The notes beneath the pieces are model-generated. The model had not been told where the DNA came from. It saw only the letters and a list, made by a program, of their open reading frames with translations, and did not search any database. DNA of 64,000 nucleotides from contig NZ_JQMP01000003.1 of the NCBI RefSeq assembly GCF_000744775.1, positions 372,001-436,000 on the forward strand, given 5' to 3'. Position numbers and translations under genes: made by a program. This stretch comes from Thermorudis peleae. Lineage in GTDB: Bacteria; Chloroflexota; Chloroflexia; Thermomicrobiales; Thermomicrobiaceae. Position 1 is the first letter of the stretch, and every line of letters begins with the position of its first letter. Shown here piece by piece: positions 1 through 64,000 of this stretch.

Positions 1-2
1 GC

Positions 3-782
3 ATCGCCAAAGGGGTTGATGTCAAGGCAATGATGGCCGAGCTTTTCGGCCGAGCAACCGGCGCTTGCCGAGGCAAAGGTGGCTCAATGCATATCGCTGA
101 CGTCGACAAAGGCATGCTGGGAGCGAACGGCATCGTCGGTGCGGGCGCGCCCTTAGCCTGTGGAGCTGGGTTGACCGCGAAAACGCTCGGCACCGATCAG
201 GTTGCCGTTTGCTTCTTCGGCGACGGCGGCGCTGAACAAGGCGCTGTCCATGAATCGATGAACCTTGCAGCCATTTGGAAGCTCCCCGTGGTCTTTGTCT
301 GTGAGAACAATCTCTACGCGGAATCGACGCCATGGACCTATCACTGCGCTGCTCCCGACATTGCGAGCCGGGCCGCGGCCTACGATATACCTGGCGTCCT
401 CGTCGATGGCGCTGACGTGTTTGCAGTCTACGAAGCGGCTGGTGAGGCAATTGCGCGAGCTCGCCGTGGCGAAGGTCCAAGCTTGCTGGAATGCCGCGCA
501 TTCCGCTACTTTGGCCACTTCCAGGGCGATGCCGTGACCTATCGGACCAAGGAAGAAGAAGAGGAATACCGGCGCCGCGATCCAATCGCGCGCTTTCGTG
601 CCACGGTTCTCGAGCAAGGACTGCTCAATGAAGATGAGCTGAACGCAATCGACGAAGCCGTTGCCCGTGAGATCGAAGAGGCGGTGCAGTTCGCTGAAAG
701 TAGCCCCTATCCACCAGGCGAAGAATGCCTGACTGACGTCTACGTTACCTATCCAGCTGAACAACTGGCATATCGCAATTAG
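3..782 (+). CDS. acoA: 2-oxoacid (acetoin/pyruvate) dehydrogenase E1 component, alpha subunit, 5' cut by window edge
   Basis: Thiamine-diphosphate subunit that decarboxylates a 2-oxoacid or cleaves acetoin and passes the acyl group to the E2 lipoyl domain. The frame is open from base 3, before the first ATG at 30, so the N-terminus lies outside the window (about 259 of the usual 320 or so residues are visible). It shows the ThDP-binding GDG...N type motif ('FFGDGGAEQGAVHE' then 'CENNLYAESTP') and the 'GKGGSMHIAD' segment typical of E1 alpha. The stop is 17 bases before the beta subunit start, so the two are co-transcribed. The acetoin assignment rests on the AcoX-type gene that follows; a pyruvate or branched-chain substrate is the alternative. 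E2 and E3 are not in view. Confidence 0.88.
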   Translation: MAKGVDVKAMMAELFGRATGACRGKGGSMHIADVDKGMLGANGIVGAGAPLACGAGLTAKTLGTDQVAVCFFGDGGAEQGAVHESMNLAAIWKLPVVFVCENNLYAESTPWTYHCAAPDIASRAAAYDIPGVLVDGADVFAVYEAAGEAIARARRGEGPSLLECRAFRYFGHFQGDAVTYRTKEEEEEYRRRDPIARFRATVLEQGLLNEDELNAIDEAVAREIEEAVQFAESSPYPPGEECLTDVYVTYPAEQLAYRN

Positions 783-799
783 TGGTGAGGAGGCTGGCC

Positions 800-1819
800 A
801 TGGCGGTCACCACGCGAACGCTGACCTATCGTGAAGCGATCAACGAAGCGATTCGCCTCGAGATGCGGCGTGATCCTACGGTTGTGCTTATGGGCGAAGA
901 TGTTGCAGGAGGAGCCGGCATTGGCCATATTGAGGCGCAAGGAGCATGGGGTGGCCCGCTTGGTGTGACCAAGAGCTTAGTCAGTGAGTTCGGCCGCTCA
1001 CGCATCCTTGACACGCCGATCAGCGAAACCGCCTTCATCGGGGCAGCGGTCGGTGCAGCCGCAACCGGATTGCGACCAATTGCTGAGTTGATGTTCGTTG
1101 ACTTCTTCGGCGTCTGTATGGACCAGATCTTTAACCAGGGTGCGAAGTTACGGTACATGTTCGGTGGCAAGGCCAAGGTGCCGATGGTCATTCGCACAAT
1201 GATTGGCGCTGGCTTTGGCGCAGCGGGCCAACATTCCGGCTGTCATTATTCTGTCTTCACCCACATGCCAGGACTCAAGACCGTTGCTCCAGCAACACCC
1301 TATGACGCCAAAGGCCTCCTCATCGCTTCAATTCGTGACGACGATCCCGTCATCTTCTTTGAGCACAAGATGCTCTACGACATGCCCGGCGACGTGCCCG
1401 AAGGCGAGTACGTTATCCCCCTTGGCAAAGCAGAGATTAAGCGAGAAGGGAGCGATGTGACGATCGTGGCCATATCGCGCATGGTGCATGTCGCGCTCGA
1501 GGCAGCACAGCGGCTCGCCCAAGAAGGAATTGAAGCGGAAGTCGTCGATCTCCGAACACTCTCACCGCTTGACGAAGAGACGGTCCTGAGTTCTCTCGCC
1601 AAGACGCGTCGACTTGTTGTCGTCGATGAGGACAACCCACGCTGCAGCGTAGCAGCCGACATCGCTGCGTTAGCAGTCGACAAAGGGTTCGATTATTTAG
1701 ACGCGCCAGTCAAGCTAGTAACGGCACCGCATACGCCAGTGCCATTTAGCCCGGCGCTTGAGCAGTACTACATTCCAAGCCCAGAGCGCGTGATTGCCGC
1801 CGTGCATGCCCTGAGTTAG
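800..1819 (+). CDS. acoB: 2-oxoacid (acetoin/pyruvate) dehydrogenase E1 component, beta subunit
   Basis: Beta subunit of the alpha2-beta2 ThDP-dependent E1 enzyme, 339 residues, full length for the family. Family signatures include 'TYREAINEAIRLEMRRD' at the N-terminus, 'VVLMGEDVA', 'RILDTPISETAFIGAAVGAA' and the C-terminal transketolase-like domain with 'EVVDLRTLSPLDEETV'. The ATG at 800 is chosen over an in-frame GTG at 782 because GGAGG lies 7-9 bases upstream of it and the GTG overlaps the stop of the alpha subunit. The AcoX-type kinase follows after 11 bases, which suggests one operon for acetoin or 2-oxoacid catabolism. Confidence 0.9.
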   Translation: MAVTTRTLTYREAINEAIRLEMRRDPTVVLMGEDVAGGAGIGHIEAQGAWGGPLGVTKSLVSEFGRSRILDTPISETAFIGAAVGAAATGLRPIAELMFVDFFGVCMDQIFNQGAKLRYMFGGKAKVPMVIRTMIGAGFGAAGQHSGCHYSVFTHMPGLKTVAPATPYDAKGLLIASIRDDDPVIFFEHKMLYDMPGDVPEGEYVIPLGKAEIKREGSDVTIVAISRMVHVALEAAQRLAQEGIEAEVVDLRTLSPLDEETVLSSLAKTRRLVVVDEDNPRCSVAADIAALAVDKGFDYLDAPVKLVTAPHTPVPFSPALEQYYIPSPERVIAAVHALS

Positions 1820-1830
1820 GTTGCCGTGCA

Positions 1831-2823
1831 GTGACGGAACCAGCAGTTGGGTTAATCGCGAACCCCGCTGCGGGAAAGGATATTCGCCGACTCGTTGCTC
1901 CAGCCTCAACATTCGATAACAGCGAGAAGGTGCGAATCGTCCGGCGTATTCTTGCCGGGCTGGCTGCTATGAACATCCCCAGCGTCGCTTATCTGCCAGA
2001 TGCCTACGGGATTGTTGAACGCGCGCTGGCTGGTATGGAAGGTCTTCCTCTTTCCTGTCAGCCGTTGCCAGTGCCACTCCAACATACGGCGGAGGATACG
2101 CTCGCTGCGACGCAACTGCTCGTCGCAGCCGGCGTACGGTGTATCGTCACGCTCGGCGGCGACGGGACGAACCGCATCGTGGCGAAAATGTGTGGTTCCG
2201 TGCCCGTTGTGGCAGTTGCGACGGGCACGAACAACGTGTTCCCAACGATGGTCGATGGAACCCTCGCTGGAATTGCCGCTGGGCTGGTGGCCCGTGGCCT
2301 TGCATCACCTGTGTGCATTGTGCCGACACCGCGTCTCGATGTCCTCGTCGATGGCAAACTGGCCGAGATAGCGCTTGTCGATGTCGCAATCTCCGCCCAT
2401 TCGTTTCTCGGCGCTCGGGCTGTTTGGGAGCCAGAGTTGCTCCGCGAGCTGATTGTTGCGCAGGCTGCTCCGGGTGTCATCGGCCTTGCGTCAATCGGCG
2501 CCCATCTTGCTCCAGGCGCAACCGAGCGTGGGCGAGGTCTCCACATTGTCCTTGGCCCTGGCGGACTGCGCGTTCAGGCAATTCTCGCCCCAGGTCTTGT
2601 CCGTCCCGTATCGGTGCGGCATTGGCAGCAGCTTGAGCCTGGCGACGTGGTTGAGATTACCGAACTCCCCTGCACCGTCGCGGTTGATGGCGAGCGTGAG
2701 TTGCGCGTCGCTGCAGGACAACGTCTTAGCGTACAGCTCACGATGGATGGTCCGCGGCGGGTGGATATCCGGTCAACGTTGGTTGATGCTGCTGCACGCG
2801 GGCTGCTGCGAGCCATGCCCTAG
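1831..2823 (+). CDS. acoX: ATP-NAD kinase/AcoX family protein
   Basis: A 330-residue member of the NAD-kinase/diacylglycerol-kinase-like fold. The glycine-rich 'TLGGDGTNRIV' and 'ATGTNNVFP' motifs match the GGDGT and GTxN motifs of ATP-NAD kinases, and 'GLIANPAAGKDIRRLVA' opens the domain. AcoX proteins of this family are encoded in acetoin catabolic operons; their biochemical role is not firmly known. Translation starts at a GTG 11 bases after the E1 beta stop. The last 4 bases overlap a convergent membrane protein gene. Co-location with E1 alpha/beta is the main reason for the AcoX label rather than a housekeeping NAD kinase. Confidence 0.8.
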   Translation: MTEPAVGLIANPAAGKDIRRLVAPASTFDNSEKVRIVRRILAGLAAMNIPSVAYLPDAYGIVERALAGMEGLPLSCQPLPVPLQHTAEDTLAATQLLVAAGVRCIVTLGGDGTNRIVAKMCGSVPVVAVATGTNNVFPTMVDGTLAGIAAGLVARGLASPVCIVPTPRLDVLVDGKLAEIALVDVAISAHSFLGARAVWEPELLRELIVAQAAPGVIGLASIGAHLAPGATERGRGLHIVLGPGGLRVQAILAPGLVRPVSVRHWQQLEPGDVVEITELPCTVAVDGERELRVAAGQRLSVQLTMDGPRRVDIRSTLVDAAARGLLRAMP

Positions 2824-3200
2824 CGTTGTCGCCGTGGACGGAGCGTGCGTACCATTGCTCGCAGTCCAGCAATGCGACTGTAGGTGCGGATGACTGGGCG
2901 AGCTGTTGCCTCACCCAGAAATTCGGTTGTGCCACGAACCCGGCTGAGCGTCTCGGCTGCTGTCTGGAGTAAGGGGACAATATGGTCTCGCAGAGTGAGC
3001 GCAAGCCAAAGGATGATGCCAATGAGGGCGCCGAAGAGCAGGACGACGAGGATCGTTGAGAGCGCAAGAAAAATCACGGCAATGTCACGAATGCGCTCAA
3101 GGGCGGACTGGTTTGGCCCACCAAGGAGATAGAGCACGACAAAAAGCACAACGAAAACGACAAGTAACCCACCGGTAATCAAGGTAATCCAGCGACGCAT
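2820..3200 (-). CDS. small membrane protein, function unknown
   Basis: A 126-residue protein with two long hydrophobic stretches, one at residues 5-27 ('LITGGLLVVFVVLFVVLYLL') and one at about 40-68, then a basic C-terminal tail ending 'RTLRPRRQR'. No recognised domain. It lies just downstream of another small membrane gene on the same strand (20-base gap), so the two may form a pair. ATG start with a GGGAAGAG-type ribosome site. Composition and spacing support a real gene; function is not inferable. Confidence 0.6.
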   Translation of the reverse strand: MRRWITLITGGLLVVFVVLFVVLYLLGGPNQSALERIRDIAVIFLALSTILVVLLFGALIGIILWLALTLRDHIVPLLQTAAETLSRVRGTTEFLGEATARPVIRTYSRIAGLRAMVRTLRPRRQR

Positions 3201-3220
3201 AGCGGCTCTTCCCCTTCTCC

Positions 3221-3544
3221 CTACCCATTCCGTTCAAGATGCGGTGTTCGAACACGACGAGGTCGACGCACTGCCGGCGTTTGTGACTCAGGCACTGGCG
3301 TCGTCAAGAGCCAGGTTAATCCCAGGAGCAATGCTGCACCGGCAAACCCGCCCGGGAGGAAGACGCTCCCGATCCGGGCAACGGTGATGCCGCTCAGCCC
3401 CTGCAGGATGTCGCCCAAGAGAAAGCCGATGATGGCAACGATCCAGTAAAGCGGGAGTTGCCAGAGCCGACGGCCAAAGGCTGCATGGAAAAGCAGACCG
3501 ACAATACTGGCAAGTGTCCCGGCAAGCAGCAGGCTTGGTGGCAC
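3221..3544 (-). CDS. small membrane protein, function unknown
   Basis: A 107-residue protein with three predicted membrane helices (residues about 4-20, 30-48 and 62-80) and a basic, proline-containing tail. The GDILQG motif lies in the second helix-loop region. First of a two-gene minus-strand pair with the 126-residue membrane protein. No known family recognised. It diverges from the HD-GYP gene across a 174-base gap. Confidence 0.6.
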   Translation of the reverse strand: MPPSLLLAGTLASIVGLLFHAAFGRRLWQLPLYWIVAIIGFLLGDILQGLSGITVARIGSVFLPGGFAGAALLLGLTWLLTTPVPESQTPAVRRPRRVRTPHLERNG

Positions 3545-3718
3545 GGCATCCCTTCCCTTGCCCTCTGCGCCAGTGTGCCGCTTCCCCTGACCGGCGCGTT
3601 GTTTACTCTAGCACATGAGACATGTCCTCGTCTGCTTTCAGCTTTCCCATGTTTGTGCCGATACATTGAGGCAGGAGCTTTGTTGTGTGATTGGTCCGAG
3701 GCGGTATAAGGGGGAGGA

Positions 3719-5311
3719 ATGGCTGGCACAGCGTCGTTTTTGCCGTCAAGCAGCAATGGCAGACGCACACTCAAATTTCAGCGCGCTGATAGCCTCCTGG
3801 TGTTGGCTATGGCAGGACCGCTTGGACTGTGGGCGCTCGTTCGCCTTGGGGTGTTGCCCGATCCATCACTTGTCTTACCGGTTTCCCACTTTGTTATCGG
3901 AACAGTTGTCAGTTGTTTAGCGGTATTGCTGGCCGGCGTCCTCGTGTTGGCGGCCAGTCAGCTCACCGATGGCCGTGTGTTGTTCATTGGCTTGGCGTTT
4001 CTCTGCCTCAGTGGCATGTTTCTCGTCCATGCCCTGACCACGCCGGGGATCTTGGTCCAGGCGGTCACCCCCTGGGTCACGCTTTCTTCTCAACTGAGTC
4101 TCACCAGTGCAGCAGTCCTGCTTGGATTGAGTGTCGGACCGGGGCAATCTCGCCTGCACCGTTGGCTTGTTCGCCGTCGTGGCTGGGCAATCGGTGGCGT
4201 AATCGGTGGTCTGAGTTTGTATGGCATCGCTGCGCTTGCCAGTGCACTGTCGATAGGCCAAGCACCAGCTGAGATGGCCACACTCCACGATCACACTGCG
4301 ATGCCGATGTACGCGAGCGGCAGTGTGGAGAGCCCGGATGCGCTGCCCTTGCGTAACCTCAATACCCTTGCAGGAATGCTCGTGCAATCCCCACTTGGCC
4401 CGGTCATCGGCCTGGTCACGTTGGGGTTACTCCTGACAGCGAGCGTGCGGTATGTGCGCCGTTATGGGCAGCAACGCGGTGTGCTGCTCTGGTGCATGGC
4501 TGCAGCGACCTGCTGGCTGACTGGTGCCCAGCTTGCCTTGCAGTTCAGCCCAGTCTGGCACCTGAGCTGGTGGTCCTATCATCTCATGCTGCTTGCAGCG
4601 TTAGCAGCGGCGGTCATCGGCGTCAATCGAGCGTACGAGCAGCAGGGCTCGCTCGGCGCTGTTGTCGCTGGCATGCTCGTCCATGGTGCTGTTGAGCGCT
4701 TAGAGCGGGCATACACCGAAGTCATTGCGGCCCTGTGTGCGACCGTTGAAGCCAAAGATCCCTATACCCAGGGGCATAGCGCCCGTGTTGCGTGGCTCGC
4801 GGCCCGCATTGCCGCCGAACTGGGCCTGCCGCCCCAAGAGATCAGTCGCCTCTATCAAGCTGGCCTCCTTCACGACATCGGCAAAATTGGCATTCCCGAT
4901 GCAGTGTTGCAGAAGCCAGGGCGGCTCACCCCTGAAGAGTTTGCGCTCATCCGCGAGCATCCAGTCCGCGGAGCGGCAATCCTGCAACATGTCCGTTCCC
5001 TCGTGCCACTCCTGCCGGCCGTGCGTTGGCATCACGAGCGCTTGGACGGTAGTGGCTATCCCGATGGCCTTGGCGGTGAGGATATACCGCTTGATGCACG
5101 GATCATGGCCGTGGCTGATGTCTTCGATGCGTTAACCTCAGCACGTCCGTATCGCGCAGCGATGTCGCTCGAGGAAGCCTTTGCCGTACTCCTCAGTGAA
5201 GCTGGAACCAAGCTGGATCCTGACTGTGTCGCGGCCTTGCGTCGGGTCGTCGCGCACTATGGTTGGCCGCTCGCCGTTGAGCTACCCAGTGTTGTCGCGT
5301 TGCACGCCTAG
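3719..5311 (+). CDS. membrane-anchored HD-GYP domain phosphodiesterase/phosphohydrolase
   Basis: A 530-residue protein. The first 310 residues hold about eight hydrophobic segments, probably a sensory membrane domain; the remainder is an HD-GYP domain. Key motifs are 'GHSARVAWLAARIA', the HD dyad in 'LLHDIGKIGIPD' (about residue 383), 'EHPVRGAAIL', 'RWHHERLDGSGYPDGLGGE' (GYP at about 445) and 'ARIMAVADVFDALTSARPYR'. All metal-ligand residues of active HD-GYP proteins appear present, so cyclic-di-GMP hydrolysis is plausible although no GGDEF partner is in view. The ATG at 3719 follows GGGGGAGGA closely. Confidence 0.9.
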   Translation: MAGTASFLPSSSNGRRTLKFQRADSLLVLAMAGPLGLWALVRLGVLPDPSLVLPVSHFVIGTVVSCLAVLLAGVLVLAASQLTDGRVLFIGLAFLCLSGMFLVHALTTPGILVQAVTPWVTLSSQLSLTSAAVLLGLSVGPGQSRLHRWLVRRRGWAIGGVIGGLSLYGIAALASALSIGQAPAEMATLHDHTAMPMYASGSVESPDALPLRNLNTLAGMLVQSPLGPVIGLVTLGLLLTASVRYVRRYGQQRGVLLWCMAAATCWLTGAQLALQFSPVWHLSWWSYHLMLLAALAAAVIGVNRAYEQQGSLGAVVAGMLVHGAVERLERAYTEVIAALCATVEAKDPYTQGHSARVAWLAARIAAELGLPPQEISRLYQAGLLHDIGKIGIPDAVLQKPGRLTPEEFALIREHPVRGAAILQHVRSLVPLLPAVRWHHERLDGSGYPDGLGGEDIPLDARIMAVADVFDALTSARPYRAAMSLEEAFAVLLSEAGTKLDPDCVAALRRVVAHYGWPLAVELPSVVALHA

Positions 5312-5414
5312 CGGCACGTGCAGCGCACGTCTTGCCTGTGGTACAGTGAAGTGAACCGGTTATGGCCCTGTGTGCGTCGTCTCTGGAGTCCGGTACTCGG
5401 AAGGGAGGGAGACG

Positions 5415-5630
5415 ATGCTACGCAGTTCGTTGCTCCGCAGTCGACGGGCTGGCCTGCTTGCTGACCGCGCGCGGCGTCGTCCGCATCGCTGGTTACCCGT
5501 TGTGCCAGTGCGCCGCAGGAGTGCACCGCTCACGCTGCCAGCACGGCAGCCGATGGCGCTCCTCGCGCCGCCAGCGCAGCCTTCAACTACCCTGATGCAG
5601 CCACCGTCGGGTATGCCAGTGGAGGATTAG
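5415..5630 (+). CDS. small Arg/Pro-rich hypothetical protein
   Basis: A 71-residue frame with a very good ribosome site (GGAAGGGAGGGAGACG before the ATG). The N-terminal half is highly basic ('LLRSRRAGLLADRARRRPHR'), the C-terminal half rich in proline and alanine. No family recognised. It precedes the amidase gene pair on the same strand. Low complexity makes a non-coding alternative possible. Confidence 0.35.
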   Translation: MLRSSLLRSRRAGLLADRARRRPHRWLPVVPVRRRSAPLTLPARQPMALLAPPAQPSTTLMQPPSGMPVED

Positions 5631-5672
5631 CCATCGACGGTTACCTGTGGGATAATCGGCCGTGCTGGCTGG

Positions 5673-5906
5673 ATGACACGGGTGCAGGGCGGAATGCAGG
5701 AAGCAGAAAATCCACTGGTGATGGCGCGACTCGCGGTATTGCGGGCGCGGTTTGGCTCGCGGCTTGACGAGTCGCAGTGGGATGATGTTGCGCGTGACAT
5801 TCTGACGCTCTGGCGCGCTGCTGAGGAGCTCCAACACGTCTCGCTGGACTATGCAGATCCGCCGATGAGCTGGTTGTCTTGTCGACCGGAAGAGACGCAG
5901 CGATGA
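5673..5906 (+). CDS. small helical protein coupled to the amidase (GatC/AtzG-like position)
   Basis: A 77-residue acidic-helical protein whose stop overlaps the amidase ATG (ATGA overlap at 5903-5906). Small subunits of this size directly preceding an amidase-signature enzyme include AtzG-like/DUF4089 and GatC-type proteins; sequence similarity to these is weak by eye, so the link rests on context and size. ATG at 5673 or 5694 could start it; the latter has GGGCGGA just upstream. Confidence 0.5.
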   Translation: MTRVQGGMQEAENPLVMARLAVLRARFGSRLDESQWDDVARDILTLWRAAEELQHVSLDYADPPMSWLSCRPEETQR

Positions 5907-7306
5907 GCCAGGCGGACTGGGCGTTTCGGCCGATCCGAGAGCTTGCACAGCGCATTCGAGCAGGTGAACTCACGCCAACGGCGCTCGCTGAACACTGCCT
6001 GGAACGGCTTGACGCAGTCGGCCGTTCACTGAACGCTGTCGTTACCCTCACTCCCGAACGGGCCTTGCGTGAGGCGCGGCAAGCCGAAGAAGAGTTACGG
6101 GCTGGCATCGATCGCGGTCCGCTGCATGGTATCCCCTACGGGGCAAAAGACTTGTTAGCTGCTGCTGGCTATCCCACGACCTGGGGAGCTGCGCCTCTCC
6201 GAGACCAGCGTTTCGCCGAAGATGCTGCTGCGGTCGCTCGCCTCCGTGACGCTGGCGCCGTACTCGTCGCAAAGCTGGCGACGGTCGAGCTCGCTGGTGG
6301 CATGGGCTACCAGCAACCCAATGCCTCGTTGACAGGTCCAGGGATCAATCCCTGGAATCGCTCGGCATGGAGCGGTGGTTCTTCGAGTGGGCCAGGTTCG
6401 GCTGTCGCTGCAGGAGCCGTGCCGTTTGCGCTCGGCACCGAAACCTGGGGCTCAATCCTTACGCCGGCAAGCTATTGTGGTATCAGCGGGCTCCGTCCGA
6501 GCTATGGCCGGGTGAGCCGCTATGGCGCAATGCCGCTCAGCTGGACACTCGATAAAATCGGCCCAATGGCTCGTTCAGCTGATGATTGCGGCCTTGTGTT
6601 GGCAGCCATTTCTGGCCCCGACCCTCGTGATCCTGCGACACTCGCTTTCCCTTCCTCTTATGACGATCGTCCAGAGGCTGAGCCAGCACACGGTTTCCGG
6701 ATCGGTGTGCTCGACGATGCGCTCGCGCACTGTCAGCCGGAAGTTGCGGCAAACTTCCACGCTGCCCTCGCCGTCTTGGCAGAGATTGCCACTGTCGAAC
6801 CGGTCCGTTTGCCAACCTTCCCCTACACGGAAGTGGCAACGCTCATTCTCTGGGCTGAAGCAGCCAGCGCGCTTGAGCCGCTGTTGCAATCCGGTGCGGT
6901 CGGCGAGTTAACGGCGCCTGAGGATCGCACCGGTGGATATGCTGGCCTCGTGATCCCGGCTGTTGATTACCTGCGGGCCCAACGCATTCGTCGCCAGATC
7001 GTCGCAGCACTCGATCGCGTACTCAGCCAGTACGATGCCATCGTCGCGCCAGCCACTGCCGTCGTCGCCAGCCCGCTTGATCAACGGTTCCGTGACTATG
7101 CTGGCGAGCGCCGGCTCGTGATCAGCGCAGCGAGCAACCTCGCAGGCGTACCGGCAATCAGTGTGCCGACCGGCTTTGGTGAACGTGGCTTGCCGACTGG
7201 TATGCAGATCATTGGCCGCTATGGTGCTGACGGCCGTGTGCTCGCTGTTGCTCGAGCCTATCAGCAGCGGACTGACTGGCACCTGCGGCGGCCTCCGGAA
7301 GGGTAA
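5903..7306 (+). CDS. amidase signature family hydrolase (GatA-like)
   Basis: A 467-residue amidase-signature enzyme that would hydrolyse an amide using a Ser-cisSer-Lys triad. The lysine is in 'GIPYGAKDLLAA', the glycine/serine-rich loop in 'SGGSSSGPGSAVAAG', and the nucleophile in 'GTETWGSI', where the usual GTDTGGS is changed to TETWGS while the serine is kept. The ATG at 5903 overlaps the stop of the preceding small gene, indicating coupled translation. The LLM oxidoreductase follows 8 bases later. It is not the tRNA amidotransferase subunit by context (no GatB nearby); a small-molecule amide is the likelier substrate. Confidence 0.88.
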   Translation: MSQADWAFRPIRELAQRIRAGELTPTALAEHCLERLDAVGRSLNAVVTLTPERALREARQAEEELRAGIDRGPLHGIPYGAKDLLAAAGYPTTWGAAPLRDQRFAEDAAAVARLRDAGAVLVAKLATVELAGGMGYQQPNASLTGPGINPWNRSAWSGGSSSGPGSAVAAGAVPFALGTETWGSILTPASYCGISGLRPSYGRVSRYGAMPLSWTLDKIGPMARSADDCGLVLAAISGPDPRDPATLAFPSSYDDRPEAEPAHGFRIGVLDDALAHCQPEVAANFHAALAVLAEIATVEPVRLPTFPYTEVATLILWAEAASALEPLLQSGAVGELTAPEDRTGGYAGLVIPAVDYLRAQRIRRQIVAALDRVLSQYDAIVAPATAVVASPLDQRFRDYAGERRLVISAASNLAGVPAISVPTGFGERGLPTGMQIIGRYGADGRVLAVARAYQQRTDWHLRRPPEG

Positions 7307-7314
7307 ACAGACGA

Positions 7315-8388
7315 GTGGAATTCTGCCTCGACTTATCGTATCGACGGTGGGTCTCGGCACCAGATGCCGAGACGGGTGTTGCTTTCACACTCCAAACCAT
7401 CGCTGCGGCAGATCGTGCCGGCCTTCACTCGGTTTGGCTCAGTGAAGATCCAGATGGGTGGGATGCCTTTGCTGTCCTGGGTGCTGCTGCTCGCCAGACC
7501 GAACGCATTCGCCTGGGGCCTGGCGTGACGAGCCCGTCACTGCGTCATCCTGTACTCATGGCGATGTCAGTCACAACGCTCGACTGGCTTTCTGGTGGCC
7601 GCGCGTTCCTCGGTCTTGGGCGTGGGCAACCGGAATGGTATGACCGTGGACTCGGCATGCCGGTTTCTCGGCCGCTCGCAGCGCTCGAGGAGACAATCCA
7701 GCTCTTGCGCCAATGGTGGCAACCACCCCATGTTGCGCATGGAACTGGCGAGCGATTCCCTGTCCAGAGTTGGGCGTTGGGCTTTGGTCCGTTGCAACCA
7801 GCTGTCCCGATCTATCTCGCAGCCATTGGCCCAAAGGCTGTGGCCTTGGCCGCCCGGCTTGCTGACGGACTCCTCACACCCGATTTCATCAGCGAAACCT
7901 ACCTTGAGCAGACATTACTCCCAGCGCTCCATGCCGAATTGTGCGCTCACGGACGTGATCCTGCTCAGTTTCCGGTCTTCCTTCGCACGGCAATTACCAT
8001 TACCAACGATCCAGAGCCAGTACTCGCCCAACGCAAGCGCATGTTCGCCCTGCTCGCCACGCTGCCCGGAATGGATCGCGGTCTTGTCGTCCCAGGCTAT
8101 GATGTGCCCGCACTCATCGCCCAGCTTCGACGGGTGATGCGCACAGAAGAAGCATTAGCGCGCGGCAGCGGCTTCGTGACCTATCGCAAGCTGGCTGACT
8201 TCACCGCTGCCGAGCGCCTTATTCCCACTGACTTTATCGCCCAGCTTAGCTACGTCGGCACAGTGTCCGAGATCCGGTCACGTCTTGCTCGGCTTGCTGC
8301 CCTCGGTGTGACGCATGTCTTCCTCTCAGCACTTGCTGAGCCCGATCCTGCAGCCTATGCCGAGCTCACGGCTGCACTTCAGCCGTAG
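7315..8388 (+). CDS. LLM class (luciferase-like, F420/FMN-dependent) oxidoreductase
   Basis: A 357-residue bacterial luciferase-fold oxidoreductase. Typical features are the N-terminal 'AADRAGLHSVWLSEDP', 'TERIRLGPGVTSPSLRHPVLMA', 'TLDWLSGGRAFLGLGRG' and 'PVPIYLAAIGPKAVALAARLADGLL'-like text in the middle. Methylenetetrahydromethanopterin-reductase-like members use F420. Starts with GTG 8 bases after the amidase, so likely the same operon. The last 23 bases overlap the convergent glycosyltransferase gene. Substrate unknown. Confidence 0.87.
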   Translation: MEFCLDLSYRRWVSAPDAETGVAFTLQTIAAADRAGLHSVWLSEDPDGWDAFAVLGAAARQTERIRLGPGVTSPSLRHPVLMAMSVTTLDWLSGGRAFLGLGRGQPEWYDRGLGMPVSRPLAALEETIQLLRQWWQPPHVAHGTGERFPVQSWALGFGPLQPAVPIYLAAIGPKAVALAARLADGLLTPDFISETYLEQTLLPALHAELCAHGRDPAQFPVFLRTAITITNDPEPVLAQRKRMFALLATLPGMDRGLVVPGYDVPALIAQLRRVMRTEEALARGSGFVTYRKLADFTAAERLIPTDFIAQLSYVGTVSEIRSRLARLAALGVTHVFLSALAEPDPAAYAELTAALQP

Positions 8389-9565
8389 CTGCCGTCTTCC
8401 CATTACGCTCGATTGGTCCACGCTGCGTTGCGGATGTTGTGTGGCCAGTGGCCAGCGAAATGGTTCGTGTTGGCCGGACAAGATCGGCAATCGATGCATG
8501 GCCGTTGGCCCGCGTCAAGATACGCTCGCCCGTAAGCACGCGCTCATAGACGGCCTCATAGCCATCGGCCATCGCCTGGGCACTGAAGTGCTGTTCGACG
8601 TGCCGGCGGCAGGCTGCGCGATCGATCTGCTCGACACGTCGCACTGCTTCGACCATCTCTTCAACGGTGTGAGAGCGGCAGATAAAGCCCGTCACGCCAT
8701 CCCGCACGACTTCCTCAACGGAGCCACCAGGGAATGCAATCACTGGTGTGCCACAGGCCATGGCTTCGGTCATGGCAAGGCCAAACGGCTCCGGCCAGTT
8801 GATCGGGAAGAGCAACGCCAGCGCGCCGCCGAGTAATTCCGCCTTTTGTCGTTCATCGACCTCGCCCAGATATTCAACTCCAGGCGTATCAAGCAACGGC
8901 AGGAAATGCTCTTCAGCCCAATCACGGTCGGCCGGGTCAATCTTTGCCCCAATCTTGAGTGGCAGCCCAACCCGGCGTGCCACTTCAATGGCGATCGTTG
9001 GCCCTTTCTCCGGTGAAATGCGCCCAATGAATGCCAGATATGGCGGATCATCTGGTTCTGGACGGAAGGGAAAGTGCTCAAGCCGGATGCCGTTATAGAC
9101 TGTCGCCTGCCAGTTGAGCGGTAAATCAGCAACGGGAAGCCGTTGACTGTAACTAATGCTGACGAGTCGCTGTTCGGGGAAGCGCGCAAGCACGCGTCGC
9201 GTCTCTGGCAGATCGAGCCGGCCGTGTAAGGTCGTGACAGTCGGCGTGGTGACACTGCGAGCAAAGGGGAACGTGAAGTAGTCGACGTGCGAGTGGATGA
9301 TGTCAAACTGGTCGGCTTGCTCGTAAACGGCCTCGAGCATTGCGATGTGGTAGGCCAACGGATCTTTAATGCCGCTGAGCCGCAGGCCTGCTTCTGCCAT
9401 CGGCACCAGCCGCGCGCTAGTCTGCGAGTCAGCAGTTGCAAACAATGTCACCTCATGCCCGCGACGAACGAGTTCCTCGGTTAACGCGTAGACAACCCGT
9501 TCCGTCCCGCCGTAGAGCTTGGGTGGAACCGCCTCATAGAGCGGTGCGATCTGGGCAATGCGCAT
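8366..9565 (-). CDS. glycosyltransferase family 4 (GT-B fold)
   Basis: A 399-residue GT-B glycosyltransferase. N-terminal 'MRIAQIAPLYEAVPPKLYGG' and 'GHEVTLFATADSQT' are typical acceptor-domain openings, and 'YLAFIGRISPEKGP' with 'EPFGLAMTEAMACGTPVIAF' and 'GSVEEVV' is the donor-binding E-x7-E region. The frame is open 128 codons further upstream, but the ATG at 9565 has GGGAGGG six bases before it and the extension does not resemble the family. A promoter is seen at 9677-9706. Likely transfers a sugar from a nucleotide sugar to an unknown acceptor. Confidence 0.9.
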   Translation of the reverse strand: MRIAQIAPLYEAVPPKLYGGTERVVYALTEELVRRGHEVTLFATADSQTSARLVPMAEAGLRLSGIKDPLAYHIAMLEAVYEQADQFDIIHSHVDYFTFPFARSVTTPTVTTLHGRLDLPETRRVLARFPEQRLVSISYSQRLPVADLPLNWQATVYNGIRLEHFPFRPEPDDPPYLAFIGRISPEKGPTIAIEVARRVGLPLKIGAKIDPADRDWAEEHFLPLLDTPGVEYLGEVDERQKAELLGGALALLFPINWPEPFGLAMTEAMACGTPVIAFPGGSVEEVVRDGVTGFICRSHTVEEMVEAVRRVEQIDRAACRRHVEQHFSAQAMADGYEAVYERVLTGERILTRANGHASIADLVRPTRTISLATGHTTSATQRGPIERNGKTAATAEVQP

Positions 9566-10036
9566 GCCAATCCCTCCCGTGTCCTGTCGTGCCGATCCCG
9601 TCAGGACGAGCCTGACGCCCGCCACGATCAGGTGGCGCACGCTCGCCAAGATCGGCTCCGTTGTAACCCCACACAAAAGATACGCGATTGCGCCATCTTG
9701 TGTCAAGGTAACTGCTTGTCGTTGTGAATAACCGGTGAAGGGCATGATTGGCTGCCGTACCACCTGGAAGAAGCTGGCCCTGAGCGGCATGCCATGAGAA
9801 TTGCGTGAGAAGCGATACAGAAGGGGACAGCGCAAAAGTATGCAATGATCATGAGCCCTGATGGAGGGGGTATATAGACGAAAGTACCATTCCTGATCAG
9901 TCAGTTGGGGTGATACATTACGTAATGCCAAGTGACTAGTAGGATTCATGGAATGTTATGACAAATGGGAGGTAGTCAACGATTGGAGGACGGACCTGAG
10001 CCGTAAGCGTCGTCCGGGATGAGGGAGGGATTCGGC
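9566..10036. other. intergenic region between divergent glycosyltransferase and response regulator genes
   Basis: No gene seen in 471 bases. It holds the glycosyltransferase promoter and leader hairpin, and near the response regulator a perfect 12-base palindrome CATTACGTAATG at 9916-9927 that could be an operator. No convincing plus-strand -35/-10 pair was found for the response regulator. Confidence 0.6.
9677..9706 (-). promoter_or_regulatory. sigma70-type promoter for the glycosyltransferase
   Basis: On the minus strand TTGACA (9706-9701), an 18-base spacer and TATCTT (9682-9677). The untranslated leader to the ATG at 9565 is about 100 bases and contains a perfect 7-bp hairpin (9599-9617, CGTCAGG/CCTGACG). 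Confidence 0.6.
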
Positions 10037-10762
10037 ATGGACGTGCTCCTCGTCAACTCTGACCCAATGATGACCAAAATGGTGCGGTTCTTGCTGGAAG
10101 ATCGCGGCTATCGCTGTCGCACGGCGACGCCGTCGCAAGCGCTTGCACAGGCTTTCGGCGGAGAAGTCGATGCGATCTTGCTCGAAATTCTGCTGCATGA
10201 GGGTGATGGCTTTGCTCTCTGCGAAGCGCTGCGTGCTCGCGGCTATCGCGGAGCCATTGTATTCCTTTCGCGGCGTCAGGATTTGGCTGATCGTTTGCGG
10301 GCGTTTGAAGCTGGAGCTGACGATTTCGTCGGCTGGCCAGCTGAACCAGCTGAACTCCTTGCGCGCTTGGAAGTAGCAGTGCGCCGTGCCAAGGCGTTTG
10401 ATGCCCAGCCCCTTGGCACTCGCGTCATCGTCGGAGACTTTACCCTCGATCTCAGCGCTGGTACCCTCGTGATGCCTGGCAAACCAGCCATCCGCTTAAC
10501 TCCGGTTGAGTTGCGCCTGCTTGAGTGTCTCATGCGGAACGCGGGCCTCACTCTACGCCGTGAAACGCTGATTGAGCGCGTCTGGGGATACGACTACGGC
10601 GGAGATAACCGGCTCGAAGTCTACATTCGCCGACTCCGCCGGAAGATCGAGCCTGATCCCGATCACCCATGCTATCTGCGAACAGTCCGGGGAATCGGCT
10701 ATGTCTTTGGTCCGCGTGTCGGCACAAGCCGCCTTGACCGCGCAGCATTTACGGTCCGCTAA
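10037..10762 (+). CDS. OmpR/PhoB-type response regulator with degenerate receiver
   Basis: A 241-residue protein: receiver domain (about 1-115) and winged-helix DNA-binding domain (about 135-230, with 'LTPVELRLLECLMRNAG', 'VWGYDYGGDNRLEVYIRRLRRKIE' and 'TVRGIGYVF'). The phosphoacceptor aspartate is replaced by Glu50 ('AILLEILLHEGDGF'), the conserved lysine by Trp100 ('DDFVGWP') and the N-terminal acidic pair is reduced to 'VNSD'. Such receivers usually work without phosphorylation or mimic the active state. No histidine kinase is adjacent. The ATG at 10037 has GGGAGGG upstream; an earlier ATG at 10019 would place that site inside the gene. It converges with, and overlaps by 14 bases, the M50 protease gene. 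Confidence 0.88.
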   Translation: MDVLLVNSDPMMTKMVRFLLEDRGYRCRTATPSQALAQAFGGEVDAILLEILLHEGDGFALCEALRARGYRGAIVFLSRRQDLADRLRAFEAGADDFVGWPAEPAELLARLEVAVRRAKAFDAQPLGTRVIVGDFTLDLSAGTLVMPGKPAIRLTPVELRLLECLMRNAGLTLRRETLIERVWGYDYGGDNRLEVYIRRLRRKIEPDPDHPCYLRTVRGIGYVFGPRVGTSRLDRAAFTVR

Positions 10763-13412
10763 TGGTCACTCGCTGGGAACAGGTGACTGACTGCTTGGCT
10801 GTTGTCGCTGTATCCTTCCCGCCTTGCTGTACCGCATTGACCTGCTGACTGCTGGTCGCTGAAACCGCGCCATCGTTCGACTGAACGCTGTGCGCTTGCT
10901 GACAGGTTGCTGTTGACGTCCCCTCACCAGACGACGTCACCACAACGGTTGCAACGACGGTCACCCGTGGCGATGGTGCGGTTGTTGCTGGCGGAGCAGA
11001 GGGCGTGCCTTCTCCTTGCTGAACTGAGGGATTTTGCGGCTGGGGAGATGGCGTTCCACTATAGCGCCACAGGTAGTAGTGCTGTCCAATATTCCCCATC
11101 TCTACTTGCCATCCAGCTGAGTTATCCGGCGTATACGTGAGGCAACGCCGCTCGAAGCACTGGAGAAGGACGTCGTGTGGATGCCCGGCCACGAGCACCT
11201 GGGTCCAGTAGGCTTCGGTAATTGGCAGGCCAGTAACATAGAAGGGTGGGGAGAAGAGTGGCGCGGTATGCAACCCGTCGGGGTCGGCAACGATATCCTG
11301 TGCTTGCAGCATGCCCCAGAAAACGGATGCGATGCTGTGACCAGTCTCAGGTGCCAGGTAGGCCGCGGTAACGTGATAGCGGGCGAGTGCTGGGTCATTC
11401 GTTACTGAACCGTCGCGATGAAGAACGCTCGTCAGCACTGTGCCAACGGAGGCCGGTGGTGCCTGAAGCAGCCCAGCAAGACTGGCATAGGTCGGCGCGT
11501 TTGGATCGTCCAGGTCGCCCGCAACAGGAATCTGGGCCGGCGCGCGCGGTTCAAACGTTGTATTGCCCGTCTGGAGTTGACCAGTAATTAACTCTTTGGC
11601 TAACAGGCCGGTCGTGACGTACCACGCATCAGCGGCTTGCTCGCTGGGATGGGTAACCTCCATGCGTGCTTTGTCAAAGTACAGCACGAGGCGCTGGCCT
11701 CCTGGTGCGTCGGTATATGCTTCGAGCAGGAGTGCTGTCCGCGGAGCTGGCCCCCATACCCAGCTGCGTTGCACCATTCCTTGTTGCACGGGCTGGTCAA
11801 AGCGAGCCCAGGTAGCAGTCAACGCTGTGATTGCGTGCTGGAGTTGATCTGGGGGCAGGGCCTGTGCTACCTGGGATGATGAGGTGATCGTTGTCGCTGG
11901 TTCAGATGCGGCCTGGCTGCCAAAACGGTCAGCAACCGGCAGGAACATTCCACCAGCGCCAACGAGTACAACAATGGCCAGGAATACGGCGACAACCAGG
12001 GGGTGCCGTGCTTGCCGGAGGGAAGGCCGCGCGCGGAGTCGAGACACGAGGTGGCGTCCGAGGCGCACCGTCGCAATCGAAAGCGCGAGAGCCATCCGTG
12101 CAACTGTCCGCACAAAGAGCCCAAGCCCGAGGACCATGATGAACCAGAAGAGCAGTTGCAGGCTCACGGCCGCGAGCAAAACGGGATCAGTCCGCCAGGC
12201 GGTCAGCCAAGCGCGGAACAGCGCTCGCCCTTCCCACCAGAGCAAGGTGACAACCTCTTTACCATAGAACGTGCCTAAGAAGAATGGATAGATCAGAAAG
12301 TAAGCCACGAGCACCAGGTAAGCTATGAACAAAAGGCGTGGCAGTGGACGCATGCGAGGCAATTGCTTCTTCCGTCCGCGCGGCCACGGCCAAAGGTCAC
12401 GAAGGAATGGCCCAACAAGGGCGAGTGGATCTGGCACACCGAGGAGATCGGCGATTGCATAGTAGCCGTCAAAGCGCAGAAACGGGGTGAACTGGCGCAT
12501 ATAGTGTAAGTCAATTGAAACAATCCCCAGCAACCAGAACGGCCAACCCGTAAGCTGGTAGAGCATGGCGTAGCCAAGGATAAGGAAGAGCTGAAAGTAC
12601 ATACCCCCCAAATCGACCCGTAGGCGCTGCAGCCGGTTGAGCCGGTAAACATCCGTGACGTCAGTGTAGAAGGCTGGCCAGATCAGGTAAATTGCCACCC
12701 CAATCGGCCCATGACGGCAACCACCCCGCCGCATTGCAGCAGCGTGCCCAAGCTCGTGGAAGAACGATGACCCAATTTCCATACCGAATAACACCAGAAC
12801 AAGCGCTGGGTCGCGCAAGAGTGTCTGTGCGCCAACAAGCAATGCTGGTGAGCGATAGAGCCAAATGTGCACCCCGATCGCAAGCAGGACAGTGAGAACA
12901 ATGAGCGGCGGCCAGTAGAGGTGCTGCAAGATTCCGGTAATGGGCGCGATGGTCTCGTACGATATCAGCGGCACGCGAGCACGCAGTCCCAGTGCTTGCT
13001 CGCGCGTGCGAGGGGCTGCTGAGGTCGGGTTCCCTCGCGTTTCACCATGCGTGGAACCTGACGCCGCAGATGCCGGTACAGGGATCGCCAGCATGCCTGC
13101 CGGAATGAGTCGATTCGTAACCAGCCACCGGATATCGTCAGCCGAAAGCGGTCGGCCGCACTGCTGGCTCACCTGCGCAGCAATGATCGCTGCAGGGGTC
13201 TTACCATCTGCCGCGGCTAAAACATGATAGAGCAGTGGCGTAACCTCATGATATTGTCCGTTGACGCAGATCAACCATCGCTCTTCTGCGAACGCGGTGT
13301 CTGGCATTCGCCCATGGAGCTCGACGTTAGGGCGACGCTTGGGTCGCTCAACCCATGGAGGTACAGCGTGTGCACCCGGTGACGGAGTCAGTGGTTGCAA
13401 TTCAATCATCAT
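10749..13412 (-). CDS. M50 (site-2 protease-like) membrane metalloprotease with N-terminal PqqD-like domain and extracellular C-terminal tail
   Basis: An 887-residue protein. Residues about 43-108 ('ERWLICVNGQYHEVTPLLYHVL...IRWLVTNRLIPAGML') look like a PqqD-type winged domain, the fold that binds leader peptides in RiPP pathways. A multi-helix membrane domain follows with the zinc motif HELGH at about 219-223 and a downstream 'FLRFDGYYAIADLLG' aspartate segment, as in M50 'putative peptide zinc metalloproteases'. After the last helix ('AVFLAIVVLVGAGGMFLPVADRF') comes a large extracellular part with a 'CFERRCLTYTPDNSAGWQVE' module seen in other Chloroflexota surface proteins, a Pro/Thr linker and a Ser/Thr/Gln-rich tail. 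ATG 13412 is preceded by GGAGGGG. It lies downstream of two small peptide genes. Confidence 0.85.
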   Translation of the reverse strand: MMIELQPLTPSPGAHAVPPWVERPKRRPNVELHGRMPDTAFAEERWLICVNGQYHEVTPLLYHVLAAADGKTPAAIIAAQVSQQCGRPLSADDIRWLVTNRLIPAGMLAIPVPASAASGSTHGETRGNPTSAAPRTREQALGLRARVPLISYETIAPITGILQHLYWPPLIVLTVLLAIGVHIWLYRSPALLVGAQTLLRDPALVLVLFGMEIGSSFFHELGHAAAMRRGGCRHGPIGVAIYLIWPAFYTDVTDVYRLNRLQRLRVDLGGMYFQLFLILGYAMLYQLTGWPFWLLGIVSIDLHYMRQFTPFLRFDGYYAIADLLGVPDPLALVGPFLRDLWPWPRGRKKQLPRMRPLPRLLFIAYLVLVAYFLIYPFFLGTFYGKEVVTLLWWEGRALFRAWLTAWRTDPVLLAAVSLQLLFWFIMVLGLGLFVRTVARMALALSIATVRLGRHLVSRLRARPSLRQARHPLVVAVFLAIVVLVGAGGMFLPVADRFGSQAASEPATTITSSSQVAQALPPDQLQHAITALTATWARFDQPVQQGMVQRSWVWGPAPRTALLLEAYTDAPGGQRLVLYFDKARMEVTHPSEQAADAWYVTTGLLAKELITGQLQTGNTTFEPRAPAQIPVAGDLDDPNAPTYASLAGLLQAPPASVGTVLTSVLHRDGSVTNDPALARYHVTAAYLAPETGHSIASVFWGMLQAQDIVADPDGLHTAPLFSPPFYVTGLPITEAYWTQVLVAGHPHDVLLQCFERRCLTYTPDNSAGWQVEMGNIGQHYYLWRYSGTPSPQPQNPSVQQGEGTPSAPPATTAPSPRVTVVATVVVTSSGEGTSTATCQQAHSVQSNDGAVSATSSQQVNAVQQGGKDTATTAKQSVTCSQRVTISGP

Positions 13413-13471
13413 GACCGAGACCCCTCCTTCGCTCGTACGTTGCTCCCCCACGGTCAGGAAGCGAAATGATT

Positions 13472-13510
13472 GAGCCGGCCATCGGTGGGGGATGGTCACC
13501 TGGCCGGCTC
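13472..13510 (-). terminator. hairpin between the peptide genes and the M50 gene (attenuator-like)
   Basis: Perfect 10-bp inverted repeat GAGCCGGCCA (13472-13481) / TGGCCGGCTC (13501-13510) with a 19-base loop. On the transcribed minus strand it follows the 78-residue peptide gene and precedes the M50 gene; no strong T-run follows, so partial termination or RNA processing is more likely than full stop. Confidence 0.5.
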
Positions 13511-13582
13511 ACGACAGGGGAAAGGGATGAAGGAAGCAACGCCACGAAACTGAGCGGCCAGTGGCCCCGGTGGTGCGGTACG

Positions 13583-13819
13583 TTAGTGGGAGCGTGGTCC
13601 GTTGGCCAAACCATGCATGACCAAGATCTGATTAATCACCGCAATGTTGAGTTGGACCACGATGGTGGGGCAGCCCGCAAAGCAGCGATTGCCTCCTGCC
13701 AGTGCCCAGTTGCTGCCTCCAATTTGGCCCCAGTTGGTACCGCCCAGGGCGAGTGGGCCGGTCTCAAGGCGATCGGGTAAGGGGCGGATTGTTTCTGCCG
13801 CTAAGAAAGACGGTTCCAT
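13583..13819 (-). CDS. small Gly/Asn-rich peptide, candidate substrate of the M50/PqqD protein
   Basis: A 78-residue frame beginning 'MEPSFLAAETIRPLPDRLETGPLALGG' split here as a charged leader-like part (about 1-24) and a core-like part rich in Gly, Asn, Trp and Ala with a near-repeat 'GGTNWGQI'/'GGSNWALA', a Cys pair ('RCFAGC') and a hydrophobic stretch ('IVVQLNIAVINQILV'). ATG at 13819 with GGAGAG about 9-14 bases upstream. No known family recognised. It sits between a second small gene and a PqqD-domain M50 protease on the same strand, the arrangement expected of a peptide precursor, which is inference. Confidence 0.55.
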   Translation of the reverse strand: MEPSFLAAETIRPLPDRLETGPLALGGTNWGQIGGSNWALAGGNRCFAGCPTIVVQLNIAVINQILVMHGLANGPRSH

Positions 13820-13881
13820 GGCCCCAACTCTCCATTCGTTTTCATACGTCCGCTCTAGTCGCTACCTGCTGAGGTGGCGAG

Positions 13882-13978
13882 CCGGCTGCCCTCACCGGGA
13901 CGGATATCGGGCAGCCGGTCTCTCGCGAACCAGGCTTAGCCTGGAGACCGCGCATGGTGTAGCACGGGCTAAGCCTGG
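13882..13978 (-). repeat. cluster of strong inverted repeats between two small peptide genes
   Basis: Three overlapping hairpin-forming pairs in under 100 bases: CCGGCTGCCC (13882-13891)/GGGCAGCCGG (13909-13918); CGGTCTC/GAGACCG around the palindromic CCAGG...CCTGG; and a perfect 12-bp pair CCAGGCTTAGCC (13930-13941)/GGCTAAGCCTGG (13967-13978). The second and third use shared bases and are mutually exclusive, as in attenuators. No T-run follows on the minus strand. Confidence 0.65.
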
Positions 13979-13993
13979 CGTCTTAGGTCCCTA

Positions 13994-14257
13994 CTACAGG
14001 CGCACCGAGACCTTAAAGTTCTGGCAGACCTTGGCCCAGTTGCTTTGGGTCACGCTATGGCCAGCACCGGCCATGCCGCCGTTTCCATTCCCAACGTTAA
14101 CCAGACCAAGCGTCGGCCCGCCATTGGCGTTCGCCGTGCTATCGCCACGTGTGGTCGCTGAATTCGACTGATCCACGCCAGCATAGTTGCCAATGATCGT
14201 GTCCGTCTCATACCGCGCCGGCAGTTCGGCAATCAGCTCACGCTCGAGGTCGTACAT
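13994..14257 (-). CDS. small Asn/Gly/Ser/Thr-rich peptide, candidate precursor or secreted structural peptide
   Basis: An 87-residue protein with an acidic, helical start ('MYDLERELIAELPARYETD', residues 1-19) and a low-complexity body of alternating small and amide residues (with 'NANGG', 'VNVGNGNGG', 'TQSNW') ending in 'VCQNFKVSVRL'. The ribosome site GGAAAGGAGG is close to ideal, which suggests high expression; the frame is open 45 codons upstream but the extension overlaps the operator region. The leader/core look and the neighbouring PqqD-domain M50 protease suggest a processed or exported peptide. No family recognised. Confidence 0.65.
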   Translation of the reverse strand: MYDLERELIAELPARYETDTIIGNYAGVDQSNSATTRGDSTANANGGPTLGLVNVGNGNGGMAGAGHSVTQSNWAKVCQNFKVSVRL

Positions 14258-14307
14258 GATGGTCCTCCTTTCCGGGACAGCCCCGGATGATAGTCCTGAA
14301 CTCCACT

Positions 14308-14333
14308 CACTGGTGAGAGCGCTCTCACTAGTG
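14308..14333. promoter_or_regulatory. 26-base near-perfect palindrome, LacI-type operator candidate
   Basis: The arms CACTGGTGAGAGC and GCTCTCACTAGTG pair with one mismatch; the central 16 bases GTGAGAGCGCTCTCAC are perfectly palindromic. The AGAGCGCTCT centre resembles operators of LacI-family sugar regulators (CelR/CebR class). It lies 51 bases upstream of the 87-residue peptide start. No LacI gene is in the window. Confidence 0.6.
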
Positions 14334-14350
14334 TTGAGTGTAAGGGGCAA

Positions 14351-14483
14351 AGCTGACAATTCCCCGATAGAGCAAGCGGGATAAGCTGACAACTGGCTCA
14401 GTCATTTCCATCAACGTTGTGCCGTCTGGACAAGGAAAGCTGGCTTGGCAAGGGAACCGGTGCGAACCTGACAATCCTGTCAG
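14351..14483. repeat. three AGCTGACA-type repeats upstream of the peptide genes
   Basis: AGCTGACAA occurs at 14351-14359 and again at 14384-14392, exactly 33 bases apart (three helical turns of 11). A palindromic version, CTGACA-atcc-TGTCAG, is at 14468-14483, overlapping the end of the SARP-type gene. Direct heptamer repeats at multiples of 11 are the usual binding pattern of SARP regulators. Confidence 0.45.
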
Positions 14484-17400
14484 CTTGCCAGTGCAGTGTG
14501 CAGGTCGCTCAGAAGATGCTCCAGTGGCAGCGAGTGGCCAACCAGCCAGAGCGCATCGCGTTCCGCCTCCGGGAGCGGAGCCTGGGCAAGAGCGCGTTGC
14601 ACTTCGTCCTGCTCAAACCAGAGAGGCGGCGAACCAAGCTCTTGCTGCAAGGCATCCATCGCTGCTGCAGCCCGCCATGCGTCCTGTGGCTGGCCTGCTG
14701 CGGCAAAGAAAAGGGTAAGCGTCGTCAGGGTGAGTGCCAGCTCGCGCCGGAATCGCTGTGCTTGACACAGCGTCAGCGCTTCACTCAAGGCGTGCCGCGC
14801 TGCCGACAAGTTGCCGTCATGGATGTGCAGACGGGGAAGGAGCAACAGAGCAAGCACAACGGCACGTGAAGGACCAGCGAGTCGTGCTTGGGCAAGCGCA
14901 GCATCAGCAAAGACGCGTGCCGCCCCAAATGCTCCTCCCAAATAGCTCAGAAAGCCTTGCTTGACCAACACCTGTGCTGGCTCTCCAGGATCAGTTGACG
15001 CTTTGTGAAAATGTGCCAGCGCATCACGGTAGTAGGCCGCCGCTCCCTGGAGATCACGGGTCGCGAGCGCGACATCGCCTAAGACATGCAGGCAGAGTGC
15101 GATGTCACGTGGATCTTGGAGTTCCCGCCGGAGCGTCAGTGCTTGGTGATAAAGGTCCTGGGCGGTAGTGTAGTCCCCACGGGCAAACGCAACGAGTCCA
15201 AGCTGGAAGATCGTATCGGCGAGGTGCTCGCGTTCCTGCAACGCTTGGAAACAGCCAAGGGCATCAGCGAGCGATGCAGCGGCGTCATCGTAGTCACCTT
15301 GGATGAAGGCAAGCCGACCGGCAACGAACTTCAAAATTGCAGCAGGCAAGGTTCCTGGTTGAACATCAGGCCGCTGGAGGCACGCGGCAATCCAGCGTCG
15401 GCCTTCGCTCGTCGCCTGGCTGGACCAGAACGACCAAAGCCCCCAGGCAAAGGCAGCAAGTTGATCGGGATCACCATGCTCAAGCAGCCATTGCGCAGCA
15501 CGGCGCAAGTCCGGCAGTGCACGCGTGAGTCGCGCGATCCAGTCTGGCTGCTCTGGGCCCCGAAGCTGACTCTGCGTAGCCAGCGCAATGTACTGCGCGG
15601 CATGGCGTGCGTTAACTTCCTCAGCCCGCGGTGAACGAGCCAGCACAGCTGCCGCATATTGCCGCACCGGATCGAGCAGGCGGTAGTGAGCAATGTTGTC
15701 TTGCCATTCGACAACAAGCAGTGATTTCCGGGCAAGCACATCAAGCAGATCAAGCGCTTCAGCTGGATCAATCGCGGCAACGGCAGCAATGTCGTCGAGT
15801 GTGAAATTGCCGGCAAATACTGAAAGCACAGCAAAGAGCTCTTGCTGTGCTGGGCTCAGCAGTTGATAGCTCCACTCAAGCGCAGCGTGAAGGGCTTGAT
15901 GCCGTGGAGAGCGTGTCTCGGCGCTGGACTGGAGTAAGCGCAGAAGATTGTCCAGCCGACTCGCAACTTGCTGCACCGACAGGACGTTCAGTCGTCCGGC
16001 AATGAGTTCGATGGCGAGTGGCATGCCTTCAAGCCGGGCGCAGATTATGGCAAGAGCCTGAGCTGTCTGCTCATCGATGAGCAGCGATGGCTGCTCAGCA
16101 CGCGCTCGGGCGAGGAACAGCTGAACAGCCGGGAACGCGGCAAGAGCCTCTGGCGTAAGCGGTTGTGTCGGATCGGGAAATGGTAGTGGGCGCACAGCAT
16201 AGACGTGCTCGCCAAACGCCTGGAGGGGTTCCCGGCTGGTCGCCAGAATCCTGAGCCGTGGACAGGCTGTAAGGAGGTGCGTGACGAGCCGAGAGCACGC
16301 TTCACGTAGATGCTCACAGGTGTCGAGAATCAACATCATGTCATGCGCCGCTAATGCATGGGCCAGCGTTGCCTCCGGTGACTGCCCTGTGTGCCCAGAT
16401 ACAGCCAGCTCTGATACTTCAAGTGCCGTCAGGAGCACATTCGGGAGGAGCGCAGGATCCTCTAAGCCCGATAAATCAACGAACCATACCCCACTGGAAA
16501 ACCGCGGAAGCACGTTGTTGCCCACTGCAAACGCCAGCCGTGTTTTGCCGATCCCACCAGGTCCAGTGAGTGTAATGAGTCGCGTTGTCTCGAGCGCTCG
16601 GGAGACCGCAACGATATCCTCATCGCGACCAATAACTGGAGGGAGCGCAGGTGGCAAATTTGTGCGCGGTGTGCCCATACGCTCTCCTGGTTGGGGAGCG
16701 GCCGGCGGTGGGATGGATGACGCGTGCATTTGGCCCGCGGCGATAGCGGTGTACAGCGCATGGCTGGTCGGCAAAGGATCCGTGTCGAGTTCTTGCCGCA
16801 GGATCTCGCGGAGTTGCTGGTACTGACGGAGGGCGAGATGACGAGAGCCCGTGCGGGCATAAAGCCGCATTAACGCGACATGGGCATCTTCGTCTGCTGG
16901 ATCATGGGCAATCACGCGGCGGAGCGTCGTGAGCGCCAGGGTAATCTCTCCGCGCTCCTCGTAAACCCGAGCTAGTGTACGGAGCAGCAGTCCATAGCGT
17001 TCACGGAGGCGGAAACGGTCTGCAATCAGCCAGTTGCCATCCATGTCAGCGAGCAAGTCGCCAGTGTACCAGGATGCAGCTGCTTCGAGTAAGGCTGGTT
17101 CTTTGGCAGCAAGCGCAGCATCGGCAGCAGATTCAAAAGCGTGAACGTCGAGCCAGATGCCGTCTGGACTCCGCAGTTCGATCCAGGGGCCACTGGTAAA
17201 GAGATAGCGTGAAGGGGAATAGGGAGGAAGGCGTGGCTCGAGAGCACGCCGAGCCGCATGGAGCGCTTTATTCAACCGGTTCAACGCAGCATCTGGATCA
17301 TCCTCGGGCCAGAGCGCTTCGCAAACTTGTTCCCGACGCAGACGAAATCGCCTGCTGAGTGCCAGACAGGCGAGTACAGCCCCTGCCCATGCCTGTCGAA

Positions 17401-17509
17401 GGGCTTCTGGCGTAACGTCATACTCGCCAGCTTTGATCCGTAACTCGCCGAGAAGCCAAATTCGGAGCATCCCAGGGGTCTGCGGGTGTGCCAGGTCGCT
17501 TGCTTGCAT
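14480..17509 (-). CDS. AfsR/SARP-type transcriptional regulator with BTAD, NB-ARC-like ATPase and TPR domains
   Basis: A 1009-residue regulator. Residues about 14-110 form an OmpR-like DNA-binding domain ('MLRIWLLGELRIKAG...LCEALWPEDDPDAALNRLNKALHAARRAL'), about 120-255 a bacterial transcriptional activation domain ('YTGDLLADMDGNWL', 'RLYARTGSRHLALRQYQQLREIL'), then an NTPase with P-loop 'TGPGGIGKTRLA' (about 319) and Walker B 'MMLILDTCEHL', and a long C-terminal array of TPR-like helices. Large proteins of this layout control secondary-metabolite or peptide clusters. It lies directly upstream of the two small peptide genes on the same strand, 222 bases away. ATG 17509 or the inner ATG 17470 may start it. 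Confidence 0.88.
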   Translation of the reverse strand: MQASDLAHPQTPGMLRIWLLGELRIKAGEYDVTPEALRQAWAGAVLACLALSRRFRLRREQVCEALWPEDDPDAALNRLNKALHAARRALEPRLPPYSPSRYLFTSGPWIELRSPDGIWLDVHAFESAADAALAAKEPALLEAAASWYTGDLLADMDGNWLIADRFRLRERYGLLLRTLARVYEERGEITLALTTLRRVIAHDPADEDAHVALMRLYARTGSRHLALRQYQQLREILRQELDTDPLPTSHALYTAIAAGQMHASSIPPPAAPQPGERMGTPRTNLPPALPPVIGRDEDIVAVSRALETTRLITLTGPGGIGKTRLAFAVGNNVLPRFSSGVWFVDLSGLEDPALLPNVLLTALEVSELAVSGHTGQSPEATLAHALAAHDMMLILDTCEHLREACSRLVTHLLTACPRLRILATSREPLQAFGEHVYAVRPLPFPDPTQPLTPEALAAFPAVQLFLARARAEQPSLLIDEQTAQALAIICARLEGMPLAIELIAGRLNVLSVQQVASRLDNLLRLLQSSAETRSPRHQALHAALEWSYQLLSPAQQELFAVLSVFAGNFTLDDIAAVAAIDPAEALDLLDVLARKSLLVVEWQDNIAHYRLLDPVRQYAAAVLARSPRAEEVNARHAAQYIALATQSQLRGPEQPDWIARLTRALPDLRRAAQWLLEHGDPDQLAAFAWGLWSFWSSQATSEGRRWIAACLQRPDVQPGTLPAAILKFVAGRLAFIQGDYDDAAASLADALGCFQALQEREHLADTIFQLGLVAFARGDYTTAQDLYHQALTLRRELQDPRDIALCLHVLGDVALATRDLQGAAAYYRDALAHFHKASTDPGEPAQVLVKQGFLSYLGGAFGAARVFADAALAQARLAGPSRAVVLALLLLPRLHIHDGNLSAARHALSEALTLCQAQRFRRELALTLTTLTLFFAAAGQPQDAWRAAAAMDALQQELGSPPLWFEQDEVQRALAQAPLPEAERDALWLVGHSLPLEHLLSDLHTALAS

Positions 17510-17655
17510 GGCTGTGGAGTCCCCTGTAGTGGTAGAGGATAGGCGCAGTATGCTCTACCGATTCTCCCGCCCTGCCCGTCCGGAGCATACACTGCGCCAC
17601 ATGGCTATGCTCCGATAACCTAAGTGTACTGCAATGATGAGAAACCAGTTTCGAA

Positions 17656-18561
17656 TTAACGGAGGCGGAAAAGGTCAGCGAGCCCATCGCCAATGAGGCT
17701 GAGCGCAATACCCGTTGCAATAATGGCGGTTCCCGGAAGGGCACTAATCCACCACGCCGTTGTCATAAATGGCTGTCCCTCAGTAATCATCGCTCCCCAT
17801 TCCGGTGTCGGTGGCTTAACGCCAAGTCCAAGAAAGCTGAGCGCTGCTGCTAGCAAGATGTAGAGAGCCATGTCGGCAGTGGCGAACACCAGTGAGGGGA
17901 GAATGACGTTCGGCATCAGATGCCGGAAGATCACTCGACGGTCAGTGTTGCCAAGAGCGCGAGCGGCCAGAACATACTCTTTCTGTTTCTCGACCAGGAT
18001 CTCACCGCGAATCAGCCGGGCATAGACGACCCATGCAACGAGTGCCACTGCCACGTACATATTCCGTAAGCCAGGACCCAGAATCGCAACAATAGCAATG
18101 ATCAAAATAATGAACGGGAATGCTTGGACAACATCGACGATGCGCATCACCAGCGTATCCCACCATCCACCAAAGTAACCGGCAAGCGCCCCAAGCAACG
18201 TGCCGATCAAGAACGGGGCAAGAACGCTCAACACGCCGACTTGAAGGTCGATCCGCCCACCATAGAGCACGCGCGTAAAGATATCCCGTCCATACATATC
18301 AGTCCCAAACAGATGCTGCAGACTGGGTGGCTGCAAGGCGTGGGCGTAGTCGGTGGTATACGGGCCGTAGGGAGTAATGAGCGGCGCGGCGATCGCCAGG
18401 AGCAGGATCACTCCCAACAGCCCGATGCCGAGCATGAGGTTCCGCGTGTGCAAAGCCCGCTCCCACCACGGCCGACGCGCAGGAAGTCGCGCGGTGAACA
18501 GCGCTGCTGCGGGCGTCTCGAGTGTTGCCATCGACGGCCCTTTCTCCTCAATAGCGGACAC
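17656..18561 (-). CDS. dipeptide/oligopeptide ABC transporter permease (DppC/OppC type)
   Basis: A 301-residue inner-membrane permease with an N-terminal OppC-like region and about six helices. 'HLFGTDMYGRDIFTRVLYGGRIDLQVG' and the EAA-loop region 'YVLAARALGNTDRRVIFRHLMPNVILP' are diagnostic. Its start overlaps the DppB-type gene by 14 bases. Last gene of the gntR-led operon; no DppD/DppF ATPase follows. Confidence 0.9.
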   Translation of the reverse strand: MSAIEEKGPSMATLETPAAALFTARLPARRPWWERALHTRNLMLGIGLLGVILLLAIAAPLITPYGPYTTDYAHALQPPSLQHLFGTDMYGRDIFTRVLYGGRIDLQVGVLSVLAPFLIGTLLGALAGYFGGWWDTLVMRIVDVVQAFPFIILIIAIVAILGPGLRNMYVAVALVAWVVYARLIRGEILVEKQKEYVLAARALGNTDRRVIFRHLMPNVILPSLVFATADMALYILLAAALSFLGLGVKPPTPEWGAMITEGQPFMTTAWWISALPGTAIIATGIALSLIGDGLADLFRLR

Positions 18562-19492
18562 GTGGGTCGAGGAACGAATACAGCAGGTCAGTCAACAGGT
18601 TAACGAGAATGACAAGCAGAGCAAAGACCAGTGTCAGCGCTTGGACGACCGGATAATCGCGCGCTGCAACGGAATCGATCAGCAAGGCGCCTGCCCCGGG
18701 CAAGGCAAAGACTTTCTCCGTAATCACTGTTCCACCCATGAGAAAGCCGGTATGGACGCCAAGGAGCGTTGCCCAGGGAATCAACGCGTTGCGGAGCACG
18801 TGGCGTCGGATCACCAGCCCTTCCGCAAGGCCTTTTGCTCGAGCAGTTTTGACATACTCCTCGCTGAGTGTCTGGAGCATGCTGGCCCGTAATGCTCGGA
18901 TAAGAATCGGCGCGAGGCCGAGCGATAGGGTCAAGGCTGGCAAAAACAGATGCCAAAGATGACCAACAATCCCGTCGCCGAATCCAGAAACTGGGAACCA
19001 GCCAAGCCGAATGCTAAAGAACAGAATGAGCATGATGCCAACCCAAAACGTCGGCATGACCATCGTGACAACCAGCGTTGAGCGTACGAGATGGTCGAAC
19101 CAACTGTCGCGATAGAGCGCGCTTAGCACCCCGAGCGGCACGGAGAACAGTGTCGTCAGGACGACTGTGTACAACGCGACAGCGATCGAGACAGTAAGCC
19201 GCGGGCCGATCAGCGCCGCAACCGGTGACCCATATCGATGTGACTCGCCAAGGTTGAGTGTTACCAGGCTGCGCAGATAGTAGAGGTACTGCAACCAGAT
19301 CGGCTGATCAAGTCCAAGGCTGTGTCGCACACGCGCAATTGTCTCGTCGCTGGCATGCTCGCCAACCAAAGCGGTGACGGGATCTCCGGGAATCAGGCGG
19401 AGCATGGCGAAGACCACGAGCGTAACGCCAAAAAGCGCGGGAATGAGCTGAACCAGCCGTCGAACGACGTACTCGCTCCGCGTCATCGCCAT
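18548..19492 (-). CDS. dipeptide/oligopeptide ABC transporter permease (DppB/OppB type)
   Basis: A 314-residue permease: 'YVVRRLVQLIPALFGVTLVVFAML' at the N-terminus, 'LIPGDPVTALVGEHAS', and the ATPase-contact loop 'EYVKTARAKGLAEGLVIRRHVLRNALIP'. It pairs with the overlapping DppC-type gene and the upstream substrate-binding protein. Transports a peptide-like or nickel/opine-type solute across the membrane; the co-transcribed deacylase suggests an N-acylated or amide compound, which is inference. Confidence 0.9.
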   Translation of the reverse strand: MAMTRSEYVVRRLVQLIPALFGVTLVVFAMLRLIPGDPVTALVGEHASDETIARVRHSLGLDQPIWLQYLYYLRSLVTLNLGESHRYGSPVAALIGPRLTVSIAVALYTVVLTTLFSVPLGVLSALYRDSWFDHLVRSTLVVTMVMPTFWVGIMLILFFSIRLGWFPVSGFGDGIVGHLWHLFLPALTLSLGLAPILIRALRASMLQTLSEEYVKTARAKGLAEGLVIRRHVLRNALIPWATLLGVHTGFLMGGTVITEKVFALPGAGALLIDSVAARDYPVVQALTLVFALLVILVNLLTDLLYSFLDPRVRY

Positions 19493-19579
19493 GCCTCCGC
19501 GTTCTGCCCAGTATCGATGCGTCCCTCTCCGCCCGCGTCAATCTGACTCCTGAGGCTGGGCCGAGGTCGCGAACCCGCT

Positions 19580-21304
19580 TTATCCGGTGACGTACATCCG
19601 CTTAAACACCCACTGCCCCATCGGATGGTGGAAGAAGCCCTGAACGCGCTTCCGCAACACATCGACATAGGGAATAACGAAGAGATAGACGAATGGCGCA
19701 TCATGCATATGAATTTCCTGGATACGATAGTACAGCTGGCGGCGCTTCTCAGGGTCAAGGGTCTGCCGCGCTTGCTTGGCGAGGTCGATGGCCTCTTGGT
19801 TCACCCAGCCAGTGTGATAGTTTTCCGTTTGGTCTGGCAAGATCGCGTAGGAAACGAGTTCATCTGGGTCGATAATGTCATTCGTCCAACCAGCGAGCCG
19901 GGCCTGGAACTTGTTTTGGCGATAGTTGTTGGTGAAGACGCCCTGCTCCAGCTGGACGATGTCCAGGTCAACCCCAATCTTGCTCCACATATCTTTGAGC
20001 GCCGTCGCAATCTGCAATTGCTGCTGATTGCCAGCCAGAATCTGGAATTCGAGCTTAAATCCATTTGGAACGGACGATTGTGCCATCAGTTGCTTCGCCT
20101 TAGTGAGGTCAAATGGATAGCCCGGCTGGTCTTTGTTCCAGTACAGCGCTCCATTGGGCATAAAGCTGTTTGATGGTTCCCCAATACCAAACAGCACCGA
20201 CTTGATCAATGTCTGCTTATCGGTTGCATAGTTGAGCGCCTGGCGCACGTTGATGTCGTTGAGTGGAGCCTGGCGCGTATTGAGGACAACAAAATTGTTG
20301 TATGTCGAGGGGAAAATGAGCACCTGGAGGTTCGAGTCACTCTTGAGATCATTCACCTGGCTCAGCGGCACGTCATTTTGGCCAATGATCCCATCGACTG
20401 CCCCACCTTTGACCTGAAGGATGCGGCTGTTACTATCTGGAATCACGGTCAGCGTAATCTGATCGAGACGTGGCAGGCCTGGCTCCCAGTAGTTCGGATT
20501 GCGCACAAGTGTCATTGCCTGGCCTTTCTTCCACTCCTTTACATGGAATGGGCCAGTGCCCATCGTCTGCTCAACGAGCTTGTCAACGCCGATCTTTTGC
20601 GCAAAGTCCTGCGAAATAATGCTCGCGTTAAACATCGAGATGTCAGACAGAAACGGGGCCCAAGGCTGGCTGAGTGTAATTACGACGGTGCGATCATCCG
20701 GCGTTGTTATCTCCTTGACCTGGTCAAGGGTAAACGTCCAGATACTCTCTTTCGTGGTCTTCGCGCGTTCAATCGACCACTTGATATCGCTCACCTTCAG
20801 CGGCGTACCATCGTAGAACTTGACGCCTTGGCGAATGTGAAAGGTATATGTTGTCCCGTCCTGAGAGACGTCCCACTTCTCAGCAAGTCCGGGCATAAGC
20901 TCCAGCCCGTTGTCTGCCACTGTCACGAGCTGGTCGTAAACATTCATCAAGACCCAGATATCGACATTCCCGTCTTGAGTGACAGGGTCCAAATTGTCGG
21001 AGTCCGTACCACGCGCCAGGTTCACCGATCCTCCGCTCTTCCCGGCTGGCGACGCAGCTGGTGTTGGTGTTGCTGGACTTGGCGTCGCGGTAACGTTCTG
21101 CTCAATCCGGATCGCTGGAGTGCTAGCTGCGTTCCCTTGCGCGGTTGGACTTGCTTGCCCACCCCCACCGCCGCATGCTGTTAACGCTGCGCTGATTGCC
21201 GGAGCGCTGAAGCCGAGCAAGGCTGCTCGGCGAACGAATTCGCGACGGGTGATGTGGCCAGCAGCCAGATGGTGCTGCAATGTCTGAAGCCAAAGGGGAT
21301 ACAT
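19580..21304 (-). CDS. ABC transporter substrate-binding lipoprotein (SBP_bac_5 family)
   Basis: A 574-residue extracytoplasmic binding protein. The N-terminus has a twin-arginine-like segment ('TRREFVRRAALLGFSA') ending in a lipobox ('ALTACGG'), so it is probably a Tat-exported lipoprotein. A Thr/Pro-rich linker precedes the family-5 domain ('NLDPVTQDGNVDIWVLMNVYDQLV', split; 'YTFHIRQGVKFYDGTPL', 'MGTGPFHVKEWKKGQ', 'NVRQALNYATDKQTLI'). Delivers its ligand to the two permeases encoded downstream. Confidence 0.92.
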   Translation of the reverse strand: MYPLWLQTLQHHLAAGHITRREFVRRAALLGFSAPAISAALTACGGGGGQASPTAQGNAASTPAIRIEQNVTATPSPATPTPAASPAGKSGGSVNLARGTDSDNLDPVTQDGNVDIWVLMNVYDQLVTVADNGLELMPGLAEKWDVSQDGTTYTFHIRQGVKFYDGTPLKVSDIKWSIERAKTTKESIWTFTLDQVKEITTPDDRTVVITLSQPWAPFLSDISMFNASIISQDFAQKIGVDKLVEQTMGTGPFHVKEWKKGQAMTLVRNPNYWEPGLPRLDQITLTVIPDSNSRILQVKGGAVDGIIGQNDVPLSQVNDLKSDSNLQVLIFPSTYNNFVVLNTRQAPLNDINVRQALNYATDKQTLIKSVLFGIGEPSNSFMPNGALYWNKDQPGYPFDLTKAKQLMAQSSVPNGFKLEFQILAGNQQQLQIATALKDMWSKIGVDLDIVQLEQGVFTNNYRQNKFQARLAGWTNDIIDPDELVSYAILPDQTENYHTGWVNQEAIDLAKQARQTLDPEKRRQLYYRIQEIHMHDAPFVYLFVIPYVDVLRKRVQGFFHHPMGQWVFKRMYVTG

Positions 21305-21345
21305 GACTCTCCTCCTCCCAGCAGGTTTCTCATGACCGCACGGGA

Positions 21346-22338
21346 CTAGTCTTCGGGCACGGCGATACCCATGAGCAGGCCATGAGCTGGCATCGCCGGA
21401 CTCGTGGTAACAAAGAGCACTCGTCCGTCAACGGGACTCTTGATCTCTTCGAGCACTTCCCCAAAGAGCGATCCAATGTGTCCCACGCACTGGCCAGCGC
21501 GCACAGATTCCCCCGGCTGAACCGCTGCATAAAACAGCCCGGCATGTTCACCGTAGAGCCATTCAAACGCGCGGTAACGGGCTGGTTGCGTTGGCGTTGT
21601 CGGTGCTGGTTCGGCGAGCATGCCTAGGTGGGCCAGCACGCGCAAGACCCCATCACGAAGGAGCGCCACCGCCTCAGGCTGTAACTGCCCGATCCCGCCA
21701 GCTTCAGCGATAAACGCTGGGACACCATACTCTGCTGCAGCCAGGAAGCTCATTGTGCCGGTTCCCGCCTGTACGCTCCCGCTGATCGTGACGAGATGAG
21801 GCAGCCCAAAAACACTCGCAAGCTCCTGCGCCCGTTGATCGACCGGGCGGTCGCCACTGCGGCAGATGGCAAACGGCTCAAGTGCTTCAACGAGGTCACC
21901 ACCATGAAGGTCGATGGCAACATCGGCCCGGCGGATAAAGTTGTGGAAGAGGGCATGGACCAGTTGTTGCGTGTAGCTCCCATTTGGATCGCCTGGGAAG
22001 ACTCGATTGGGGTTCAGCCCATCAACTGGGCAGACGAACATCGTTCGTTGCCAGAAGGCAGGCAGATTGACAACGGGCATGAGCACAATAACGCCACGCA
22101 CGTGCGCTGGATCAAGCAAGCGACTGAGTTGAATGACCGCCTCAATCGCCGGATATTCAGCTCCGTGGATGCCTGCGTTGACGAAGACGGCTGGACCTGG
22201 TTCCGCTCCAGCAATGGCGATAATTGGCCATCGATCGCGCACAAGCGCGGGACCAGGCAGAATCAGCTCGCGCCGTGTCACCGTGCCTGGCTCCAGGATG
22301 CCGAGGAGCGGGAAGCGGCCGAGTTCTTCACGCATCAT
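21346..22338 (-). CDS. succinylglutamate desuccinylase/aspartoacylase family deacylase
   Basis: A 330-residue zinc carboxypeptidase-like (M14/AstE/ASPA) deacylase. The zinc motif HxxE is in 'FVNAGIHGAEYPAIEA', followed by 'VVNLPAFWQRT', 'DGLNPNRVFPGDPNGS' and the third ligand in 'ADVAIDLHGGD'. It hydrolyses an N-acyl or amide bond of a small substrate. It overlaps the GntR gene by 4 bases (ATGA) and leads the transporter genes, so it probably acts on the imported solute in the cytoplasm. Confidence 0.87.
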   Translation of the reverse strand: MMREELGRFPLLGILEPGTVTRRELILPGPALVRDRWPIIAIAGAEPGPAVFVNAGIHGAEYPAIEAVIQLSRLLDPAHVRGVIVLMPVVNLPAFWQRTMFVCPVDGLNPNRVFPGDPNGSYTQQLVHALFHNFIRRADVAIDLHGGDLVEALEPFAICRSGDRPVDQRAQELASVFGLPHLVTISGSVQAGTGTMSFLAAAEYGVPAFIAEAGGIGQLQPEAVALLRDGVLRVLAHLGMLAEPAPTTPTQPARYRAFEWLYGEHAGLFYAAVQPGESVRAGQCVGHIGSLFGEVLEEIKSPVDGRVLFVTTSPAMPAHGLLMGIAVPED

Positions 22339-23033
22339 CGTGTTCCACCCCCTTTCGACTGCTCCATGTGTAACTCGGCAGCTCGGCGAATCTCGTCTTC
22401 AAGCGAGCGATAGTGATCAGCCAGCGCTGCAGCCGCAACAGAGCGATCAGTCTGCGTTAGCGCATCGAGCACGGCCTGGTGTCGCGCGGCTGTTCGGGGA
22501 CCAGTAATAGAGCTGTAGCGGAACGTCAGTGTGACAAGGATGCCGAGAAGGGCATTCAGGTCGCTCCAAAATTGCAAAACGCGACGCTGCCCGAGCGCTC
22601 GAACAATCGCTCCATGGAAGGCATGGTCGAGATCGAGAAATCGATCGACTTCTTCAGGGAGTTGCAGAGCGCGCATCTGCCCGATGATCCGGGCAAGTTC
22701 AGCGCGCAACGCCGCTGGGATTGGTAACGGTAGGTGACGAGCGCAGTATTCGCCAAGCAGCGCGTGGAGTTCACAGAGTTCATAGGCATCGGTGGGCTGG
22801 AGTTCCGCGACCCGTGCCCCACGATGTGCGTGGAGTTCGATGAGTCCTTCGCCTTCAAGACGGCGAAGCGCCTCTCGGACCGTGCTTCGACTGACATGCA
22901 GCGCATCGACGAGCGCTTGCTCGGTGAGCCGTGTCCCCGGCGGTAAGTGTCCCAAGATAATCTGCGTCCGCAGTTGGCGAACAACCTGGTCGGAGAGTGT
23001 GCGATCCAACGGTGGTGTCAGGACCATCATCAT
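22335..23033 (-). CDS. GntR family (FadR subfamily) transcriptional regulator
   Basis: A 232-residue repressor-type protein. N-terminal winged helix ('LSDQVVRQLRTQIILGHLPPGTRLTEQALVDALHVSRSTVREALRRLEGEGLIELHAHRGARVAE', given here in part) and a C-terminal FCD helical ligand domain ('AYELCELHALLGEYCARH', 'FLDLDHAFHGAIVRALGQRR'). The first of three ATGs at 23033 has GAAAAGAAG upstream; earlier in-frame starts at 23057 and 23153 overlap the operator and promoter, so they are rejected. Overlaps the deacylase by 4 bases; probably autoregulates the whole transporter operon. Confidence 0.9.
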   Translation of the reverse strand: MMMVLTPPLDRTLSDQVVRQLRTQIILGHLPPGTRLTEQALVDALHVSRSTVREALRRLEGEGLIELHAHRGARVAELQPTDAYELCELHALLGEYCARHLPLPIPAALRAELARIIGQMRALQLPEEVDRFLDLDHAFHGAIVRALGQRRVLQFWSDLNALLGILVTLTFRYSSITGPRTAARHQAVLDALTQTDRSVAAAALADHYRSLEDEIRRAAELHMEQSKGGGTR

Positions 23034-23054
23034 CTTCTTTTCAGAATCCCCGTA

Positions 23055-23071
23055 CATCAGATTGTCTGATG
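23055..23071. promoter_or_regulatory. GntR operator (perfect 7-3-7 inverted repeat)
   Basis: CATCAGA-TTG-TCTGATG lies immediately downstream of the gntR -10 box, at the expected transcription start. FadR-type GntR proteins bind short palindromes of this size, so repressor autoregulation is the simplest reading. Confidence 0.7.
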
Positions 23072-23076
23072 ATTTC

Positions 23077-23104
23077 ACTCTACCAGCATCCTCTCCCTTG
23101 TCAA
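23077..23104 (-). promoter_or_regulatory. promoter of the gntR-deacylase-ABC operon
   Basis: Minus-strand TTGACA (23104-23099), 16-base spacer, TAGAGT (23082-23077). The inverted repeat at 23055-23071 starts 6 bases after the -10 box. Confidence 0.6.
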
Positions 23105-23499
23105 GAAAAGACTGTTCAGTAGTTTCTGCTCTTCCCCACCGACTGCCAAGCATAGCGTGCAGATCGCAAGCCCGGTAGAGCGCAATGGCATTCCGTATGA
23201 CGGTTGGTCATCGTAGCGTATTGCGGTTATACTTCGCGGCTGGCTATTGGAAGGTGGCGAGGGGAATGGCAGCACGAATCTGCTGGCATCTCCATGAGCT
23301 TTCATCGAGGCCATTATCCAGTACTATCCCGCCGTGCCCCTCAATGATCGGCGTCTTCTCCTTCTGGCCCCGGATCTGCGACTGTACCCGTCTACCGGTG
23401 CGCTAACGCAGCTATTCGCCCGCTCATACATCGTCCGTATTCTGCTCCAGCAGGACTGGAGAGCTCTGGCATTGCCTGTCTTTGGGGAAAGGAAGCACA

Positions 23500-24744
23500 A
23501 TGCAGCGAACGGAGACGTTCGTCCGGCCACGCTTCGGGTACATTGTTGGTGATCTCCCGTCACCACGATTCGGGGTCGCCGTTGGCGCTGCCGGCGTTGC
23601 GGCAGTATTGGCGGCTGTACTTGTTTCGCGGTATGGCGTCCGTCAGGGCATTCTGTTCGCACTTGGTCTGCTCCTCGGCATAACGCTCTATCATGCCCGT
23701 TTCGGTTTCACCTCGGCTTTCCGGCAATTCGTCGCGGTTGGTCAAGGGGCTGGTTTACGCGCCCATATGCTCATGCTCGCGGTTGCAAGCGTGCTCTTTG
23801 CGCCCATTCTTGCGAGTGGGAAAGGCCTCTTTGGCGTTCATGTTGCCGGTTCGCTTGCGCCGGTTGGCCTCGCTGTTCTCGTCGGTGCCTTCCTCTTTGG
23901 TGTTGGGATGCAACTTGGTGGGGCGTGCGCCTCAGGTACCTTGTTCTCGGTTGGCGGCGGGCAGACGGCCACGCTCTTCACCCTCGCTGGCTTCATCGTC
24001 GGCTCGGTCCTCGGGGCCTGGCACTGGGGATTCTGGACCCAGCCAGCGCTTAACCTGCCAGCGCTGTCACTTGCGACGGTATTTGGTGGTTATTTTGGTG
24101 CCCTCATCGTTCAGCTTGGTGTCATCGGGGCCATCACGCTTGTAACGATCCTCATCGAGCGAAAGCGTCGTCCACCTCAGATCGCTCCACAACCGAGTGC
24201 ACGAGGCCTGGCCCGCGTCATCCGAGGCACGTGGCCGCTGTGGACCGGTGCTGTCGTGCTCGCAGTCCTGAATGCTGCGACGCTGCTCGTGAGCGGTCAC
24301 CCGTGGGGTATCACGTCAGCATTTGCACTCTGGGGCTCGAAACTCGCCCAGGCACTCGGCGTAAACGTCTCGTCGTGGGCCTATTGGTCTGGCAGTCGGG
24401 CTGCGAGCCTTCATGCTTCGGTCCTCGCTGATGTCACCTCGGTCATGGACTTTGGGATCGTGCTTGGCGCCATGATCGCTGCAGCATTGAGCGGCACGTT
24501 TGTCCTGCACCGCCATCTGCCACCGAAAACGGTCGTCGCCTCGTTGTTGGGCGGTGTGTTGATGGGCTATGGTGCACGACTTGCCTACGGCTGCAACATC
24601 GGCGCTTATTTCTCGGGCGTAGCGTCCTTTAGCCTGCATGGCTGGATCTGGGCGATCGCTGCTTTGCTCGGTACAACTGTTGGTGTGCGCTTGCGCCCGC
24701 TCTTTGGCCTGACTGTCCCCAAGCAGACAGACGCAGTCTGCTGA
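23500..24744 (+). CDS. YeeE/YedE family membrane transporter (sulfur compound uptake type)
   Basis: A 414-residue integral membrane protein of the YeeE/YedE (TsuA-like) family with about ten hydrophobic segments. It carries both family signatures: 'GMQLGGACASGTLFSVGGG' and, in the C-terminal half, 'YGCNIGAYFSGVASFSLHGWIW', each with the conserved cysteine that in TsuA lines the thiosulfate path. Likely imports thiosulfate or a similar sulfur anion. The ATG at 23500 has AAAGGAAG upstream; a TTG six codons earlier is less likely. Confidence 0.87.
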   Translation: MQRTETFVRPRFGYIVGDLPSPRFGVAVGAAGVAAVLAAVLVSRYGVRQGILFALGLLLGITLYHARFGFTSAFRQFVAVGQGAGLRAHMLMLAVASVLFAPILASGKGLFGVHVAGSLAPVGLAVLVGAFLFGVGMQLGGACASGTLFSVGGGQTATLFTLAGFIVGSVLGAWHWGFWTQPALNLPALSLATVFGGYFGALIVQLGVIGAITLVTILIERKRRPPQIAPQPSARGLARVIRGTWPLWTGAVVLAVLNAATLLVSGHPWGITSAFALWGSKLAQALGVNVSSWAYWSGSRAASLHASVLADVTSVMDFGIVLGAMIAAALSGTFVLHRHLPPKTVVASLLGGVLMGYGARLAYGCNIGAYFSGVASFSLHGWIWAIAALLGTTVGVRLRPLFGLTVPKQTDAVC

Positions 24745-24766
24745 GTCATCAACTACTTGGTAATTG

Positions 24767-24811
24767 GCAGCGAGGTGGTTGGCTTTGTCAATGGTGCTGC
24801 CACCTCGCTGC
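24767..24811. terminator. bidirectional hairpin terminator between convergent genes
   Basis: Perfect 12-bp inverted repeat GCAGCGAGGTGG (24767-24778)/CCACCTCGCTGC (24800-24811) with a 21-base loop, placed between the convergent YeeE/YedE and enolase-superfamily genes. T-runs on either side are weak. Confidence 0.65.
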
Positions 24812-24833
24812 TCCCATTCTCGTCGTGCTACCC

Positions 24834-26030
24834 TTACTCCCAACTGAGGTCGCGTTGGTCTTCAACTTTCTCCCACGCAATATCGACGCCCATGCCCGGC
24901 CGCTCCGGCACGACGATCACCCCGTTTTGAGGCTCGACCGGCTGGTCCCAAAACCACTGCAACAACTGATTCCACTTCACGAGGTATTCAACCATCGGCG
25001 CCACTGGTTCCGGTAGCGCTGCAAGAAACTGGACCGTCGCGGGAACCGAATGCCCGTGGGGAATGAACGGCACACCGTAGCTGCTTGTCAATGCAGCGAT
25101 CTTGATCCCTTCGCTGATTCCGCCAGCCCAGTAGAGATCTGGCTGGAGCACGTCAGCTGCACCGGCTTCCAGCAGATGCCGAATGCCCCAACGCGTATAT
25201 TCATGCTCGCCGAGCGCAATCGGCACCGGGCTTTGTCGACGCAGCGCAGCAACCTCGGTAATCTGATCCGGCAGGTATGGCTCTTCAAGCCAGCGTGGTC
25301 GAAGTGGCGCAATCGCATGCACAACTGCTCGGGCAAACTCCGGCGTCCAACTCATCCACGCGTCAAGCATGAAGTCGCGGTCAGGCCCAAGCGCATCACG
25401 GAGCGTCTCTGCCAACGTGAGAATCTTCCGCAATCCCTCTCGACCATCTGCCGGCCCCCATCGGGGAAACCACTTCGTTGCGCTGAAGCCCTGCTCGACC
25501 AGTGCTGTCACACGCTCGCGGACGCGTGTTGGCTCAAGTGAAAAGCCAAGCATGCTGGCATAGACAGGCAGGACGGTGCGCACCGGTCCACCGAGAAGGC
25601 GATGGACCGGTACACCGTGCCAGCGCCCACGCAGATCCCAGAGTGCACAGTCGACTGCGCTGATCGCCATCATGGTTAACCCTTTGCGGCCATGCACCTG
25701 CGCGCGGTACAGGCGATCCCATATCCGCTCGCTGGCAAGTGGATCGTGGCCGAGGAGCAGGGGACGTAACTGCGTGGCGATCGCCCACGCGACATCCCGC
25801 TGTACCGGACCAGCAAGTCCTGTTACCCCCTCGTCAGTCTCAATCAGCAGCATCACCTCGCGTAGCCGATACGGTCCCGGTCCGCTCTCTTCTGGCAGCC
25901 ACCACTCTCGCTCCTCAGCGTGGTGCTCAGGATAGATGTCCACTGGACGGCTCAGCCGTTCTTCCCAAAACATTCCCTCATAGGGGAACGTCCCGGTAAG
26001 CTCGACAAGCCTGACCGCTGTAATCTTCAT
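24834..26030 (-). CDS. enolase superfamily (mandelate racemase-like) sugar-acid dehydratase
   Basis: A 398-residue enolase-superfamily enzyme. Capping domain at the N-terminus, then a TIM barrel: 'GRKGLTMMAISAVDCALWDLRGRW', a KxF segment ('FSATKWFPRW'), metal ligands in 'FMLDAWMSW', 'RWLEEPYLPDQ' and 'IALGEHEYTRWG', and the His-Asp dyad region ('DVLQPDLYWAGGISE', 'FIPHGHS'). The pattern resembles L-rhamnonate-type acid sugar dehydratases, but the substrate cannot be fixed by eye. ATG 26030 has AAAGGAG upstream; the longer frame to 26135 is not family-like. Confidence 0.83.
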   Translation of the reverse strand: MKITAVRLVELTGTFPYEGMFWEERLSRPVDIYPEHHAEEREWWLPEESGPGPYRLREVMLLIETDEGVTGLAGPVQRDVAWAIATQLRPLLLGHDPLASERIWDRLYRAQVHGRKGLTMMAISAVDCALWDLRGRWHGVPVHRLLGGPVRTVLPVYASMLGFSLEPTRVRERVTALVEQGFSATKWFPRWGPADGREGLRKILTLAETLRDALGPDRDFMLDAWMSWTPEFARAVVHAIAPLRPRWLEEPYLPDQITEVAALRRQSPVPIALGEHEYTRWGIRHLLEAGAADVLQPDLYWAGGISEGIKIAALTSSYGVPFIPHGHSVPATVQFLAALPEPVAPMVEYLVKWNQLLQWFWDQPVEPQNGVIVVPERPGMGVDIAWEKVEDQRDLSWE

Positions 26031-26113
26031 CGTTCCCGTAGCTCCTTTCGCGTTGCCCGTCTGCGGAGAAATATCCCGAGCCTGCTGGCCTGTCAATCCG
26101 TATTCTCCCAGCC

Positions 26114-26142
26114 TTGCTCGCAACCAGGCGATCATCTACCCT
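26114..26142 (+). promoter_or_regulatory. promoter for the second fluoride riboswitch
   Basis: TTGCTC (26114-26119), 17-base spacer, TACCCT (26137-26142), placing the start just before the aptamer at 26153. Match to consensus is moderate. Confidence 0.45.
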
Positions 26143-26149
26143 TGATCCC

Positions 26150-26222
26150 ACAGGTGATGGAGTCCACCCGCGCGGCAAGCGCAAACCGCTGTGTTCTCTC
26201 CTGCGGCTGATGACTCCTGACG
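26150..26222 (+). ncRNA. fluoride riboswitch (crcB motif) upstream of an MFS transporter
   Basis: The sequence contains GGTGATGGAGTCCACC (26153-26168) and, 40 bases on, GCGGCTGATGACTCCT (26203-26218). This matches the crcB-motif layout: a GGNGATGGAGTCCNCC hairpin whose GGAGT loop pairs as a pseudoknot with the 3' ACTCC, an internal stem (GCGG...CCGC type) and the conserved CTGATGACTCC. No intrinsic terminator follows; the ACTCC can alternatively pair with GGAGT at the ribosome site (26249-26262 region), so control of translation is likely. The gene downstream is an MFS transporter, 43 bases away. Confidence 0.88.
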
Positions 26223-26264
26223 GGGTGTCAAGGCATTCCAATAAAGTTGGCCTGAAGGGAGTGC

Positions 26265-27482
26265 ATGATGACAGCCAGTCGGTCGTCAGTACCGCCGACA
26301 GCACGTGATGTGCACGTGGCGCGGCGGGCCGTCCAGTTCATTATCCTCATTGGCTTGGTGAGCTTCTTCGCTGACTTGACCTACGAAGGTGCTCGCAGTG
26401 TCACGGGGCCATTTCTCGAACTACTCGGTGCTCCTGCCGTGGTTGTCGGGCTCGTCGCCGGACTTGGTGAGCTGGTTGGGTATGCCTTGCGGTTGGTTTC
26501 CGGGCGGCTTGCTGATCAGACGCGCGCGTACTGGCCGATTGCCCTCGCTGGTTACCTTATTCAGATGGCCGCAGTGCCGTTACTCGCGCTTGCTGGGAGT
26601 TGGGAACTTGCCGCATTGCTCATCGTGCTTGAGCGAATCGGCAAAGCCATCCGCAATCCGTCGCGTGACGTGATGTTGTCCTATGCAGCTCGTGGCATGG
26701 GGTATGGCTGGGGCTTTGGTCTGCACGAGGCAATGGACCAGGCTGGCGCCCTAGTTGGTCCGCTGGTTGTCACGGGAGTGTTACTTACCGGTGGCGACGA
26801 GCGCCGAGCGTTTGCCCTGTTGGCCATTCCGGCAGCAATCACCTATGGACTGCTGGTTTTCGCCCGTATCGTGTTCCCCCGTCCACAAGCCCTGGAGCCG
26901 GCAACACCCACAGTCTCGACCACGGGCTATACCCGAGCGTTTTGGCTCTACCTGATCGGCGCTATGCTCGTTGCTGCTGGCTTTGCTGACTTTGCGCTGA
27001 TCTCTTATCACTTTGCGGCGGCGCGAACCGTCAACGGTGTATGGGTGCCGGCCCTCTACGCCATTGCCATGGGCGTTGGTGGCGCTGGATCATTGCTCTT
27101 CGGCCGTGCCTTTGACCATTGGGGCGTCGGCATCCTATTCCCACTCACTCTCCTGAGCGCACTCTTCGCGCCGCTCGTCTTCTTGGGTGGCCTCACCGCA
27201 GCCGCGTTCGGTATGGCATTGTGGGGTATTGGTACCGGCGTCCATGAATCAATCATGGCAGCAGTTGTCGCAGTCATGGTGCCGGCTGAGCGCCGCGGTT
27301 CAGCCTATGGGTTGTTTAACCTTGCCTATGGCATTGCTTGGTTTCTCGGCAGTGCGTTGCTGGGTGCACTCTATGGTTGGTCGGTCGTGGCGACCGTCGT
27401 TGCTGCGCTCGTGCTGGAATTGGCAGCGCTCCCCTGTTTCTGGGTAGTAGCCCAGGCTCTTCGCAATCACCATCAGGCGTAA
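26265..27482 (+). CDS. MFS transporter under fluoride riboswitch control
   Basis: A 405-residue, 12-helix major facilitator protein ('FIILIGLVSFFADLTYEGARS', 'GRLADQTRAYWPIALAGYLIQ', 'RIGKAIRNPSRDVMLSYAA', 'LFGRAFDHWG'). The RIGKAIRNPSRDVML segment is the conserved loop of an MFS subgroup with broad-substrate members. The riboswitch immediately upstream implies induction by fluoride, so a role in fluoride or toxic-anion export or in tolerance is inferred; no such activity is known to me for this subgroup. ATG at 26265 with GAAGGGAG upstream. Confidence 0.88.
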   Translation: MMTASRSSVPPTARDVHVARRAVQFIILIGLVSFFADLTYEGARSVTGPFLELLGAPAVVVGLVAGLGELVGYALRLVSGRLADQTRAYWPIALAGYLIQMAAVPLLALAGSWELAALLIVLERIGKAIRNPSRDVMLSYAARGMGYGWGFGLHEAMDQAGALVGPLVVTGVLLTGGDERRAFALLAIPAAITYGLLVFARIVFPRPQALEPATPTVSTTGYTRAFWLYLIGAMLVAAGFADFALISYHFAAARTVNGVWVPALYAIAMGVGGAGSLLFGRAFDHWGVGILFPLTLLSALFAPLVFLGGLTAAAFGMALWGIGTGVHESIMAAVVAVMVPAERRGSAYGLFNLAYGIAWFLGSALLGALYGWSVVATVVAALVLELAALPCFWVVAQALRNHHQA

Positions 27483-27486
27483 CAAA

Positions 27487-27516
27487 ACCGGGCGTGGGAT
27501 ATACCCACGTCCGGTT
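27487..27516. terminator. intrinsic terminator between convergent genes
   Basis: ACCGGGCGTGGG (27487-27498)/CCCACGTCCGGT (27504-27515) hairpin with one G-T pair. On the minus strand it is followed by TTTTGTT, so it best serves the DUF4383 gene; it also follows the MFS stop. Confidence 0.7.
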
Positions 27517-27540
27517 CTGCCTTCGCCAGCCCTGCGCCGG

Positions 27541-27930
27541 TCACGCAACTCGTGTCTGTGTTTGGCCGATCGTCGTGAAGCCGACGAGGGCTGATAGCGC
27601 TCCGACCACAAGGTGAAGGAGATTGTCCGCCATATTAATGTGCACAAGACCAAGTAACATACCATCCGGCGCGAGCCCAGGAATCAGCCCGAGGATGCCA
27701 ACCAGCAGATACACAATCCCAAGCCCCTGAGCAAATAGCCGCGAACGGCCAGTATACGCTGCGGCGATGCCAAGCACCCCAACGACAACATGAATAAGGT
27801 TGTGCACAACATTGACAGCAAAGATGCCAAGCAACTCCCCACCTGATGGATTCAGCAGAAAGCCGAGTACGCCAACTAGGAGAAAGACAATCCCGATCAC
27901 GAGTGCGAAGAGCCGTGCTAGATCACGCAT
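27541..27930 (-). CDS. DUF4383 family membrane protein
   Basis: A 129-residue protein with four hydrophobic segments matching the DUF4383 pattern: 'LFALVIGIVFLLVGVLGFL', 'LGIFAVNVVHNLIHVVVGVLGI', 'LVGILGLIPG' and 'VHINMADNLLHLVVGAL', with the paired NxxHNLxH and NxADNLLH motifs. Function unknown. ATG at 27930, single gene ending at an intrinsic terminator. Confidence 0.85.
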   Translation of the reverse strand: MRDLARLFALVIGIVFLLVGVLGFLLNPSGGELLGIFAVNVVHNLIHVVVGVLGIAAAYTGRSRLFAQGLGIVYLLVGILGLIPGLAPDGMLLGLVHINMADNLLHLVVGALSALVGFTTIGQTQTRVA

Positions 27931-28057
27931 ACGTTACCTCCATCCGTCCTCCTTCGGAAGACCGTTGTGAGCATCCGCGCTTGGTTCCAAGCGCTGGACG
28001 TGCACCGGTGCTCACTCGAGAATACGGAGGGGCAACCCAACAAGATCACTGGTCACG

Positions 28058-29401
28058 CTACCAATGCTCAACAAGCTGTGCGAATTGCTCAAGGGTCAAC
28101 AAGCCAGAGACCTCGACACGTGGCTCGTTCCACCGCCGTTCTGGTGTCCACTGGGTACCACCCCAAGCGGCGAGTGCACCGTCATACCCCGCCGCCTGCA
28201 CCGCCGCGATCGTTGCGGCGTCGTACTCACCATATGGATACGCAAAGAAACGTGGTGGCTCGCCCACGATCGCTGCTAACTGCTCGCGACTTGCCGCGAC
28301 TTCACGCCAGCGTTGATCTGCTCCAATCAGAGGCAGATGAGCGTGGGTGAGGCTATGTGAGCCGATTTCGTGCCCCTGGGCGACAAGCGTCCGCAGCTGG
28401 TCAGGCGTTAACTCGGAATGCCCAGCAACGATGAAGAACGCCGCATGCATCTCGTGGGCTTCTAAGACTTGTGCCGCGGCCCACTGTCCAGCGGTACCAT
28501 CGTCAAACGTAATCACGACCGGTTTATCAGGTAAAGGTCCGCCGTTTAAGACAGCATCATATGCCTGTGCAAGTGAAATCACGGTATAGCCGTGATCCCG
28601 CAACCAATCAAGCTGCTGGGCAAACTTCCAGAGCGGAATCCGGTAGCGGCTCGCCGGCTCGCCGACCTGATGGTACATCAAGACGACGATCCGCGTTGAT
28701 CGGGCAAACAGCGACCAGGAAAAGTCAGGCGCTTGCGGTTGCTGGGCAACCGGATGGGTATCAATGCCCCGTTGCGCTGCATACGCTGCACCAAGGCGGC
28801 CAAGCTGTACCTCCCATGGCGTGCCACGCTGGTCGGGGTGCCATTCAAAGCGTGCCCGCTCGAACCACTGCACGGTGTATGTCTTGCCATCGTCGGGGTT
28901 AACCTCTTGGTGCTCTTCGCTAATCGGATAACCGAACATGGCAAGCCCCCCATTGCGTTCCCAAAAACGCTTGAAGCCGTAAGCGAGGAAATGTCCGGTT
29001 TGCGGAAAGTAGCGACGATCAGGTTGCTCCGCCGGCGGTGGATCAAGGCGGATCGGCGTGAAGGCCGGATCCTGTTGCGCCTGGTCGCTGGTCAGAAGAG
29101 AACCAAGTCGTGCCAAGAGGATCTGCCCCTGGAGCTCCGGATGCTGTTCAAGCCGCACCCGCTCAAAATCCTGAACGAGGAGCCCATCTTCCGTGTGCGC
29201 TTCATCAATCGGGTAACCGAACAGGCGCACCGCGCCGTGTGTTCGCCAAAACGTGAGGAACGGCTCCGCCACATGATGGCCTGTCTGCGGAAAATAGACC
29301 ATAGATGGGGCTGCTGACACCGGCGATGGTACGATCGTCAACAGCAGGAGCATTGCTCCAATCCAATAGCTGTGCCTGAGCAAGCGCGCACCACCGCGCA
29401 T
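28058..29401 (-). CDS. secreted polysaccharide deacetylase (CE4/NodB) with N-terminal surface repeats
   Basis: A 447-residue exported protein. Signal peptide at 1-30 ('LLLLTIVPSPVSA'), then two repeats of about 70-75 residues each beginning 'YFPQTGH' and containing 'FGYPI' and 'FERVRLEQHPE'/'FERARFEWHPD', then a NodB domain: 'VVLMYHQVG', 'VVITFDDGTAGQW' (catalytic TFDD), 'GHEIGSHSLTHAHL' (HSxTH metal ligands) and 'FFAYPYGEYD'. Deacetylates N-acetyl sugars of the cell envelope or an external polysaccharide; the repeats probably bind it to the surface. ATG 29401 with GAGGAGGGG upstream. Confidence 0.9.
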   Translation of the reverse strand: MRGGARLLRHSYWIGAMLLLLTIVPSPVSAAPSMVYFPQTGHHVAEPFLTFWRTHGAVRLFGYPIDEAHTEDGLLVQDFERVRLEQHPELQGQILLARLGSLLTSDQAQQDPAFTPIRLDPPPAEQPDRRYFPQTGHFLAYGFKRFWERNGGLAMFGYPISEEHQEVNPDDGKTYTVQWFERARFEWHPDQRGTPWEVQLGRLGAAYAAQRGIDTHPVAQQPQAPDFSWSLFARSTRIVVLMYHQVGEPASRYRIPLWKFAQQLDWLRDHGYTVISLAQAYDAVLNGGPLPDKPVVITFDDGTAGQWAAAQVLEAHEMHAAFFIVAGHSELTPDQLRTLVAQGHEIGSHSLTHAHLPLIGADQRWREVAASREQLAAIVGEPPRFFAYPYGEYDAATIAAVQAAGYDGALAAWGGTQWTPERRWNEPRVEVSGLLTLEQFAQLVEHW

Positions 29402-29580
29402 CGTAATCCCCTCCTCTTCTTCCCATCCCCAGACCGATTCGCAGCCAGCCGGCGCCTGTCGCTGTCAGCCAAAGCCAGCAGTTTGGGCTTGTCATTCGGG
29501 ACTGTCAAGTCCCGTTGCTCAGCACTATTCTTCGCTGTGTTCCCTCACGGGATGTGTATGAATCGTGGCAGGCCAGGGGC

Positions 29581-29609
29581 TTGACAACGTGTCACCGGTA
29601 TGGTATAAA
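29581..29609 (+). promoter_or_regulatory. consensus sigma70 promoter for a candidate ncRNA
   Basis: TTGACA (29581-29586), a 17-base spacer and TATAAA (29604-29609). Together with the promoter at 41772-41800 it has the best match to consensus of the promoters noted here, and it points into a stretch with no coding gene. Confidence 0.8.
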
Positions 29610-29615
29610 GAGAGT

Positions 29616-29831
29616 GCACGGTTCCGAGGAGTTAGCGGACCGGCGATCGGAAGCCTCGACCGAGGCAACCGAGATCCAGCTCGCCAGCCACCTGGCGAGA
29701 GCCAAACCCCCAAGAGGGGTGCGGCGCCGGCAAACGGATTCATCAACAACCGACGCTCGTCGGAAGGGGGTGAGTTCGGGAGCCGGATGGAGCCGGTGCC
29801 GGAACGGCTCGTCGGAGCCGTGCTTTATTTT
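29616..29831 (+). ncRNA. candidate structured non-coding RNA of unknown class (about 215 nt)
   Basis: Begins just after a consensus promoter and ends in an intrinsic terminator (ACGGCTC-gtcg-GAGCCGT then GCTTTATTTT, 29804-29831). Inside are clean hairpins: GCCTC/GAGGC (29653-29666), CTCGCCAG-ccac-CTGGCGAG (29680-29699), ACCCC/GGGGT (29706-29720), CCGAC/GTCGG (29750-29763). The 5' GCAC..TTCCG (29616-29626) can pair with CGGAA..GTGC at the 3' end, closing the molecule. I could not match it to RNase P RNA, tmRNA, SRP RNA or a common riboswitch. No plus-strand gene follows, so a free-standing RNA is favoured over a leader. Confidence 0.6.
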
Positions 29832-29858
29832 CGTCCCCAAATGAGCCACCCCTCATCG

Positions 29859-29892
29859 GATGGCATCGCGCTTGGATGCCATCGCTTTGTTT
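29859..29892 (+). terminator. second intrinsic terminator behind the candidate ncRNA
   Basis: Perfect 9-bp stem GATGGCATC (29859-29867)/GATGCCATC (29875-29883) followed by GCTTTGTTT. Only the plus strand has the T-rich tail. It backs up the terminator at 29804-29831. Confidence 0.75.
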
Positions 29893-30081
29893 CCGTAAGT
29901 GCAGGATGCCTTAACGCAGAGCGTGGAACACAGTTCGCTCGCGGTTGCCTCCTCGCTTGGCGTTTCTCCCGCGCTGTGTCCCCTCGATCACGCATCAGCT
30001 ACTGTCCTGCAGTACACGAAGCCACGCCGAGTCTCGCGGCTGTCCAGGACAGATACGTCATCCGCAAACGAGCACAAGCCG

Positions 30082-30789
30082 TTACCGTGGGGCGAGCAGT
30101 GCACTGAGTGAAGGAGCAATCCGCAAAGCAGCATTTACCAAAAACGCGAGTGCGAGCAGCACGATACCCAAAGCGAGGGCGAGTGCGAAATCGCCTCGGC
30201 TGCTCTCCAGTGCAATTGCGGTGGTCAGAATTCGCGTCTGTCCTTTAATATCTCCGCCAACCATCAACGAGGCCCCAACCTCCGCAATTGCTCGACCAAA
30301 TGCTGCGGCAATCGCAAAAATCACCTGTGGCAGCGCCGCGCGGATCAATTCCCAACCCATCGTGATCGGGCCTGCCCCAAACACGCGCAGGGCGTCGACC
30401 AATTCGGGATCAAGCAGACTCAGCGCCGAGCGGGTAACGCCTGCCGCAATCGGTGCGGCCACGATGAACTGCGCCAGAATCATCGCCTGCGGCGTGTACA
30501 GTAACTGCAACGAACCCAGCGGCCCGCTCCGCCAGAGAAAGAGCATCACCGTAAGGCCGACAACCACTGGCGGCAACCCCATGCCGGTGTTCACAACAAC
30601 CTCGAGCGTTGTCCGGCCGGGGAAGTGCCCAAGCGCGAGCGCAACCCCGGCCGGGATACCGACGATCGCGGCAAGCAGCGTAGCCAGCCCTGAGACAAGC
30701 AGAGAGAGCCGAACGATGGCCAAAAACTCTGGATCAGCGTGCAGAATCAGCTGCAGTGCACCGGTGATCCCATCCCAGAGCAAGGCCAT
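30082..30789 (-). CDS. tupB: tungstate ABC transporter permease
   Basis: A 235-residue permease with about five or six helices; the segments 'MGLPPVVVGLTVMLFLWRSGPLG', 'TPQAMILAQFIVAAPIAAGVTRSAL', and the coupling loop 'GAGPITMGWELIRAALPQVIFAIAAAFGRAIAEVGASLMVGG' (given in part) match TupB-type tungstate permeases. It follows tupA by 11 bases. The expected TupC ATPase is absent on either side, so the ATPase must be encoded elsewhere or shared. Confidence 0.88.
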   Translation of the reverse strand: MALLWDGITGALQLILHADPEFLAIVRLSLLVSGLATLLAAIVGIPAGVALALGHFPGRTTLEVVVNTGMGLPPVVVGLTVMLFLWRSGPLGSLQLLYTPQAMILAQFIVAAPIAAGVTRSALSLLDPELVDALRVFGAGPITMGWELIRAALPQVIFAIAAAFGRAIAEVGASLMVGGDIKGQTRILTTAIALESSRGDFALALALGIVLLALAFLVNAALRIAPSLSALLAPR

Positions 30790-30800
30790 CCCATTGCCTC

Positions 30801-31829
30801 CTATGATGTCCCGAGTTGATCTTCACGTTTGCCCGCGTCGGGGAAGAAGAGTGGCTGGCCGTACTTATCTTTCCCGTAGTTCGCAATGAGCTGCTGGGCC
30901 TCGGGTGAAACGAGCCAATGTGCAAAGGCCATTCCGCCGGCCGCATTCACCTTCGGGAACTTCGCTGGATTCACCGGCATCACGTGGTAAATGTTGAGGA
31001 GTTGCCGATCGCCTTCAACCAGAATCTGCAGCTGGATCTTGCCCCGATAAGAGAGGAATGTCCCCCGGTCGCTCAACGTATACGCGCGTTTCTGGTCAGC
31101 GATCGTCAGTGTTGCTCCCATCCCTTGCCCAGAGGTAACGTACCACGGTTGGCCCTTTGGATCGATCCCAGCCTGCTTCCATAACTTCTTCTCCAACTGA
31201 TCTGTGCCCGAGTTGTCATCCCGGCTGATCCAGGTTGCGCCCTTCGCAGCAATCTGCTTCAGCGCCGCAATGGCAGAGCGTTGGCCGCGAATCCCAGCCG
31301 GATCATCTGCTGGACCAACAATGACAAAGTCGTTGTGCATCACCAGAAGCCGCTCTGTGCCGTTGCCTTGCGCCATCCATTGCTGCTCAGCGTCTGGCGC
31401 ATGCACGAGCACAACATCAGCTTCGCCGCGCGCTCCAAGTTCGAGCGCTGCGCCAGTCCCCACACTCACGACCTTCACGGTGTAGCCAGTCTCTTTCTCA
31501 AAGACTGGAACTAACACGTCGAGCAAGCCGCTGTCCTTTGTGCTCGTCGTTGTCGCCAGGATAACGTTCCGGTTCGCATCAGTTGCTGTTGGAATCGGCA
31601 AGGTTGTTGCTGTTGGTGCGCCAGTTGGCATCGTGGTGACCGTGGCAGGTGCCGCGCTCGCTGTCGCCGCTGCTGTAGTGGCTGTTGGACTCGCCGTGGC
31701 CAGCACCGCTGGTTGGCTGCTTGCCATTCGGCTGGGAATGGCAGTTGGGCTCGCTGTCCCAGCCCCGCTGCAGGCCACGAGCAGCCACCCCAGTACCGCC
31801 AGGATGCTAAGCAACAGAGATCGGCGCAT
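30801..31829 (-). CDS. tupA: tungstate-binding lipoprotein of ABC transporter
   Basis: A 342-residue binding protein: lipobox 'LLVACSG' near residue 20, a Thr/Ala-rich linker to about 85, then the TupA domain with the oxyanion-binding 'LATTTSTKDSGLLDVL', 'GTGAALELGARGEADVVLVHAP', 'MHNDFVIVGP' and 'SRDDNSGTDQLEKKLW'. Captures tungstate (or molybdate) outside the membrane for TupB. Fits the tungsten/molybdenum-dependent formate dehydrogenase encoded 15 kb away. ATG start at 31829. Confidence 0.92.
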   Translation of the reverse strand: MRRSLLLSILAVLGWLLVACSGAGTASPTAIPSRMASSQPAVLATASPTATTAAATASAAPATVTTMPTGAPTATTLPIPTATDANRNVILATTTSTKDSGLLDVLVPVFEKETGYTVKVVSVGTGAALELGARGEADVVLVHAPDAEQQWMAQGNGTERLLVMHNDFVIVGPADDPAGIRGQRSAIAALKQIAAKGATWISRDDNSGTDQLEKKLWKQAGIDPKGQPWYVTSGQGMGATLTIADQKRAYTLSDRGTFLSYRGKIQLQILVEGDRQLLNIYHVMPVNPAKFPKVNAAGGMAFAHWLVSPEAQQLIANYGKDKYGQPLFFPDAGKREDQLGTS

Positions 31830-31907
31830 GCGCTTCCGCTCCTCTCACAATCGCTCCGCTCCTACGCTCTGCCCGTGAATGCGACACTTGATGCGATTGG
31901 CGAAGGC

Positions 31908-32783
31908 TTAGGCACTGGGCTTGAGTCCAATCTCCTCGGCAAGTTGCTGGATCATCGCAAGGTGTTCTCGTGGTGAGAGACCAAGCCCCATCAGATTAAT
32001 GCCCAAATGTGTTGCCCCAAGCGCACGCCAGGCCTCGATCTCTTGGAGCAATTGCTCACGTGGAACCTGTGACAAGGAGAGTCGTCCCTCAATCCCGAAA
32101 GTTGCTGGATCACGCCCTGCGTCGCGGATCCAACCGCGCAGTTCCTCAAGCATGGCGTAGAGTTGCTCACCAGGACGAATCTGCGGTAGCCAGCCATCGC
32201 CAAGCCGCGCTGCTCGGCGTCGCGCAGCTTCCGACATCCCACCAACCCAGATTGGAATGGGGCGTTGGACTGGCAACGGGTTAATCCCAACGCCGGGGAG
32301 CGTATGCCATCGGCCTTCAAAGTTCACGATCTCTTGTGTCCAAAGCAGACGCAAGACATGGATCTGCTCGTCAAGTCGTCGACCACGCGTGTGAAAGTCC
32401 TCGTTCAGCGCAATGTACTCGGCCTGGTTCCAGCCCACGCCGACGCCAATGCGCAGTCGCCCCCCAGAGAAAACATCAAGGGTTGCTGCCTGCTTGGCGA
32501 CAAGTACCGTCTGCCGCTGGGGCAAAATGATGACGCCAGGAATGAACTGCAAGCGCTGGGTAATAGCCGCCAAATAGCTAAAAAGAACAAACGGCTCGAG
32601 GAATTGATGGGCGGACGTGTATGGCCCTGTCCAGTTCGGGTATTGCCGAATATCAACCCCAACGACGTGCTCATAGGCAAGGAGATGGCTATACCCAAGT
32701 GCCTCAGCAGTCTGCGCATATTCTCGAATAAGGCCAATATCTGTCCCAATTTCCGTTTGGGGGAACACCAACCCAATCTGCAT
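31908..32783 (-). CDS. LLM class F420-dependent oxidoreductase
   Basis: A 291-residue luciferase-like oxidoreductase of the TIGR03619-like type: 'MQIGLVFPQTEIGTDIGLIREYAQTAEALGYSHLLAYEHV' region (given in part elsewhere), 'RLQFIPGVIILPQRQTVLVAKQAATLDVFSGGRL', 'GVGVGWNQAEYIAL' and 'PIWVGGMSEAARRRAARLGDGWLP'. These are family hallmarks of the F420-using branch; substrate unknown. It lies 78 bases upstream of tupA on the same strand but probably is an independent gene. Confidence 0.87.
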   Translation of the reverse strand: MQIGLVFPQTEIGTDIGLIREYAQTAEALGYSHLLAYEHVVGVDIRQYPNWTGPYTSAHQFLEPFVLFSYLAAITQRLQFIPGVIILPQRQTVLVAKQAATLDVFSGGRLRIGVGVGWNQAEYIALNEDFHTRGRRLDEQIHVLRLLWTQEIVNFEGRWHTLPGVGINPLPVQRPIPIWVGGMSEAARRRAARLGDGWLPQIRPGEQLYAMLEELRGWIRDAGRDPATFGIEGRLSLSQVPREQLLQEIEAWRALGATHLGINLMGLGLSPREHLAMIQQLAEEIGLKPSA

Positions 32784-32970
32784 AGGGCACTACTCCCTCT
32801 GTAGCACACCCGTCCTTGCCGGCAATCCTACAGCATGCTTCGCCAAAGCGAGAAGCTCCTTCATCCGTTGCAGCAACGCTGAACGCGACGCGAGCGTCGC
32901 TGTTGCGTATCTGCAGAAATGCAATGCGCCCGGGAGCGCTCCCGGGCGCATTCACCAGCGATAATCAGGA

Positions 32971-33447
32971 TTAGTTGAGTGAACTGGCCAAGGCCTGCGG
33001 CGCGTGAACTGGGATCCGCTTGATCCGAGCTTGCTCAGCCTTCGGCAACGTCAGCGTCAAGATGCCATCAGCAAAGGTGGCCTCCGCGTGCTCCGTGTCG
33101 ACCGGCACCGGCAGCGTGAAGCTCTCAGCGAACTGACCCGTGCCAATCTCGCGGCGATACCAGGTCACCTTCTTGGCCTCGTCCTCGCTGAGGTGATAGC
33201 CATAGTGACCACGGATCGTCAGCGTGTTCTGCTCAAAGCTGACCTCCAGGTCCTCCGGCTTGGCCCCCGGTACCGCCACCTTCACCACTAAGGCCTCGCC
33301 CGTGTCATAGATGTCGGTTGCCGGCCGATAGCTCAGCACACGGCTGGCCAACGGGCGTGCTGTCCGGCCAAAGGCCTCCTCAAAAATCCGGTCCATTTCG
33401 TTCCAAAGCCGCTCCATTTCCGCAACCGGATTCCACCGCTCCAGCAT
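32971..33447 (-). CDS. Hsp20/alpha-crystallin small heat shock protein
   Basis: A 158-residue small heat shock chaperone. N-terminal 'RWNPVAEMERLWNEMDRIFEEAFG', an alpha-crystallin domain with 'PATDIYDTGEALVVKVAVPGAKPEDLEVSFEQNTLTIRG' (given in part) and the 'ADGILTLTLPKAE' strand, then the C-terminal 'IKRIPV' I-x-I/V motif needed for oligomer assembly. ATG 33447 is 9 bases after AGGAGG; ATG 33453 is possible. The longer frame to 33519 overlaps the promoter. Confidence 0.93.
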   Translation of the reverse strand: MLERWNPVAEMERLWNEMDRIFEEAFGRTARPLASRVLSYRPATDIYDTGEALVVKVAVPGAKPEDLEVSFEQNTLTIRGHYGYHLSEDEAKKVTWYRREIGTGQFAESFTLPVPVDTEHAEATFADGILTLTLPKAEQARIKRIPVHAPQALASSLN

Positions 33448-33499
33448 TGCCATCACCCTCCTTCCTGCTACAGGTTTCTCAGCAATGCTTCCGTTATAT

Positions 33500-33529
33500 A
33501 CTATACTCATCTCACACAAGTTGTGTCAA
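33500..33529 (-). promoter_or_regulatory. hsp20 promoter with overlapping palindrome
   Basis: Minus-strand TTGACA (33529-33524), 18-base spacer, TATAGT (33505-33500). A perfect 13-base palindrome ACACAAGTTGTGT (33514-33526) overlaps the -35 box and could be a heat-shock repressor site; it does not match the HspR (HAIR) or CIRCE consensus. Confidence 0.65.
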
Positions 33530-33655
33530 GAGCGTTGCGCGCTACGTTTTCCCGGCATCCTCGTAGGCGAAAAACGCAGTAAGATTCAGTGGTGGTTGGG
33601 TGGGGAGTGCCCAGAGAGGGTGCCCGTGTCCTCATGGGCTGTGTGGGGCAGAGCT

Positions 33656-34399
33656 GTGAGCAGTGCGGTTGTTGTCTCGATCCATGATGTAGCACCAGCC
33701 TACACCGCCGAGGTCGTTTGGCTGCTTCGCCAGCTCGACGCCATCGACGCCGTTCCGCGGAGCCTGCTCGTGATCCCCTACGAGCGTGGTCAGGACGACG
33801 TCCGCCAGTCAGCAGAACTTGTCGCACTCCTCCAGGAGGAGCAAGCCCGCGGCTCAGAGATTGTGCTCCATGGCTATACCCATCGTCGCGCTGGGGCGTG
33901 GCGGGGTTCGCCACTCACTATCGCCCGTGCTGCTGGCTTTGCTCGGCACGTTGCTGAATTTGCAAGCCTCGATTGGCAGGAACAGCGCGATCGGTTGCTG
34001 CGTGGTCGCCAGCTTCTTGCCGAGATCGGCTTGCAAACCAGTGTCTTCTGCCCACCAGGCTGGCTTCACACTGGCGAGTTGCCTGATCTGCTACGTGAGG
34101 TAGGGTTTCGTGCCCTCGTCGAAATGCTCTGGCTCCACGACGTGGAATGCCGTCGACGCGTTGTCACGCCGTGGTTTGGGTATATGGGCGCAGGTGTACT
34201 CAATGAAACACTGACACAACTGGGAGCGATCGCGCTCACACCGTGGCGGACGTCGGCGCGTGTCCTGTCCGTTTTCTTTCATCCGCAAGGCGCGTCGCGT
34301 TCGCGAGTTTGTGCACACACGCTCCAGATGCTGGCGCAGGTACTCGATCGTGGGGCAAGACCAATGACATATGCGCAGGTGCTCGATGTCGTGCATTGA
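33656..34399 (+). CDS. DUF2334-like polysaccharide deacetylase family protein
   Basis: About 247 residues with a deacetylase-like barrel: 'VVVSIHDVAPAYTAEV' carries the Asp (HD) motif, 'GSEIVLHGYTHRR' the HGxxH metal ligands and 'SVFCPPGWLHTGEL' the next strand, as in DUF2334/NodB relatives. The start is uncertain: GTG 33656 gives the family-length N-terminus, with GTG 33620 (GAGAGG upstream) as an alternative. It overlaps the following glycosyltransferase by 14 bases, so deacetylation and glycosylation of the same glycan or glycolipid are likely steps. Confidence 0.78.
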   Translation: MSSAVVVSIHDVAPAYTAEVVWLLRQLDAIDAVPRSLLVIPYERGQDDVRQSAELVALLQEEQARGSEIVLHGYTHRRAGAWRGSPLTIARAAGFARHVAEFASLDWQEQRDRLLRGRQLLAEIGLQTSVFCPPGWLHTGELPDLLREVGFRALVEMLWLHDVECRRRVVTPWFGYMGAGVLNETLTQLGAIALTPWRTSARVLSVFFHPQGASRSRVCAHTLQMLAQVLDRGARPMTYAQVLDVVH

Positions 34400-35207
34400 T
34401 CTTTCGATCGTCATTCCAGCGCGGAATGAGGAACGCTATATTGGCGCAGCATTGGCGTCAGTAGCGGCACAGGCCTGGCCGCTGGAGCGGCTCGAGGTCA
34501 TCGTCGTTGATAATGGCTCGACGGATCGAACAGCGGAAATCGTTCAGGAGTTTCAGCAGCAGCACCCCTCGTTGACTGTGCAACTCTTGCATGAACCACA
34601 GCGTGGTGTGAGCCGAGCGCGGAACCGTGGCCTTGCTGCTGCACGTGCACCGCTGGTGCTCTTCCTCGATGCCGATTCGCGAATGGCTCCGAGCCTCACC
34701 GCCGCGATCATCGCCTGCTGGCACCGAGGCTACGCGGCCGCAAGCATTCGCATCATCGCAGATTCACCTGACTGGCTTGACCGCGCGTACTTCGAACTCG
34801 CCGACCTTGCAAAGCGCCTCTTTCGTGTCTACACCCAGCTCTGCTACTGCGAACGAGCCCTTGCGTTGCAGGTCGGCGGATTTGACGAGCGCCTTCGCGT
34901 TTCGGAGGACTACGACTTTTTGCGGCGTGTCCAACGTGTAGGCGGGCGCCTGGCGTTCTTGAACGACAGCTGGATTGCCACCTCTCCCCGGCGGCTACGA
35001 CGCTGGCCGTTCCGCCTGGGGATGCTGGTCATGACTGTGCAGTGGCTGCTTGCGCTCTTCGGCGTTGGGCGTGACTGGCCCTACGCCAGTGTCAGCGAGG
35101 AGGCAGAGCCATGGGCGTCGACGTCTCCGTTGTCATCCCTGCCTATAACGAAGCCAACTACATCGCCCGGGCGTTGGCCTCGGTTGCGGCGCAAGCCTGG
35201 CCCGTAG
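34386..35207 (+). CDS. glycosyltransferase family 2, first of a tandem pair, with out-of-frame read-through tail
   Basis: A 273-residue GT-A glycosyltransferase: 'LSIVIPARNEERYIGAALASVAAQAWP', 'VIVVDNGSTDRTAEIV', 'RGVSRARNRGLAAARAPLVLFLDADSRM' (DxD motif DAD) and 'GGFDERLRVSEDYDFLRRV' (ED acceptor motif). It is clearly paralogous to the next gene up to 'TSPRRLRRWPFRLGMLV...GVGRDWPY'. The last 31 residues are encoded by the first 97 bases of that next gene in another frame and have no family likeness, so the natural C-terminus was probably lost by a small frame change. Confidence 0.88.
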   Translation: MSCIDLSIVIPARNEERYIGAALASVAAQAWPLERLEVIVVDNGSTDRTAEIVQEFQQQHPSLTVQLLHEPQRGVSRARNRGLAAARAPLVLFLDADSRMAPSLTAAIIACWHRGYAAASIRIIADSPDWLDRAYFELADLAKRLFRVYTQLCYCERALALQVGGFDERLRVSEDYDFLRRVQRVGGRLAFLNDSWIATSPRRLRRWPFRLGMLVMTVQWLLALFGVGRDWPYASVSEEAEPWASTSPLSSLPITKPTTSPGRWPRLRRKPGP

Positions 35208-35809
35208 ACCGGGTCGAAGCCGTCGTCGTGAATAACGGATCAACCGACGAGACGAGCCAGGTTGTCCGGCGTCTTCTCCCTACTCTCCCGATTCCCGTCC
35301 AGTTGATCGACGTTCCGTGGCGTGGACGAAGTCGAGCCAAAAACCTCGGTGCTGAGCACGCCCACGGTACGATTCTCGTCTTCCTCGATGCCGACTCAGC
35401 GCTCGCGCCACATCTTGTGCCTAGCATCGTTGCTGCGGTCCACGCTGGCTATCCGGCTGGCAGTATTGCTGTCCTTGCCGATGAAACGTCCGATCCGCTC
35501 GACCGTGCCTTCTTCCGCCTCATTGAATTTGGCAAGCGACAGTTCGCCATCTATGCCCAGATGCTCTTTTGCACGCGTGCGTGCTTCCTCTCCCATCGTG
35601 GCTTTGATGCACGTCTTGAGCTGGCTGAAGATCGCGAGTTCCTTGTCCGACTACAACGATCGGGGGTGCCACTCTGTCATCTCACGACGACCTGGATCGT
35701 CACATCACCACGGAGACTCCATCGCTGGCCACTCCATCTCGGGATGATGGCAATGTTCGCACGCTGGGCGCTCGGGCACATTGGGATCGGCCGTTCCTGG
35801 CGCTACTGA
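35111..35809 (+). CDS. glycosyltransferase family 2, second of a tandem pair
   Basis: A 232-residue GT-A enzyme with 'VSVVIPAYNEANYIARALASVAAQAWP', 'VVVNNGSTDETSQVV', 'GRSRAKNLGAEHAHGTILVFLDADSAL' and 'ELAEDREFLVRL'. It ends 'TSPRRLHRWPLHLGMMAMFARWALGHIGIGRSWRY' (in part), matching the first copy. ATG 35111 has GAGGAGG upstream and lies inside the end of the previous gene. Likely a duplicated gene acting at a neighbouring step on the same acceptor. Confidence 0.9.
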   Translation: MGVDVSVVIPAYNEANYIARALASVAAQAWPVDRVEAVVVNNGSTDETSQVVRRLLPTLPIPVQLIDVPWRGRSRAKNLGAEHAHGTILVFLDADSALAPHLVPSIVAAVHAGYPAGSIAVLADETSDPLDRAFFRLIEFGKRQFAIYAQMLFCTRACFLSHRGFDARLELAEDREFLVRLQRSGVPLCHLTTTWIVTSPRRLHRWPLHLGMMAMFARWALGHIGIGRSWRY

Positions 35810-35937
35810 CCTGGTTCAAAGAAGTACCGTGGGCGCTCATACGCCTTGGCCGTGCGGGTGGTGGCCGAGCTGTTGGCGTCCTTGCCATCTGGCTCGGTTG
35901 GGAACGGCTGACTGAATGGTGGTGGCACCCGAACGAT

Positions 35938-36477
35938 GTGCGACCTGCTGGCGTCTTTCGCTATCGTCCTGTGCGCTACCATGGCCCTCCGGTGCACTTA
36001 CAGGATGGCACCGTCGTCCGCGAGGGTGACCTGATCCTCGAACTCCACCTCAACAACCGTACGCTCTCCCGGTTGAGCGAGCGTCAGCCGTTTCGCCCTT
36101 GGCCACTCCTCGCTGAAGCGAGAGAGGACTTGCATCACCTTGCCTGCGAAATCCAACGCGGCACCCTCGGACCGATACGGGCATTGCGTGGGATCACGCT
36201 GCTTGCACGAGCAGGACGTCGACTTGGCTTTGAGGTGCAACCAGCGCCAGCCACCTGGTATACCCGGCTCCAGCGTTTCTTCTTCGTCGGGCTTCTCGCG
36301 ATTTATCACCCGCAGGGGTGGGACGTTGCCCAGCGCTTTCGCCAGCGTGGCTGGCCTGGCGTCGCCTGGATGAGCACGCACGTGCTCATTGCCCGCTATG
36401 GTGACGGCTGTGCCGAAGCGCTTCCCGTAGATTTGCCCTCACAGGCAATTGCTGCACCGTGCGAGTCTGGCAACTAG
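35938..36477 (+). CDS. YkoP-like protein of glycosyltransferase clusters (true start probably upstream)
   Basis: 179 residues from the first usable start codon (GTG 35938). 'YHGPPVHLQDGTVVREGDLILELHLNN' (in part) is the conserved core of YkoP-type proteins, which accompany deacetylase and glycosyltransferase genes. The same frame is open and protein-like upstream, with 'LAIWLGWERLTEWWWHPNDV' directly before the GTG, but contains no ATG, GTG or TTG back to the end of the glycosyltransferase. A CTG start near 35806 overlapping the previous stop, or a fusion lost by a frame change, could explain this. The 3' end overlaps the VKOR gene by 4 bases. Confidence 0.65.
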   Translation: MRPAGVFRYRPVRYHGPPVHLQDGTVVREGDLILELHLNNRTLSRLSERQPFRPWPLLAEAREDLHHLACEIQRGTLGPIRALRGITLLARAGRRLGFEVQPAPATWYTRLQRFFFVGLLAIYHPQGWDVAQRFRQRGWPGVAWMSTHVLIARYGDGCAEALPVDLPSQAIAAPCESGN

Positions 36478-36971
36478 CGCCGCGCGCTTGAAACTCGATT
36501 CGCAGCGGTCGCGTGACGTGGCGAAGATGGCGTAGCTGGGCTTGGTGTTATACCCCGCAGCAGGATCGTTCCCTCAACAAGCAAGATCGCTACTGTAATC
36601 ACGGCTGAGACCACGCACCACTGGCAAATGGCATGGATCACAAAAAGTTCAAGGTAGGTCAAATATGCCGCGTAGAGCGTGCCAGCCAGGGCAATGGCCG
36701 TATTTGCCGCAGTCAGGAGTTCAGCTCGCCGAGGCTGCCGCAGCCGTGCCAACGCCAGCATGCCCAAGACGAGATACATGCCTGCGCCGAACAACGCAAT
36801 CGGAATCCCGGCAATCTCAGCATATTGGCTCTTCTGCACAGTTCCGCAGTCACCAATGTTGCAGATCAAGAGTGATTGCCGGTAATGAACAAGCGTGAGG
36901 TATCCAGCATCAAGCAGTCCGGCAAGGGCCAGAATTGGCGTCGCAAGAAAGACCCGTGGCTGGACCGTCAT
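36474..36971 (-). CDS. vitamin K epoxide reductase (VKOR) family disulfide-forming protein
   Basis: A 165-residue four-helix membrane protein that reoxidises a DsbA-like partner using quinone. It has the outer cysteine pair in 'LLICNIGDCGTVQKSQYAEI', the helix-1 region 'GYLTLVHY', and the active-site CxxC in 'HAICQWCVVSAVI'. The gene overlaps the DsbA-like gene by 4 bases, giving a complete VKOR-DsbA oxidative folding pair. Confidence 0.92.
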   Translation of the reverse strand: MTVQPRVFLATPILALAGLLDAGYLTLVHYRQSLLICNIGDCGTVQKSQYAEIAGIPIALFGAGMYLVLGMLALARLRQPRRAELLTAANTAIALAGTLYAAYLTYLELFVIHAICQWCVVSAVITVAILLVEGTILLRGITPSPATPSSPRHATAANRVSSARR

Positions 36972-37717
36972 GACTGTGCTCCCAGCGCCTTATCCAGTGC
37001 CTTCTTGAGATCATCATAGCTAGAAATTGTGAACGGTGCGCCGTTGTTCACCGAGAACGACGGTGTGGCTTGCACCCCTTGGCTCGAGCCTTGCTTGGTC
37101 ATAGCCTGCACATCGCCTTGATGCTTATGGCTGTCGAGGCACTGATTAAACGCGTTCATGTCGAGCCCAACGACCTGAGCGATCTGCTTGAGCCGCGCTG
37201 GCGTGAACGAACCGACATTCTCGCCAAGCTGGTTTGCGTAAAGGGTTTCATGGAAGTCCCAGAACTTGCCCTGATCGAGGGCGCAGAACGCTGCCTCAGC
37301 AGCAGTCTGTGATTCCTGACCAATGAAAGCGAAATCGCGGAATTCTAGCCGGACTTTGCCAGGCCGGATGTAGTCATTGATGAGTTGTGGTAAGACGAGG
37401 TCTTCAAAGTTCTTGCAGGCCGGGCACTGATAGTCGCCCCATTCCACGAGCAACACTGGCGCATTCGGATTGCCCAGCACTCGGCCATTTTGCGGAATAC
37501 CCGTAAAATGGCCAGTTGCTGGCTGAACAGGAGCCGTCGCCTGCTCGGCCTTGGGCCGATTCAGGTAAATCAGCACTGCTGCGGCCAAGACTGCAACGAC
37601 GACAACACCGCCAATCAGCAACTGGCGGCGCCGGCGTGCAGCACGTTCCTGCTCAGCGCGTCGCTGGGCGCGGCGTGAAAGTTGTGCAGCGGTCGATTGG
37701 CGAGGTTTCGTAGCCAT
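36968..37717 (-). CDS. membrane-anchored DsbA-like thiol:disulfide oxidoreductase
   Basis: A 249-residue protein with a basic cytoplasmic start, one membrane anchor (about 33-51), and an extracytoplasmic thioredoxin fold carrying the CxxC 'DYQCPACKNFEDLVLP', 'FRDFAFIGQESQTAAEAAFCA' and a cis-Pro region 'GVQATPSFSVNN'. It introduces disulfides into exported proteins and would be recycled by the VKOR protein encoded in the same operon. ATG at 37717. Confidence 0.93.
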   Translation of the reverse strand: MATKPRQSTAAQLSRRAQRRAEQERAARRRRQLLIGGVVVVAVLAAAVLIYLNRPKAEQATAPVQPATGHFTGIPQNGRVLGNPNAPVLLVEWGDYQCPACKNFEDLVLPQLINDYIRPGKVRLEFRDFAFIGQESQTAAEAAFCALDQGKFWDFHETLYANQLGENVGSFTPARLKQIAQVVGLDMNAFNQCLDSHKHQGDVQAMTKQGSSQGVQATPSFSVNNGAPFTISSYDDLKKALDKALGAQS

Positions 37718-37890
37718 TGGTGTTCGTTCCTCCTGCTCGGGCCTTCCATTGTTGGGCTAATGGTAGCATTCAGCTGTGCTCAAGAACGATTGCCCTTGCA
37801 CCGTTCAGCCGAGCTCCGCTAGCCTCGTACCAGCGTAGCGGAAACGGTGACCCAGAATCGACAGCAACCGAAAAAGCCGAGGCGACCCAA

Positions 37891-39912
37891 ATGCCCACTG
37901 TGCAACCAGGCGTCACTATGACTGTTCCATGGCGAGCCGCCCGATGCCTTCGTGCGGTGTCGCGTCGCACCGATCATGTGCGAGCCATCGTGGATGCCTG
38001 TGCATCAGCGTATCATCCGTCGGCTGGAAGGCAAGCTGATGCACTAGCCACAAGGACATCGCTGGATATCCAGACGTTTACCGCTGGTGTGCTTGGCTTG
38101 CTCGTGGCCACAGTGGTGCTCTTCGGTGTCGAACTGACGCGCGTCTTCGTTGCCGATCTCGTCTTCGTCGTCGATCAGAGCCGTCGTACGGCACTGGCGT
38201 TGGCCACGTTCGGTACGTTTGCCTCGCCAGTGCTTGCCCCGCTCTTGGCTCGTATCCTTGGTTGGCGTCGTTTGCATGGGATTGCGCTCATCGGTCTGTG
38301 GGTGACCCGCTTGCTCGTGCAAGGCATTGCGGATCCCTTGCCCCGCGTTGTGCTGGCAGGCATCGGCCTTGTCTGCTGGGGGTGGGTCCTCATCTGGCTC
38401 CTGCGCATGCCTAACCAGGCCATCGCCTGGGGAGTCCTTGCCGGCTTGGTTGTGGATATTGGACTGCGCGCCCTCTGGCAGACAATTGATCTCCCTTGGC
38501 TCCAAGCGCCGGTTCCGCTCGCGCTGACGACCGCGCTGGTGCTCAGCAGTGCTGCTTTTGCGGTATGGGAAGAAGTGCTCTTTCCGCTCACGGCTGAACC
38601 GCAAGGACGTCAGCTGAGCCGCCTCGCAGTGATTGGCCCAGCACTGGCGATCTTCCAGATCGTCGCCGGCAATCCCGGCTTTGTCCTCGTCCATGGCGGG
38701 CGTACGCTGCCGCTGAGCGTTGCTGTGCTCGGGAGTGCAATCGCGCTCGGCTGGTGTCTCACGCTTTGGCTTGGCCGTCATTGGCTCGGCTGGGCTGCAC
38801 TCGTGCTGGTCGGCAGTTTTGGTCTTTGGCTTGCCTGGCGCAATGATCAGGGAGCAATCCTTGGCATCGTCCTTGCGATTCTCGCGTGGAGCGCGCTGCT
38901 AAGCATCGCAGTGCGAGGCAGTGACGAATCCGCAAATACACGCCTTTGGCCTGCTGCGCTCTGGATTGCAGTGGGACTGCTTGTTCACGTCGCTGGCTTG
39001 TTCTGGTACTACACCAGGACAGGCGATGGACGAGCGCTCGCGTTCATATGGGGAGTGCTGAGCCTTATTACCGCGGTCTGCTGGCCCCACGCCCCCGTTC
39101 GTCGCAACCAGTTGGCAACCCTGGGCGGTGCCGTGGTCTTGCTTCTTGCTATCGGTGTCGCCACGCTGATGACTATGCGACAGGGACCGGAAGCCGCCGT
39201 CCAGACGCCTCTCCCCTCGACCTTCAGCGTCATGACCTATAACATTCAGTCAGGCTTCGCGCGCGATCACCGCTGGAACCTTGAAGAGACCGCCCGCACA
39301 ATTGCGGCAGTCCATCCTGATGTGGTGGTCTTGCAGGAAGTCAGTCGCGGCTGGCTCGTGACAACTGGGGCTGATGATCTGCTGTGGTTGAGCAGACGCC
39401 TCGGCATGCAAGCCGTCTGGGGACCAACGTCGAGCGATGGCTTATGGGGCAACGCCATCCTGACCTCAGCGCCAATCGTGCACGTTGAACGGTTGCGGTA
39501 CCCGCAGACGCAAAACCTGCGTCGTGGCGCAGTGGCTGTGCAGGTACAAGCCCAGCATGGGACAATCTGGGTGGTTGGAACGCATCTCGACGACCCACGC
39601 AATGCCGATGCCGTCAGGCTTGCCCAAACAGCGAGCCTCCTCTCGTTCGTGGCAGATCGCCGCCCGCTCGTCCTCGCCGGCGACTTCAACGCTGATCCCG
39701 GCACACCAGTCGTCACGCACGTGCTCGCAGCTGGCCTCGTTGATACGGGGGCGTCCTTCGGCCCTGATTTCACTACGTCCTCCGATCGCCGTCGGATTGA
39801 CTACATCTTTGTTTCTCCGCCACTTCAGGTTGAGCAGGCTGGCATCGTCGATCGCTGGTCATCCGATCATCGCCCAGTCGTGGCTTGGCTGCGTCTGCCT
39901 TCAGCATCCTGA
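37891..39912 (+). CDS. multi-pass membrane protein with C-terminal endonuclease/exonuclease/phosphatase domain
   Basis: A 673-residue protein. About ten hydrophobic segments span residues 50-430, followed by an EEP domain (from about 445): 'FSVMTYNIQSGFARDH', 'VVVLQEVSRGW', 'GTHLDDPRNADAVRLAQ', 'VLAGDFNADPGTPV', 'DYIFVSP' and 'SDHRPVVAWL' supply the Asn, Glu, Asp/Asn and His of the active site. Similar fused proteins occur in Chloroflexota; substrates (lipid, nucleotide or nucleic acid) are unknown. The ATG at 37891 is preferred, as an upstream frame to 37717 runs into the dsbA-like gene promoter area. Confidence 0.83.
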   Translation: MPTVQPGVTMTVPWRAARCLRAVSRRTDHVRAIVDACASAYHPSAGRQADALATRTSLDIQTFTAGVLGLLVATVVLFGVELTRVFVADLVFVVDQSRRTALALATFGTFASPVLAPLLARILGWRRLHGIALIGLWVTRLLVQGIADPLPRVVLAGIGLVCWGWVLIWLLRMPNQAIAWGVLAGLVVDIGLRALWQTIDLPWLQAPVPLALTTALVLSSAAFAVWEEVLFPLTAEPQGRQLSRLAVIGPALAIFQIVAGNPGFVLVHGGRTLPLSVAVLGSAIALGWCLTLWLGRHWLGWAALVLVGSFGLWLAWRNDQGAILGIVLAILAWSALLSIAVRGSDESANTRLWPAALWIAVGLLVHVAGLFWYYTRTGDGRALAFIWGVLSLITAVCWPHAPVRRNQLATLGGAVVLLLAIGVATLMTMRQGPEAAVQTPLPSTFSVMTYNIQSGFARDHRWNLEETARTIAAVHPDVVVLQEVSRGWLVTTGADDLLWLSRRLGMQAVWGPTSSDGLWGNAILTSAPIVHVERLRYPQTQNLRRGAVAVQVQAQHGTIWVVGTHLDDPRNADAVRLAQTASLLSFVADRRPLVLAGDFNADPGTPVVTHVLAAGLVDTGASFGPDFTTSSDRRRIDYIFVSPPLQVEQAGIVDRWSSDHRPVVAWLRLPSAS

Positions 39913-39988
39913 AGCGAGACTGCGCATTCCTTCGGCCCTCTGGTAGGCTTGGAATGCGACGAAGTAGCTGAGAGAAGGTTGTGGCAGC

Positions 39989-40990
39989 ATGATAACCGTC
40001 ACAGAGCCGCAGCAGCAGGCTCACGGAGCAAGTGAAACCCGCCCAGTCCTGGTAATCGCTGGAGGCACCGGTCTTGTCGGACGGCATCTCATCGCGCAGG
40101 CTCGTGATCGCTACACCATTCGCGTCCTCAGTCGAAGCGGCCGGTCGCAAGATCCTGCTGTGCAGGTCGTGAGCTGGGATCCCCAAGCTGCCGCCCGTGG
40201 TGCGCCAGATGCGCTCGCCACGCTCCGTCAAGCACTTGACGGAGCAAGCGCCGTTGTCAACCTTGCCGGTGCCTCGATTGGCGAAGGCAGGCTTACCCCA
40301 CAGCAGCAACGTCGCGTGCTCCAAAGCCGCTTAGATGCAACGAATGCCCTGGTCGAGGCGTGCCTTCGCTGCACTCGCCCGCCAAGTGTGTGGGTACAAG
40401 CCTCGGCCGTCGGGTATTACGGTGACACCGGCGACCTCGAAGTTGATGAGACCTGTCCCCCACAGCCTGGCTTTTTCCTCTCCGATGTGTGTGTCGCCTG
40501 GGAACGCGCAGCGCGGCGCATTGAATCGCGCGCCGATGGTGCTGTTCGGCTTGTCATCACCCGCTTTGGCCTCGTGCTCGGCCCTGACGCTCCCGCCTGG
40601 CAGCGCCTCGTGCTGCCGCTCCGCCTCGGCGTTGCTGGTCCGTTTGGCAGTGGTCGCCAGTGGTGGCCCTGGGTCGATGTCGACGATGTTGCACGCGCTA
40701 TCTGTTTCCTCATTGAGCATCCCGATTGTCGTGACGTCTACAATGTCACTGCACCCGATCCTGTTCGCCAGATCGATTTTGTGCGTCGGGCGGCACGCCG
40801 TCTGCATCGTCCCGCGGTTATCCCAGTCCCAGCGTGGGCGCTCCGCCTCGTCCTTGGTCCGACTGCTGATCAATTGCTGCTGGTCAGCTGTCGTGCAGTG
40901 CCGCGGCGATTACGCGCAGCTGGCTTCGACTTCCTTGTCCCTCTCCTCGATACTGAACTCGATCGGTTGCTTGGCCCACGAACGAGGTAA
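39989..40990 (+). CDS. TIGR01777 family NAD(P)-binding epimerase-like protein
   Basis: A 333-residue extended short-chain dehydrogenase of the TIGR01777 (YfcH/SDR39U1) family. The N-terminus has the glycine motif 'VLVIAGGTGLVGRHL', then 'AVVNLAGASIGEGRLT', 'SRLDATNALVEA', 'VQASAVGYYGDTGD' (SAVGYYG is diagnostic), 'VITRFGLVLG' and 'WPWVDVDDVARAI'. Function of the family is not settled. DUF72 gene follows 15 bases later. Confidence 0.92.
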   Translation: MITVTEPQQQAHGASETRPVLVIAGGTGLVGRHLIAQARDRYTIRVLSRSGRSQDPAVQVVSWDPQAAARGAPDALATLRQALDGASAVVNLAGASIGEGRLTPQQQRRVLQSRLDATNALVEACLRCTRPPSVWVQASAVGYYGDTGDLEVDETCPPQPGFFLSDVCVAWERAARRIESRADGAVRLVITRFGLVLGPDAPAWQRLVLPLRLGVAGPFGSGRQWWPWVDVDDVARAICFLIEHPDCRDVYNVTAPDPVRQIDFVRRAARRLHRPAVIPVPAWALRLVLGPTADQLLLVSCRAVPRRLRAAGFDFLVPLLDTELDRLLGPRTR

Positions 40991-41005
40991 GGCTGTTGCA
41001 GCACC

Positions 41006-41749
41006 ATGGCCTGGCGCATCGGCACCTCTGGCTGGTTCTATCGCCACTGGCGTGGACGCTTCTACCCAGCTGAGCTCTCACCGCGCTCCTGGCTGTCCTA
41101 CTACGCGCAGCACTTCCGCACAACCGAAATTAACCGCAGCTTCTACCGCTTGCCGACGCGTCAGCAGTTTGCCCAGTGGGCTGCAGCAGTTGCTCACAGC
41201 CCTGGCTTCTGCTTCGCCGTCAAAGCCAGTCGGCTCATTACCCACGTGCACCGCTTGGGTGATGGTGTGGAGGCGCTTCAGCAATTGCTTGAAGCTTCAG
41301 AAGGCCTTGGGCCAGCCCGGGGCCCGCTCCTGGTGCAGCTTCCACCAAGCTTTTCGCGCGACGACGAGTGTCTCCGGCAGTTCCTCACGCGCTTACCCGC
41401 TGATCTGCCTGTGGCATTCGAGTTCCGGCACCCGAGCTGGTACACGCCTGAGGTCGTCGCCATGCTCGACCGTGCCGGATGCGCTTGTGTCCTGGCCTAC
41501 GGTGGCGCGCATCCGACACCCGAAGGATGGTCAGCATTCGGGTCGTTCGGGTATCTTCGCGTCCACAGTGGCCGCTTCGACATTGGCTTGACTGACGACG
41601 AGATTGCGTGGCTCGCCGATCGCATTGCGCACTGGCCTGGGCACAGTGCTGGGTTCGTGTACTTCAACAACGATCTTGGTGCCCATGCTATCGCTGATGC
41701 CCATCGGCTGCGGGCTCGCTTGCAGGCCATCGGCATCGATGCCATCTAA
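41006..41749 (+). CDS. DUF72 family TIM-barrel protein
   Basis: A 247-residue DUF72 (YecE-like) protein: 'RIGTSGWFYRHWRGRFYPAEL', 'LSYYAQHFRTTEINRSFYRLP', 'FCFAVKASRLITH', 'GPLLVQLPPSF' and 'VYFNNDLGAHAIADA' are family landmarks. Function not established. Directly downstream of the TIGR01777 gene and probably co-transcribed. The fluoride-riboswitch operon starts beyond its stop. Confidence 0.92.
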   Translation: MAWRIGTSGWFYRHWRGRFYPAELSPRSWLSYYAQHFRTTEINRSFYRLPTRQQFAQWAAAVAHSPGFCFAVKASRLITHVHRLGDGVEALQQLLEASEGLGPARGPLLVQLPPSFSRDDECLRQFLTRLPADLPVAFEFRHPSWYTPEVVAMLDRAGCACVLAYGGAHPTPEGWSAFGSFGYLRVHSGRFDIGLTDDEIAWLADRIAHWPGHSAGFVYFNNDLGAHAIADAHRLRARLQAIGIDAI

Positions 41750-41771
41750 ATGGCCGTGGATGCGCTCGGTA

Positions 41772-41800
41772 TTGACAGGGTGAGAGAGAGAAGCTATACT
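41772..41800 (+). promoter_or_regulatory. consensus promoter of the fluoride-riboswitch operon
   Basis: TTGACA (41772-41777), 17-base spacer, TATACT (41795-41800), with transcription expected to begin at about 41807, two bases before the aptamer. Confidence 0.85.
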
Positions 41801-41806
41801 CATGCC

Positions 41807-41910
41807 TCGGGCGATGGAGTCCGCCCAAGGCTAGGTATGCTAGCCTGAACCGCCGAGACAAGGCTGATGGCTCCTGCCTACAGGATGTGGGCAGGAGCAT
41901 TGTTTTTGGT
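41807..41910 (+). ncRNA. fluoride riboswitch (crcB motif) with intrinsic terminator
   Basis: GGGCGATGGAGTCCGCCC (41809-41826) followed by a GGCTAG/CTAGCC hairpin (41829-41845 region) and AAGGCTGATGGCTCCT (41860-41875) match the crcB-motif aptamer, in which GGAG in the first loop pairs with CTCC at the 3' side. The 3' arm also forms the terminator stem GCTCCTGCC (41870-41878)/GGCAGGAGC (41890-41898) followed by ATTGTTTTT, so fluoride binding should prevent termination and switch on the downstream operon. This is the standard transcriptional fluoride-switch design. Confidence 0.95.
41870..41907 (+). terminator. riboswitch-controlled terminator
   Basis: 9-bp stem with an 11-base loop and a T5 run at 41903-41907; its 5' arm shares the CTCC bases needed by the aptamer pseudoknot. 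Confidence 0.9.
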
Positions 41911-41969
41911 TCTGCCTCCGTCCTGTAGGTGCCTCTGGCAACAGGAGTGCTGGAAACGGAGGTGGAATC

Positions 41970-43154
41970 GTGGACAATCTCTGGGCTATCGCGGCGGTCT
42001 GGATGGCGCTCGCCCTGGCTGCAAGCGTCCTCTCCATTCGCCTCGGTATTTCCGTTGCCCTCATGGAAATCCTCGTTGGGGTGTTTGGCGGCAACGTCCT
42101 CCACCTCAGCGTCAATGATTGGATCAATGCCCTCGCAAGCTTCGGCGCCGTTGTCTTAACCTTCCTCGCCGGGGCTGAAATTGAGCCCGACACCTTCCGC
42201 CGGCATCTCAAGCCGAGCATTGTCATCGGCCTTGCTGGCTTCTTCTTCCCGTTCTTGGGTGCCGCTGCCTTCGCTCGTTTCGTCGTCGGCTGGGCACCGA
42301 GCGCATCCTGGATCGCTGGCATCGCACTCTCAACAACCTCGGTCGCGGTCGTCTATACGGTCATGGTCGAGAGTGGGTTGAACGAGACCGATCTTGGCAA
42401 GCTGATCCTGGCTGCCTGCTTTGTCAATGGCCTCGGCACCGTGCTCGCGCTTGGTCTCATCTTCGCCAACTATAACCGCTGGCTTGTCCTCTTCGCTGTT
42501 GTCACCGGCGTCGTGCTCGCGCTCTTGCCGCGCTCGACCCGTTGGGTCGTCGCGACCTGGGGCAACCGGGTGACTGAGCCCGAAATCAAGTTTCTCTTCC
42601 TCGTGCTCTTCGCGCTCGGCTGGCTTGCGACTCAAGCCAAGAGTGAAGCCGTGCTCCCAGCCTATCTCATCGGCCTGGTTGTCGCAGGCGTCTTCTCTCA
42701 GCACCGAATCCTCATGATGCGCATGCGCACCATTGCGTTTGCCATGCTCACGCCGTGGTACTTCCTCAAGGCTGGCCTCTATGTCTCAGCTTCCGCAGTG
42801 GTACAGAGCATCGTCCTTATCCTGGCATTCCTGGCCGTCAAGATGGTCGCTAAGCTCATCGGTGTCGGCCCCTTAACACTAGCCTTCCGCCTTGGCCGTC
42901 AGCGCAGTGTCTATACCACGCTCCTCATGTCAACCGGCTTAACCTTCGGCACCATTTCCTCCTTGTTTGGCCTGAACCACGGCATCATTAATCAGTCCCA
43001 GTACACCATCCTCGTGACCGCTGTTATTGGCTCAGCTCTCGTACCCACCTTCATTGCCCAGACCTGGTTCCTGCCACGCGATGCCTTGACAGAACGTGCG
43101 ATCGGTGAGTCCGCACCTGCCCACGAATTCGCAACAGTCGGAGAGGAGCAATAG
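41970..43154 (+). CDS. cation:proton antiporter (CPA2/Kef-like) under fluoride riboswitch control
   Basis: A 394-residue protein with about 12 helices of the Na+/H+ exchanger fold ('SIRLGISVALMEILVGVFGGN', 'LASFGAVVLTFLAGAEIEPDTF', 'ALSTTSVAVVYTVMVESGL', 'MLTPWYFLKAGLYVSASAVV', 'MSTGLTFGTISSLFGL'). It lacks the C-terminal TrkA-N domain of Kef proteins. Antiporters of this group are known fluoride-riboswitch targets, where they are thought to expel fluoride or relieve acidification. GTG start at 41970 with GGAGGTGG upstream. First gene of the operon; UspA gene follows after 3 bases. Confidence 0.92.
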   Translation: MDNLWAIAAVWMALALAASVLSIRLGISVALMEILVGVFGGNVLHLSVNDWINALASFGAVVLTFLAGAEIEPDTFRRHLKPSIVIGLAGFFFPFLGAAAFARFVVGWAPSASWIAGIALSTTSVAVVYTVMVESGLNETDLGKLILAACFVNGLGTVLALGLIFANYNRWLVLFAVVTGVVLALLPRSTRWVVATWGNRVTEPEIKFLFLVLFALGWLATQAKSEAVLPAYLIGLVVAGVFSQHRILMMRMRTIAFAMLTPWYFLKAGLYVSASAVVQSIVLILAFLAVKMVAKLIGVGPLTLAFRLGRQRSVYTTLLMSTGLTFGTISSLFGLNHGIINQSQYTILVTAVIGSALVPTFIAQTWFLPRDALTERAIGESAPAHEFATVGEEQ

Positions 43155-43157
43155 CCA

Positions 43158-43583
43158 ATGTACCGCAAGATCCTCGTCGGATTCGACGGCTCACGTGGGG
43201 CGCAGGAGGCGCTACGCCACGCAATCGCAGTCGCGCAGGCCTTCGGTGCCGAACTGTGGACGCTCTCAGTCATCGAAATCCCACAACTCGCGACCGCAAC
43301 CGTCGGCGAAGTCGATGAGCAGCGCCGGTTGATTGAACAAGAGTTTAAGACCCTCCAGGAACGTGCGCAACAGCTTGCCCGCGAAGCCGGCATGACCGTA
43401 CAGACCATCACACGGGTTGGTCATCCTGCCCAACTGCTTGTCCAAGAAGCACAGCGTGGTGGCTTTGACCTGCTGGTTATCGGTCACAGTGGTCATTCCG
43501 GCATCTGGGGCGTCTTCCTCGGCACGACTGCTGACAAGGTCGTGCGTCACGCTCCGTGTACGGTGCTCGTCGCACGCTGGTAG
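43158..43583 (+). CDS. universal stress protein (UspA family)
   Basis: A 141-residue single UspA domain: 'KILVGFDGSRGAQEALRHAIAVAQAFGAEL' at the start and 'FDLLVIGHSGHSGIWGVFLGTTADKVVRHAPCTVLVA' (in part) at the end, containing the G-2x-G-9x-G(S/T) ATP-binding motif. It begins 3 bases after the antiporter and is therefore under the same riboswitch. UspA genes are a known companion in fluoride-controlled operons. Exact role in fluoride stress unknown. Confidence 0.93.
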   Translation: MYRKILVGFDGSRGAQEALRHAIAVAQAFGAELWTLSVIEIPQLATATVGEVDEQRRLIEQEFKTLQERAQQLAREAGMTVQTITRVGHPAQLLVQEAQRGGFDLLVIGHSGHSGIWGVFLGTTADKVVRHAPCTVLVARW

Positions 43584-43643
43584 CGTCCACCCTGGAGCAC
43601 CCAGCGCGCGTGAAATACGCGTGAAAATAAATGGAGTAGCGTG

Positions 43644-44405
43644 ATGCCATCAGCCGCCATTGCGCACATGGTTACCGCGAAAAAGGCAGATATCCTCAAA
43701 CTCCTTGCCCGCCGTGGCTGCCCAATTTGCTCTGGGTGTCATGATGAGCTTGAACGTTACTGGTTCTGGTTCTTCAACGAGTCCTATGGCGAAGCCAGTG
43801 TTGCCGCACAGTACATCGCATCGTACGGTTTCTGCCCTGAGCATACGCGAGCCATTGCCCGACGGGGGGCCGTCTGGCCAATTTCCGTCATCTACGACTG
43901 GACGTTGAGGAATACGCTTCCGTCATTGCGCCAGACACGGCAAGCTCTCGGCGAGGGCGAACGCATCCGCTTCCGCGCCCTCAAACGACAACTCGCTGCC
44001 GTGCAGCCCAAGGGCCGCTGCATCATTTGCCAGATGGTCGACGAAACGGCTAAGCGCCTTGTCGACGATCTCCTCCTCGTCCTTACCCACGACGCCGAAA
44101 CACAACACTGCTTCCGTGCAGGCGATGGCCTCTGCATGCCGCACTTCTTCCTCTCTCTGCAGTGCGCCCAGCCCGATCGGCTCGCTGGCCTGCGACTCGT
44201 CTTTGATGTGCAGCTTGCCCAGCTCGAGACGCTCTACGCTGAGCTTGAAGAATATTTCCGTAAATCCGATTACCGGTTCGCCAATGAACCGCGCGGCCCC
44301 GAGCAAACTGCCTGGCTGCGGGCTGTTCAGCGCTTTGCTGGTGACACCACAATGCTCGCCCACGGACAGGAGGAGATGCGGGATAGCGGCAACAGTAATT
44401 CCTAG
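43644..44405 (+). CDS. Cys-rich DUF6062-like protein in the fluoride-controlled operon
   Basis: A 253-residue soluble protein with repeated metal-site-like motifs: 'RGCPICSGCHDELERYWFWFFNESYG', 'SYGFCPEHTRAIAR', 'KGRCIICQMVDETAKRLVDDLL' and 'GDGLCMPHFFLSL'. The CPxC + CPEH / CxxC + CxPH arrangement suggests two zinc sites from a duplicated helical unit and agrees with the DUF6062 family as I recall it; function unknown. ATG 43644 is 60 bases after uspA; the Cas12m-like gene starts 18 bases after its stop. Confidence 0.75.
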   Translation: MPSAAIAHMVTAKKADILKLLARRGCPICSGCHDELERYWFWFFNESYGEASVAAQYIASYGFCPEHTRAIARRGAVWPISVIYDWTLRNTLPSLRQTRQALGEGERIRFRALKRQLAAVQPKGRCIICQMVDETAKRLVDDLLLVLTHDAETQHCFRAGDGLCMPHFFLSLQCAQPDRLAGLRLVFDVQLAQLETLYAELEEYFRKSDYRFANEPRGPEQTAWLRAVQRFAGDTTMLAHGQEEMRDSGNSNS

Positions 44406-44423
44406 TCCAGAGCGAGGGAGCCA

Positions 44424-46076
44424 ATGGTGGCTTTGCAGGGAAGCATTCGCACGTACCAGTATCGCTGTGCCATGCCAGTTGAAGGCCTCACCATTGTCTT
44501 CACCCAGCAACGCCTCCGGGTAGCCTACTGGAACGCGCTGGCCACGCACGTACGGCGCGCTCGCCGCTCCTTGTCTCGTTCTCCACGCGCAAAAACGCCC
44601 GATCCTCCGCTTGCTCCTCAATCAGCAGGCTTCGATCTCAAAACTGTCCGCGCGCAGTTCCGAGCCCAAGGGCTTTACCATGGGAATTATCAAGATGTCG
44701 AGCGCGCCTTCCGGGCAGTGCTTCGCCGGGTTGGGCCGCCGCATCCCCGCCGCTATGACCCGTGGTCTGGAACCGTCTCGTATTGGTTTATGAAGGGCTT
44801 GCCGGTCTCCCAACTCACCTGCGATCCCCGTGTTCGTCTCGAACCGGTTCCCCCATGGTCGTCCCGAGCTGGTGTGCGTCATACAGTCCGGACAAGGCTC
44901 TTGCGCGTTCGCGTCGGTACCGATCACGAACGGCAGCCAATCTGGCTCGCGCTCCCCATCTTCCTGCATCGCCCGTTACCAACCGACGGCATCATCCGCC
45001 TCGTGCGTGTCCAGTGGCGGCCTTCTCCGCGCATCCATTTGCCGACGCCCGAGATGGTCGAACGCTTCCAGCGTGCTCTCGGGCTCGACAACGCTGAGAT
45101 CGCTGCAGCACTCCGTGCTGTTGGCCTCGACTGGACTATTCCGGAACAACTCGCTCCTTGGGTACGACGCCAGCTTGAGTGGTCAGCGAGCTTTGTCGTT
45201 GCTTTGCCAAGTCGGCCAACTCAGCCTGGGCCGGCCCGCCGGTCTGCAGCAATGGCACTCTGCTGGCGAGTGGTCGCGAATCACGGACTGCGATGTGGCT
45301 ATTGGCTCGGCGACGATGGTGCCGAGGGCGACGTTGTCCTTCCGCACGCGTGGCTTGCCGACATAGCTCAGGCCGATCGCCTGCGCAGCCTACGGGCACG
45401 GCGGCGCAACGAACTTGTTCGATCCCTACTCGTGTGGGGGCAGTCAGCGAGCAGTTGTCCATCGTGGCTGCGCCACGCCCTCAACGCGCTGCCGTCTTGG
45501 CGCTCACCGACCCTCTTCGCATTCTTAGCCTGGTTCTGGCAGTGCCATCGCTTCGCTGGCGACGAACAGGGCTTTGCTCTCCTCTGGACATGGCGTGTCG
45601 ATGACCGCCGCCTTGCGCTCCAGGAGTGGAGTCGACGTACAACGTACTGGCGTCGGCGTCGAGAGGCGTATCGGCGCATTGCCGCACAGCTGAGTAGACG
45701 CTATCGGGTCATCCTGCTCGAAAAGCAAGACCTTCGCCCCTTAGCAACGGCCAACGTACCTGGAGCCGTGCCGTCGCCAGAACAACATCAGCGGATGCTC
45801 GCTGCTCCGTCGCTCCTCCGCGCGTTACTTGCGCATGCGTTTCGCCGCGACCATGGCCCTGGAGCGGTGGTGCTCGTGCCTCCTCCCACACTGCACCTGT
45901 GTCCAACCTGCAGCACGGCTCGCAATGCAAATCGCGGCGCATCGCCAACCTTCGTCTGTCCAACGTGTGGCACGGCTGAGGATCACGATCGTCGAGTGTG
46001 CCTGTACCTGCTCGCGCAGGTACACGATACGCTGGCACAACAACGGGGTGATCAGCCGGCAACGACGACACAGTGA
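44424..46076 (+). CDS. TnpB/Cas12m-like (type V-U1-like) protein with predicted inactive RuvC domain
   Basis: A 550-residue protein. N-terminal 'IRTYQYRCAMPVEGL' and a basic helical part resemble the start of compact type V effectors. The RuvC-like half shows 'ALCWRVVANHGLRCGYWLGDDG...VVLPHAWL...ADRLRSLRARR' (278-325), 'RLALQEWSRRTTYWRRRREAYRRIA' (396-420), the RuvC-II glutamate in 'VILLEKQDLRPLA' (E433), a four-Cys zinc ribbon ('LCPTCS', 'FVCPTCGT', C493/496/512/515) and RuvC-III 'EDHDRRVCLYLL' (D522). In active relatives the first motif is DxGWR; here it is ALCWR, so the RuvC-I Asp is Ala278. No CRISPR array, tnpA or IS ends nearby. ATG 44424 with GAGGGAG upstream. Could be a nuclease-dead RNA-guided DNA binder or a relic. 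Confidence 0.75.
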   Translation: MVALQGSIRTYQYRCAMPVEGLTIVFTQQRLRVAYWNALATHVRRARRSLSRSPRAKTPDPPLAPQSAGFDLKTVRAQFRAQGLYHGNYQDVERAFRAVLRRVGPPHPRRYDPWSGTVSYWFMKGLPVSQLTCDPRVRLEPVPPWSSRAGVRHTVRTRLLRVRVGTDHERQPIWLALPIFLHRPLPTDGIIRLVRVQWRPSPRIHLPTPEMVERFQRALGLDNAEIAAALRAVGLDWTIPEQLAPWVRRQLEWSASFVVALPSRPTQPGPARRSAAMALCWRVVANHGLRCGYWLGDDGAEGDVVLPHAWLADIAQADRLRSLRARRRNELVRSLLVWGQSASSCPSWLRHALNALPSWRSPTLFAFLAWFWQCHRFAGDEQGFALLWTWRVDDRRLALQEWSRRTTYWRRRREAYRRIAAQLSRRYRVILLEKQDLRPLATANVPGAVPSPEQHQRMLAAPSLLRALLAHAFRRDHGPGAVVLVPPPTLHLCPTCSTARNANRGASPTFVCPTCGTAEDHDRRVCLYLLAQVHDTLAQQRGDQPATTTQ

Positions 46077-46092
46077 TTCAGAAACACCTGTT

Positions 46093-46129
46093 TGTGCCTG
46101 GTTCCCGGCCTCGTAGGGAACACACAATC
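46093..46129. other. hairpin just behind the Cas12m-like gene
   Basis: GTTCCC (46101-46106) and GGGAAC (46116-46121) form a 6-bp stem with 9-base loop, extendable by TTGTG/CACAA on the outside across a small internal loop. No T-run. It sits where TnpB guide RNAs usually end and could be a terminator, a guide-RNA scaffold or an RNA processing site. Confidence 0.4.
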
Positions 46130-46151
46130 CATCCACTCCCTCGTTACGTCA

Positions 46152-46180
46152 TTGCGCTACCTGGGATCGAGCGCTATCCT
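46152..46180 (+). promoter_or_regulatory. promoter of the formate dehydrogenase operon
   Basis: TTGCGC (46152-46157), 17-base spacer, TATCCT (46175-46180); start expected about 28 bases before the fdhA ATG. Suggests fdh expression independent of the fluoride switch. Confidence 0.5.
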
Positions 46181-46214
46181 CAAAACCAGAGGGGAGCCGA
46201 GGGAGGCAGACAAC

Positions 46215-49200
46215 ATGGGTATCGTCGAGACGCTCCGGGCGCATGTCGGCCGTGTCCCGAACCCGGTCAGCCGCACAACCCGTGAGGCCCATGCTCGTAT
46301 CCGCGGCGCAAAAGTAACAATCAGCGTGTGTCCCTACTGTGCTGTCGGCTGCTCGCAGCTCGTCTACACCAAAGAAGGCCGCGTCATTGACATCGAAGGC
46401 AACTACGAGAGCCCGATCAATGGCGGCACGCTCTGCCCCAAGGGAGCCGCAACCTTCCAGCTCATGAACAGCCCCTATCGCGTCACGACTGTGAAGTACC
46501 GCGCTCCCTATAGCGACCATTGGGAAGAGCGGCCGCTGGAATGGGCAATGGAGCGGATTGCCCAGCTGGTCAAGCAGACCCGCGACGCGACCTACGAGCA
46601 TACCGACGCGAACGGTATGGTTGTCAACCGCACGTTAGGCATTGCACATCTGGGCGGTGCGACGCTCGATAACGAGGAGAATTACCTGATCAAGAAGCTC
46701 TTCACCGGTGGGCTCGGCATCGTCGCCGTCGAAAACCAGGCCCGTATATGACACTCGAGCACGGTGCCCGGTCTGGGCGCCCGGCTCGGTCGTGGCGGTG
46801 CGACCACAATGCAGCAGAGCCTTGCTGACAGCGACTGCATCGTGATCATGGGCTCGAACATGGCCGAGAATCACCCGGTTGGCTTCCGTTTTGTCCTCAA
46901 AGCCAAAACCCGGGGTGCGACGGTTATCCACATCGACCCGCGCTTTTCCCGCACCTCGGCCTTGGCCGACTACTACGTTGCCATCCGGCCCGGCAGTGAC
47001 CTCGTCTTCCTCGGCGCGCTCATCAACTACGTCATCAACCACCCGCGCTGGCAGGCTGATTCGTTCTTCCATGACTACCTTGTCCACTATACTAACGCCG
47101 CAGCGATTATTCGCCCCGACTTCAAAGACACGGAGGACCTCGCTGGCCTCTTCAGCGGCTACGACCCCCACGCGCGGCGCTATGATCCCTCTACCTGGCA
47201 GTACACCACCGCTGCACGTGCCACGTTGCCTGGTGTCTCTCACAGCGACCATCACGATTACCAGGCGCCACAAGACAGCGAGGCGCAATCTGAGACTTCT
47301 GAAGAGCCAGCGCGCCCGCGCGTCGAGCCGGAGCGCGATCCAACGCTCCAACATCCCTTCTGCGCGTTCCAGCTCGTCCGCAAGCACTTTGCCCGTTACA
47401 CCCCCGAGTTAGTCGAACAAGCCTGTGGTGTGCCACAGGATGTCTTCCGTACCATTGCCGAAACCATCCTCGCCAATTCTGGTCGCGACCGTACCACGGC
47501 CTTTTGCTACGCTGTCGCCTGGACGCAACATACTATCGGGACGCAGATTATCAGTTGCTGTGCCCTGCTCCAGTTGCTGCTCGGCAACATCGGCCGCCCC
47601 GGCGGTGGGATTCTTGCGCTACGTGGGCACGCAACGATTCAAGGCTCGACCGATATTCCAACGCTCTACGATCTGTTGCCGGGCTACTTGAAGATGCCTC
47701 GTGCCCTACCAGGCTACGCCACGCTTGCAGACTACCTGCGCAGTGAACGTCCGCAGACTGGCCAGTGGTACGACATGCCCAAGTATCTGGTCTCCCTGCT
47801 CAAAGCGTGGTACGGCGACGCAGCCAAGCCCGAAAACGACTTCGCGTATGACCTCTTACCCAAGATTGGCGGCGACTACTCCTTCGAGGCCATGATCCCG
47901 CTTATGCGTGATGGTGTCATCAAGGGCCTCTTCTGTATGGGGATGAACCCAGCTGTCGGTGGGCAGAATGCTGTCCTGGCTCGTCGTGCACTGGCAAACC
48001 TCGACTGGCTTGTCGTCCGCGACATTCACGAGATTGAGACGGCCGCCTTCTGGTATGACGCGCCTGAGGTCAAGCGGGGTGAACTGCGCCCAGACCAGAT
48101 CAAGACCGAAGTCTTCCTCCTGCCAGCAGCGGTTGCCGCAGAGAAAGCCGGCAGCTACACCAACACCCAACGCCTTGTTCAGTTCCACGAGAAAGCCGTC
48201 GATCCTCCTGGTGATGCCCGCTCTGAACTCTGGTTTGTCTACTGGCTCGGCAAGCGGCTCAAGGAGCTCTATGCCGGCGATGAGAGCCCGGCAGGTCGCC
48301 AAATCGCAGCCCTCACGTGGGAGTATCCAACCATCGGCCCACATCATGAGCCCGATCCCATTGCCATCAATCGCGAGATCAACGGCTACACCGTCGCTGA
48401 TGGCAAGCTTGTTCCTGGATACACTGCTCTGCGCGACGACGGCTCAACCGCCTGTGGCTGCTGGATCTATTCCGGCATCATGCCGGAAGAAGGCCGCTTG
48501 CTCTCACGCCGGCGCAAGGGCGATGATCGTGCTTCGCTCGAATGGGGCTTCTCCTGGCCAGCCAACCGACGCATCCTCTACAACCGGGCTTCGGCTGATC
48601 CCCAAGGTCGCCCCTGGAGCGAGCGCAAGAAGTGGGTCTGGTGGGACCCGGAAAAACAACAGTGGACGGGATACGACGTCCCAGACTTTCCTGTGACCAA
48701 ACCGCCCGACTATCAGCCCCTGCCTGGCGCAAAAGGCCTTGATGCCCTGCCCGGCGATGCTCCCTTTATCATGATGCCGGATGGTGTCGGCTGGCTCTTC
48801 GCTCCGACTGGCCTGATGGATGGCCCGTTGCCGACGCACTACGAACCGTGGGAAACGCCAGTTCCCAATCTGCTCTATCCCTCCCAGCCACGCAGCCCTG
48901 TCGCGCCTGTCTTCGCTCGGCCAGAGAATCGCTATCACGACATCGGCGACCCGCGCTATCCCTATGTCATCACAACCTATCGCTTAACCGAGCATCACAC
49001 CGCTGGTGGCATGAGCCGTTGGGTGCCCTGGCTTGCTGAATTACAGCCCGCCGGATTCGTCGAAATAAGTCCTGAATTGGCCGCAGAGCTCGACATCAAG
49101 AACGGTGATTGGGTCGTTGTAAGTACCGCGCGTGGTGAAATCGAGCTCCGTGCCCTCGTCACCTCGCGCATGCAACCGTTGACAATCAACGGCAAAACCG

Positions 49201-49358
49201 TGCACGTGATCGGTATCCCCTGGCACTTCGGCTTTGGCGGCCTCGCAACCGGCGGGATTGCCAACGATCTCAGTGCGCTGATTGAGGATCCGAATTCCTT
49301 AATCCACGAAGCCAAAGCCTTTACGTGTGCGGTGCGCAAAGGACGATTGTCCTCATAG
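46215..49358 (+). CDS. fdhA: formate dehydrogenase catalytic (alpha) subunit, selenocysteine-containing
   Basis: A 1047-residue molybdo/tungstopterin oxidoreductase read through an in-frame TGA at 46749-46751 (residue 179). The residues around it, 'VAVENQARI-U-HSSTVPGLGARLGRGG', match the active-site Sec/Cys of formate dehydrogenases, and the protein continues with 'VIMGSNMAENHPVGF'. The N-terminus has the [4Fe-4S] motif 'CPYCAVGC...GTLCPKGAA'; the C-terminal MopB domain has 'WVVVSTARGEIELRALVT' and 'GIPWHFGFGG'. No twin-arginine signal is seen. A SECIS hairpin follows the UGA. ATG 46215 with GAGGGAGG upstream. Oxidises formate to CO2 and passes electrons to FdhB. Confidence 0.95.
46749..46781 (+). 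promoter_or_regulatory. UGA-Sec codon and bacterial SECIS element
   Basis: The TGA (46749-46751) is followed 11 bases later by the stem GGTGCCC (46763-46769)/GGGCGCC (46775-46781) closing a GGTCT loop (46770-46774). A small hairpin with a GGTC(T) apical loop shortly after the UGA is the SelB recognition element of bacterial formate dehydrogenases. Confidence 0.92.
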
Positions 49359-49372
49359 GGTAGGAGTGCGTG

Positions 49373-50209
49373 ATGGCGGCAGATCTCCGCGTCGGCACAA
49401 CTGGTGCTCGGCCAGGCGCTATGGGCTTCCTCACCGACACCACCCTTTGTATCGGCTGCAAAGCCTGTGAGGTTGCCTGTAAACAGTGGAATCAGCTGCC
49501 CATGGACAACTTCGGTTTCACCGGGATGAGCTACGACAACACCGGCGATCTCGGTGCGACAACCTGGCGCCACGTCGCATTCATCGAGCGGATCGACGAC
49601 CACACTGGTCGCCGCCCCGTGAAATTGCAGCCCTTCCAGAGTAACTGGCTCATGCTCAGCGATGTCTGCAAGCACTGTGTTTACGCTGGCTGCATGGAAG
49701 CCTGCCCAACTGGTGCGATTATCCGCACCGAGTTCGATACGGTTGTGATTCAACAGGACATCTGCAACGGCTGTGGCTATTGTGTGCCCGCTTGTCCCTT
49801 CGGTGTGCCCGAGTTGAGTCTCACCGACCGGAAAGCGCACAAGTGCACGCTCTGCTATGACCGGCTCAAAGATGGTCTCGAACCAGCCTGTGCCAAGGCC
49901 TGTCCAACGGACGCGATTCAGTTCGGTCCCGTGCCGCAGCTCATGGAGCGTGCGCGCAAGCGTGTGGAAGAGTTACACCAGCAAGGCGTGACAAGCGCCT
50001 ATATCTACGGCGATCGCGCTGTCGGTGGCACTGGCGGCATTGAAGGCCTGAACGCCTTTTTCATCCTGACCGCACCGCCCGAGGTCTATAACCTGCCTGC
50101 GCAGCCAGAGTTGCCTCAGCGCCGTGTCCTTCCTGCGTTCCTCAGCACGGCAGCTGCGGCGCTTGCCCTCGGCCTAGCGGCCTGGCGTGCTTTGCGCGGT
50201 GTGAAATGA
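49373..50209 (+). CDS. fdhB: formate dehydrogenase iron-sulfur (beta) subunit
   Basis: A 278-residue ferredoxin-like electron-transfer subunit with four [4Fe-4S] binding segments: 'CIGCKACEVACKQWN', 'CKHCVYAGCMEACPTGA', 'CNGCGYCVPACPFG' and 'CTLCYDRLKDGLEPACAKACPTD'. A C-terminal membrane helix ('LSTAAAALALGLAAWRAL') anchors it, as in FDH-N beta. Starts 14 bases after fdhA (ATG 49373, TAGGAG upstream). Relays electrons from FdhA to the membrane subunit. Confidence 0.94.
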   Translation: MAADLRVGTTGARPGAMGFLTDTTLCIGCKACEVACKQWNQLPMDNFGFTGMSYDNTGDLGATTWRHVAFIERIDDHTGRRPVKLQPFQSNWLMLSDVCKHCVYAGCMEACPTGAIIRTEFDTVVIQQDICNGCGYCVPACPFGVPELSLTDRKAHKCTLCYDRLKDGLEPACAKACPTDAIQFGPVPQLMERARKRVEELHQQGVTSAYIYGDRAVGGTGGIEGLNAFFILTAPPEVYNLPAQPELPQRRVLPAFLSTAAAALALGLAAWRALRGVK

Positions 50210-50219
50210 GGAGCAGCAG

Positions 50220-51242
50220 ATGATGACGGTCGACACTGGCGTACGACGCTGGGAACATCGGCGGGCCCGCTCTGTTGGCGAAGCTGCTGCAACCAGCTAC
50301 TACGGTGTTCCACCAATCCATAAGGCTCACTGGCGGTGGTCAGTTGCGCTCTACTTCTTCCTCGGTGGTTTGGCTGGCGCGAGTGGGGTGATTGCGTCCT
50401 TCGCACGGCTCTTCGGCGGCCGCGAAGCACGGCCGCTCGTGCGGCTCGCGCGCTACCTCTCCTTTATCGCTATTCTCCCTGCCCCCTTCCTCCTTATTTA
50501 TGACCTTGGACGCCCCGAGCGCTTCCATCACATGCTCCGTGTTGTCAAGTTCCGCTCCCCGATGTCGCTCGGTGTCTGGGGGCTCATCGCTGCGAGTGCA
50601 ACAGCCACCCTCAATGCGTTCCGCCAGGCGGCCGACGATGGCATGCTCGGCCAGCGCACGCCGCTGGCTGCCCTTGGACGTCGCTTGCCTGACCGTGCGA
50701 TTGCTGCACTCAGTGTCGGCCCCTCGTTCTTCCTCAGCGGCTACACTGGCGTCTTGCTTGGGGCAACGGCGGTGCCGCTCTGGGCCAAAAATGCGCTCTT
50801 GCTCGGTCCGCTTTTTCTCTGTTCCGCCCTTTCGAATGCGTGTGCCGCCCTTTCCGTGCTCCTTCGTCGGCTCGGACCAGCGTCCCTGCCCCTGATCCAT
50901 CGGCTGGAGCGCCTTGAACGGGTCGCGTTGGTCAGCGAACTAATCTTGCTGGTAGCGCTCGAGCAGCAGAGTGGACCAGTCATTGCGCGCCCGCTTCGCA
51001 CTGGCCGGCTCGGCCGCGTCCGCAACGCCTTGCTCAGCGCTGGCCTTGCACTCCCTATCTCCGTGCACCTGCTTGTCGGCCAGCGCCGCGGGCGCTTGCC
51101 TGAAGCCCTACGGCACATCGCGACGCTCTTCGTCCTTGCCAGCGGCTTCGCCCTCCGCATCCTCATCCTCTTTGCCGGTCACGCCTCCGCTGATGACCCC
51201 GAAGCCACCTTCGTCTTCAACCGCCGCGGAAGTCGCCCCTGA
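50220..51242 (+). CDS. NrfD/PsrC-type membrane subunit of formate dehydrogenase
   Basis: A 340-residue integral membrane protein with about eight helices. 'YYGVPPIHKAHWRWSVALYFFLGGLAGAS' and 'FLLIYDLGRPERFHHMLRVVKFRSPMSLGVWGL' (each in part) are hallmark NrfD-family segments, the second being the conserved DLGRPxRF motif. It would pass electrons to menaquinone in place of a cytochrome b gamma subunit. Starts 10 bases after fdhB with GAGGAGC upstream, so fdhA-fdhB-nrfD form one operon. Confidence 0.92.
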   Translation: MMTVDTGVRRWEHRRARSVGEAAATSYYGVPPIHKAHWRWSVALYFFLGGLAGASGVIASFARLFGGREARPLVRLARYLSFIAILPAPFLLIYDLGRPERFHHMLRVVKFRSPMSLGVWGLIAASATATLNAFRQAADDGMLGQRTPLAALGRRLPDRAIAALSVGPSFFLSGYTGVLLGATAVPLWAKNALLLGPLFLCSALSNACAALSVLLRRLGPASLPLIHRLERLERVALVSELILLVALEQQSGPVIARPLRTGRLGRVRNALLSAGLALPISVHLLVGQRRGRLPEALRHIATLFVLASGFALRILILFAGHASADDPEATFVFNRRGSRP

Positions 51243-51272
51243 GAGATGAATGGAAAGAATCAGCCAAAACAG

Positions 51273-51301
51273 TTGCCTTCATCTTTGTAATCATGTATGC
51301 T
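51273..51301 (+). promoter_or_regulatory. promoter of the DrrAB-like exporter genes
   Basis: TTGCCT (51273-51278), 17-base spacer, TATGCT (51296-51301), 44 bases before the ATG at 51346. Confidence 0.5.
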
Positions 51302-51345
51302 TGCTTGCACGGTTTGCGGTCGCGTGCGCAATACCGCGGGGGACA

Positions 51346-52320
51346 ATGGCTGAAAGCATCGTTGTGCAAGGACTAGTCAAGCGGTACGGCTCAGTGCTCG
51401 CCGTTAACGACGTCTCGTTTACCGTCGGTGAAGGCGAGTTCTTTGGCTTTCTTGGCCCAAATGGCGCTGGGAAAACCACCACGATCAGCATCCTCTGCAC
51501 GCTCTTGCGTCCAACTGCCGGCCGAGCGTGGGTCGGCGGCCATGAAGTCTCGCGTGAGCCCGATGCCGTCCGGCGTGCCATCGGCGTCATCTTCCAGGAT
51601 CCGAGCCTCGATACTCAGCTGACCGCCGAGGAAAATTTGGCGCTGCATGCCCGTGTGTATGGCCTCCCCAGCACCGTGTGGCGTCCGCGTGCTGAACAAC
51701 TCCTCAAACTTGTCGATCTCTGGGAGCGACGCCGCAGCCCTGTCCGCACCTTCTCGGGTGGCATGAAGCGCCGGCTCGAAATCGCCCGAGGCTTGCTTCA
51801 TCAACCCCACGTCCTCTTTCTCGATGAGCCGACCCTTGGGCTCGATCCCCAGACTCGTCGCGGTATCTGGAGCTACCTCGAGCAACTCCGCGCGGAAACT
51901 GGCGTGACGCTCTTCCTGACCACGCACTACCTCGACGAGGCCGAGCGCTGTGACCGCGTTGCGATCATCGACCACGGCCAGATCATTGCCCTTGATACCC
52001 CTGACCGGCTCAAGTCACAGGTTGGCAAGGACATTGTCACGCTAACGACCGCCGATAATACGCGGGCGGCTGCCGAGTTGCGCGAACGCTTCGGCCTGAA
52101 TCCATCCATTGTCGATGGAACGGTACGTGTCGAGGCTGCGCAAGGCGCATCACTCATCCCACAACTCATCCAGCACCTCACGGTGCCGATTCAAGCTGTC
52201 AGCCTCCACCGCCCGACCCTTGATGACGTCTTTGTCGCACTGACGGGGCGGCAAATCCGTGACGAAGAGGTGAGTGACCTTGACCGGATGCGCGAGCGTG
52301 TCCGGCGTGGTCGTCGCTGA
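51346..52320 (+). CDS. ABC transporter ATP-binding protein (DrrA/daunorubicin-resistance type)
   Basis: A 324-residue ATPase: Walker A 'GPNGAGKTTTIS', Q-loop 'IGVIFQDPSLD', signature 'TFSGGMKRRLEIARG', Walker B 'VLFLDEPTLGLDP' and switch 'LTTHYLDEAERCD', plus the C-terminal DUF4162-like extension ending 'LDDVFVALTGRQIRDEE'. Powers the ABC-2 permease encoded 17 bases downstream; exports a hydrophobic compound or lipid. ATG 51346 with GGGGGA upstream; the 32-codon upstream extension overlaps the promoter. Confidence 0.92.
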   Translation: MAESIVVQGLVKRYGSVLAVNDVSFTVGEGEFFGFLGPNGAGKTTTISILCTLLRPTAGRAWVGGHEVSREPDAVRRAIGVIFQDPSLDTQLTAEENLALHARVYGLPSTVWRPRAEQLLKLVDLWERRRSPVRTFSGGMKRRLEIARGLLHQPHVLFLDEPTLGLDPQTRRGIWSYLEQLRAETGVTLFLTTHYLDEAERCDRVAIIDHGQIIALDTPDRLKSQVGKDIVTLTTADNTRAAAELRERFGLNPSIVDGTVRVEAAQGASLIPQLIQHLTVPIQAVSLHRPTLDDVFVALTGRQIRDEEVSDLDRMRERVRRGRR

Positions 52321-52337
52321 TTGCCAAGGAGTTGTCG

Positions 52338-53204
52338 ATGACTACCACAACTACCGCGCGTCCAGTTTCTCCAGTTCTGCCCAGTCCTCTTGTCCGTGCA
52401 GCGATCGGCGCATTCACCCTCTGGCAGCGCGACCTCTTGCGCTTTTGGCGCGATCGCACCCGAATTGTCGGCAGCCTTGCTCAACCCCTCCTCTTCCTCG
52501 TCGTCTTCGGCGCAGGGCTTTCACCATGGATCGGTCGGCTTGGTGGAGCGCAAGGTGGGCCTGACTACATCCAATTCCTTTATCCTGGCATCATCGGGAT
52601 GTCCGTGTTGTTCTCGTCGATCTTCAGCGCGGTCTCAATTGTTTGGGATCGGGAATTCGGCTTTCTCAAAGAACTCCTGGTTGCCCCCATTCCCCGCTGG
52701 TCGATCATCGTCGGCAAGGCCCTCGGCGGCAGCACCACCGCCATGATTCAGGGCCTGCTCATGCTTGTCCTTGCGCCGATCATCGGAGTCAAGTTGACGC
52801 TCACGAGCGCCCTCGCGTTGATCCCAGCGCTGTTCGTGCTTGCCTTCGCCTTGAGTAGCGTTGGCTTGGTGATCGCTGCCCGAATGCGCAGCACCGAAGG
52901 CTTCGGCCTCATCATGAATTTCTTAATGACACCGCTGCTCTTCCTCTCCGGCGCTCTCTATCCCCTAAGCAATTTACCGTCCTGGCTCACTGTCCTCACG
53001 CGCATCGATCCCGTGAGCTATGGCATTGATGCTGTTCGCAAGATCGTTCTCGAGGGCAGTGGCGCTCCCGAGTACGTCGTCGCCCAATTAGGGCTCACCC
53101 TGTTTGGGCGTTCGCTCTCTCCCCTAGTCGATATCGCACTGGTCTTTGCCCTCGGTTGCGTCCTGATCGGTGTGGCGTCCTGGCTTTTTGCCAAGCAGGA
53201 CTAA
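52338..53204 (+). CDS. ABC-2 type transporter permease (DrrB type)
   Basis: A 288-residue permease with six helices; 'LWQRDLLRFWRDRTRIVGSLAQPLLFLVVFG', 'YIQFLYPGIIGMSVLFSSIFSAVSIVWDREFGFLKELLVAPIPR' (in part) and 'MNFLMTPLLFLSGALYPLSNLPSWL' are diagnostic of the ABC-2 family. Partner of the preceding ATPase. ATG 52338 with AAGGAG. The last 4 bases overlap the convergent FAH-family gene. Confidence 0.92.
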   Translation: MTTTTTARPVSPVLPSPLVRAAIGAFTLWQRDLLRFWRDRTRIVGSLAQPLLFLVVFGAGLSPWIGRLGGAQGGPDYIQFLYPGIIGMSVLFSSIFSAVSIVWDREFGFLKELLVAPIPRWSIIVGKALGGSTTAMIQGLLMLVLAPIIGVKLTLTSALALIPALFVLAFALSSVGLVIAARMRSTEGFGLIMNFLMTPLLFLSGALYPLSNLPSWLTVLTRIDPVSYGIDAVRKIVLEGSGAPEYVVAQLGLTLFGRSLSPLVDIALVFALGCVLIGVASWLFAKQD

Positions 53205-54013
53205 ACGACCGGGTTTTCTAGCACGAGCCCGTCAATCTCAATCCGCACCCTGTCGCCAGGTAGAAGCGAGAAGTCATCTGGCGGCACGATGCCAGTACCG
53301 GTCATCAGCACACCGCCAGTCGGAAACTGCAGTTCCTTCAGCAGCCAGCGGACCAAGTCGTCCGGTGTCCGCTTCATTAGCGCCGTCTGCGTTTCACCCT
53401 GAAAGACCACTGTTGCACCGCGGGTAATCGCCATCGTCACGCCAAGTGTTGTCAACCGTTCTGCCGTCACAATGCGGATCGCCGGTCCAAGTGCTGCAGC
53501 CCCGTTATAGATCTTTGCTTGTGGCAAGTAGAGCGGGTTTTCACCCTCAATATCGCGCGAAGATACGTCATCCCCAACGGTGTAGCCGAGCAACGACCCA
53601 TCCGCACAGAAGTAGACGGCCAGTTCCGGTTCTGGCACGTTCCAGTTGCTGTCCTTTCGGACATGAATCGGTGCCTGTGGGCCAGCAACACGCCACCCAA
53701 GCGATTTGAAGAACAGTTCTGGCCGCTCTGCTTCGTAGACAAGGTCATAGATCGTCTTCACTCGTGCCTCTGCCATCCGGGCGTCGCGGCTCCGGAGATA
53801 GGTCACCCCTGCTGCCCAGACCTCCATATCGGGCTCAATCGGCGCAAGCAACGGATCTGTTGCCTGCTCAGAGGTCGGAAGCGCTGCGAGGAGCGTATGT
53901 GCCTCAGACGCCGAAAGCTCCGTGAGCAACCTGAGTGTGAAGTGCGCTGGTAAGTACCGCCCGTCACGTGCCCAACGTGGGCCGCTTGGTGTCGCGTGCC
54001 GTGTTAGTTCCAT
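53201..54013 (-). CDS. fumarylacetoacetate hydrolase (FAH) family protein
   Basis: A 270-residue FAH-family hydrolase. 'EVWAAGVTYLRSRDARMAE', 'RPELFFKSLGWRVAGP', the metal ligands in 'WNVPEPELAVYF' (E-x-E) and 'YTVGDDVSSRDIEGENP' (Asp), and 'MTGTGIVPPDDFSLLPGDRVRIEIDGL' near the end fit the family. Acts on acylpyruvates or sugar-acid-derived keto acids such as 2-keto-3-deoxy acids. The FAH-type dehydratases of sugar-acid pathways would pair with the enolase-superfamily dehydratase at 24.8 kb, a loose inference. Confidence 0.87.
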   Translation of the reverse strand: MELTRHATPSGPRWARDGRYLPAHFTLRLLTELSASEAHTLLAALPTSEQATDPLLAPIEPDMEVWAAGVTYLRSRDARMAEARVKTIYDLVYEAERPELFFKSLGWRVAGPQAPIHVRKDSNWNVPEPELAVYFCADGSLLGYTVGDDVSSRDIEGENPLYLPQAKIYNGAAALGPAIRIVTAERLTTLGVTMAITRGATVVFQGETQTALMKRTPDDLVRWLLKELQFPTGGVLMTGTGIVPPDDFSLLPGDRVRIEIDGLVLENPVV

Positions 54014-54134
54014 CCGCGCTCTCCCCTCCTATCTCCGCTGCCGCATCCTACGGCACTGGCCATATCCGTGTCGAGAGACGACCATGCGTCTTGGCCACCA
54101 ATTGCGTATGGTTAAGGCGAGGGTAGGTATCTGA

Positions 54135-55013
54135 ATGGACTGGACGATGTATCAACTCATTGCACTCGATATCGATGGGACGTTACTCGGGCCAGACGGC
54201 ACGATCCCGCCACGCGTGCACAAGGCCCTCGCCGCTGCGCGCGATCGTGGTGTGCTCCTTGTTCTTGCAACTGGCCGCCGTCTCCGTTCAACGCTCCCTG
54301 TTGTTGACCAGTTGGGTGCAATCGTACCGGTTGTCGTCCAGAATGGCGCGCTCGTCTGGGATACCGCACGGGATACCCCAGTATCCATGACCCCATTTGA
54401 CCGTGCCAACCTGGAGCGCGTCGTGCACGAGGCGCTTGAACGGCGCATCGGCCTCGTGCTCATCCGTGGGCCAGAAACGGGCGAGCCCGTCGTCATTACA
54501 ACCCAGCCTGATGATGCCTGGCCCCAGCCTGACATCATCTCGGCCTTTCGCAGTGGTCGCATCGAACGACTCTCGGCAGACGAACTGCTTGCTCTCCCCG
54601 ATGTCTATACAATCGATCTCTTTGGCTGGAACGATCGTCTGCTGCCACTCCTTCACGCGCTACGCGCTGATGGCTTCAGCGTCTATTCCGGCGCCTTAGT
54701 AACCGATGCCAACCTCCCGGCGACCGTTGCAAACGTCCACATGCCGGGTGTAAGCAAAGCTGCCGGTGTCGCTGCGCTTGCCCGTCAGCACGGCCTCACC
54801 CTGGAACATGTCCTCGCCGTTGGTGATGGCGACAACGATTTGCCACTCATTGCTGCCGCTGGTCTCGGCATTGCCATGGGGCATGCCCCGTCACATGTCC
54901 GAGAGCAGGCCAAACTCGTCGTCTCCGCCCCTAACGGCGTCGCTGAAGCAATTGAGCGTTTTATCCTTGAACCCCGCCAGCCACCAGTACTCTACCCGAC
55001 GGCCGAACGCTAA
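54135..55013 (+). CDS. Cof-type HAD superfamily hydrolase
   Basis: A 292-residue HAD phosphatase of the Cof/YidA class: motif I 'LIALDIDGTLLGPDG', motif II 'LVLATGRRLRSTL', a C2-type cap, lysine in 'GVSKAAGVAAL', and motif IV 'VLAVGDGDNDLPLIAAAGLGIAMGHAP'. Dephosphorylates sugar phosphates or similar. ATG 54135 has GAGGGTAGGT upstream; ATG 54147 is possible. Converges on the cyclase gene with a 4-base overlap. Confidence 0.92.
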   Translation: MDWTMYQLIALDIDGTLLGPDGTIPPRVHKALAAARDRGVLLVLATGRRLRSTLPVVDQLGAIVPVVVQNGALVWDTARDTPVSMTPFDRANLERVVHEALERRIGLVLIRGPETGEPVVITTQPDDAWPQPDIISAFRSGRIERLSADELLALPDVYTIDLFGWNDRLLPLLHALRADGFSVYSGALVTDANLPATVANVHMPGVSKAAGVAALARQHGLTLEHVLAVGDGDNDLPLIAAAGLGIAMGHAPSHVREQAKLVVSAPNGVAEAIERFILEPRQPPVLYPTAER

Positions 55014-55657
55014 GGCGCAGTATCACGCCAGGCGACTGCTCGAATTGGTGCACCGTCCAGACCGCGCAGTCGTAGTGGCAGGAATGCGCAGCGATAGGGC
55101 TGTTGAGCTTCCAGTGCTGCTAACCCGCGGAGGTTCTCGACAATGAGCACATCAGCTCCAAGCAGGCGCTCGTGTGTCGCGCTTGTCCCGCTCTGTGTTG
55201 CGTCAACGTTCAGTGCATCGATCCCAACGAGCGATGCGCCAGCGTCAACAAGCGCAGCTACGGCGTCCTCTGCCAGATAGGGATGGTGCAGGTAGCGCTC
55301 AGTGCCCCAGTAGACGTCCCATCCAGTCCGCACCAGGGCGAACCAGCCAGGATGGAATCCCTCCAGTTGCGGCAGGATGTGCGCTGCTGTAATCGGCGTT
55401 GCCTCGGCAAGCCCGGTGACGTCGAGCACATATCCAGTGCCAAGAAAGCGATCCACCGGGTATTCGTCGATGGTTTTGCCGTTCGGGAAAACGTGCGCCG
55501 GCGCATCAACGTGCGTGCCCGTATGCGTGCCAAGATGCAATGCAGTCACACGCCACGGTGGTGGCAGCGGATGCGGTGAAAACCGTGGTTCAGGATCCCC
55601 TGGAAAGATCGTCATGCCTTCCCAAATCTCATGCGAAAGCTCGAACGTTACCATCAT
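55010..55657 (-). CDS. cyclase/kynurenine-formamidase family metal hydrolase
   Basis: A 215-residue member of the 'putative cyclase' family: 'LSHEIWEGMTIFPGDPEP', the zinc motif HxGTHxDxPxH in 'LGTHTGTHVDAPAHVFPNG', 'LVRTGWDVYWG' and 'LVGIDALNVD'. It hydrolyses an amide or lactone of a small substrate. The start at 55657 (ATGATG, GAGGAGA upstream) gives the normal length; the in-frame extension to 55765 is basic and not family-like. Confidence 0.88.
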   Translation of the reverse strand: MMVTFELSHEIWEGMTIFPGDPEPRFSPHPLPPPWRVTALHLGTHTGTHVDAPAHVFPNGKTIDEYPVDRFLGTGYVLDVTGLAEATPITAAHILPQLEGFHPGWFALVRTGWDVYWGTERYLHHPYLAEDAVAALVDAGASLVGIDALNVDATQSGTSATHERLLGADVLIVENLRGLAALEAQQPYRCAFLPLRLRGLDGAPIRAVAWRDTAP

Positions 55658-55800
55658 CTTCTCCTCATCCTTGGCTCTTTCTCGCTGCTTCCGTCTTCCG
55701 CGCAGCATTGCCTTCGTGGCCCGCTTGCTGCTTTCCACCCGTGCCCGATCTGTGATAGAACCCACTCCTGAGCGGGGATTGGGCCTGGGAAGGGGTGGGA

Positions 55801-57603
55801 ATGCCCAACCGAAGAGTGTGGTGGCGAATCGCGCTTAGCATCCTGCTCGCCCTCGTCTCTGCCTTACCGTTACCCGTGCCAAGTCGCGCTGCCACAAGTA
55901 CGACAGCTGATCCACGCGATTTCTACGGCATGGTCATCCGTGACCCCTGGTATGAATTCAATACTGACCCCGAGCGCTATCCTCTCCAGGTCAACTGGAC
56001 CTTTGTTGATACCATGCTCGCTGGTGTGGCTGATGTCGGCGCCCGCTGGATACGTTTTGAGTTTCACGCAGAGTACGATCAGCCACAGGGTTCAGGATGG
56101 ATTGATTGGGCCAAGTACGATCCGCTTGTCAACCAGCTTGCCCCGAAATATGGATTCCGTCTCCTTGCTCTCCTCAGTTCCGGCATGCTTGCCGACGTCG
56201 ACCCGTCCTATCACTTCTTCCATATTAACGACGCCCCCGACACTAGTGGCCGCAACGCTTATACTCGCGCCTTTGTCAGTCGTGCCAAAGAGATCGTTGA
56301 TCATGCCGGCGATGCGATCTCGGCCTATGAAATCATCAATGAGCCGAATGCGAACCTCATCCTTCATCAAGAGACTGCTGGAGCGACCAAAGCTGTTGAT
56401 CCGGTCATCTATGGCCAGCTTATGGTCGATCTCTACCAAACCGTTAAGCCTGCTCATCCAACGGTCCAGCTCGTTCTTGGCGGCATGCTTGTCGAGCAAG
56501 AGGACCCGACCGGCTACCTCACATGGTTTCAGGCCGTTGTCCAATCGCCGGCAGTCCAGTCGTTCCGTGCGCAGCACGGCCACAACCCGTGGGACGCAAT
56601 CGCCATCCATCCCTACAGCCTCGCCAACTTCAGCGCCGCCTCCGTGCTCGCAGCTGTTCAGCAACTGCATAATCTGCAGCAACAATACGGTGATGCTTCA
56701 CCAATCTGGGTCACTGAAGTGGGCATGCCAGCCGATGCTCCTTACTGGAACGACATCAAGATCATGGATCCCACACCCAGTGAGCTTGCTCAAGCCAATT
56801 TCTTGCGTGACGTCTACACTGGCCTCCACCAATGGCCCTATGTCGCCCATGTCTTCTGGTTCAAATACGAAGATTTTGGCGAAGGCGACCAGGAGGCGCA
56901 CTGGGGTCTCGTCCATCTGCGTGATTCAATGCTGCATTACGCCCGTGAAGCAACCCCCTGGCCACGCAAAGTTGCCTACTTCGTCTACCAATCCCTGGCC
57001 AATCCCTCTGCGGTACCAACGGCGCCAGTTCCACCACCCACGAACCCAGGACCAGATGTTCGTTATTTCCCTGAGACTGGCCATACGGTGCGTGGGCCTT
57101 TCCTCCAGTACTGGCAACAGCACGGCGGGCTCGCCCAGTTCGGGTATCCCAAAACTGAAGTTTTCTTTGTTGCTGGCCGTGCTGTTCAGTATTTTGAGCG
57201 TGCACGGTTCGAATACTGGCCGGAGTTCCGTGGTACACCGTGGGAAGTCCAACTTGGTTTCCTCGGCCGCTATGCCCTCCAAGGTCGCGTCTTCCCACGC
57301 CAGCCTGCCCCCGACCCCAATCTTCCTCCTGATCCCAACCGTCGCTACTTCCCCGAGACTGGCCAGTATGTCCAGGGCCCCTTCTTGAAATATTGGGATG
57401 CGCACGGCGGGTTAGCGATCTTTGGCCTGCCAATCAGCGGTGAACTCCAGGAAATGAATCCCGCTGATGGTAAGGTCTATACCGTGCAATATTTCGAACG
57501 GGCACGGCTTGAGTATCATCCCGAGTTTGCTGGCACGGAGAATGAAATCGAGCTTGGCTTGCTTGGGAATCAGGTGCTCCGTACGCTAAGCTGGTATCGA
57601 TAA
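55801..57603 (+). CDS. secreted glycoside-hydrolase-like protein (clan GH-A fold) with C-terminal surface repeats
   Basis: A 600-residue exported protein. Signal peptide at 1-30 ('ALSILLALVSALPLPVPSRA'), then a (beta/alpha)8 domain with an acid/base-like Glu in 'SAYEIINEPNANL' and a nucleophile-like Glu in 'PIWVTEVGMPAD', as in GH5/GH39-type enzymes. The C-terminus has two repeats of about 75 residues starting 'YFPETGHTVRGPF' and 'YFPETGQYVQGPF', each with 'FGYP'/'FGLP' and 'YFERARFEYWPEF'/'YFERARLEYHPEF'. The same module is in the deacetylase at 28.1 kb. Substrate unknown. ATG 55801 with GGAAGGGG upstream. Confidence 0.85.
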   Translation: MPNRRVWWRIALSILLALVSALPLPVPSRAATSTTADPRDFYGMVIRDPWYEFNTDPERYPLQVNWTFVDTMLAGVADVGARWIRFEFHAEYDQPQGSGWIDWAKYDPLVNQLAPKYGFRLLALLSSGMLADVDPSYHFFHINDAPDTSGRNAYTRAFVSRAKEIVDHAGDAISAYEIINEPNANLILHQETAGATKAVDPVIYGQLMVDLYQTVKPAHPTVQLVLGGMLVEQEDPTGYLTWFQAVVQSPAVQSFRAQHGHNPWDAIAIHPYSLANFSAASVLAAVQQLHNLQQQYGDASPIWVTEVGMPADAPYWNDIKIMDPTPSELAQANFLRDVYTGLHQWPYVAHVFWFKYEDFGEGDQEAHWGLVHLRDSMLHYAREATPWPRKVAYFVYQSLANPSAVPTAPVPPPTNPGPDVRYFPETGHTVRGPFLQYWQQHGGLAQFGYPKTEVFFVAGRAVQYFERARFEYWPEFRGTPWEVQLGFLGRYALQGRVFPRQPAPDPNLPPDPNRRYFPETGQYVQGPFLKYWDAHGGLAIFGLPISGELQEMNPADGKVYTVQYFERARLEYHPEFAGTENEIELGLLGNQVLRTLSWYR

Positions 57604-57632
57604 AGGAAGCCAGGCGGGAGAGGATGTAGAAC

Positions 57633-58181
57633 ATGGCAGAGCAGACCGAATCGCGCGTGGCAGTCTCCGTCCCCCGGAGCAGCGAACTACTGCCGTTTCA
57701 CCTGCCAGTACCGTCGAGTACTCCCTTGTTGCCTGCCCAGCGCCAGGTCGACATCGAGGCTATCCAATATATCTGCATCCGCGTTGCCGATATCCGCAAG
57801 GCGGAAGCCTTCTATCAAGGCCTCTTCGGCATGGACGTCCTCTATCGCGCGCATCGCACTGACGACGGCTGGACGTTCTTGCCCGCCGACTTTGACTGGG
57901 ACGCTGGCATTCGCCAAGGGGTGCTGCCTGATTATGTCTTGCTACGCAATGGTCCGCTCTCGCTCTTGCTGGAGTTTGCCGGCCGTGGCGCGGTCTTCGT
58001 CGAACCTCGCCTCAGTCACATCAGTCTGCGCGTTGCACCTGAAACCCTGCTTGATATTCGAGGAGAAGTCCTTGTCCGCGGCTATGCTGTAGCCGAGGAT
58101 CTACCACACTCATTCCTCTTCCGCGACCCATTTGGTGTCATGTGGCACCTGGCAACCAGTGAGACTGGACCAGGACAGTAA
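57633..58181 (+). CDS. VOC (glyoxalase/bleomycin resistance) family protein
   Basis: A 182-residue vicinal oxygen chelate protein: after a 40-residue lead, 'IQYICIRVADIRKAEAFYQGLFGMDVLYRAH' (in part) opens the first beta-alpha-beta-beta-beta unit, and 'LSHISLRVAPETLLDIR' with 'SFLFRDPFGVMWHL' the second. The usual metal-ligand positions are only partly kept. ATG 57633 with GGAGAGG upstream. The DinB-like gene follows 14 bases later. Confidence 0.83.
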   Translation: MAEQTESRVAVSVPRSSELLPFHLPVPSSTPLLPAQRQVDIEAIQYICIRVADIRKAEAFYQGLFGMDVLYRAHRTDDGWTFLPADFDWDAGIRQGVLPDYVLLRNGPLSLLLEFAGRGAVFVEPRLSHISLRVAPETLLDIRGEVLVRGYAVAEDLPHSFLFRDPFGVMWHLATSETGPGQ

Positions 58182-58195
58182 AAGGATGGCTGACA

Positions 58196-58630
58196 GTGAC
58201 CGATCCGCTGCACGAACTCATCGACTTGCTTGCTGAGACACCCAAGCAGGTCAAATCCCTCGTTACCGGGCAACAGGAGAGCGCTAACGCGGCGACCATC
58301 GGTGCGGTGCTCGCTGATGCTCTGGCCGAGGAGCGGCGTGTCCGCGCGCATGTCATCAAGATGGTGCATGAAAACACGCCCTACCTCCGTCAACGCGACG
58401 CTGGAGTAACGCCCGAGGAGGCAGCACAGAGCCTTGAGGCGCTCGCAGAGGTGTTCGGCCGTGAACGTGGCGAAACCTTGACCTTGCTCATGAACCTCTC
58501 AATGCGTGACTGGGAGCGCGAGGGCATTCACGAGCAGCACGGTGAGCAGAGTGTCGAGGACCTCATCGAACGCCTGGTTGAGCACGACCGAGCAATGCTC
58601 GATCGTCTCAACCAGCTGCGCAAAGCATAG
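58196..58630 (+). CDS. DinB/YfiT-like four-helix-bundle protein
   Basis: A 144-residue all-helical protein. 'LHELIDLLAETPKQVKSLV', 'VLADALAEERRVRAHVIKMVHENTPYL', 'TLLMNLSMRDWEREGIHEQHGEQSVEDLIERLVEHDRAMLDRL' (in part) have the layout of DinB-like metal-binding bundles, with histidines placed at helix ends. GTG start with AAAAGGA upstream, 14 bases after the VOC gene. Function unknown; some DinB proteins are thiol or small-molecule transferases. Confidence 0.7.
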   Translation: MTDPLHELIDLLAETPKQVKSLVTGQQESANAATIGAVLADALAEERRVRAHVIKMVHENTPYLRQRDAGVTPEEAAQSLEALAEVFGRERGETLTLLMNLSMRDWEREGIHEQHGEQSVEDLIERLVEHDRAMLDRLNQLRKA

Positions 58631-58639
58631 CCTGTAGCC

Positions 58640-59434
58640 TTACGCCGTGAGCTTTGGTGCCGGTGCCGCTGCCTCAAGTACCGCCAGCACCGCGTCGATC
58701 TCATTCGTGGCTGGGATTGCTCGCACGACGACTTCGTCGAGTATCTCATCCCATTCCGCAAGCCCACGCTGCACGGCTTCAGCCGTCTCTCCCGCGACCG
58801 CCGTCTCGATCGCGCGCACGCCCATCCGTGCGAAGTGCGCGGCGTAACTCGGAATCGCTTCATAGGTTGCTGCCTCACGAGCCAGCCGCGCTTGTCCTTC
58901 AGGGCCAAGTGCTACCCGCACATAGGCATACCCGAGTGGTGCTGGCCGTCCAGCAGCCGCCGCTGCCTCATGGACCCACTGCATTGATTGCCGCGCGTGG
59001 GCTGGCGTAAGCCAGTTCAACAACACCGCGTCAGCCGCCTCGCCAGCCAGCCGGCACATACGCGGCCCAAGTGCCGCCACCACCAGTTCTGCCGGAAGTG
59101 CGGTCCGCAGTTCCGTAAGCCCCTTGCGGACTAGCTCGACTGACCGCGCTGACCCGCTCCCAATTCCGAGACGCAGGCGCTCGAGCGGCAAGCCCAGCGT
59201 GCGCACGTGCTCGATGATCTGTTGCGGTGTCCGCCGCGAGAGTGGCAAGACCCCAACCCCTAACCCAATGTGCTGCGTTACTCCCGCAGCGTAGGCCAGT
59301 GCAACCAACCCATCTCCCTCGGGTGTGTCATTGACCCAAAACGTCCGATAGCCGCGTTGCTCAGCCGCCGCCGCTGCAGCCTCAATCACTGTCCGAGGCA
59401 ACACTGCGGCAATGCCGAATCCTCGTGCACCCAT
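58640..59434 (-). CDS. LLM class flavin/F420-dependent oxidoreductase
   Basis: A 264-residue, slightly short luciferase-like protein: 'AAAAAEQRGYRTFWVNDTPEGDG', 'VTQHIGLGVGVLPLSRRTPQQIIEHV', 'RLRLGIGSGSARSVELVRKG' and 'LVVAALGPRMCRLAGEAADAVLLNWLTP'. Family identity is clear, substrate not. ATG 59434 has GAGGGAGGACAG upstream; the frame open to 59494 overlaps the next gene and is rejected. Confidence 0.85.
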   Translation of the reverse strand: MGARGFGIAAVLPRTVIEAAAAAAEQRGYRTFWVNDTPEGDGLVALAYAAGVTQHIGLGVGVLPLSRRTPQQIIEHVRTLGLPLERLRLGIGSGSARSVELVRKGLTELRTALPAELVVAALGPRMCRLAGEAADAVLLNWLTPAHARQSMQWVHEAAAAAGRPAPLGYAYVRVALGPEGQARLAREAATYEAIPSYAAHFARMGVRAIETAVAGETAEAVQRGLAEWDEILDEVVVRAIPATNEIDAVLAVLEAAAPAPKLTA

Positions 59435-59490
59435 CCTGTCCTCCCTCGCTCTCGCAGAGAGGATAACACGTGGCCTTGTCGTGCTGGGGC

Positions 59491-59838
59491 TCAAGGGCGA
59501 CGCAGCCGGTGAGCCGTCTGCTGCTCAACGCGGTGAGCTGGTGCCTGGTGGGGCGAACTCGGCGGATCAAGGCGCACCAGCCGAATGATCAGCTCAAGGA
59601 CCAAGAGCTCAATACCGAACGTTATCAGCAGGGCGAACGGCGTGCTCAGCCACCGACTGCTCAGGAGCCAGATACTGCCAAGCATCATGACAAGGAGCAC
59701 GCTAAATCCCATCCAAAAGAGGAGCCGCCCCACCCGTGAGGTCGCCAGCACGATCCGCGGATGCAGCGGGACACGAGCGAGCGACCAGGCGACGACGACA
59801 AGCACGACCCCAGCAATGGCAGCGATGACCGTTTCCAT
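59491..59838 (-). CDS. small three-helix membrane protein, function unknown
   Basis: A 115-residue protein with three hydrophobic segments (about 5-22, 38-58 and 66-86: 'VIAAIAGVVLVVVAWSLA', 'LLFWMGFSVLLVMMLGSIWLL', 'FALLITFGIELLVLELII') and a polar C-terminus. No family recognised. It lies 56 bases upstream of the LLM oxidoreductase gene on the same strand; ATG 59838 has a GGGAGAG site upstream. Confidence 0.6.
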   Translation of the reverse strand: METVIAAIAGVVLVVVAWSLARVPLHPRIVLATSRVGRLLFWMGFSVLLVMMLGSIWLLSSRWLSTPFALLITFGIELLVLELIIRLVRLDPPSSPHQAPAHRVEQQTAHRLRRP

Positions 59839-60048
59839 GGGTCTCTCCCTTGGTAGTCCAAGTTCTCCATAGAAACTATCGGCAGCATCCTGGGTTCAGG
59901 ACATCCATCATGAGTGTGAGATTGCCCTAGCCCATTGCGGCTATGATCATCCTGGGGCGAATGGCGAAGATGTCCTACGGGTCACTTGTGCTATGATGCC
60001 GTCCTGCCAAACACCTGTGGCATGATCTGGGGATGAGGAGGCAGGCCA

Positions 60049-60753
60049 ATGTGGCCCATTCAACTCGTCCTCTTTGACCTCGATGACACCCTTTGTGATC
60101 AAACGTCAGCCTTGCGCTGCCGTGTGGAACTTGCCTTCCGTGCTGCCTTGTTTGACCAGTCGCCCGAGCATATTCAGCCGCTCGTCGAACACGTCGTTCA
60201 GTTGCGTCGCATGGACGCTGGTGTCCTGCGCGAAGTCTTGGCAGCACATGGCTGGAACGAGCAATGGCGCGTTGAACGCGCAATGCAAACCTATAGCGCA
60301 AACCGTTTTCGTGGCCTTGCCTTATTCCCCGAAGCCCGAACTATCCTCGACCGTATTCAGGCCCACTTTCGCACTGGCCTGATCACCAATGGACCAAGCC
60401 TTATCCAGCGAGCCAAACTTGTCCATCTCGGCTTAGCTGATCGCTTTCCACTTGTCCTGATCTCTGAAGAGGTCGGCTTTGCGAAGCCAGCGCCGCAACT
60501 CTTCGAACGAGCGTTGCAGTGGGCTGGTGTTGCGCCCGCCGAAGCCGTCTACGTCGGCGATGATCCCTGGGGCGATATCGCTGGGGCGCAAGCCGTCGGG
60601 ATCCATACCATCTGGCACAATCGCTGGGCAAAGCCGTGGCCTGCCTTGCCACCACCTGAATACGAAATCCGGAACCTTCAGGCGCTGCTGCACGTCTTGC
60701 TCGGTGAGGGGCCGGACGGGGCCGAGGATGCTGCGTTCAGTAAGGCCAGCTGA
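60049..60753 (+). CDS. HAD family hydrolase
   Basis: A 234-residue HAD subfamily I phosphatase: motif I 'LVLFDLDDTLCDQ', a helical C1 cap ('QTYSANRFRGLALFPEA'), motif II 'TGLITNGPS', the motif III Lys in 'VGFAKPAPQLFERAL' and motif IV 'VYVGDDPWGDIAGAQAVGI'. Similar to YjjG/phosphoglycolate-phosphatase-like enzymes that remove phosphate from nucleotides or sugars. ATG 60049 with GAGGAGGC upstream. Confidence 0.92.
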   Translation: MWPIQLVLFDLDDTLCDQTSALRCRVELAFRAALFDQSPEHIQPLVEHVVQLRRMDAGVLREVLAAHGWNEQWRVERAMQTYSANRFRGLALFPEARTILDRIQAHFRTGLITNGPSLIQRAKLVHLGLADRFPLVLISEEVGFAKPAPQLFERALQWAGVAPAEAVYVGDDPWGDIAGAQAVGIHTIWHNRWAKPWPALPPPEYEIRNLQALLHVLLGEGPDGAEDAAFSKAS

Positions 60754-60862
60754 AACGGGTATACTCTCTGATCGTGAGCGCCCCGTGCGGCGCCCTGGCA
60801 AGAGCATCGCGGCTGGCAGAACGGGCAAGCCGCACTATCATACATGAAGGGAGATCACCGGC

Positions 60863-61855
60863 ATGATCGATGTAGCGACCGCTGCGGCATCTTCGCCAAA
60901 CCCCAGTCCGTCAACGCCGCAGCCTGAAAAACGCATTGTCCTTGCGCCGGTGTTTGGATTCTGCTGGGGAGTGCGCCGCGCGCTCACCTTATTGGAGCAA
61001 GCCGCAGCCAGTGGCCCACTGGCTACTGTCGGTGACGTGATCCATAACCCTCAGGTCGTCGCTGCGCTACGCGAGCGTGGCATTGAGGTCGTCGGCAGTG
61101 TCGCCGAAGCTGCCGCTCGTGGTTTTCAGCGCGTTGCCACCACAGCCCATGGCGCCGGCCCTGGCCGTGCCCAAACAGCCCAGCTTGCCGGCCTCACCCA
61201 TCTTGACCTCACGTGTCCGCTCGTCACCCGTGTCCAGCGGCTTGCCGTCAAGCTCGTGAACCAGGGCTATTTCCTCGTCGTCTATGGCGATGCCACCCAT
61301 CCTGAAGTACGTGGCGTGCTCGCCTGGGCCGGTACTGCCCGCGCGTGTGCGGCTAAGGAACCCGACGCACTCCCCTGGGCAAACAACGTTGCCGTGCCCC
61401 GCAAAGTCGCTGTCATTAGCCAGACGACCAAGATGCCTCAGGCCTTTGCTGCCTTTGCTCAGGCTGTCGTCGCGCGCGTGGCCGCTGCTGGTGGCGAAGT
61501 ACGGATCGTCAACACCATCTGCGGCCCGACCCGTGCGCGTCAGGGCGCGATTGCTGCGCTCGCTGACGCTGGCGCAGAACTCGTGCTCGTTGTCGGCGGC
61601 CGGAAAAGCTCCAATACCGCCCGCCTCGTTGAGGTGGCGCGTGCGGCTGGCCTCGCCGCAATCCAGGTCGAGGGCCCTGCCGAAGTCACCGCTGACGTCG
61701 TCGGCACCGCCCGCGTCGTCGGCGTAACTGCTGGAGCCTCAACCCCCGATGCGGTCGTCGCTGCGGTTGTCGAACAGCTCCAGATGCTCGGCTATGCGCC
61801 TCCTGAATGGCCCGAAAACCACGATGACGTTGACCTCGATGATGACGACGCCTAA
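60863..61855 (+). CDS. ispH: 4-hydroxy-3-methylbut-2-enyl diphosphate reductase
   Basis: A 330-residue iron-sulfur enzyme, the last step of the MEP pathway, producing IPP and DMAPP. The three conserved cysteines that bind the [4Fe-4S] cluster are visible in 'FGFCWGVRRA', 'LDLTCPLVTRVQ' and 'VNTICGPTRARQ'; other landmarks are 'GDVIHNPQVV', 'ATHPEVRGVLAW', 'VISQTTKM' and 'VVGGRKSSNTARLVE'. The N-terminal 20 residues are a low-complexity Ser/Pro/Ala extension, and the C-terminus is acidic ('DDVDLDDDDA'). ATG 60863 has GAAGGGAGA upstream. Confidence 0.94.
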   Translation: MIDVATAAASSPNPSPSTPQPEKRIVLAPVFGFCWGVRRALTLLEQAAASGPLATVGDVIHNPQVVAALRERGIEVVGSVAEAAARGFQRVATTAHGAGPGRAQTAQLAGLTHLDLTCPLVTRVQRLAVKLVNQGYFLVVYGDATHPEVRGVLAWAGTARACAAKEPDALPWANNVAVPRKVAVISQTTKMPQAFAAFAQAVVARVAAAGGEVRIVNTICGPTRARQGAIAALADAGAELVLVVGGRKSSNTARLVEVARAAGLAAIQVEGPAEVTADVVGTARVVGVTAGASTPDAVVAAVVEQLQMLGYAPPEWPENHDDVDLDDDDA

Positions 61856-62588
61856 CGTCACGCTGGCAAGCCCTCGGCGTGATTGGCGGATGTTCCCTCA
61901 ACGAATCGTGGCCCGGCAACAGAATGTGCGGGGCACTACCCAGCGTTTCAGTGCTCAGCCCCTTATCCTTGCGCTCAGCGCTGTTGCCTTTGTGCTTTAC
62001 CTCGTCCTTGCCTGGCGCGTGCGCCGCCGGCCGCAGTCCCAGCTCGACCTCCGCGCGACGCTGCTGCTCCAGCGCCTTCGCTCTCCTCTCATTGCGCGCA
62101 TTTTCCACAGTGCGAGTTGGTTCGGCTTTCGGCCGCAAAGTCTCATCTTACCCAGCCTGACCATCGTTGGCTTCGCGGTGACCGGTAATCGACGCGAAAG
62201 CCTCTATCTCGTCCTCGCTTGGCTTGCAAGCCTTGGGAGTTTCTTCACAAAGCTCGTCGTGCGGCGACCTCGCCCACAGGATCCATTAATCCGTATTGTT
62301 CCCGCCGCGTTACGCGATACCAGCTTCCCCAGTGGACATACCATCCATTACACAGCATTCTGGGGTCTCACCGCCTACTTCCTGCGCCGCTGCTCGTCTG
62401 TGCCGGTCGCACTCCGGCGCTTACTCATCAGCTGCCTTGGCGCGCTCATCGCACTCGTCGGGCCCTCCCGCGTCTACCTCGGTCATCACTGGACGAGTGA
62501 CGTTATCGGATCCTATCTCTTCGGCGGTGGCTGGCTGGGCCTGTTGATTACGGCGTACCAGTGCGGTCGGCAGACGCAACGGGAGTGA
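61839..62588 (+). CDS. PAP2 family phosphatase (membrane)
   Basis: A roughly 249-residue membrane phosphatase with the three PAP2 motifs: 'KLVVRRPRPQDP' (KxxxxxxRP), 'SFPSGHTIHYTAFWG' (PSGH) and 'SRVYLGHHWTSDVIGS' (SRxxxxxHxxxD). It would dephosphorylate phosphatidic acid or undecaprenyl pyrophosphate. Start uncertain: ATG 61839/61842 overlaps the end of ispH, while ATG 61890 is also possible. The glycerophosphodiesterase gene begins 4 bases after its stop. Confidence 0.88.
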   Translation: MMTTPNVTLASPRRDWRMFPQRIVARQQNVRGTTQRFSAQPLILALSAVAFVLYLVLAWRVRRRPQSQLDLRATLLLQRLRSPLIARIFHSASWFGFRPQSLILPSLTIVGFAVTGNRRESLYLVLAWLASLGSFFTKLVVRRPRPQDPLIRIVPAALRDTSFPSGHTIHYTAFWGLTAYFLRRCSSVPVALRRLLISCLGALIALVGPSRVYLGHHWTSDVIGSYLFGGGWLGLLITAYQCGRQTQRE

Positions 62589-62592
62589 CGTC

Positions 62593-63480
62593 ATGGCAGG
62601 CACGACGCTGCTCATCGCCCACCGTGGTGGTGCCGTTCGCCCCGACGAAGAACACACCTTGACGGCCTGCAGCCGTGCGCTGGCCTACGGTGCCCATGCG
62701 CTCGAAGTCGACGTGCGGCGCACTGCCGACGGCGCACTCGTGCTCTGGCATGATGGCGCACTGGTCGACTCCACCGGCCGTTCCTGGCCAGTTCGAACTA
62801 CCACGCTCGCCCAGTTGCGCCAGCTCTGGCCTCCGCTGCTTCAGCTTGAAACCGTCCTTGAGCGGTTTGGCTCCCGAACCCTCCTCGTCCTCGACCTGAA
62901 AGATCCAGCCGCCGTGCCTGCCCTTGCTGAGACACTCACCCGTTGGCCCTATCCTGACCGCGTCCTTGTGACTTCGCAGCAGTCGGCCGCCCTGCGCCGC
63001 TTGTCGACCATGGTTCCCCAGATCCATTGTGGCTTGTCTCGCGGTCACGCTATCCAGCATATGACGCGTATCGGCGCGGCCGGCGGCCGCGTGGGCCAAT
63101 GGGCACTGACCCTTCAGCTCTGGTTTGGCCTTCGCCAGGCTGGTTGTCGCATCCTTGCCATTCAACATCGCCTCATCCAGCCACCGCTGATTCGCATGGC
63201 CCAGCGATCCGGCATCGCAATCCTGGCCTGGACAGTCGATTACCCCGCTGAAGCCCAACGGTTAACCAGCCTCGGCGTCTGTGGTATCACCACGAACGCT
63301 GTCCAGCGACTCGCCGCCCTCGACATCTGGCGATACGACCAACCAGTGAGTTGGCGTGACGTTCTTAGTCATCCTGCTCCTCGGGAATGTTCCGCTGCGC
63401 TTGCATGTTGTTCAGAGCGAGGAATGCGTGACCAGGCGGAAGGGGGACACCAACATGGGGTGGCCGCGGATTGGGATTGA
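62593..63480 (+). CDS. glycerophosphodiester phosphodiesterase family protein
   Basis: A 295-residue GDPD-type TIM barrel: 'LLIAHRGGAVRPDEEHTLTAC' carries the HR catalytic motif with an altered ENT (EHT), 'ALEVDVRRTADGALVLWHDGALVDSTG' the ExD and HD metal/catalytic residues, and 'ILAWTVDYPAEAQRLTSLGVCGITTN' the C-terminal strand. Hydrolyses deacylated phospholipids to glycerol-3-phosphate. The PAP2 gene just upstream suggests phospholipid turnover. Its last 26 bases overlap the start of the next gene; the C-terminal 30 residues are Cys/His-rich and not family-like. Confidence 0.87.
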   Translation: MAGTTLLIAHRGGAVRPDEEHTLTACSRALAYGAHALEVDVRRTADGALVLWHDGALVDSTGRSWPVRTTTLAQLRQLWPPLLQLETVLERFGSRTLLVLDLKDPAAVPALAETLTRWPYPDRVLVTSQQSAALRRLSTMVPQIHCGLSRGHAIQHMTRIGAAGGRVGQWALTLQLWFGLRQAGCRILAIQHRLIQPPLIRMAQRSGIAILAWTVDYPAEAQRLTSLGVCGITTNAVQRLAALDIWRYDQPVSWRDVLSHPAPRECSAALACCSERGMRDQAEGGHQHGVAADWD

Positions 63481-64000
63481 CCAACCAGACCGGCGTAGCG
63501 CCGTTGGCATGATTGAAGCCATCGTTCGCGCTGAGCAGCACGGCGTGCCAATGGTCTGGTCGATCACCGGCGCGCGAAGCCCTGATGCGCTCACGGCCTT
63601 TGCTGCAGCTGCCGTTCGCACAACGACTATCCAGTTCGGGACAGCAATCGTGCCGACCTATCCCCGTCATCCAGTCGTCATGGCCCAGCAAACCCTCGTT
63701 GTGCATGAGCTCGCACCTGGGCGCTTCCGCCTCGGCATCGGCCCAAGCCACCGCCCGACCATCGAAGGTGCCTATGGCATCCCTATGGAAAAGCCCCTCG
63801 CCCACCTGCGTGAGTACCTCACCGTGCTCCGTGCTCTGCTCTGGGAGGGACGAGTCGAGTTCCATGGCCAATACTTCCACGTGAACACGGAACTCGTTGG
63901 CAAAGCCCCTGTACCGATCTACACCTCTGCCTTGCGCGAAAACGCCTTCCGCTTGGCCGGCGAACTTGCTGACGGTGCAATCTCGTGGATGTGTCCTGCC
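63455..64000 (+). CDS. LLM class flavin/F420-dependent oxidoreductase, 3' cut by window edge
   Basis: 182 residues visible, frame open to the window end. 'VRAEQHGVPMVWSITGARSPDALTAFAAAAVRTTTIQFGTAIVPTYPRHPVVMAQQTLVVHEL' (shown in part) is the typical LLM N-terminal half, with 'GRFRLGIGPSHRP' and 'PVPIYTSALRENAFRLAGELADGAISW' following. ATG 63455 has GGAAGGGGG upstream and lies inside the end of the GDPD gene. Fourth member of this superfamily in the window. Confidence 0.85.
   Translation, partial: MGWPRIGIDQPDRRSAVGMIEAIVRAEQHGVPMVWSITGARSPDALTAFAAAAVRTTTIQFGTAIVPTYPRHPVVMAQQTLVVHELAPGRFRLGIGPSHRPTIEGAYGIPMEKPLAHLREYLTVLRALLWEGRVEFHGQYFHVNTELVGKAPVPIYTSALRENAFRLAGELADGAISWMCPA

Follow-up and report, generated by a model that had tools for sequence, protein, structure and literature searches.

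A recurrent cassette of leader peptides and an RRE-fused site-2 protease in Chloroflexota suggests an undescribed route for making short peptides

INTRODUCTION

Can short peptides be matured and released by a leader-binding membrane protease that has no dedicated modifying enzyme at its side? This question is raised by a locus of Thermorudis peleae, where the window (the whole 64,000-nucleotide stretch of contig NZ_JQMP01000003.1 analyzed here) holds a cassette of two homologous small peptide genes, A and B, and one gene for an 887-aa RRE-M50 protease. All three frames had been noted in a first-pass annotation made from the letters of the DNA, and all three are found in the window. We regard a minimal leader-guided peptide maturation cassette as the best explanation of the locus, and as a moderately probable one.

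RESULTS AND DISCUSSION

Two peptide genes with a common leader signature

Precursor peptide A (87 aa; 13994-14257, reverse strand) carries LERELIAELPAR in its leader, followed by a Gly/Asn core, the stretch QSNWAKVCQ, and a basic end, and precursor peptide B (78 aa; 13583-13819, reverse strand) has a leader with AETIRPLPDR and a core containing CFAGC and QLNIAVINQ. The signature that they share reads LPAR in A (14213-14224, reverse strand) and LPDR in B (13769-13780, reverse strand), as judged from a tally of 56 precursor leaders. The C-termini, SVRL in A and GPRSH in B, vary across the family. With respect to translation signals, the M50 frame starts at the ATG at 13412 with a strong Shine-Dalgarno sequence, AAGGAGG, the peptide A frame has AAAGGAGG, and the peptide B frame has a weaker GGAG.

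Within the class, A and B are restricted to the three genomes holding their cassette: G000, G119, and G124 give exactly two hits apiece with the A/B profile A6, and 155 other class genomes give no hit. Furthermore, the differences between G119 and G124 are distributed over the three codon positions as 13/10/41 in B and 21/11/31 in A, a pattern typical of real genes. Given this recurrence and this codon-position pattern, neither A nor B is a chance ORF.

An M50 protease carrying an RRE/PqqD-like domain

The third gene (10749-13412, reverse strand), whose assignment draws on its ORF, its start, and a family of relatives in Chloroflexota, encodes an RRE-fused M50 (site-2) protease of 887 aa, a putative leader-binding and leader-cutting protein. 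Its membrane protease part, delimited by hydropathy scan and conserved columns, comprises residues of about 158-492 with about 7 hydrophobic segments (11937-12941, reverse strand). The HELGH zinc motif (residues 219-223; 12744-12758, reverse strand) and the third ligand, D315 within RFDGYY (12468-12470), are invariant in 23 aligned relatives, and the HExxH (H219-E220-L-G-H223) and distal Asp zinc ligands of a site-2 protease lie inside a polytopic membrane protein. Pfam M50 scores in relatives are subthreshold, at best 26.0 against a cutoff of 27.2.

An RRE/PqqD-like domain is predicted at residues 25-115 (13068-13340, reverse strand). Its AlphaFold model (pLDDT 78, pTM 0.71) has the order beta-beta-beta-alpha-alpha-alpha of the winged-helix fold, about 80 residues long, that defines such domains, and the VIA-align structural neighbors of this model include the RREs of CteB (5wgg, Z 6.5), MibB (5ehk, 6.2), TbiB1-leader (5.8), and PqqD (5sxy, 5.1), with other winged-helix domains mixed among them and DNA-binding ones scoring alike. 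Foldseek returned no match at an E value of 0.001 or better, and a single-sequence AlphaFold model of residues 1-520 was poor (pLDDT 48), its beta-beta-beta-alpha-alpha-alpha order at residues 30-99 being a hint only. At the sequence level, the Pfam PqqD family (PF05402) matches 6 of 18 family members weakly (best E value, 0.0074), and PqqD (3g2b) is matched in a PDB profile search with an E value of 0.015, below some unrelated chains in rank. The PqqD-like N-terminal domain of the first-pass annotation is therefore supported by weak profile matches, by the predicted topology, and by RREs among the structural neighbors, a fold that is common to winged-helix DNA-binding domains.

That annotation had also placed the PqqD-like domain and the protease in one protein, which holds, and had passed over a C-terminal secreted-type domain at residues 524-789 (11046-11843, reverse strand), whose domain family is matched 14 times in this genome. 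This domain is not conserved in the family, where relatives have DUF3105, Ser/Pro-rich tails, or nothing in its place. The C-terminal tail was also considered as a mimic of the peptide core and rejected, the alignment score being no higher than those of shuffled sequences. On the G124 contig, both peptides and the RRE part are kept and the protease part is missing, with a glycosyltransferase-like protein encoded on the opposite strand in its place; this reflects either misassembly or genuine loss.

Recurrence of the cassette and conservation of the leader

Used as a contig-scan query, the whole M50 protein mostly gave matches to its promiscuous C-terminal domain, with one useful locus (L074, in the Frankiales metagenome-assembled genome G504); the other relatives come from a separate genome search. 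More distant M50 genes (L117-L119 and L169-L178) were left out of the family, and several of these adjoin radical-SAM-like or other large RiPP-like enzymes.

The first-pass proposal had been made to depend on the small ORFs being kept where the M50 gene is kept, and this is what we observe: 58 precursors adjoin the RRE-protease in 27 chloroflexotal and actinobacterial loci, all on the protease strand, and most end within about 100 bp of the protease frame or overlap it. One genome (G363, locus L194) has two precursors but, over the 18 kb read, no protease. The precursors show no obvious transmembrane helix and have the common leader signature [ED][LI]ExQxx[EQ]LP[DE]R (logo, EELExQxxELPDRExMSL), in which LP and R occur in 56/56 tallied leaders (partly due to selection on LPxR), L/I at position -8 in 50/56, and Q/E at position -5 in 48/56. 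The original description of Gly/Asn-rich peptides with charged N-termini fits less well than one of leader peptides with an LPxR signature; the cores differ strongly between lineages. Of 400 Chloroflexota genomes, 11 match the class-b precursor profile, and each of these 11 is one of the 28 with the protease (P = 2.3e-14).

The class-b cores are nearly constant across lineages, contain no Cys, and are encoded by as many as five similar copies in tandem. Such conservation and repetition would suit structural surface peptides, an amyloid- or chaplin-like coat for which the cassette would be the secretion route. A QxNxAxxxQ-like stretch, kept in both peptides of each of the three species (strictly in five of six peptides), resembles the NxAxxxQ part of curlin repeats, and one class-d core (L149) matches chaplin ChpA-C (PF03777) at 14.9 bits. 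The latter score is below the cutoff of 21 and confined to that one sequence, however, and there is no Pfam curlin match, so that we hold a coat function to be rather unlikely, if the best placed of the alternatives.

No conserved modifying enzyme or exporter beside the protease

The first-pass annotation had seen no modifying enzyme, and the neighborhoods bear this out. Among the window flanking genes tested, there is no radical SAM enzyme, YcaO, LanC/LanM, or peptide ABC exporter, and across the relatives the surroundings of the protease include neither a conserved modifying enzyme nor a conserved exporter. Among 91 neighbor proteins at 26 loci, no Pfam family occurs in more than 4 and no RiPP enzyme recurs (among the commonest 25 families listed). 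Across 27 loci, a scan for the radical-SAM Cys motif gave a single plausible radical-SAM-like candidate (L176, 903-1835); the window set gave none.

These results bear on the possibility that A and B are precursors of true RiPPs that are modified by enzymes from other parts of the genome, with the cassette providing only the last step, leader removal. RRE-proteases usually end a RiPP pathway (PMC10036551, PMC10885120), peptide B has its CFAGC cysteines, class-c/d cores contain Cys, Ser, and Thr, and a Bac_luciferase-family gene lies at 7315-8388, on the opposite strand with two genes between. Yet no modifying enzyme recurs beside any of the 26 relatives within the family list just given, and class-b cores are Cys-free and near constant, unlike most modified natural products; we judge this reading unlikely, and a little less probable than a coat.

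Regulatory genes and DNA elements around the cassette

Upstream of peptide A lies a gene for an AfsR/SARP-type regulator with BTAD (E value, 1.1e-19), NB-ARC, and TPR domains (14480-17509, reverse strand). The gene that had been counted with the locus is real, but it is not conserved beside relatives and is therefore a local neighbor outside the module. An OmpR-type response regulator gene (10019-10762, forward strand) converges on the protease gene, in the same arrangement as in G119 (49% identity).

A 16-bp palindrome upstream of peptide A, GTGAGAGCGCTCTCAC (14313-14328), has the same sequence in all three genomes of the family that hold the cassette and is a probable operator, LacI-type in appearance. 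Its copy in G123 was considered as a sign of a second cassette and rejected, since it is part of a terminator-like hairpin close to tRNA-like sequence and no peptide accompanies it. The interval from the SARP gene to peptide A has the direct repeat RTTGTCAGSTT three times (14350, 14383, and 14465; 14350-14475, reverse strand); not seen in relatives, these copies are candidate SARP sites, as a lead only. Two strong stem-loops without a T run (z = -3.26) lie between A and B (13882-13978, reverse strand), with arms at 13882-13891/13909-13918 and 13930-13941/13967-13978. Scans for sigma-70 promoters and terminators gave nothing above chance, and Rfam gave no match.

Bacterial M50 proteases are known to process peptide pheromones, and the peptides might accordingly be secreted signals sensed or controlled by the adjacent regulators, as the SARP gene upstream in the window, the response regulator facing the protease gene both there and in G119, and the conserved palindrome at the A promoter would permit. 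In other lineages, however, the regulators are not kept next to the cassette, and there is no constant sensor kinase or importer, which makes signaling quite improbable. Least likely of all is an antimicrobial (bacteriocin) cassette, in line with the several class-c/d cores that are hydrophobic and variable and with the service of RRE-proteases to antimicrobial RiPPs (PMC10885120), but at odds with the almost invariant class-b core and with the lack of any immunity or ABC exporter gene conserved nearby.

A proposed minimal cassette for leader-guided maturation

In the minimal leader-guided maturation cassette that we favor, the protease's own N-terminal RRE would bind the conserved precursor leader in the cytosol and pass the precursor on to the site-2 protease fused to it. 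Cutting would take place in or at the membrane, probably directly behind the LPxR region, and the C-terminal peptide would be freed, most likely outwards. Since the cassette encodes no modifying enzyme of its own, its product probably carries no modification, or only one made by general means, e.g., a disulfide in B. A bolder version, which we put forward tentatively as possible and short of probable, is that the RRE-fused site-2 protease alone recognizes, cuts, and releases never-modified peptides, as a phylum-wide, RRE-dependent two-gene route of secretion that lies outside RiPP chemistry and may serve conserved amyloid-like surface-coat peptides.

Relation to known peptide systems

The closest likeness is to daptides, in which MpaP is described as an RRE-dependent intramembrane peptidase removing the leader (PMC10036551). 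MpaP/DapP likewise joins an N-terminal RRE to an intramembrane M50 protease, its proposed job is leader removal, and daptide precursors, too, occur several in tandem and have an acidic stretch, E-L-E-x, in the leader. The model NF041824 (daptide_HExxH) matches both domains in relatives, with 67.9 bits for the window protein and 82 to 110 for relatives, all below the cutoff of 300. In contrast, the daptide leader reads ELExMEAP rather than ELExQ..ELPDR, the invariant daptide C-terminal Thr is absent here, our cassette is in Chloroflexota, and the C-terminal domains of its proteins are variable. Daptide MpaB (DUF-RRE), alcohol dehydrogenase, aminotransferase, and methyltransferase (MpaB/C/D/M-type) are not recurrent among the 91 neighbors of 26 loci (commonest 25 families listed) or the 10 window flanking genes.

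The cassette also resembles YydH/EpeP/LiaK (NF058609), where an M50 membrane protease matures a small peptide, a role that is putative here; EpeP matures the epipeptide (PMC10885120). For export by the protease itself, as raised in the first-pass annotation, the precedent is a proposal only, made for EpeP (PMC10885120). The NF058609 model, which spans the protease part alone, scores 27 to 54 bits against a cutoff of 225, and epipeptides require a radical SAM epimerase, absent here. TmcP of TMcin, an S2P-clan protease, likewise takes off a RiPP leader within the membrane (PMC13252029), but it belongs to the DUF3267 family (PF11667), has no RRE described, and works with a membrane-helix precursor and dedicated other genes. 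In lasso peptide B1/B2 systems, an RRE brings the leader to a peptidase, as proposed here, but with a soluble cysteine-type protease and a cyclase instead of an M50 protease.

The claim of an undescribed system is thus upheld in part. The RRE/site-2 protease fusion is not itself new because daptide MpaP has one (PMC10036551), and this kind of protein is already known; for the stand-alone cassette, the leader signature, and the precursor families, we found no description in the freely readable literature. The recurrence of the cassette in Chloroflexota without a conserved modifying enzyme suggests an undescribed route for making and releasing short peptides.

RRE domains are taken as markers of peptide-modifying pathways. 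If this reading is true, a widespread set of RRE, protease, and precursors without a modifying enzyme would mean that leader recognition can serve cutting and release alone. It would also offer an unusually small test system for how site-2 proteases accept leader-bound substrates and would enlarge the peptide repertoire by a set from thermophilic and uncultured Chloroflexota.

Genes of the cassette and their conservation

In gene order on the minus strand, an AfsR/SARP-type regulator (14480-17509) comes first, then the two peptide genes, A (13994-14257) encoding 87 aa and B (13583-13819) encoding 78 aa, and last the gene at 10749-13412 for an 887-aa membrane protein in which an RRE-like domain is fused to an M50 (site-2) protease. 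An OmpR-type response regulator gene on the plus strand converges on the 3' end of the protease gene, and the remaining neighbors in the window are ordinary (an oligopeptide-type ABC importer, a GntR regulator, a glycosyltransferase, a luciferase-like monooxygenase, and an amidase).

The first-pass annotation had placed two small peptide genes before the protease, and homologues of both precede the RRE-protease gene, in the same order, in two genomes of the same family, G119 and G124. A profile built from the six A/B sequences matches twice in the window genome, twice in G119 and twice in G124, and has no match in the other 155 genomes searched from the class. Nucleotide differences favor third codon positions (for B, G119 versus G124, 13/10/41 at positions 1/2/3), and judged by sequence A and B are indeed genes. 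A and B are homologous to one another: none of 2000 shuffles attains the alignment score of the G119 pair; for the window pair taken by itself, the shuffle test is marginal (0.056). The leaders of both peptides end in LPxR, and the two also share a Gly/Asn region, a stretch resembling QxNxAxxxQ, and a basic end.

A 16-bp palindrome, GTGAGAGCGCTCTCAC (14313-14328), is located some 55-70 bases upstream of the A start, is a single copy in the 2.9-Mb window genome, and is kept upstream of A, again as a single copy, in G119 and G124; among the other 18 family genomes it is found only in G123, within an unrelated hairpin. Its resemblance to LacI-family operators suggests that it is probably an operator of a LacI-like regulator. 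Three RTTGTCAGSTT direct repeats (14350-14475, spacing 33 and 82) between the SARP gene and A are candidate SARP sites and were not observed in the relatives. Two strong GC-rich stem-loops without a T run (13882-13978; fold z -3.26) separate A from B and may give the two different mRNA levels.

A family of leader-sharing precursors

Relatives were sought with residues 1-520 of the RRE-protease in two genome sets, 158 from the class and 400 from the phylum, and the surroundings of the hits, many of them MAG contigs, were then fetched. The architecture, leader and linkage of the cassette are directly visible in these data: precursors adjoin the protease gene in 27 loci, including one from a Frankiales-labelled MAG (L074), with 58 precursors in total (1 to 5 per locus), every one on the protease strand and upstream of the protease gene in all but one locus. 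The leader logo is [ST]xEE[LI]ExQxx[EQ]-LP[DE]R-ExMSL (56 precursors); since candidates were picked partly by LPxR, independent support comes from L/I at -8, Q/E at -5, and protease adjacency.

Core type varies with lineage, being Gly/Asn plus QxNxAxxxQ in the window's family and Cys-containing or beta-like in others; the core NANVAAPINAAVAANVLSDGSxAYANAEQ is found in tandem copies in many classes. The profile of class b, one of the precursor classes, matches 11 of 400 Chloroflexota genomes, all 11 within the 28 that have the protease (P = 2.3e-14). The spread is patchy, with the window-type cassette in only 3 of the 21 genomes of the window's family. Long fused precursors, with an APIDAAVAANVxS core repeated inside one protein, were also observed (L074 4126-4785 and L166 6035-6907, oriented).

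Two loci depart from this arrangement. On contig C101 of G124 (L116 5694-7082, oriented), the RRE part and both peptides are kept and the protease part behind the RRE is absent, the opposite strand coding for a glycosyltransferase-like protein from the RRE end onward; this gap reflects either misassembly or loss. On contig C145 of G363 (L194 9241-9830), two class-b precursors have no RRE-protease within 18 kb, and this genome carries the RRE-protease on other contigs. Tandem Cys/Ser-rich precursors bearing the leader ..AELDLFAEELPERLNN (L118 6664-8285 and L119 7186-7896, oriented) lie next to a distant M50 gene and large enzymes, probably of RiPP type, and form a separate RiPP cluster.

The RRE-protease and its neighbors

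The earlier reading of a PqqD-like domain joined to an M50 protease is supported. The N-terminal 90 residues are modeled as three strands and three helices (AlphaFold, two input sequences; pLDDT 78, pTM 0.71), whose structural neighbors include RREs (CteB, MibB, TbiB1 with leader, PqqD, and a heterocyclase) mixed with winged-helix DNA-binding domains, and sequence-profile matches are concordant with an RRE but weak. The central part is a site-2 protease, with HELGH 219-223 and D315 invariant in 23 relatives. The C-terminal domain (11046-11843) belongs to a family with 14 matches in the window genome and many across Chloroflexia; relatives carry DUF3105 (L115, E = 9e-48) or low-complexity tails instead, and it is absent in G119. 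Because it is swapped or missing, this domain is accessory. Given about seven hydrophobic segments and a cytosolic RRE, the C-terminal end would lie outside the cell.

The absence of a modifying enzyme beside the cassette, also proposed at first pass, extends to the family in that none recurs. When all neighbor proteins are clustered, only the protease, the precursors, and common families recur, and in Pfam and NCBIfam scans of 91 neighbor proteins, every Pfam family among the 25 commonest listed occurs in at most four of them. As the scan listed only these, rare single enzymes may occur near RRE-protease loci. Counterparts of the enzymes of more distant, RiPP-like M50 loci were sought near the RRE-protease family and none was found; a Cys-motif scan of the neighbors gave one plausible radical-SAM-like candidate, in L176.

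Relation to known systems

The daptide protease MpaP has the same architecture as the window RRE-protease; its described role is leader removal, as an intramembrane peptidase dependent on an RRE (PMC10036551). For the epipeptide protease EpeP, both cleavage and export of its peptide have been proposed (PMC10885120), and the TMcin protease TmcP is an S2P-clan enzyme performing leader removal (PMC13252029). The cassette is not a daptide cluster, since the leader motif, C-terminal Thr, partner enzymes, and model cut-off of daptides all fail, yet its RRE-protease probably works like the daptide protease. By analogy with MpaP, EpeP, and TmcP, the fused RRE would bind the precursor leader and the fused site-2 protease would cut the precursor. 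Peptide release and the form that the product takes are, like binding and cutting, inferred.
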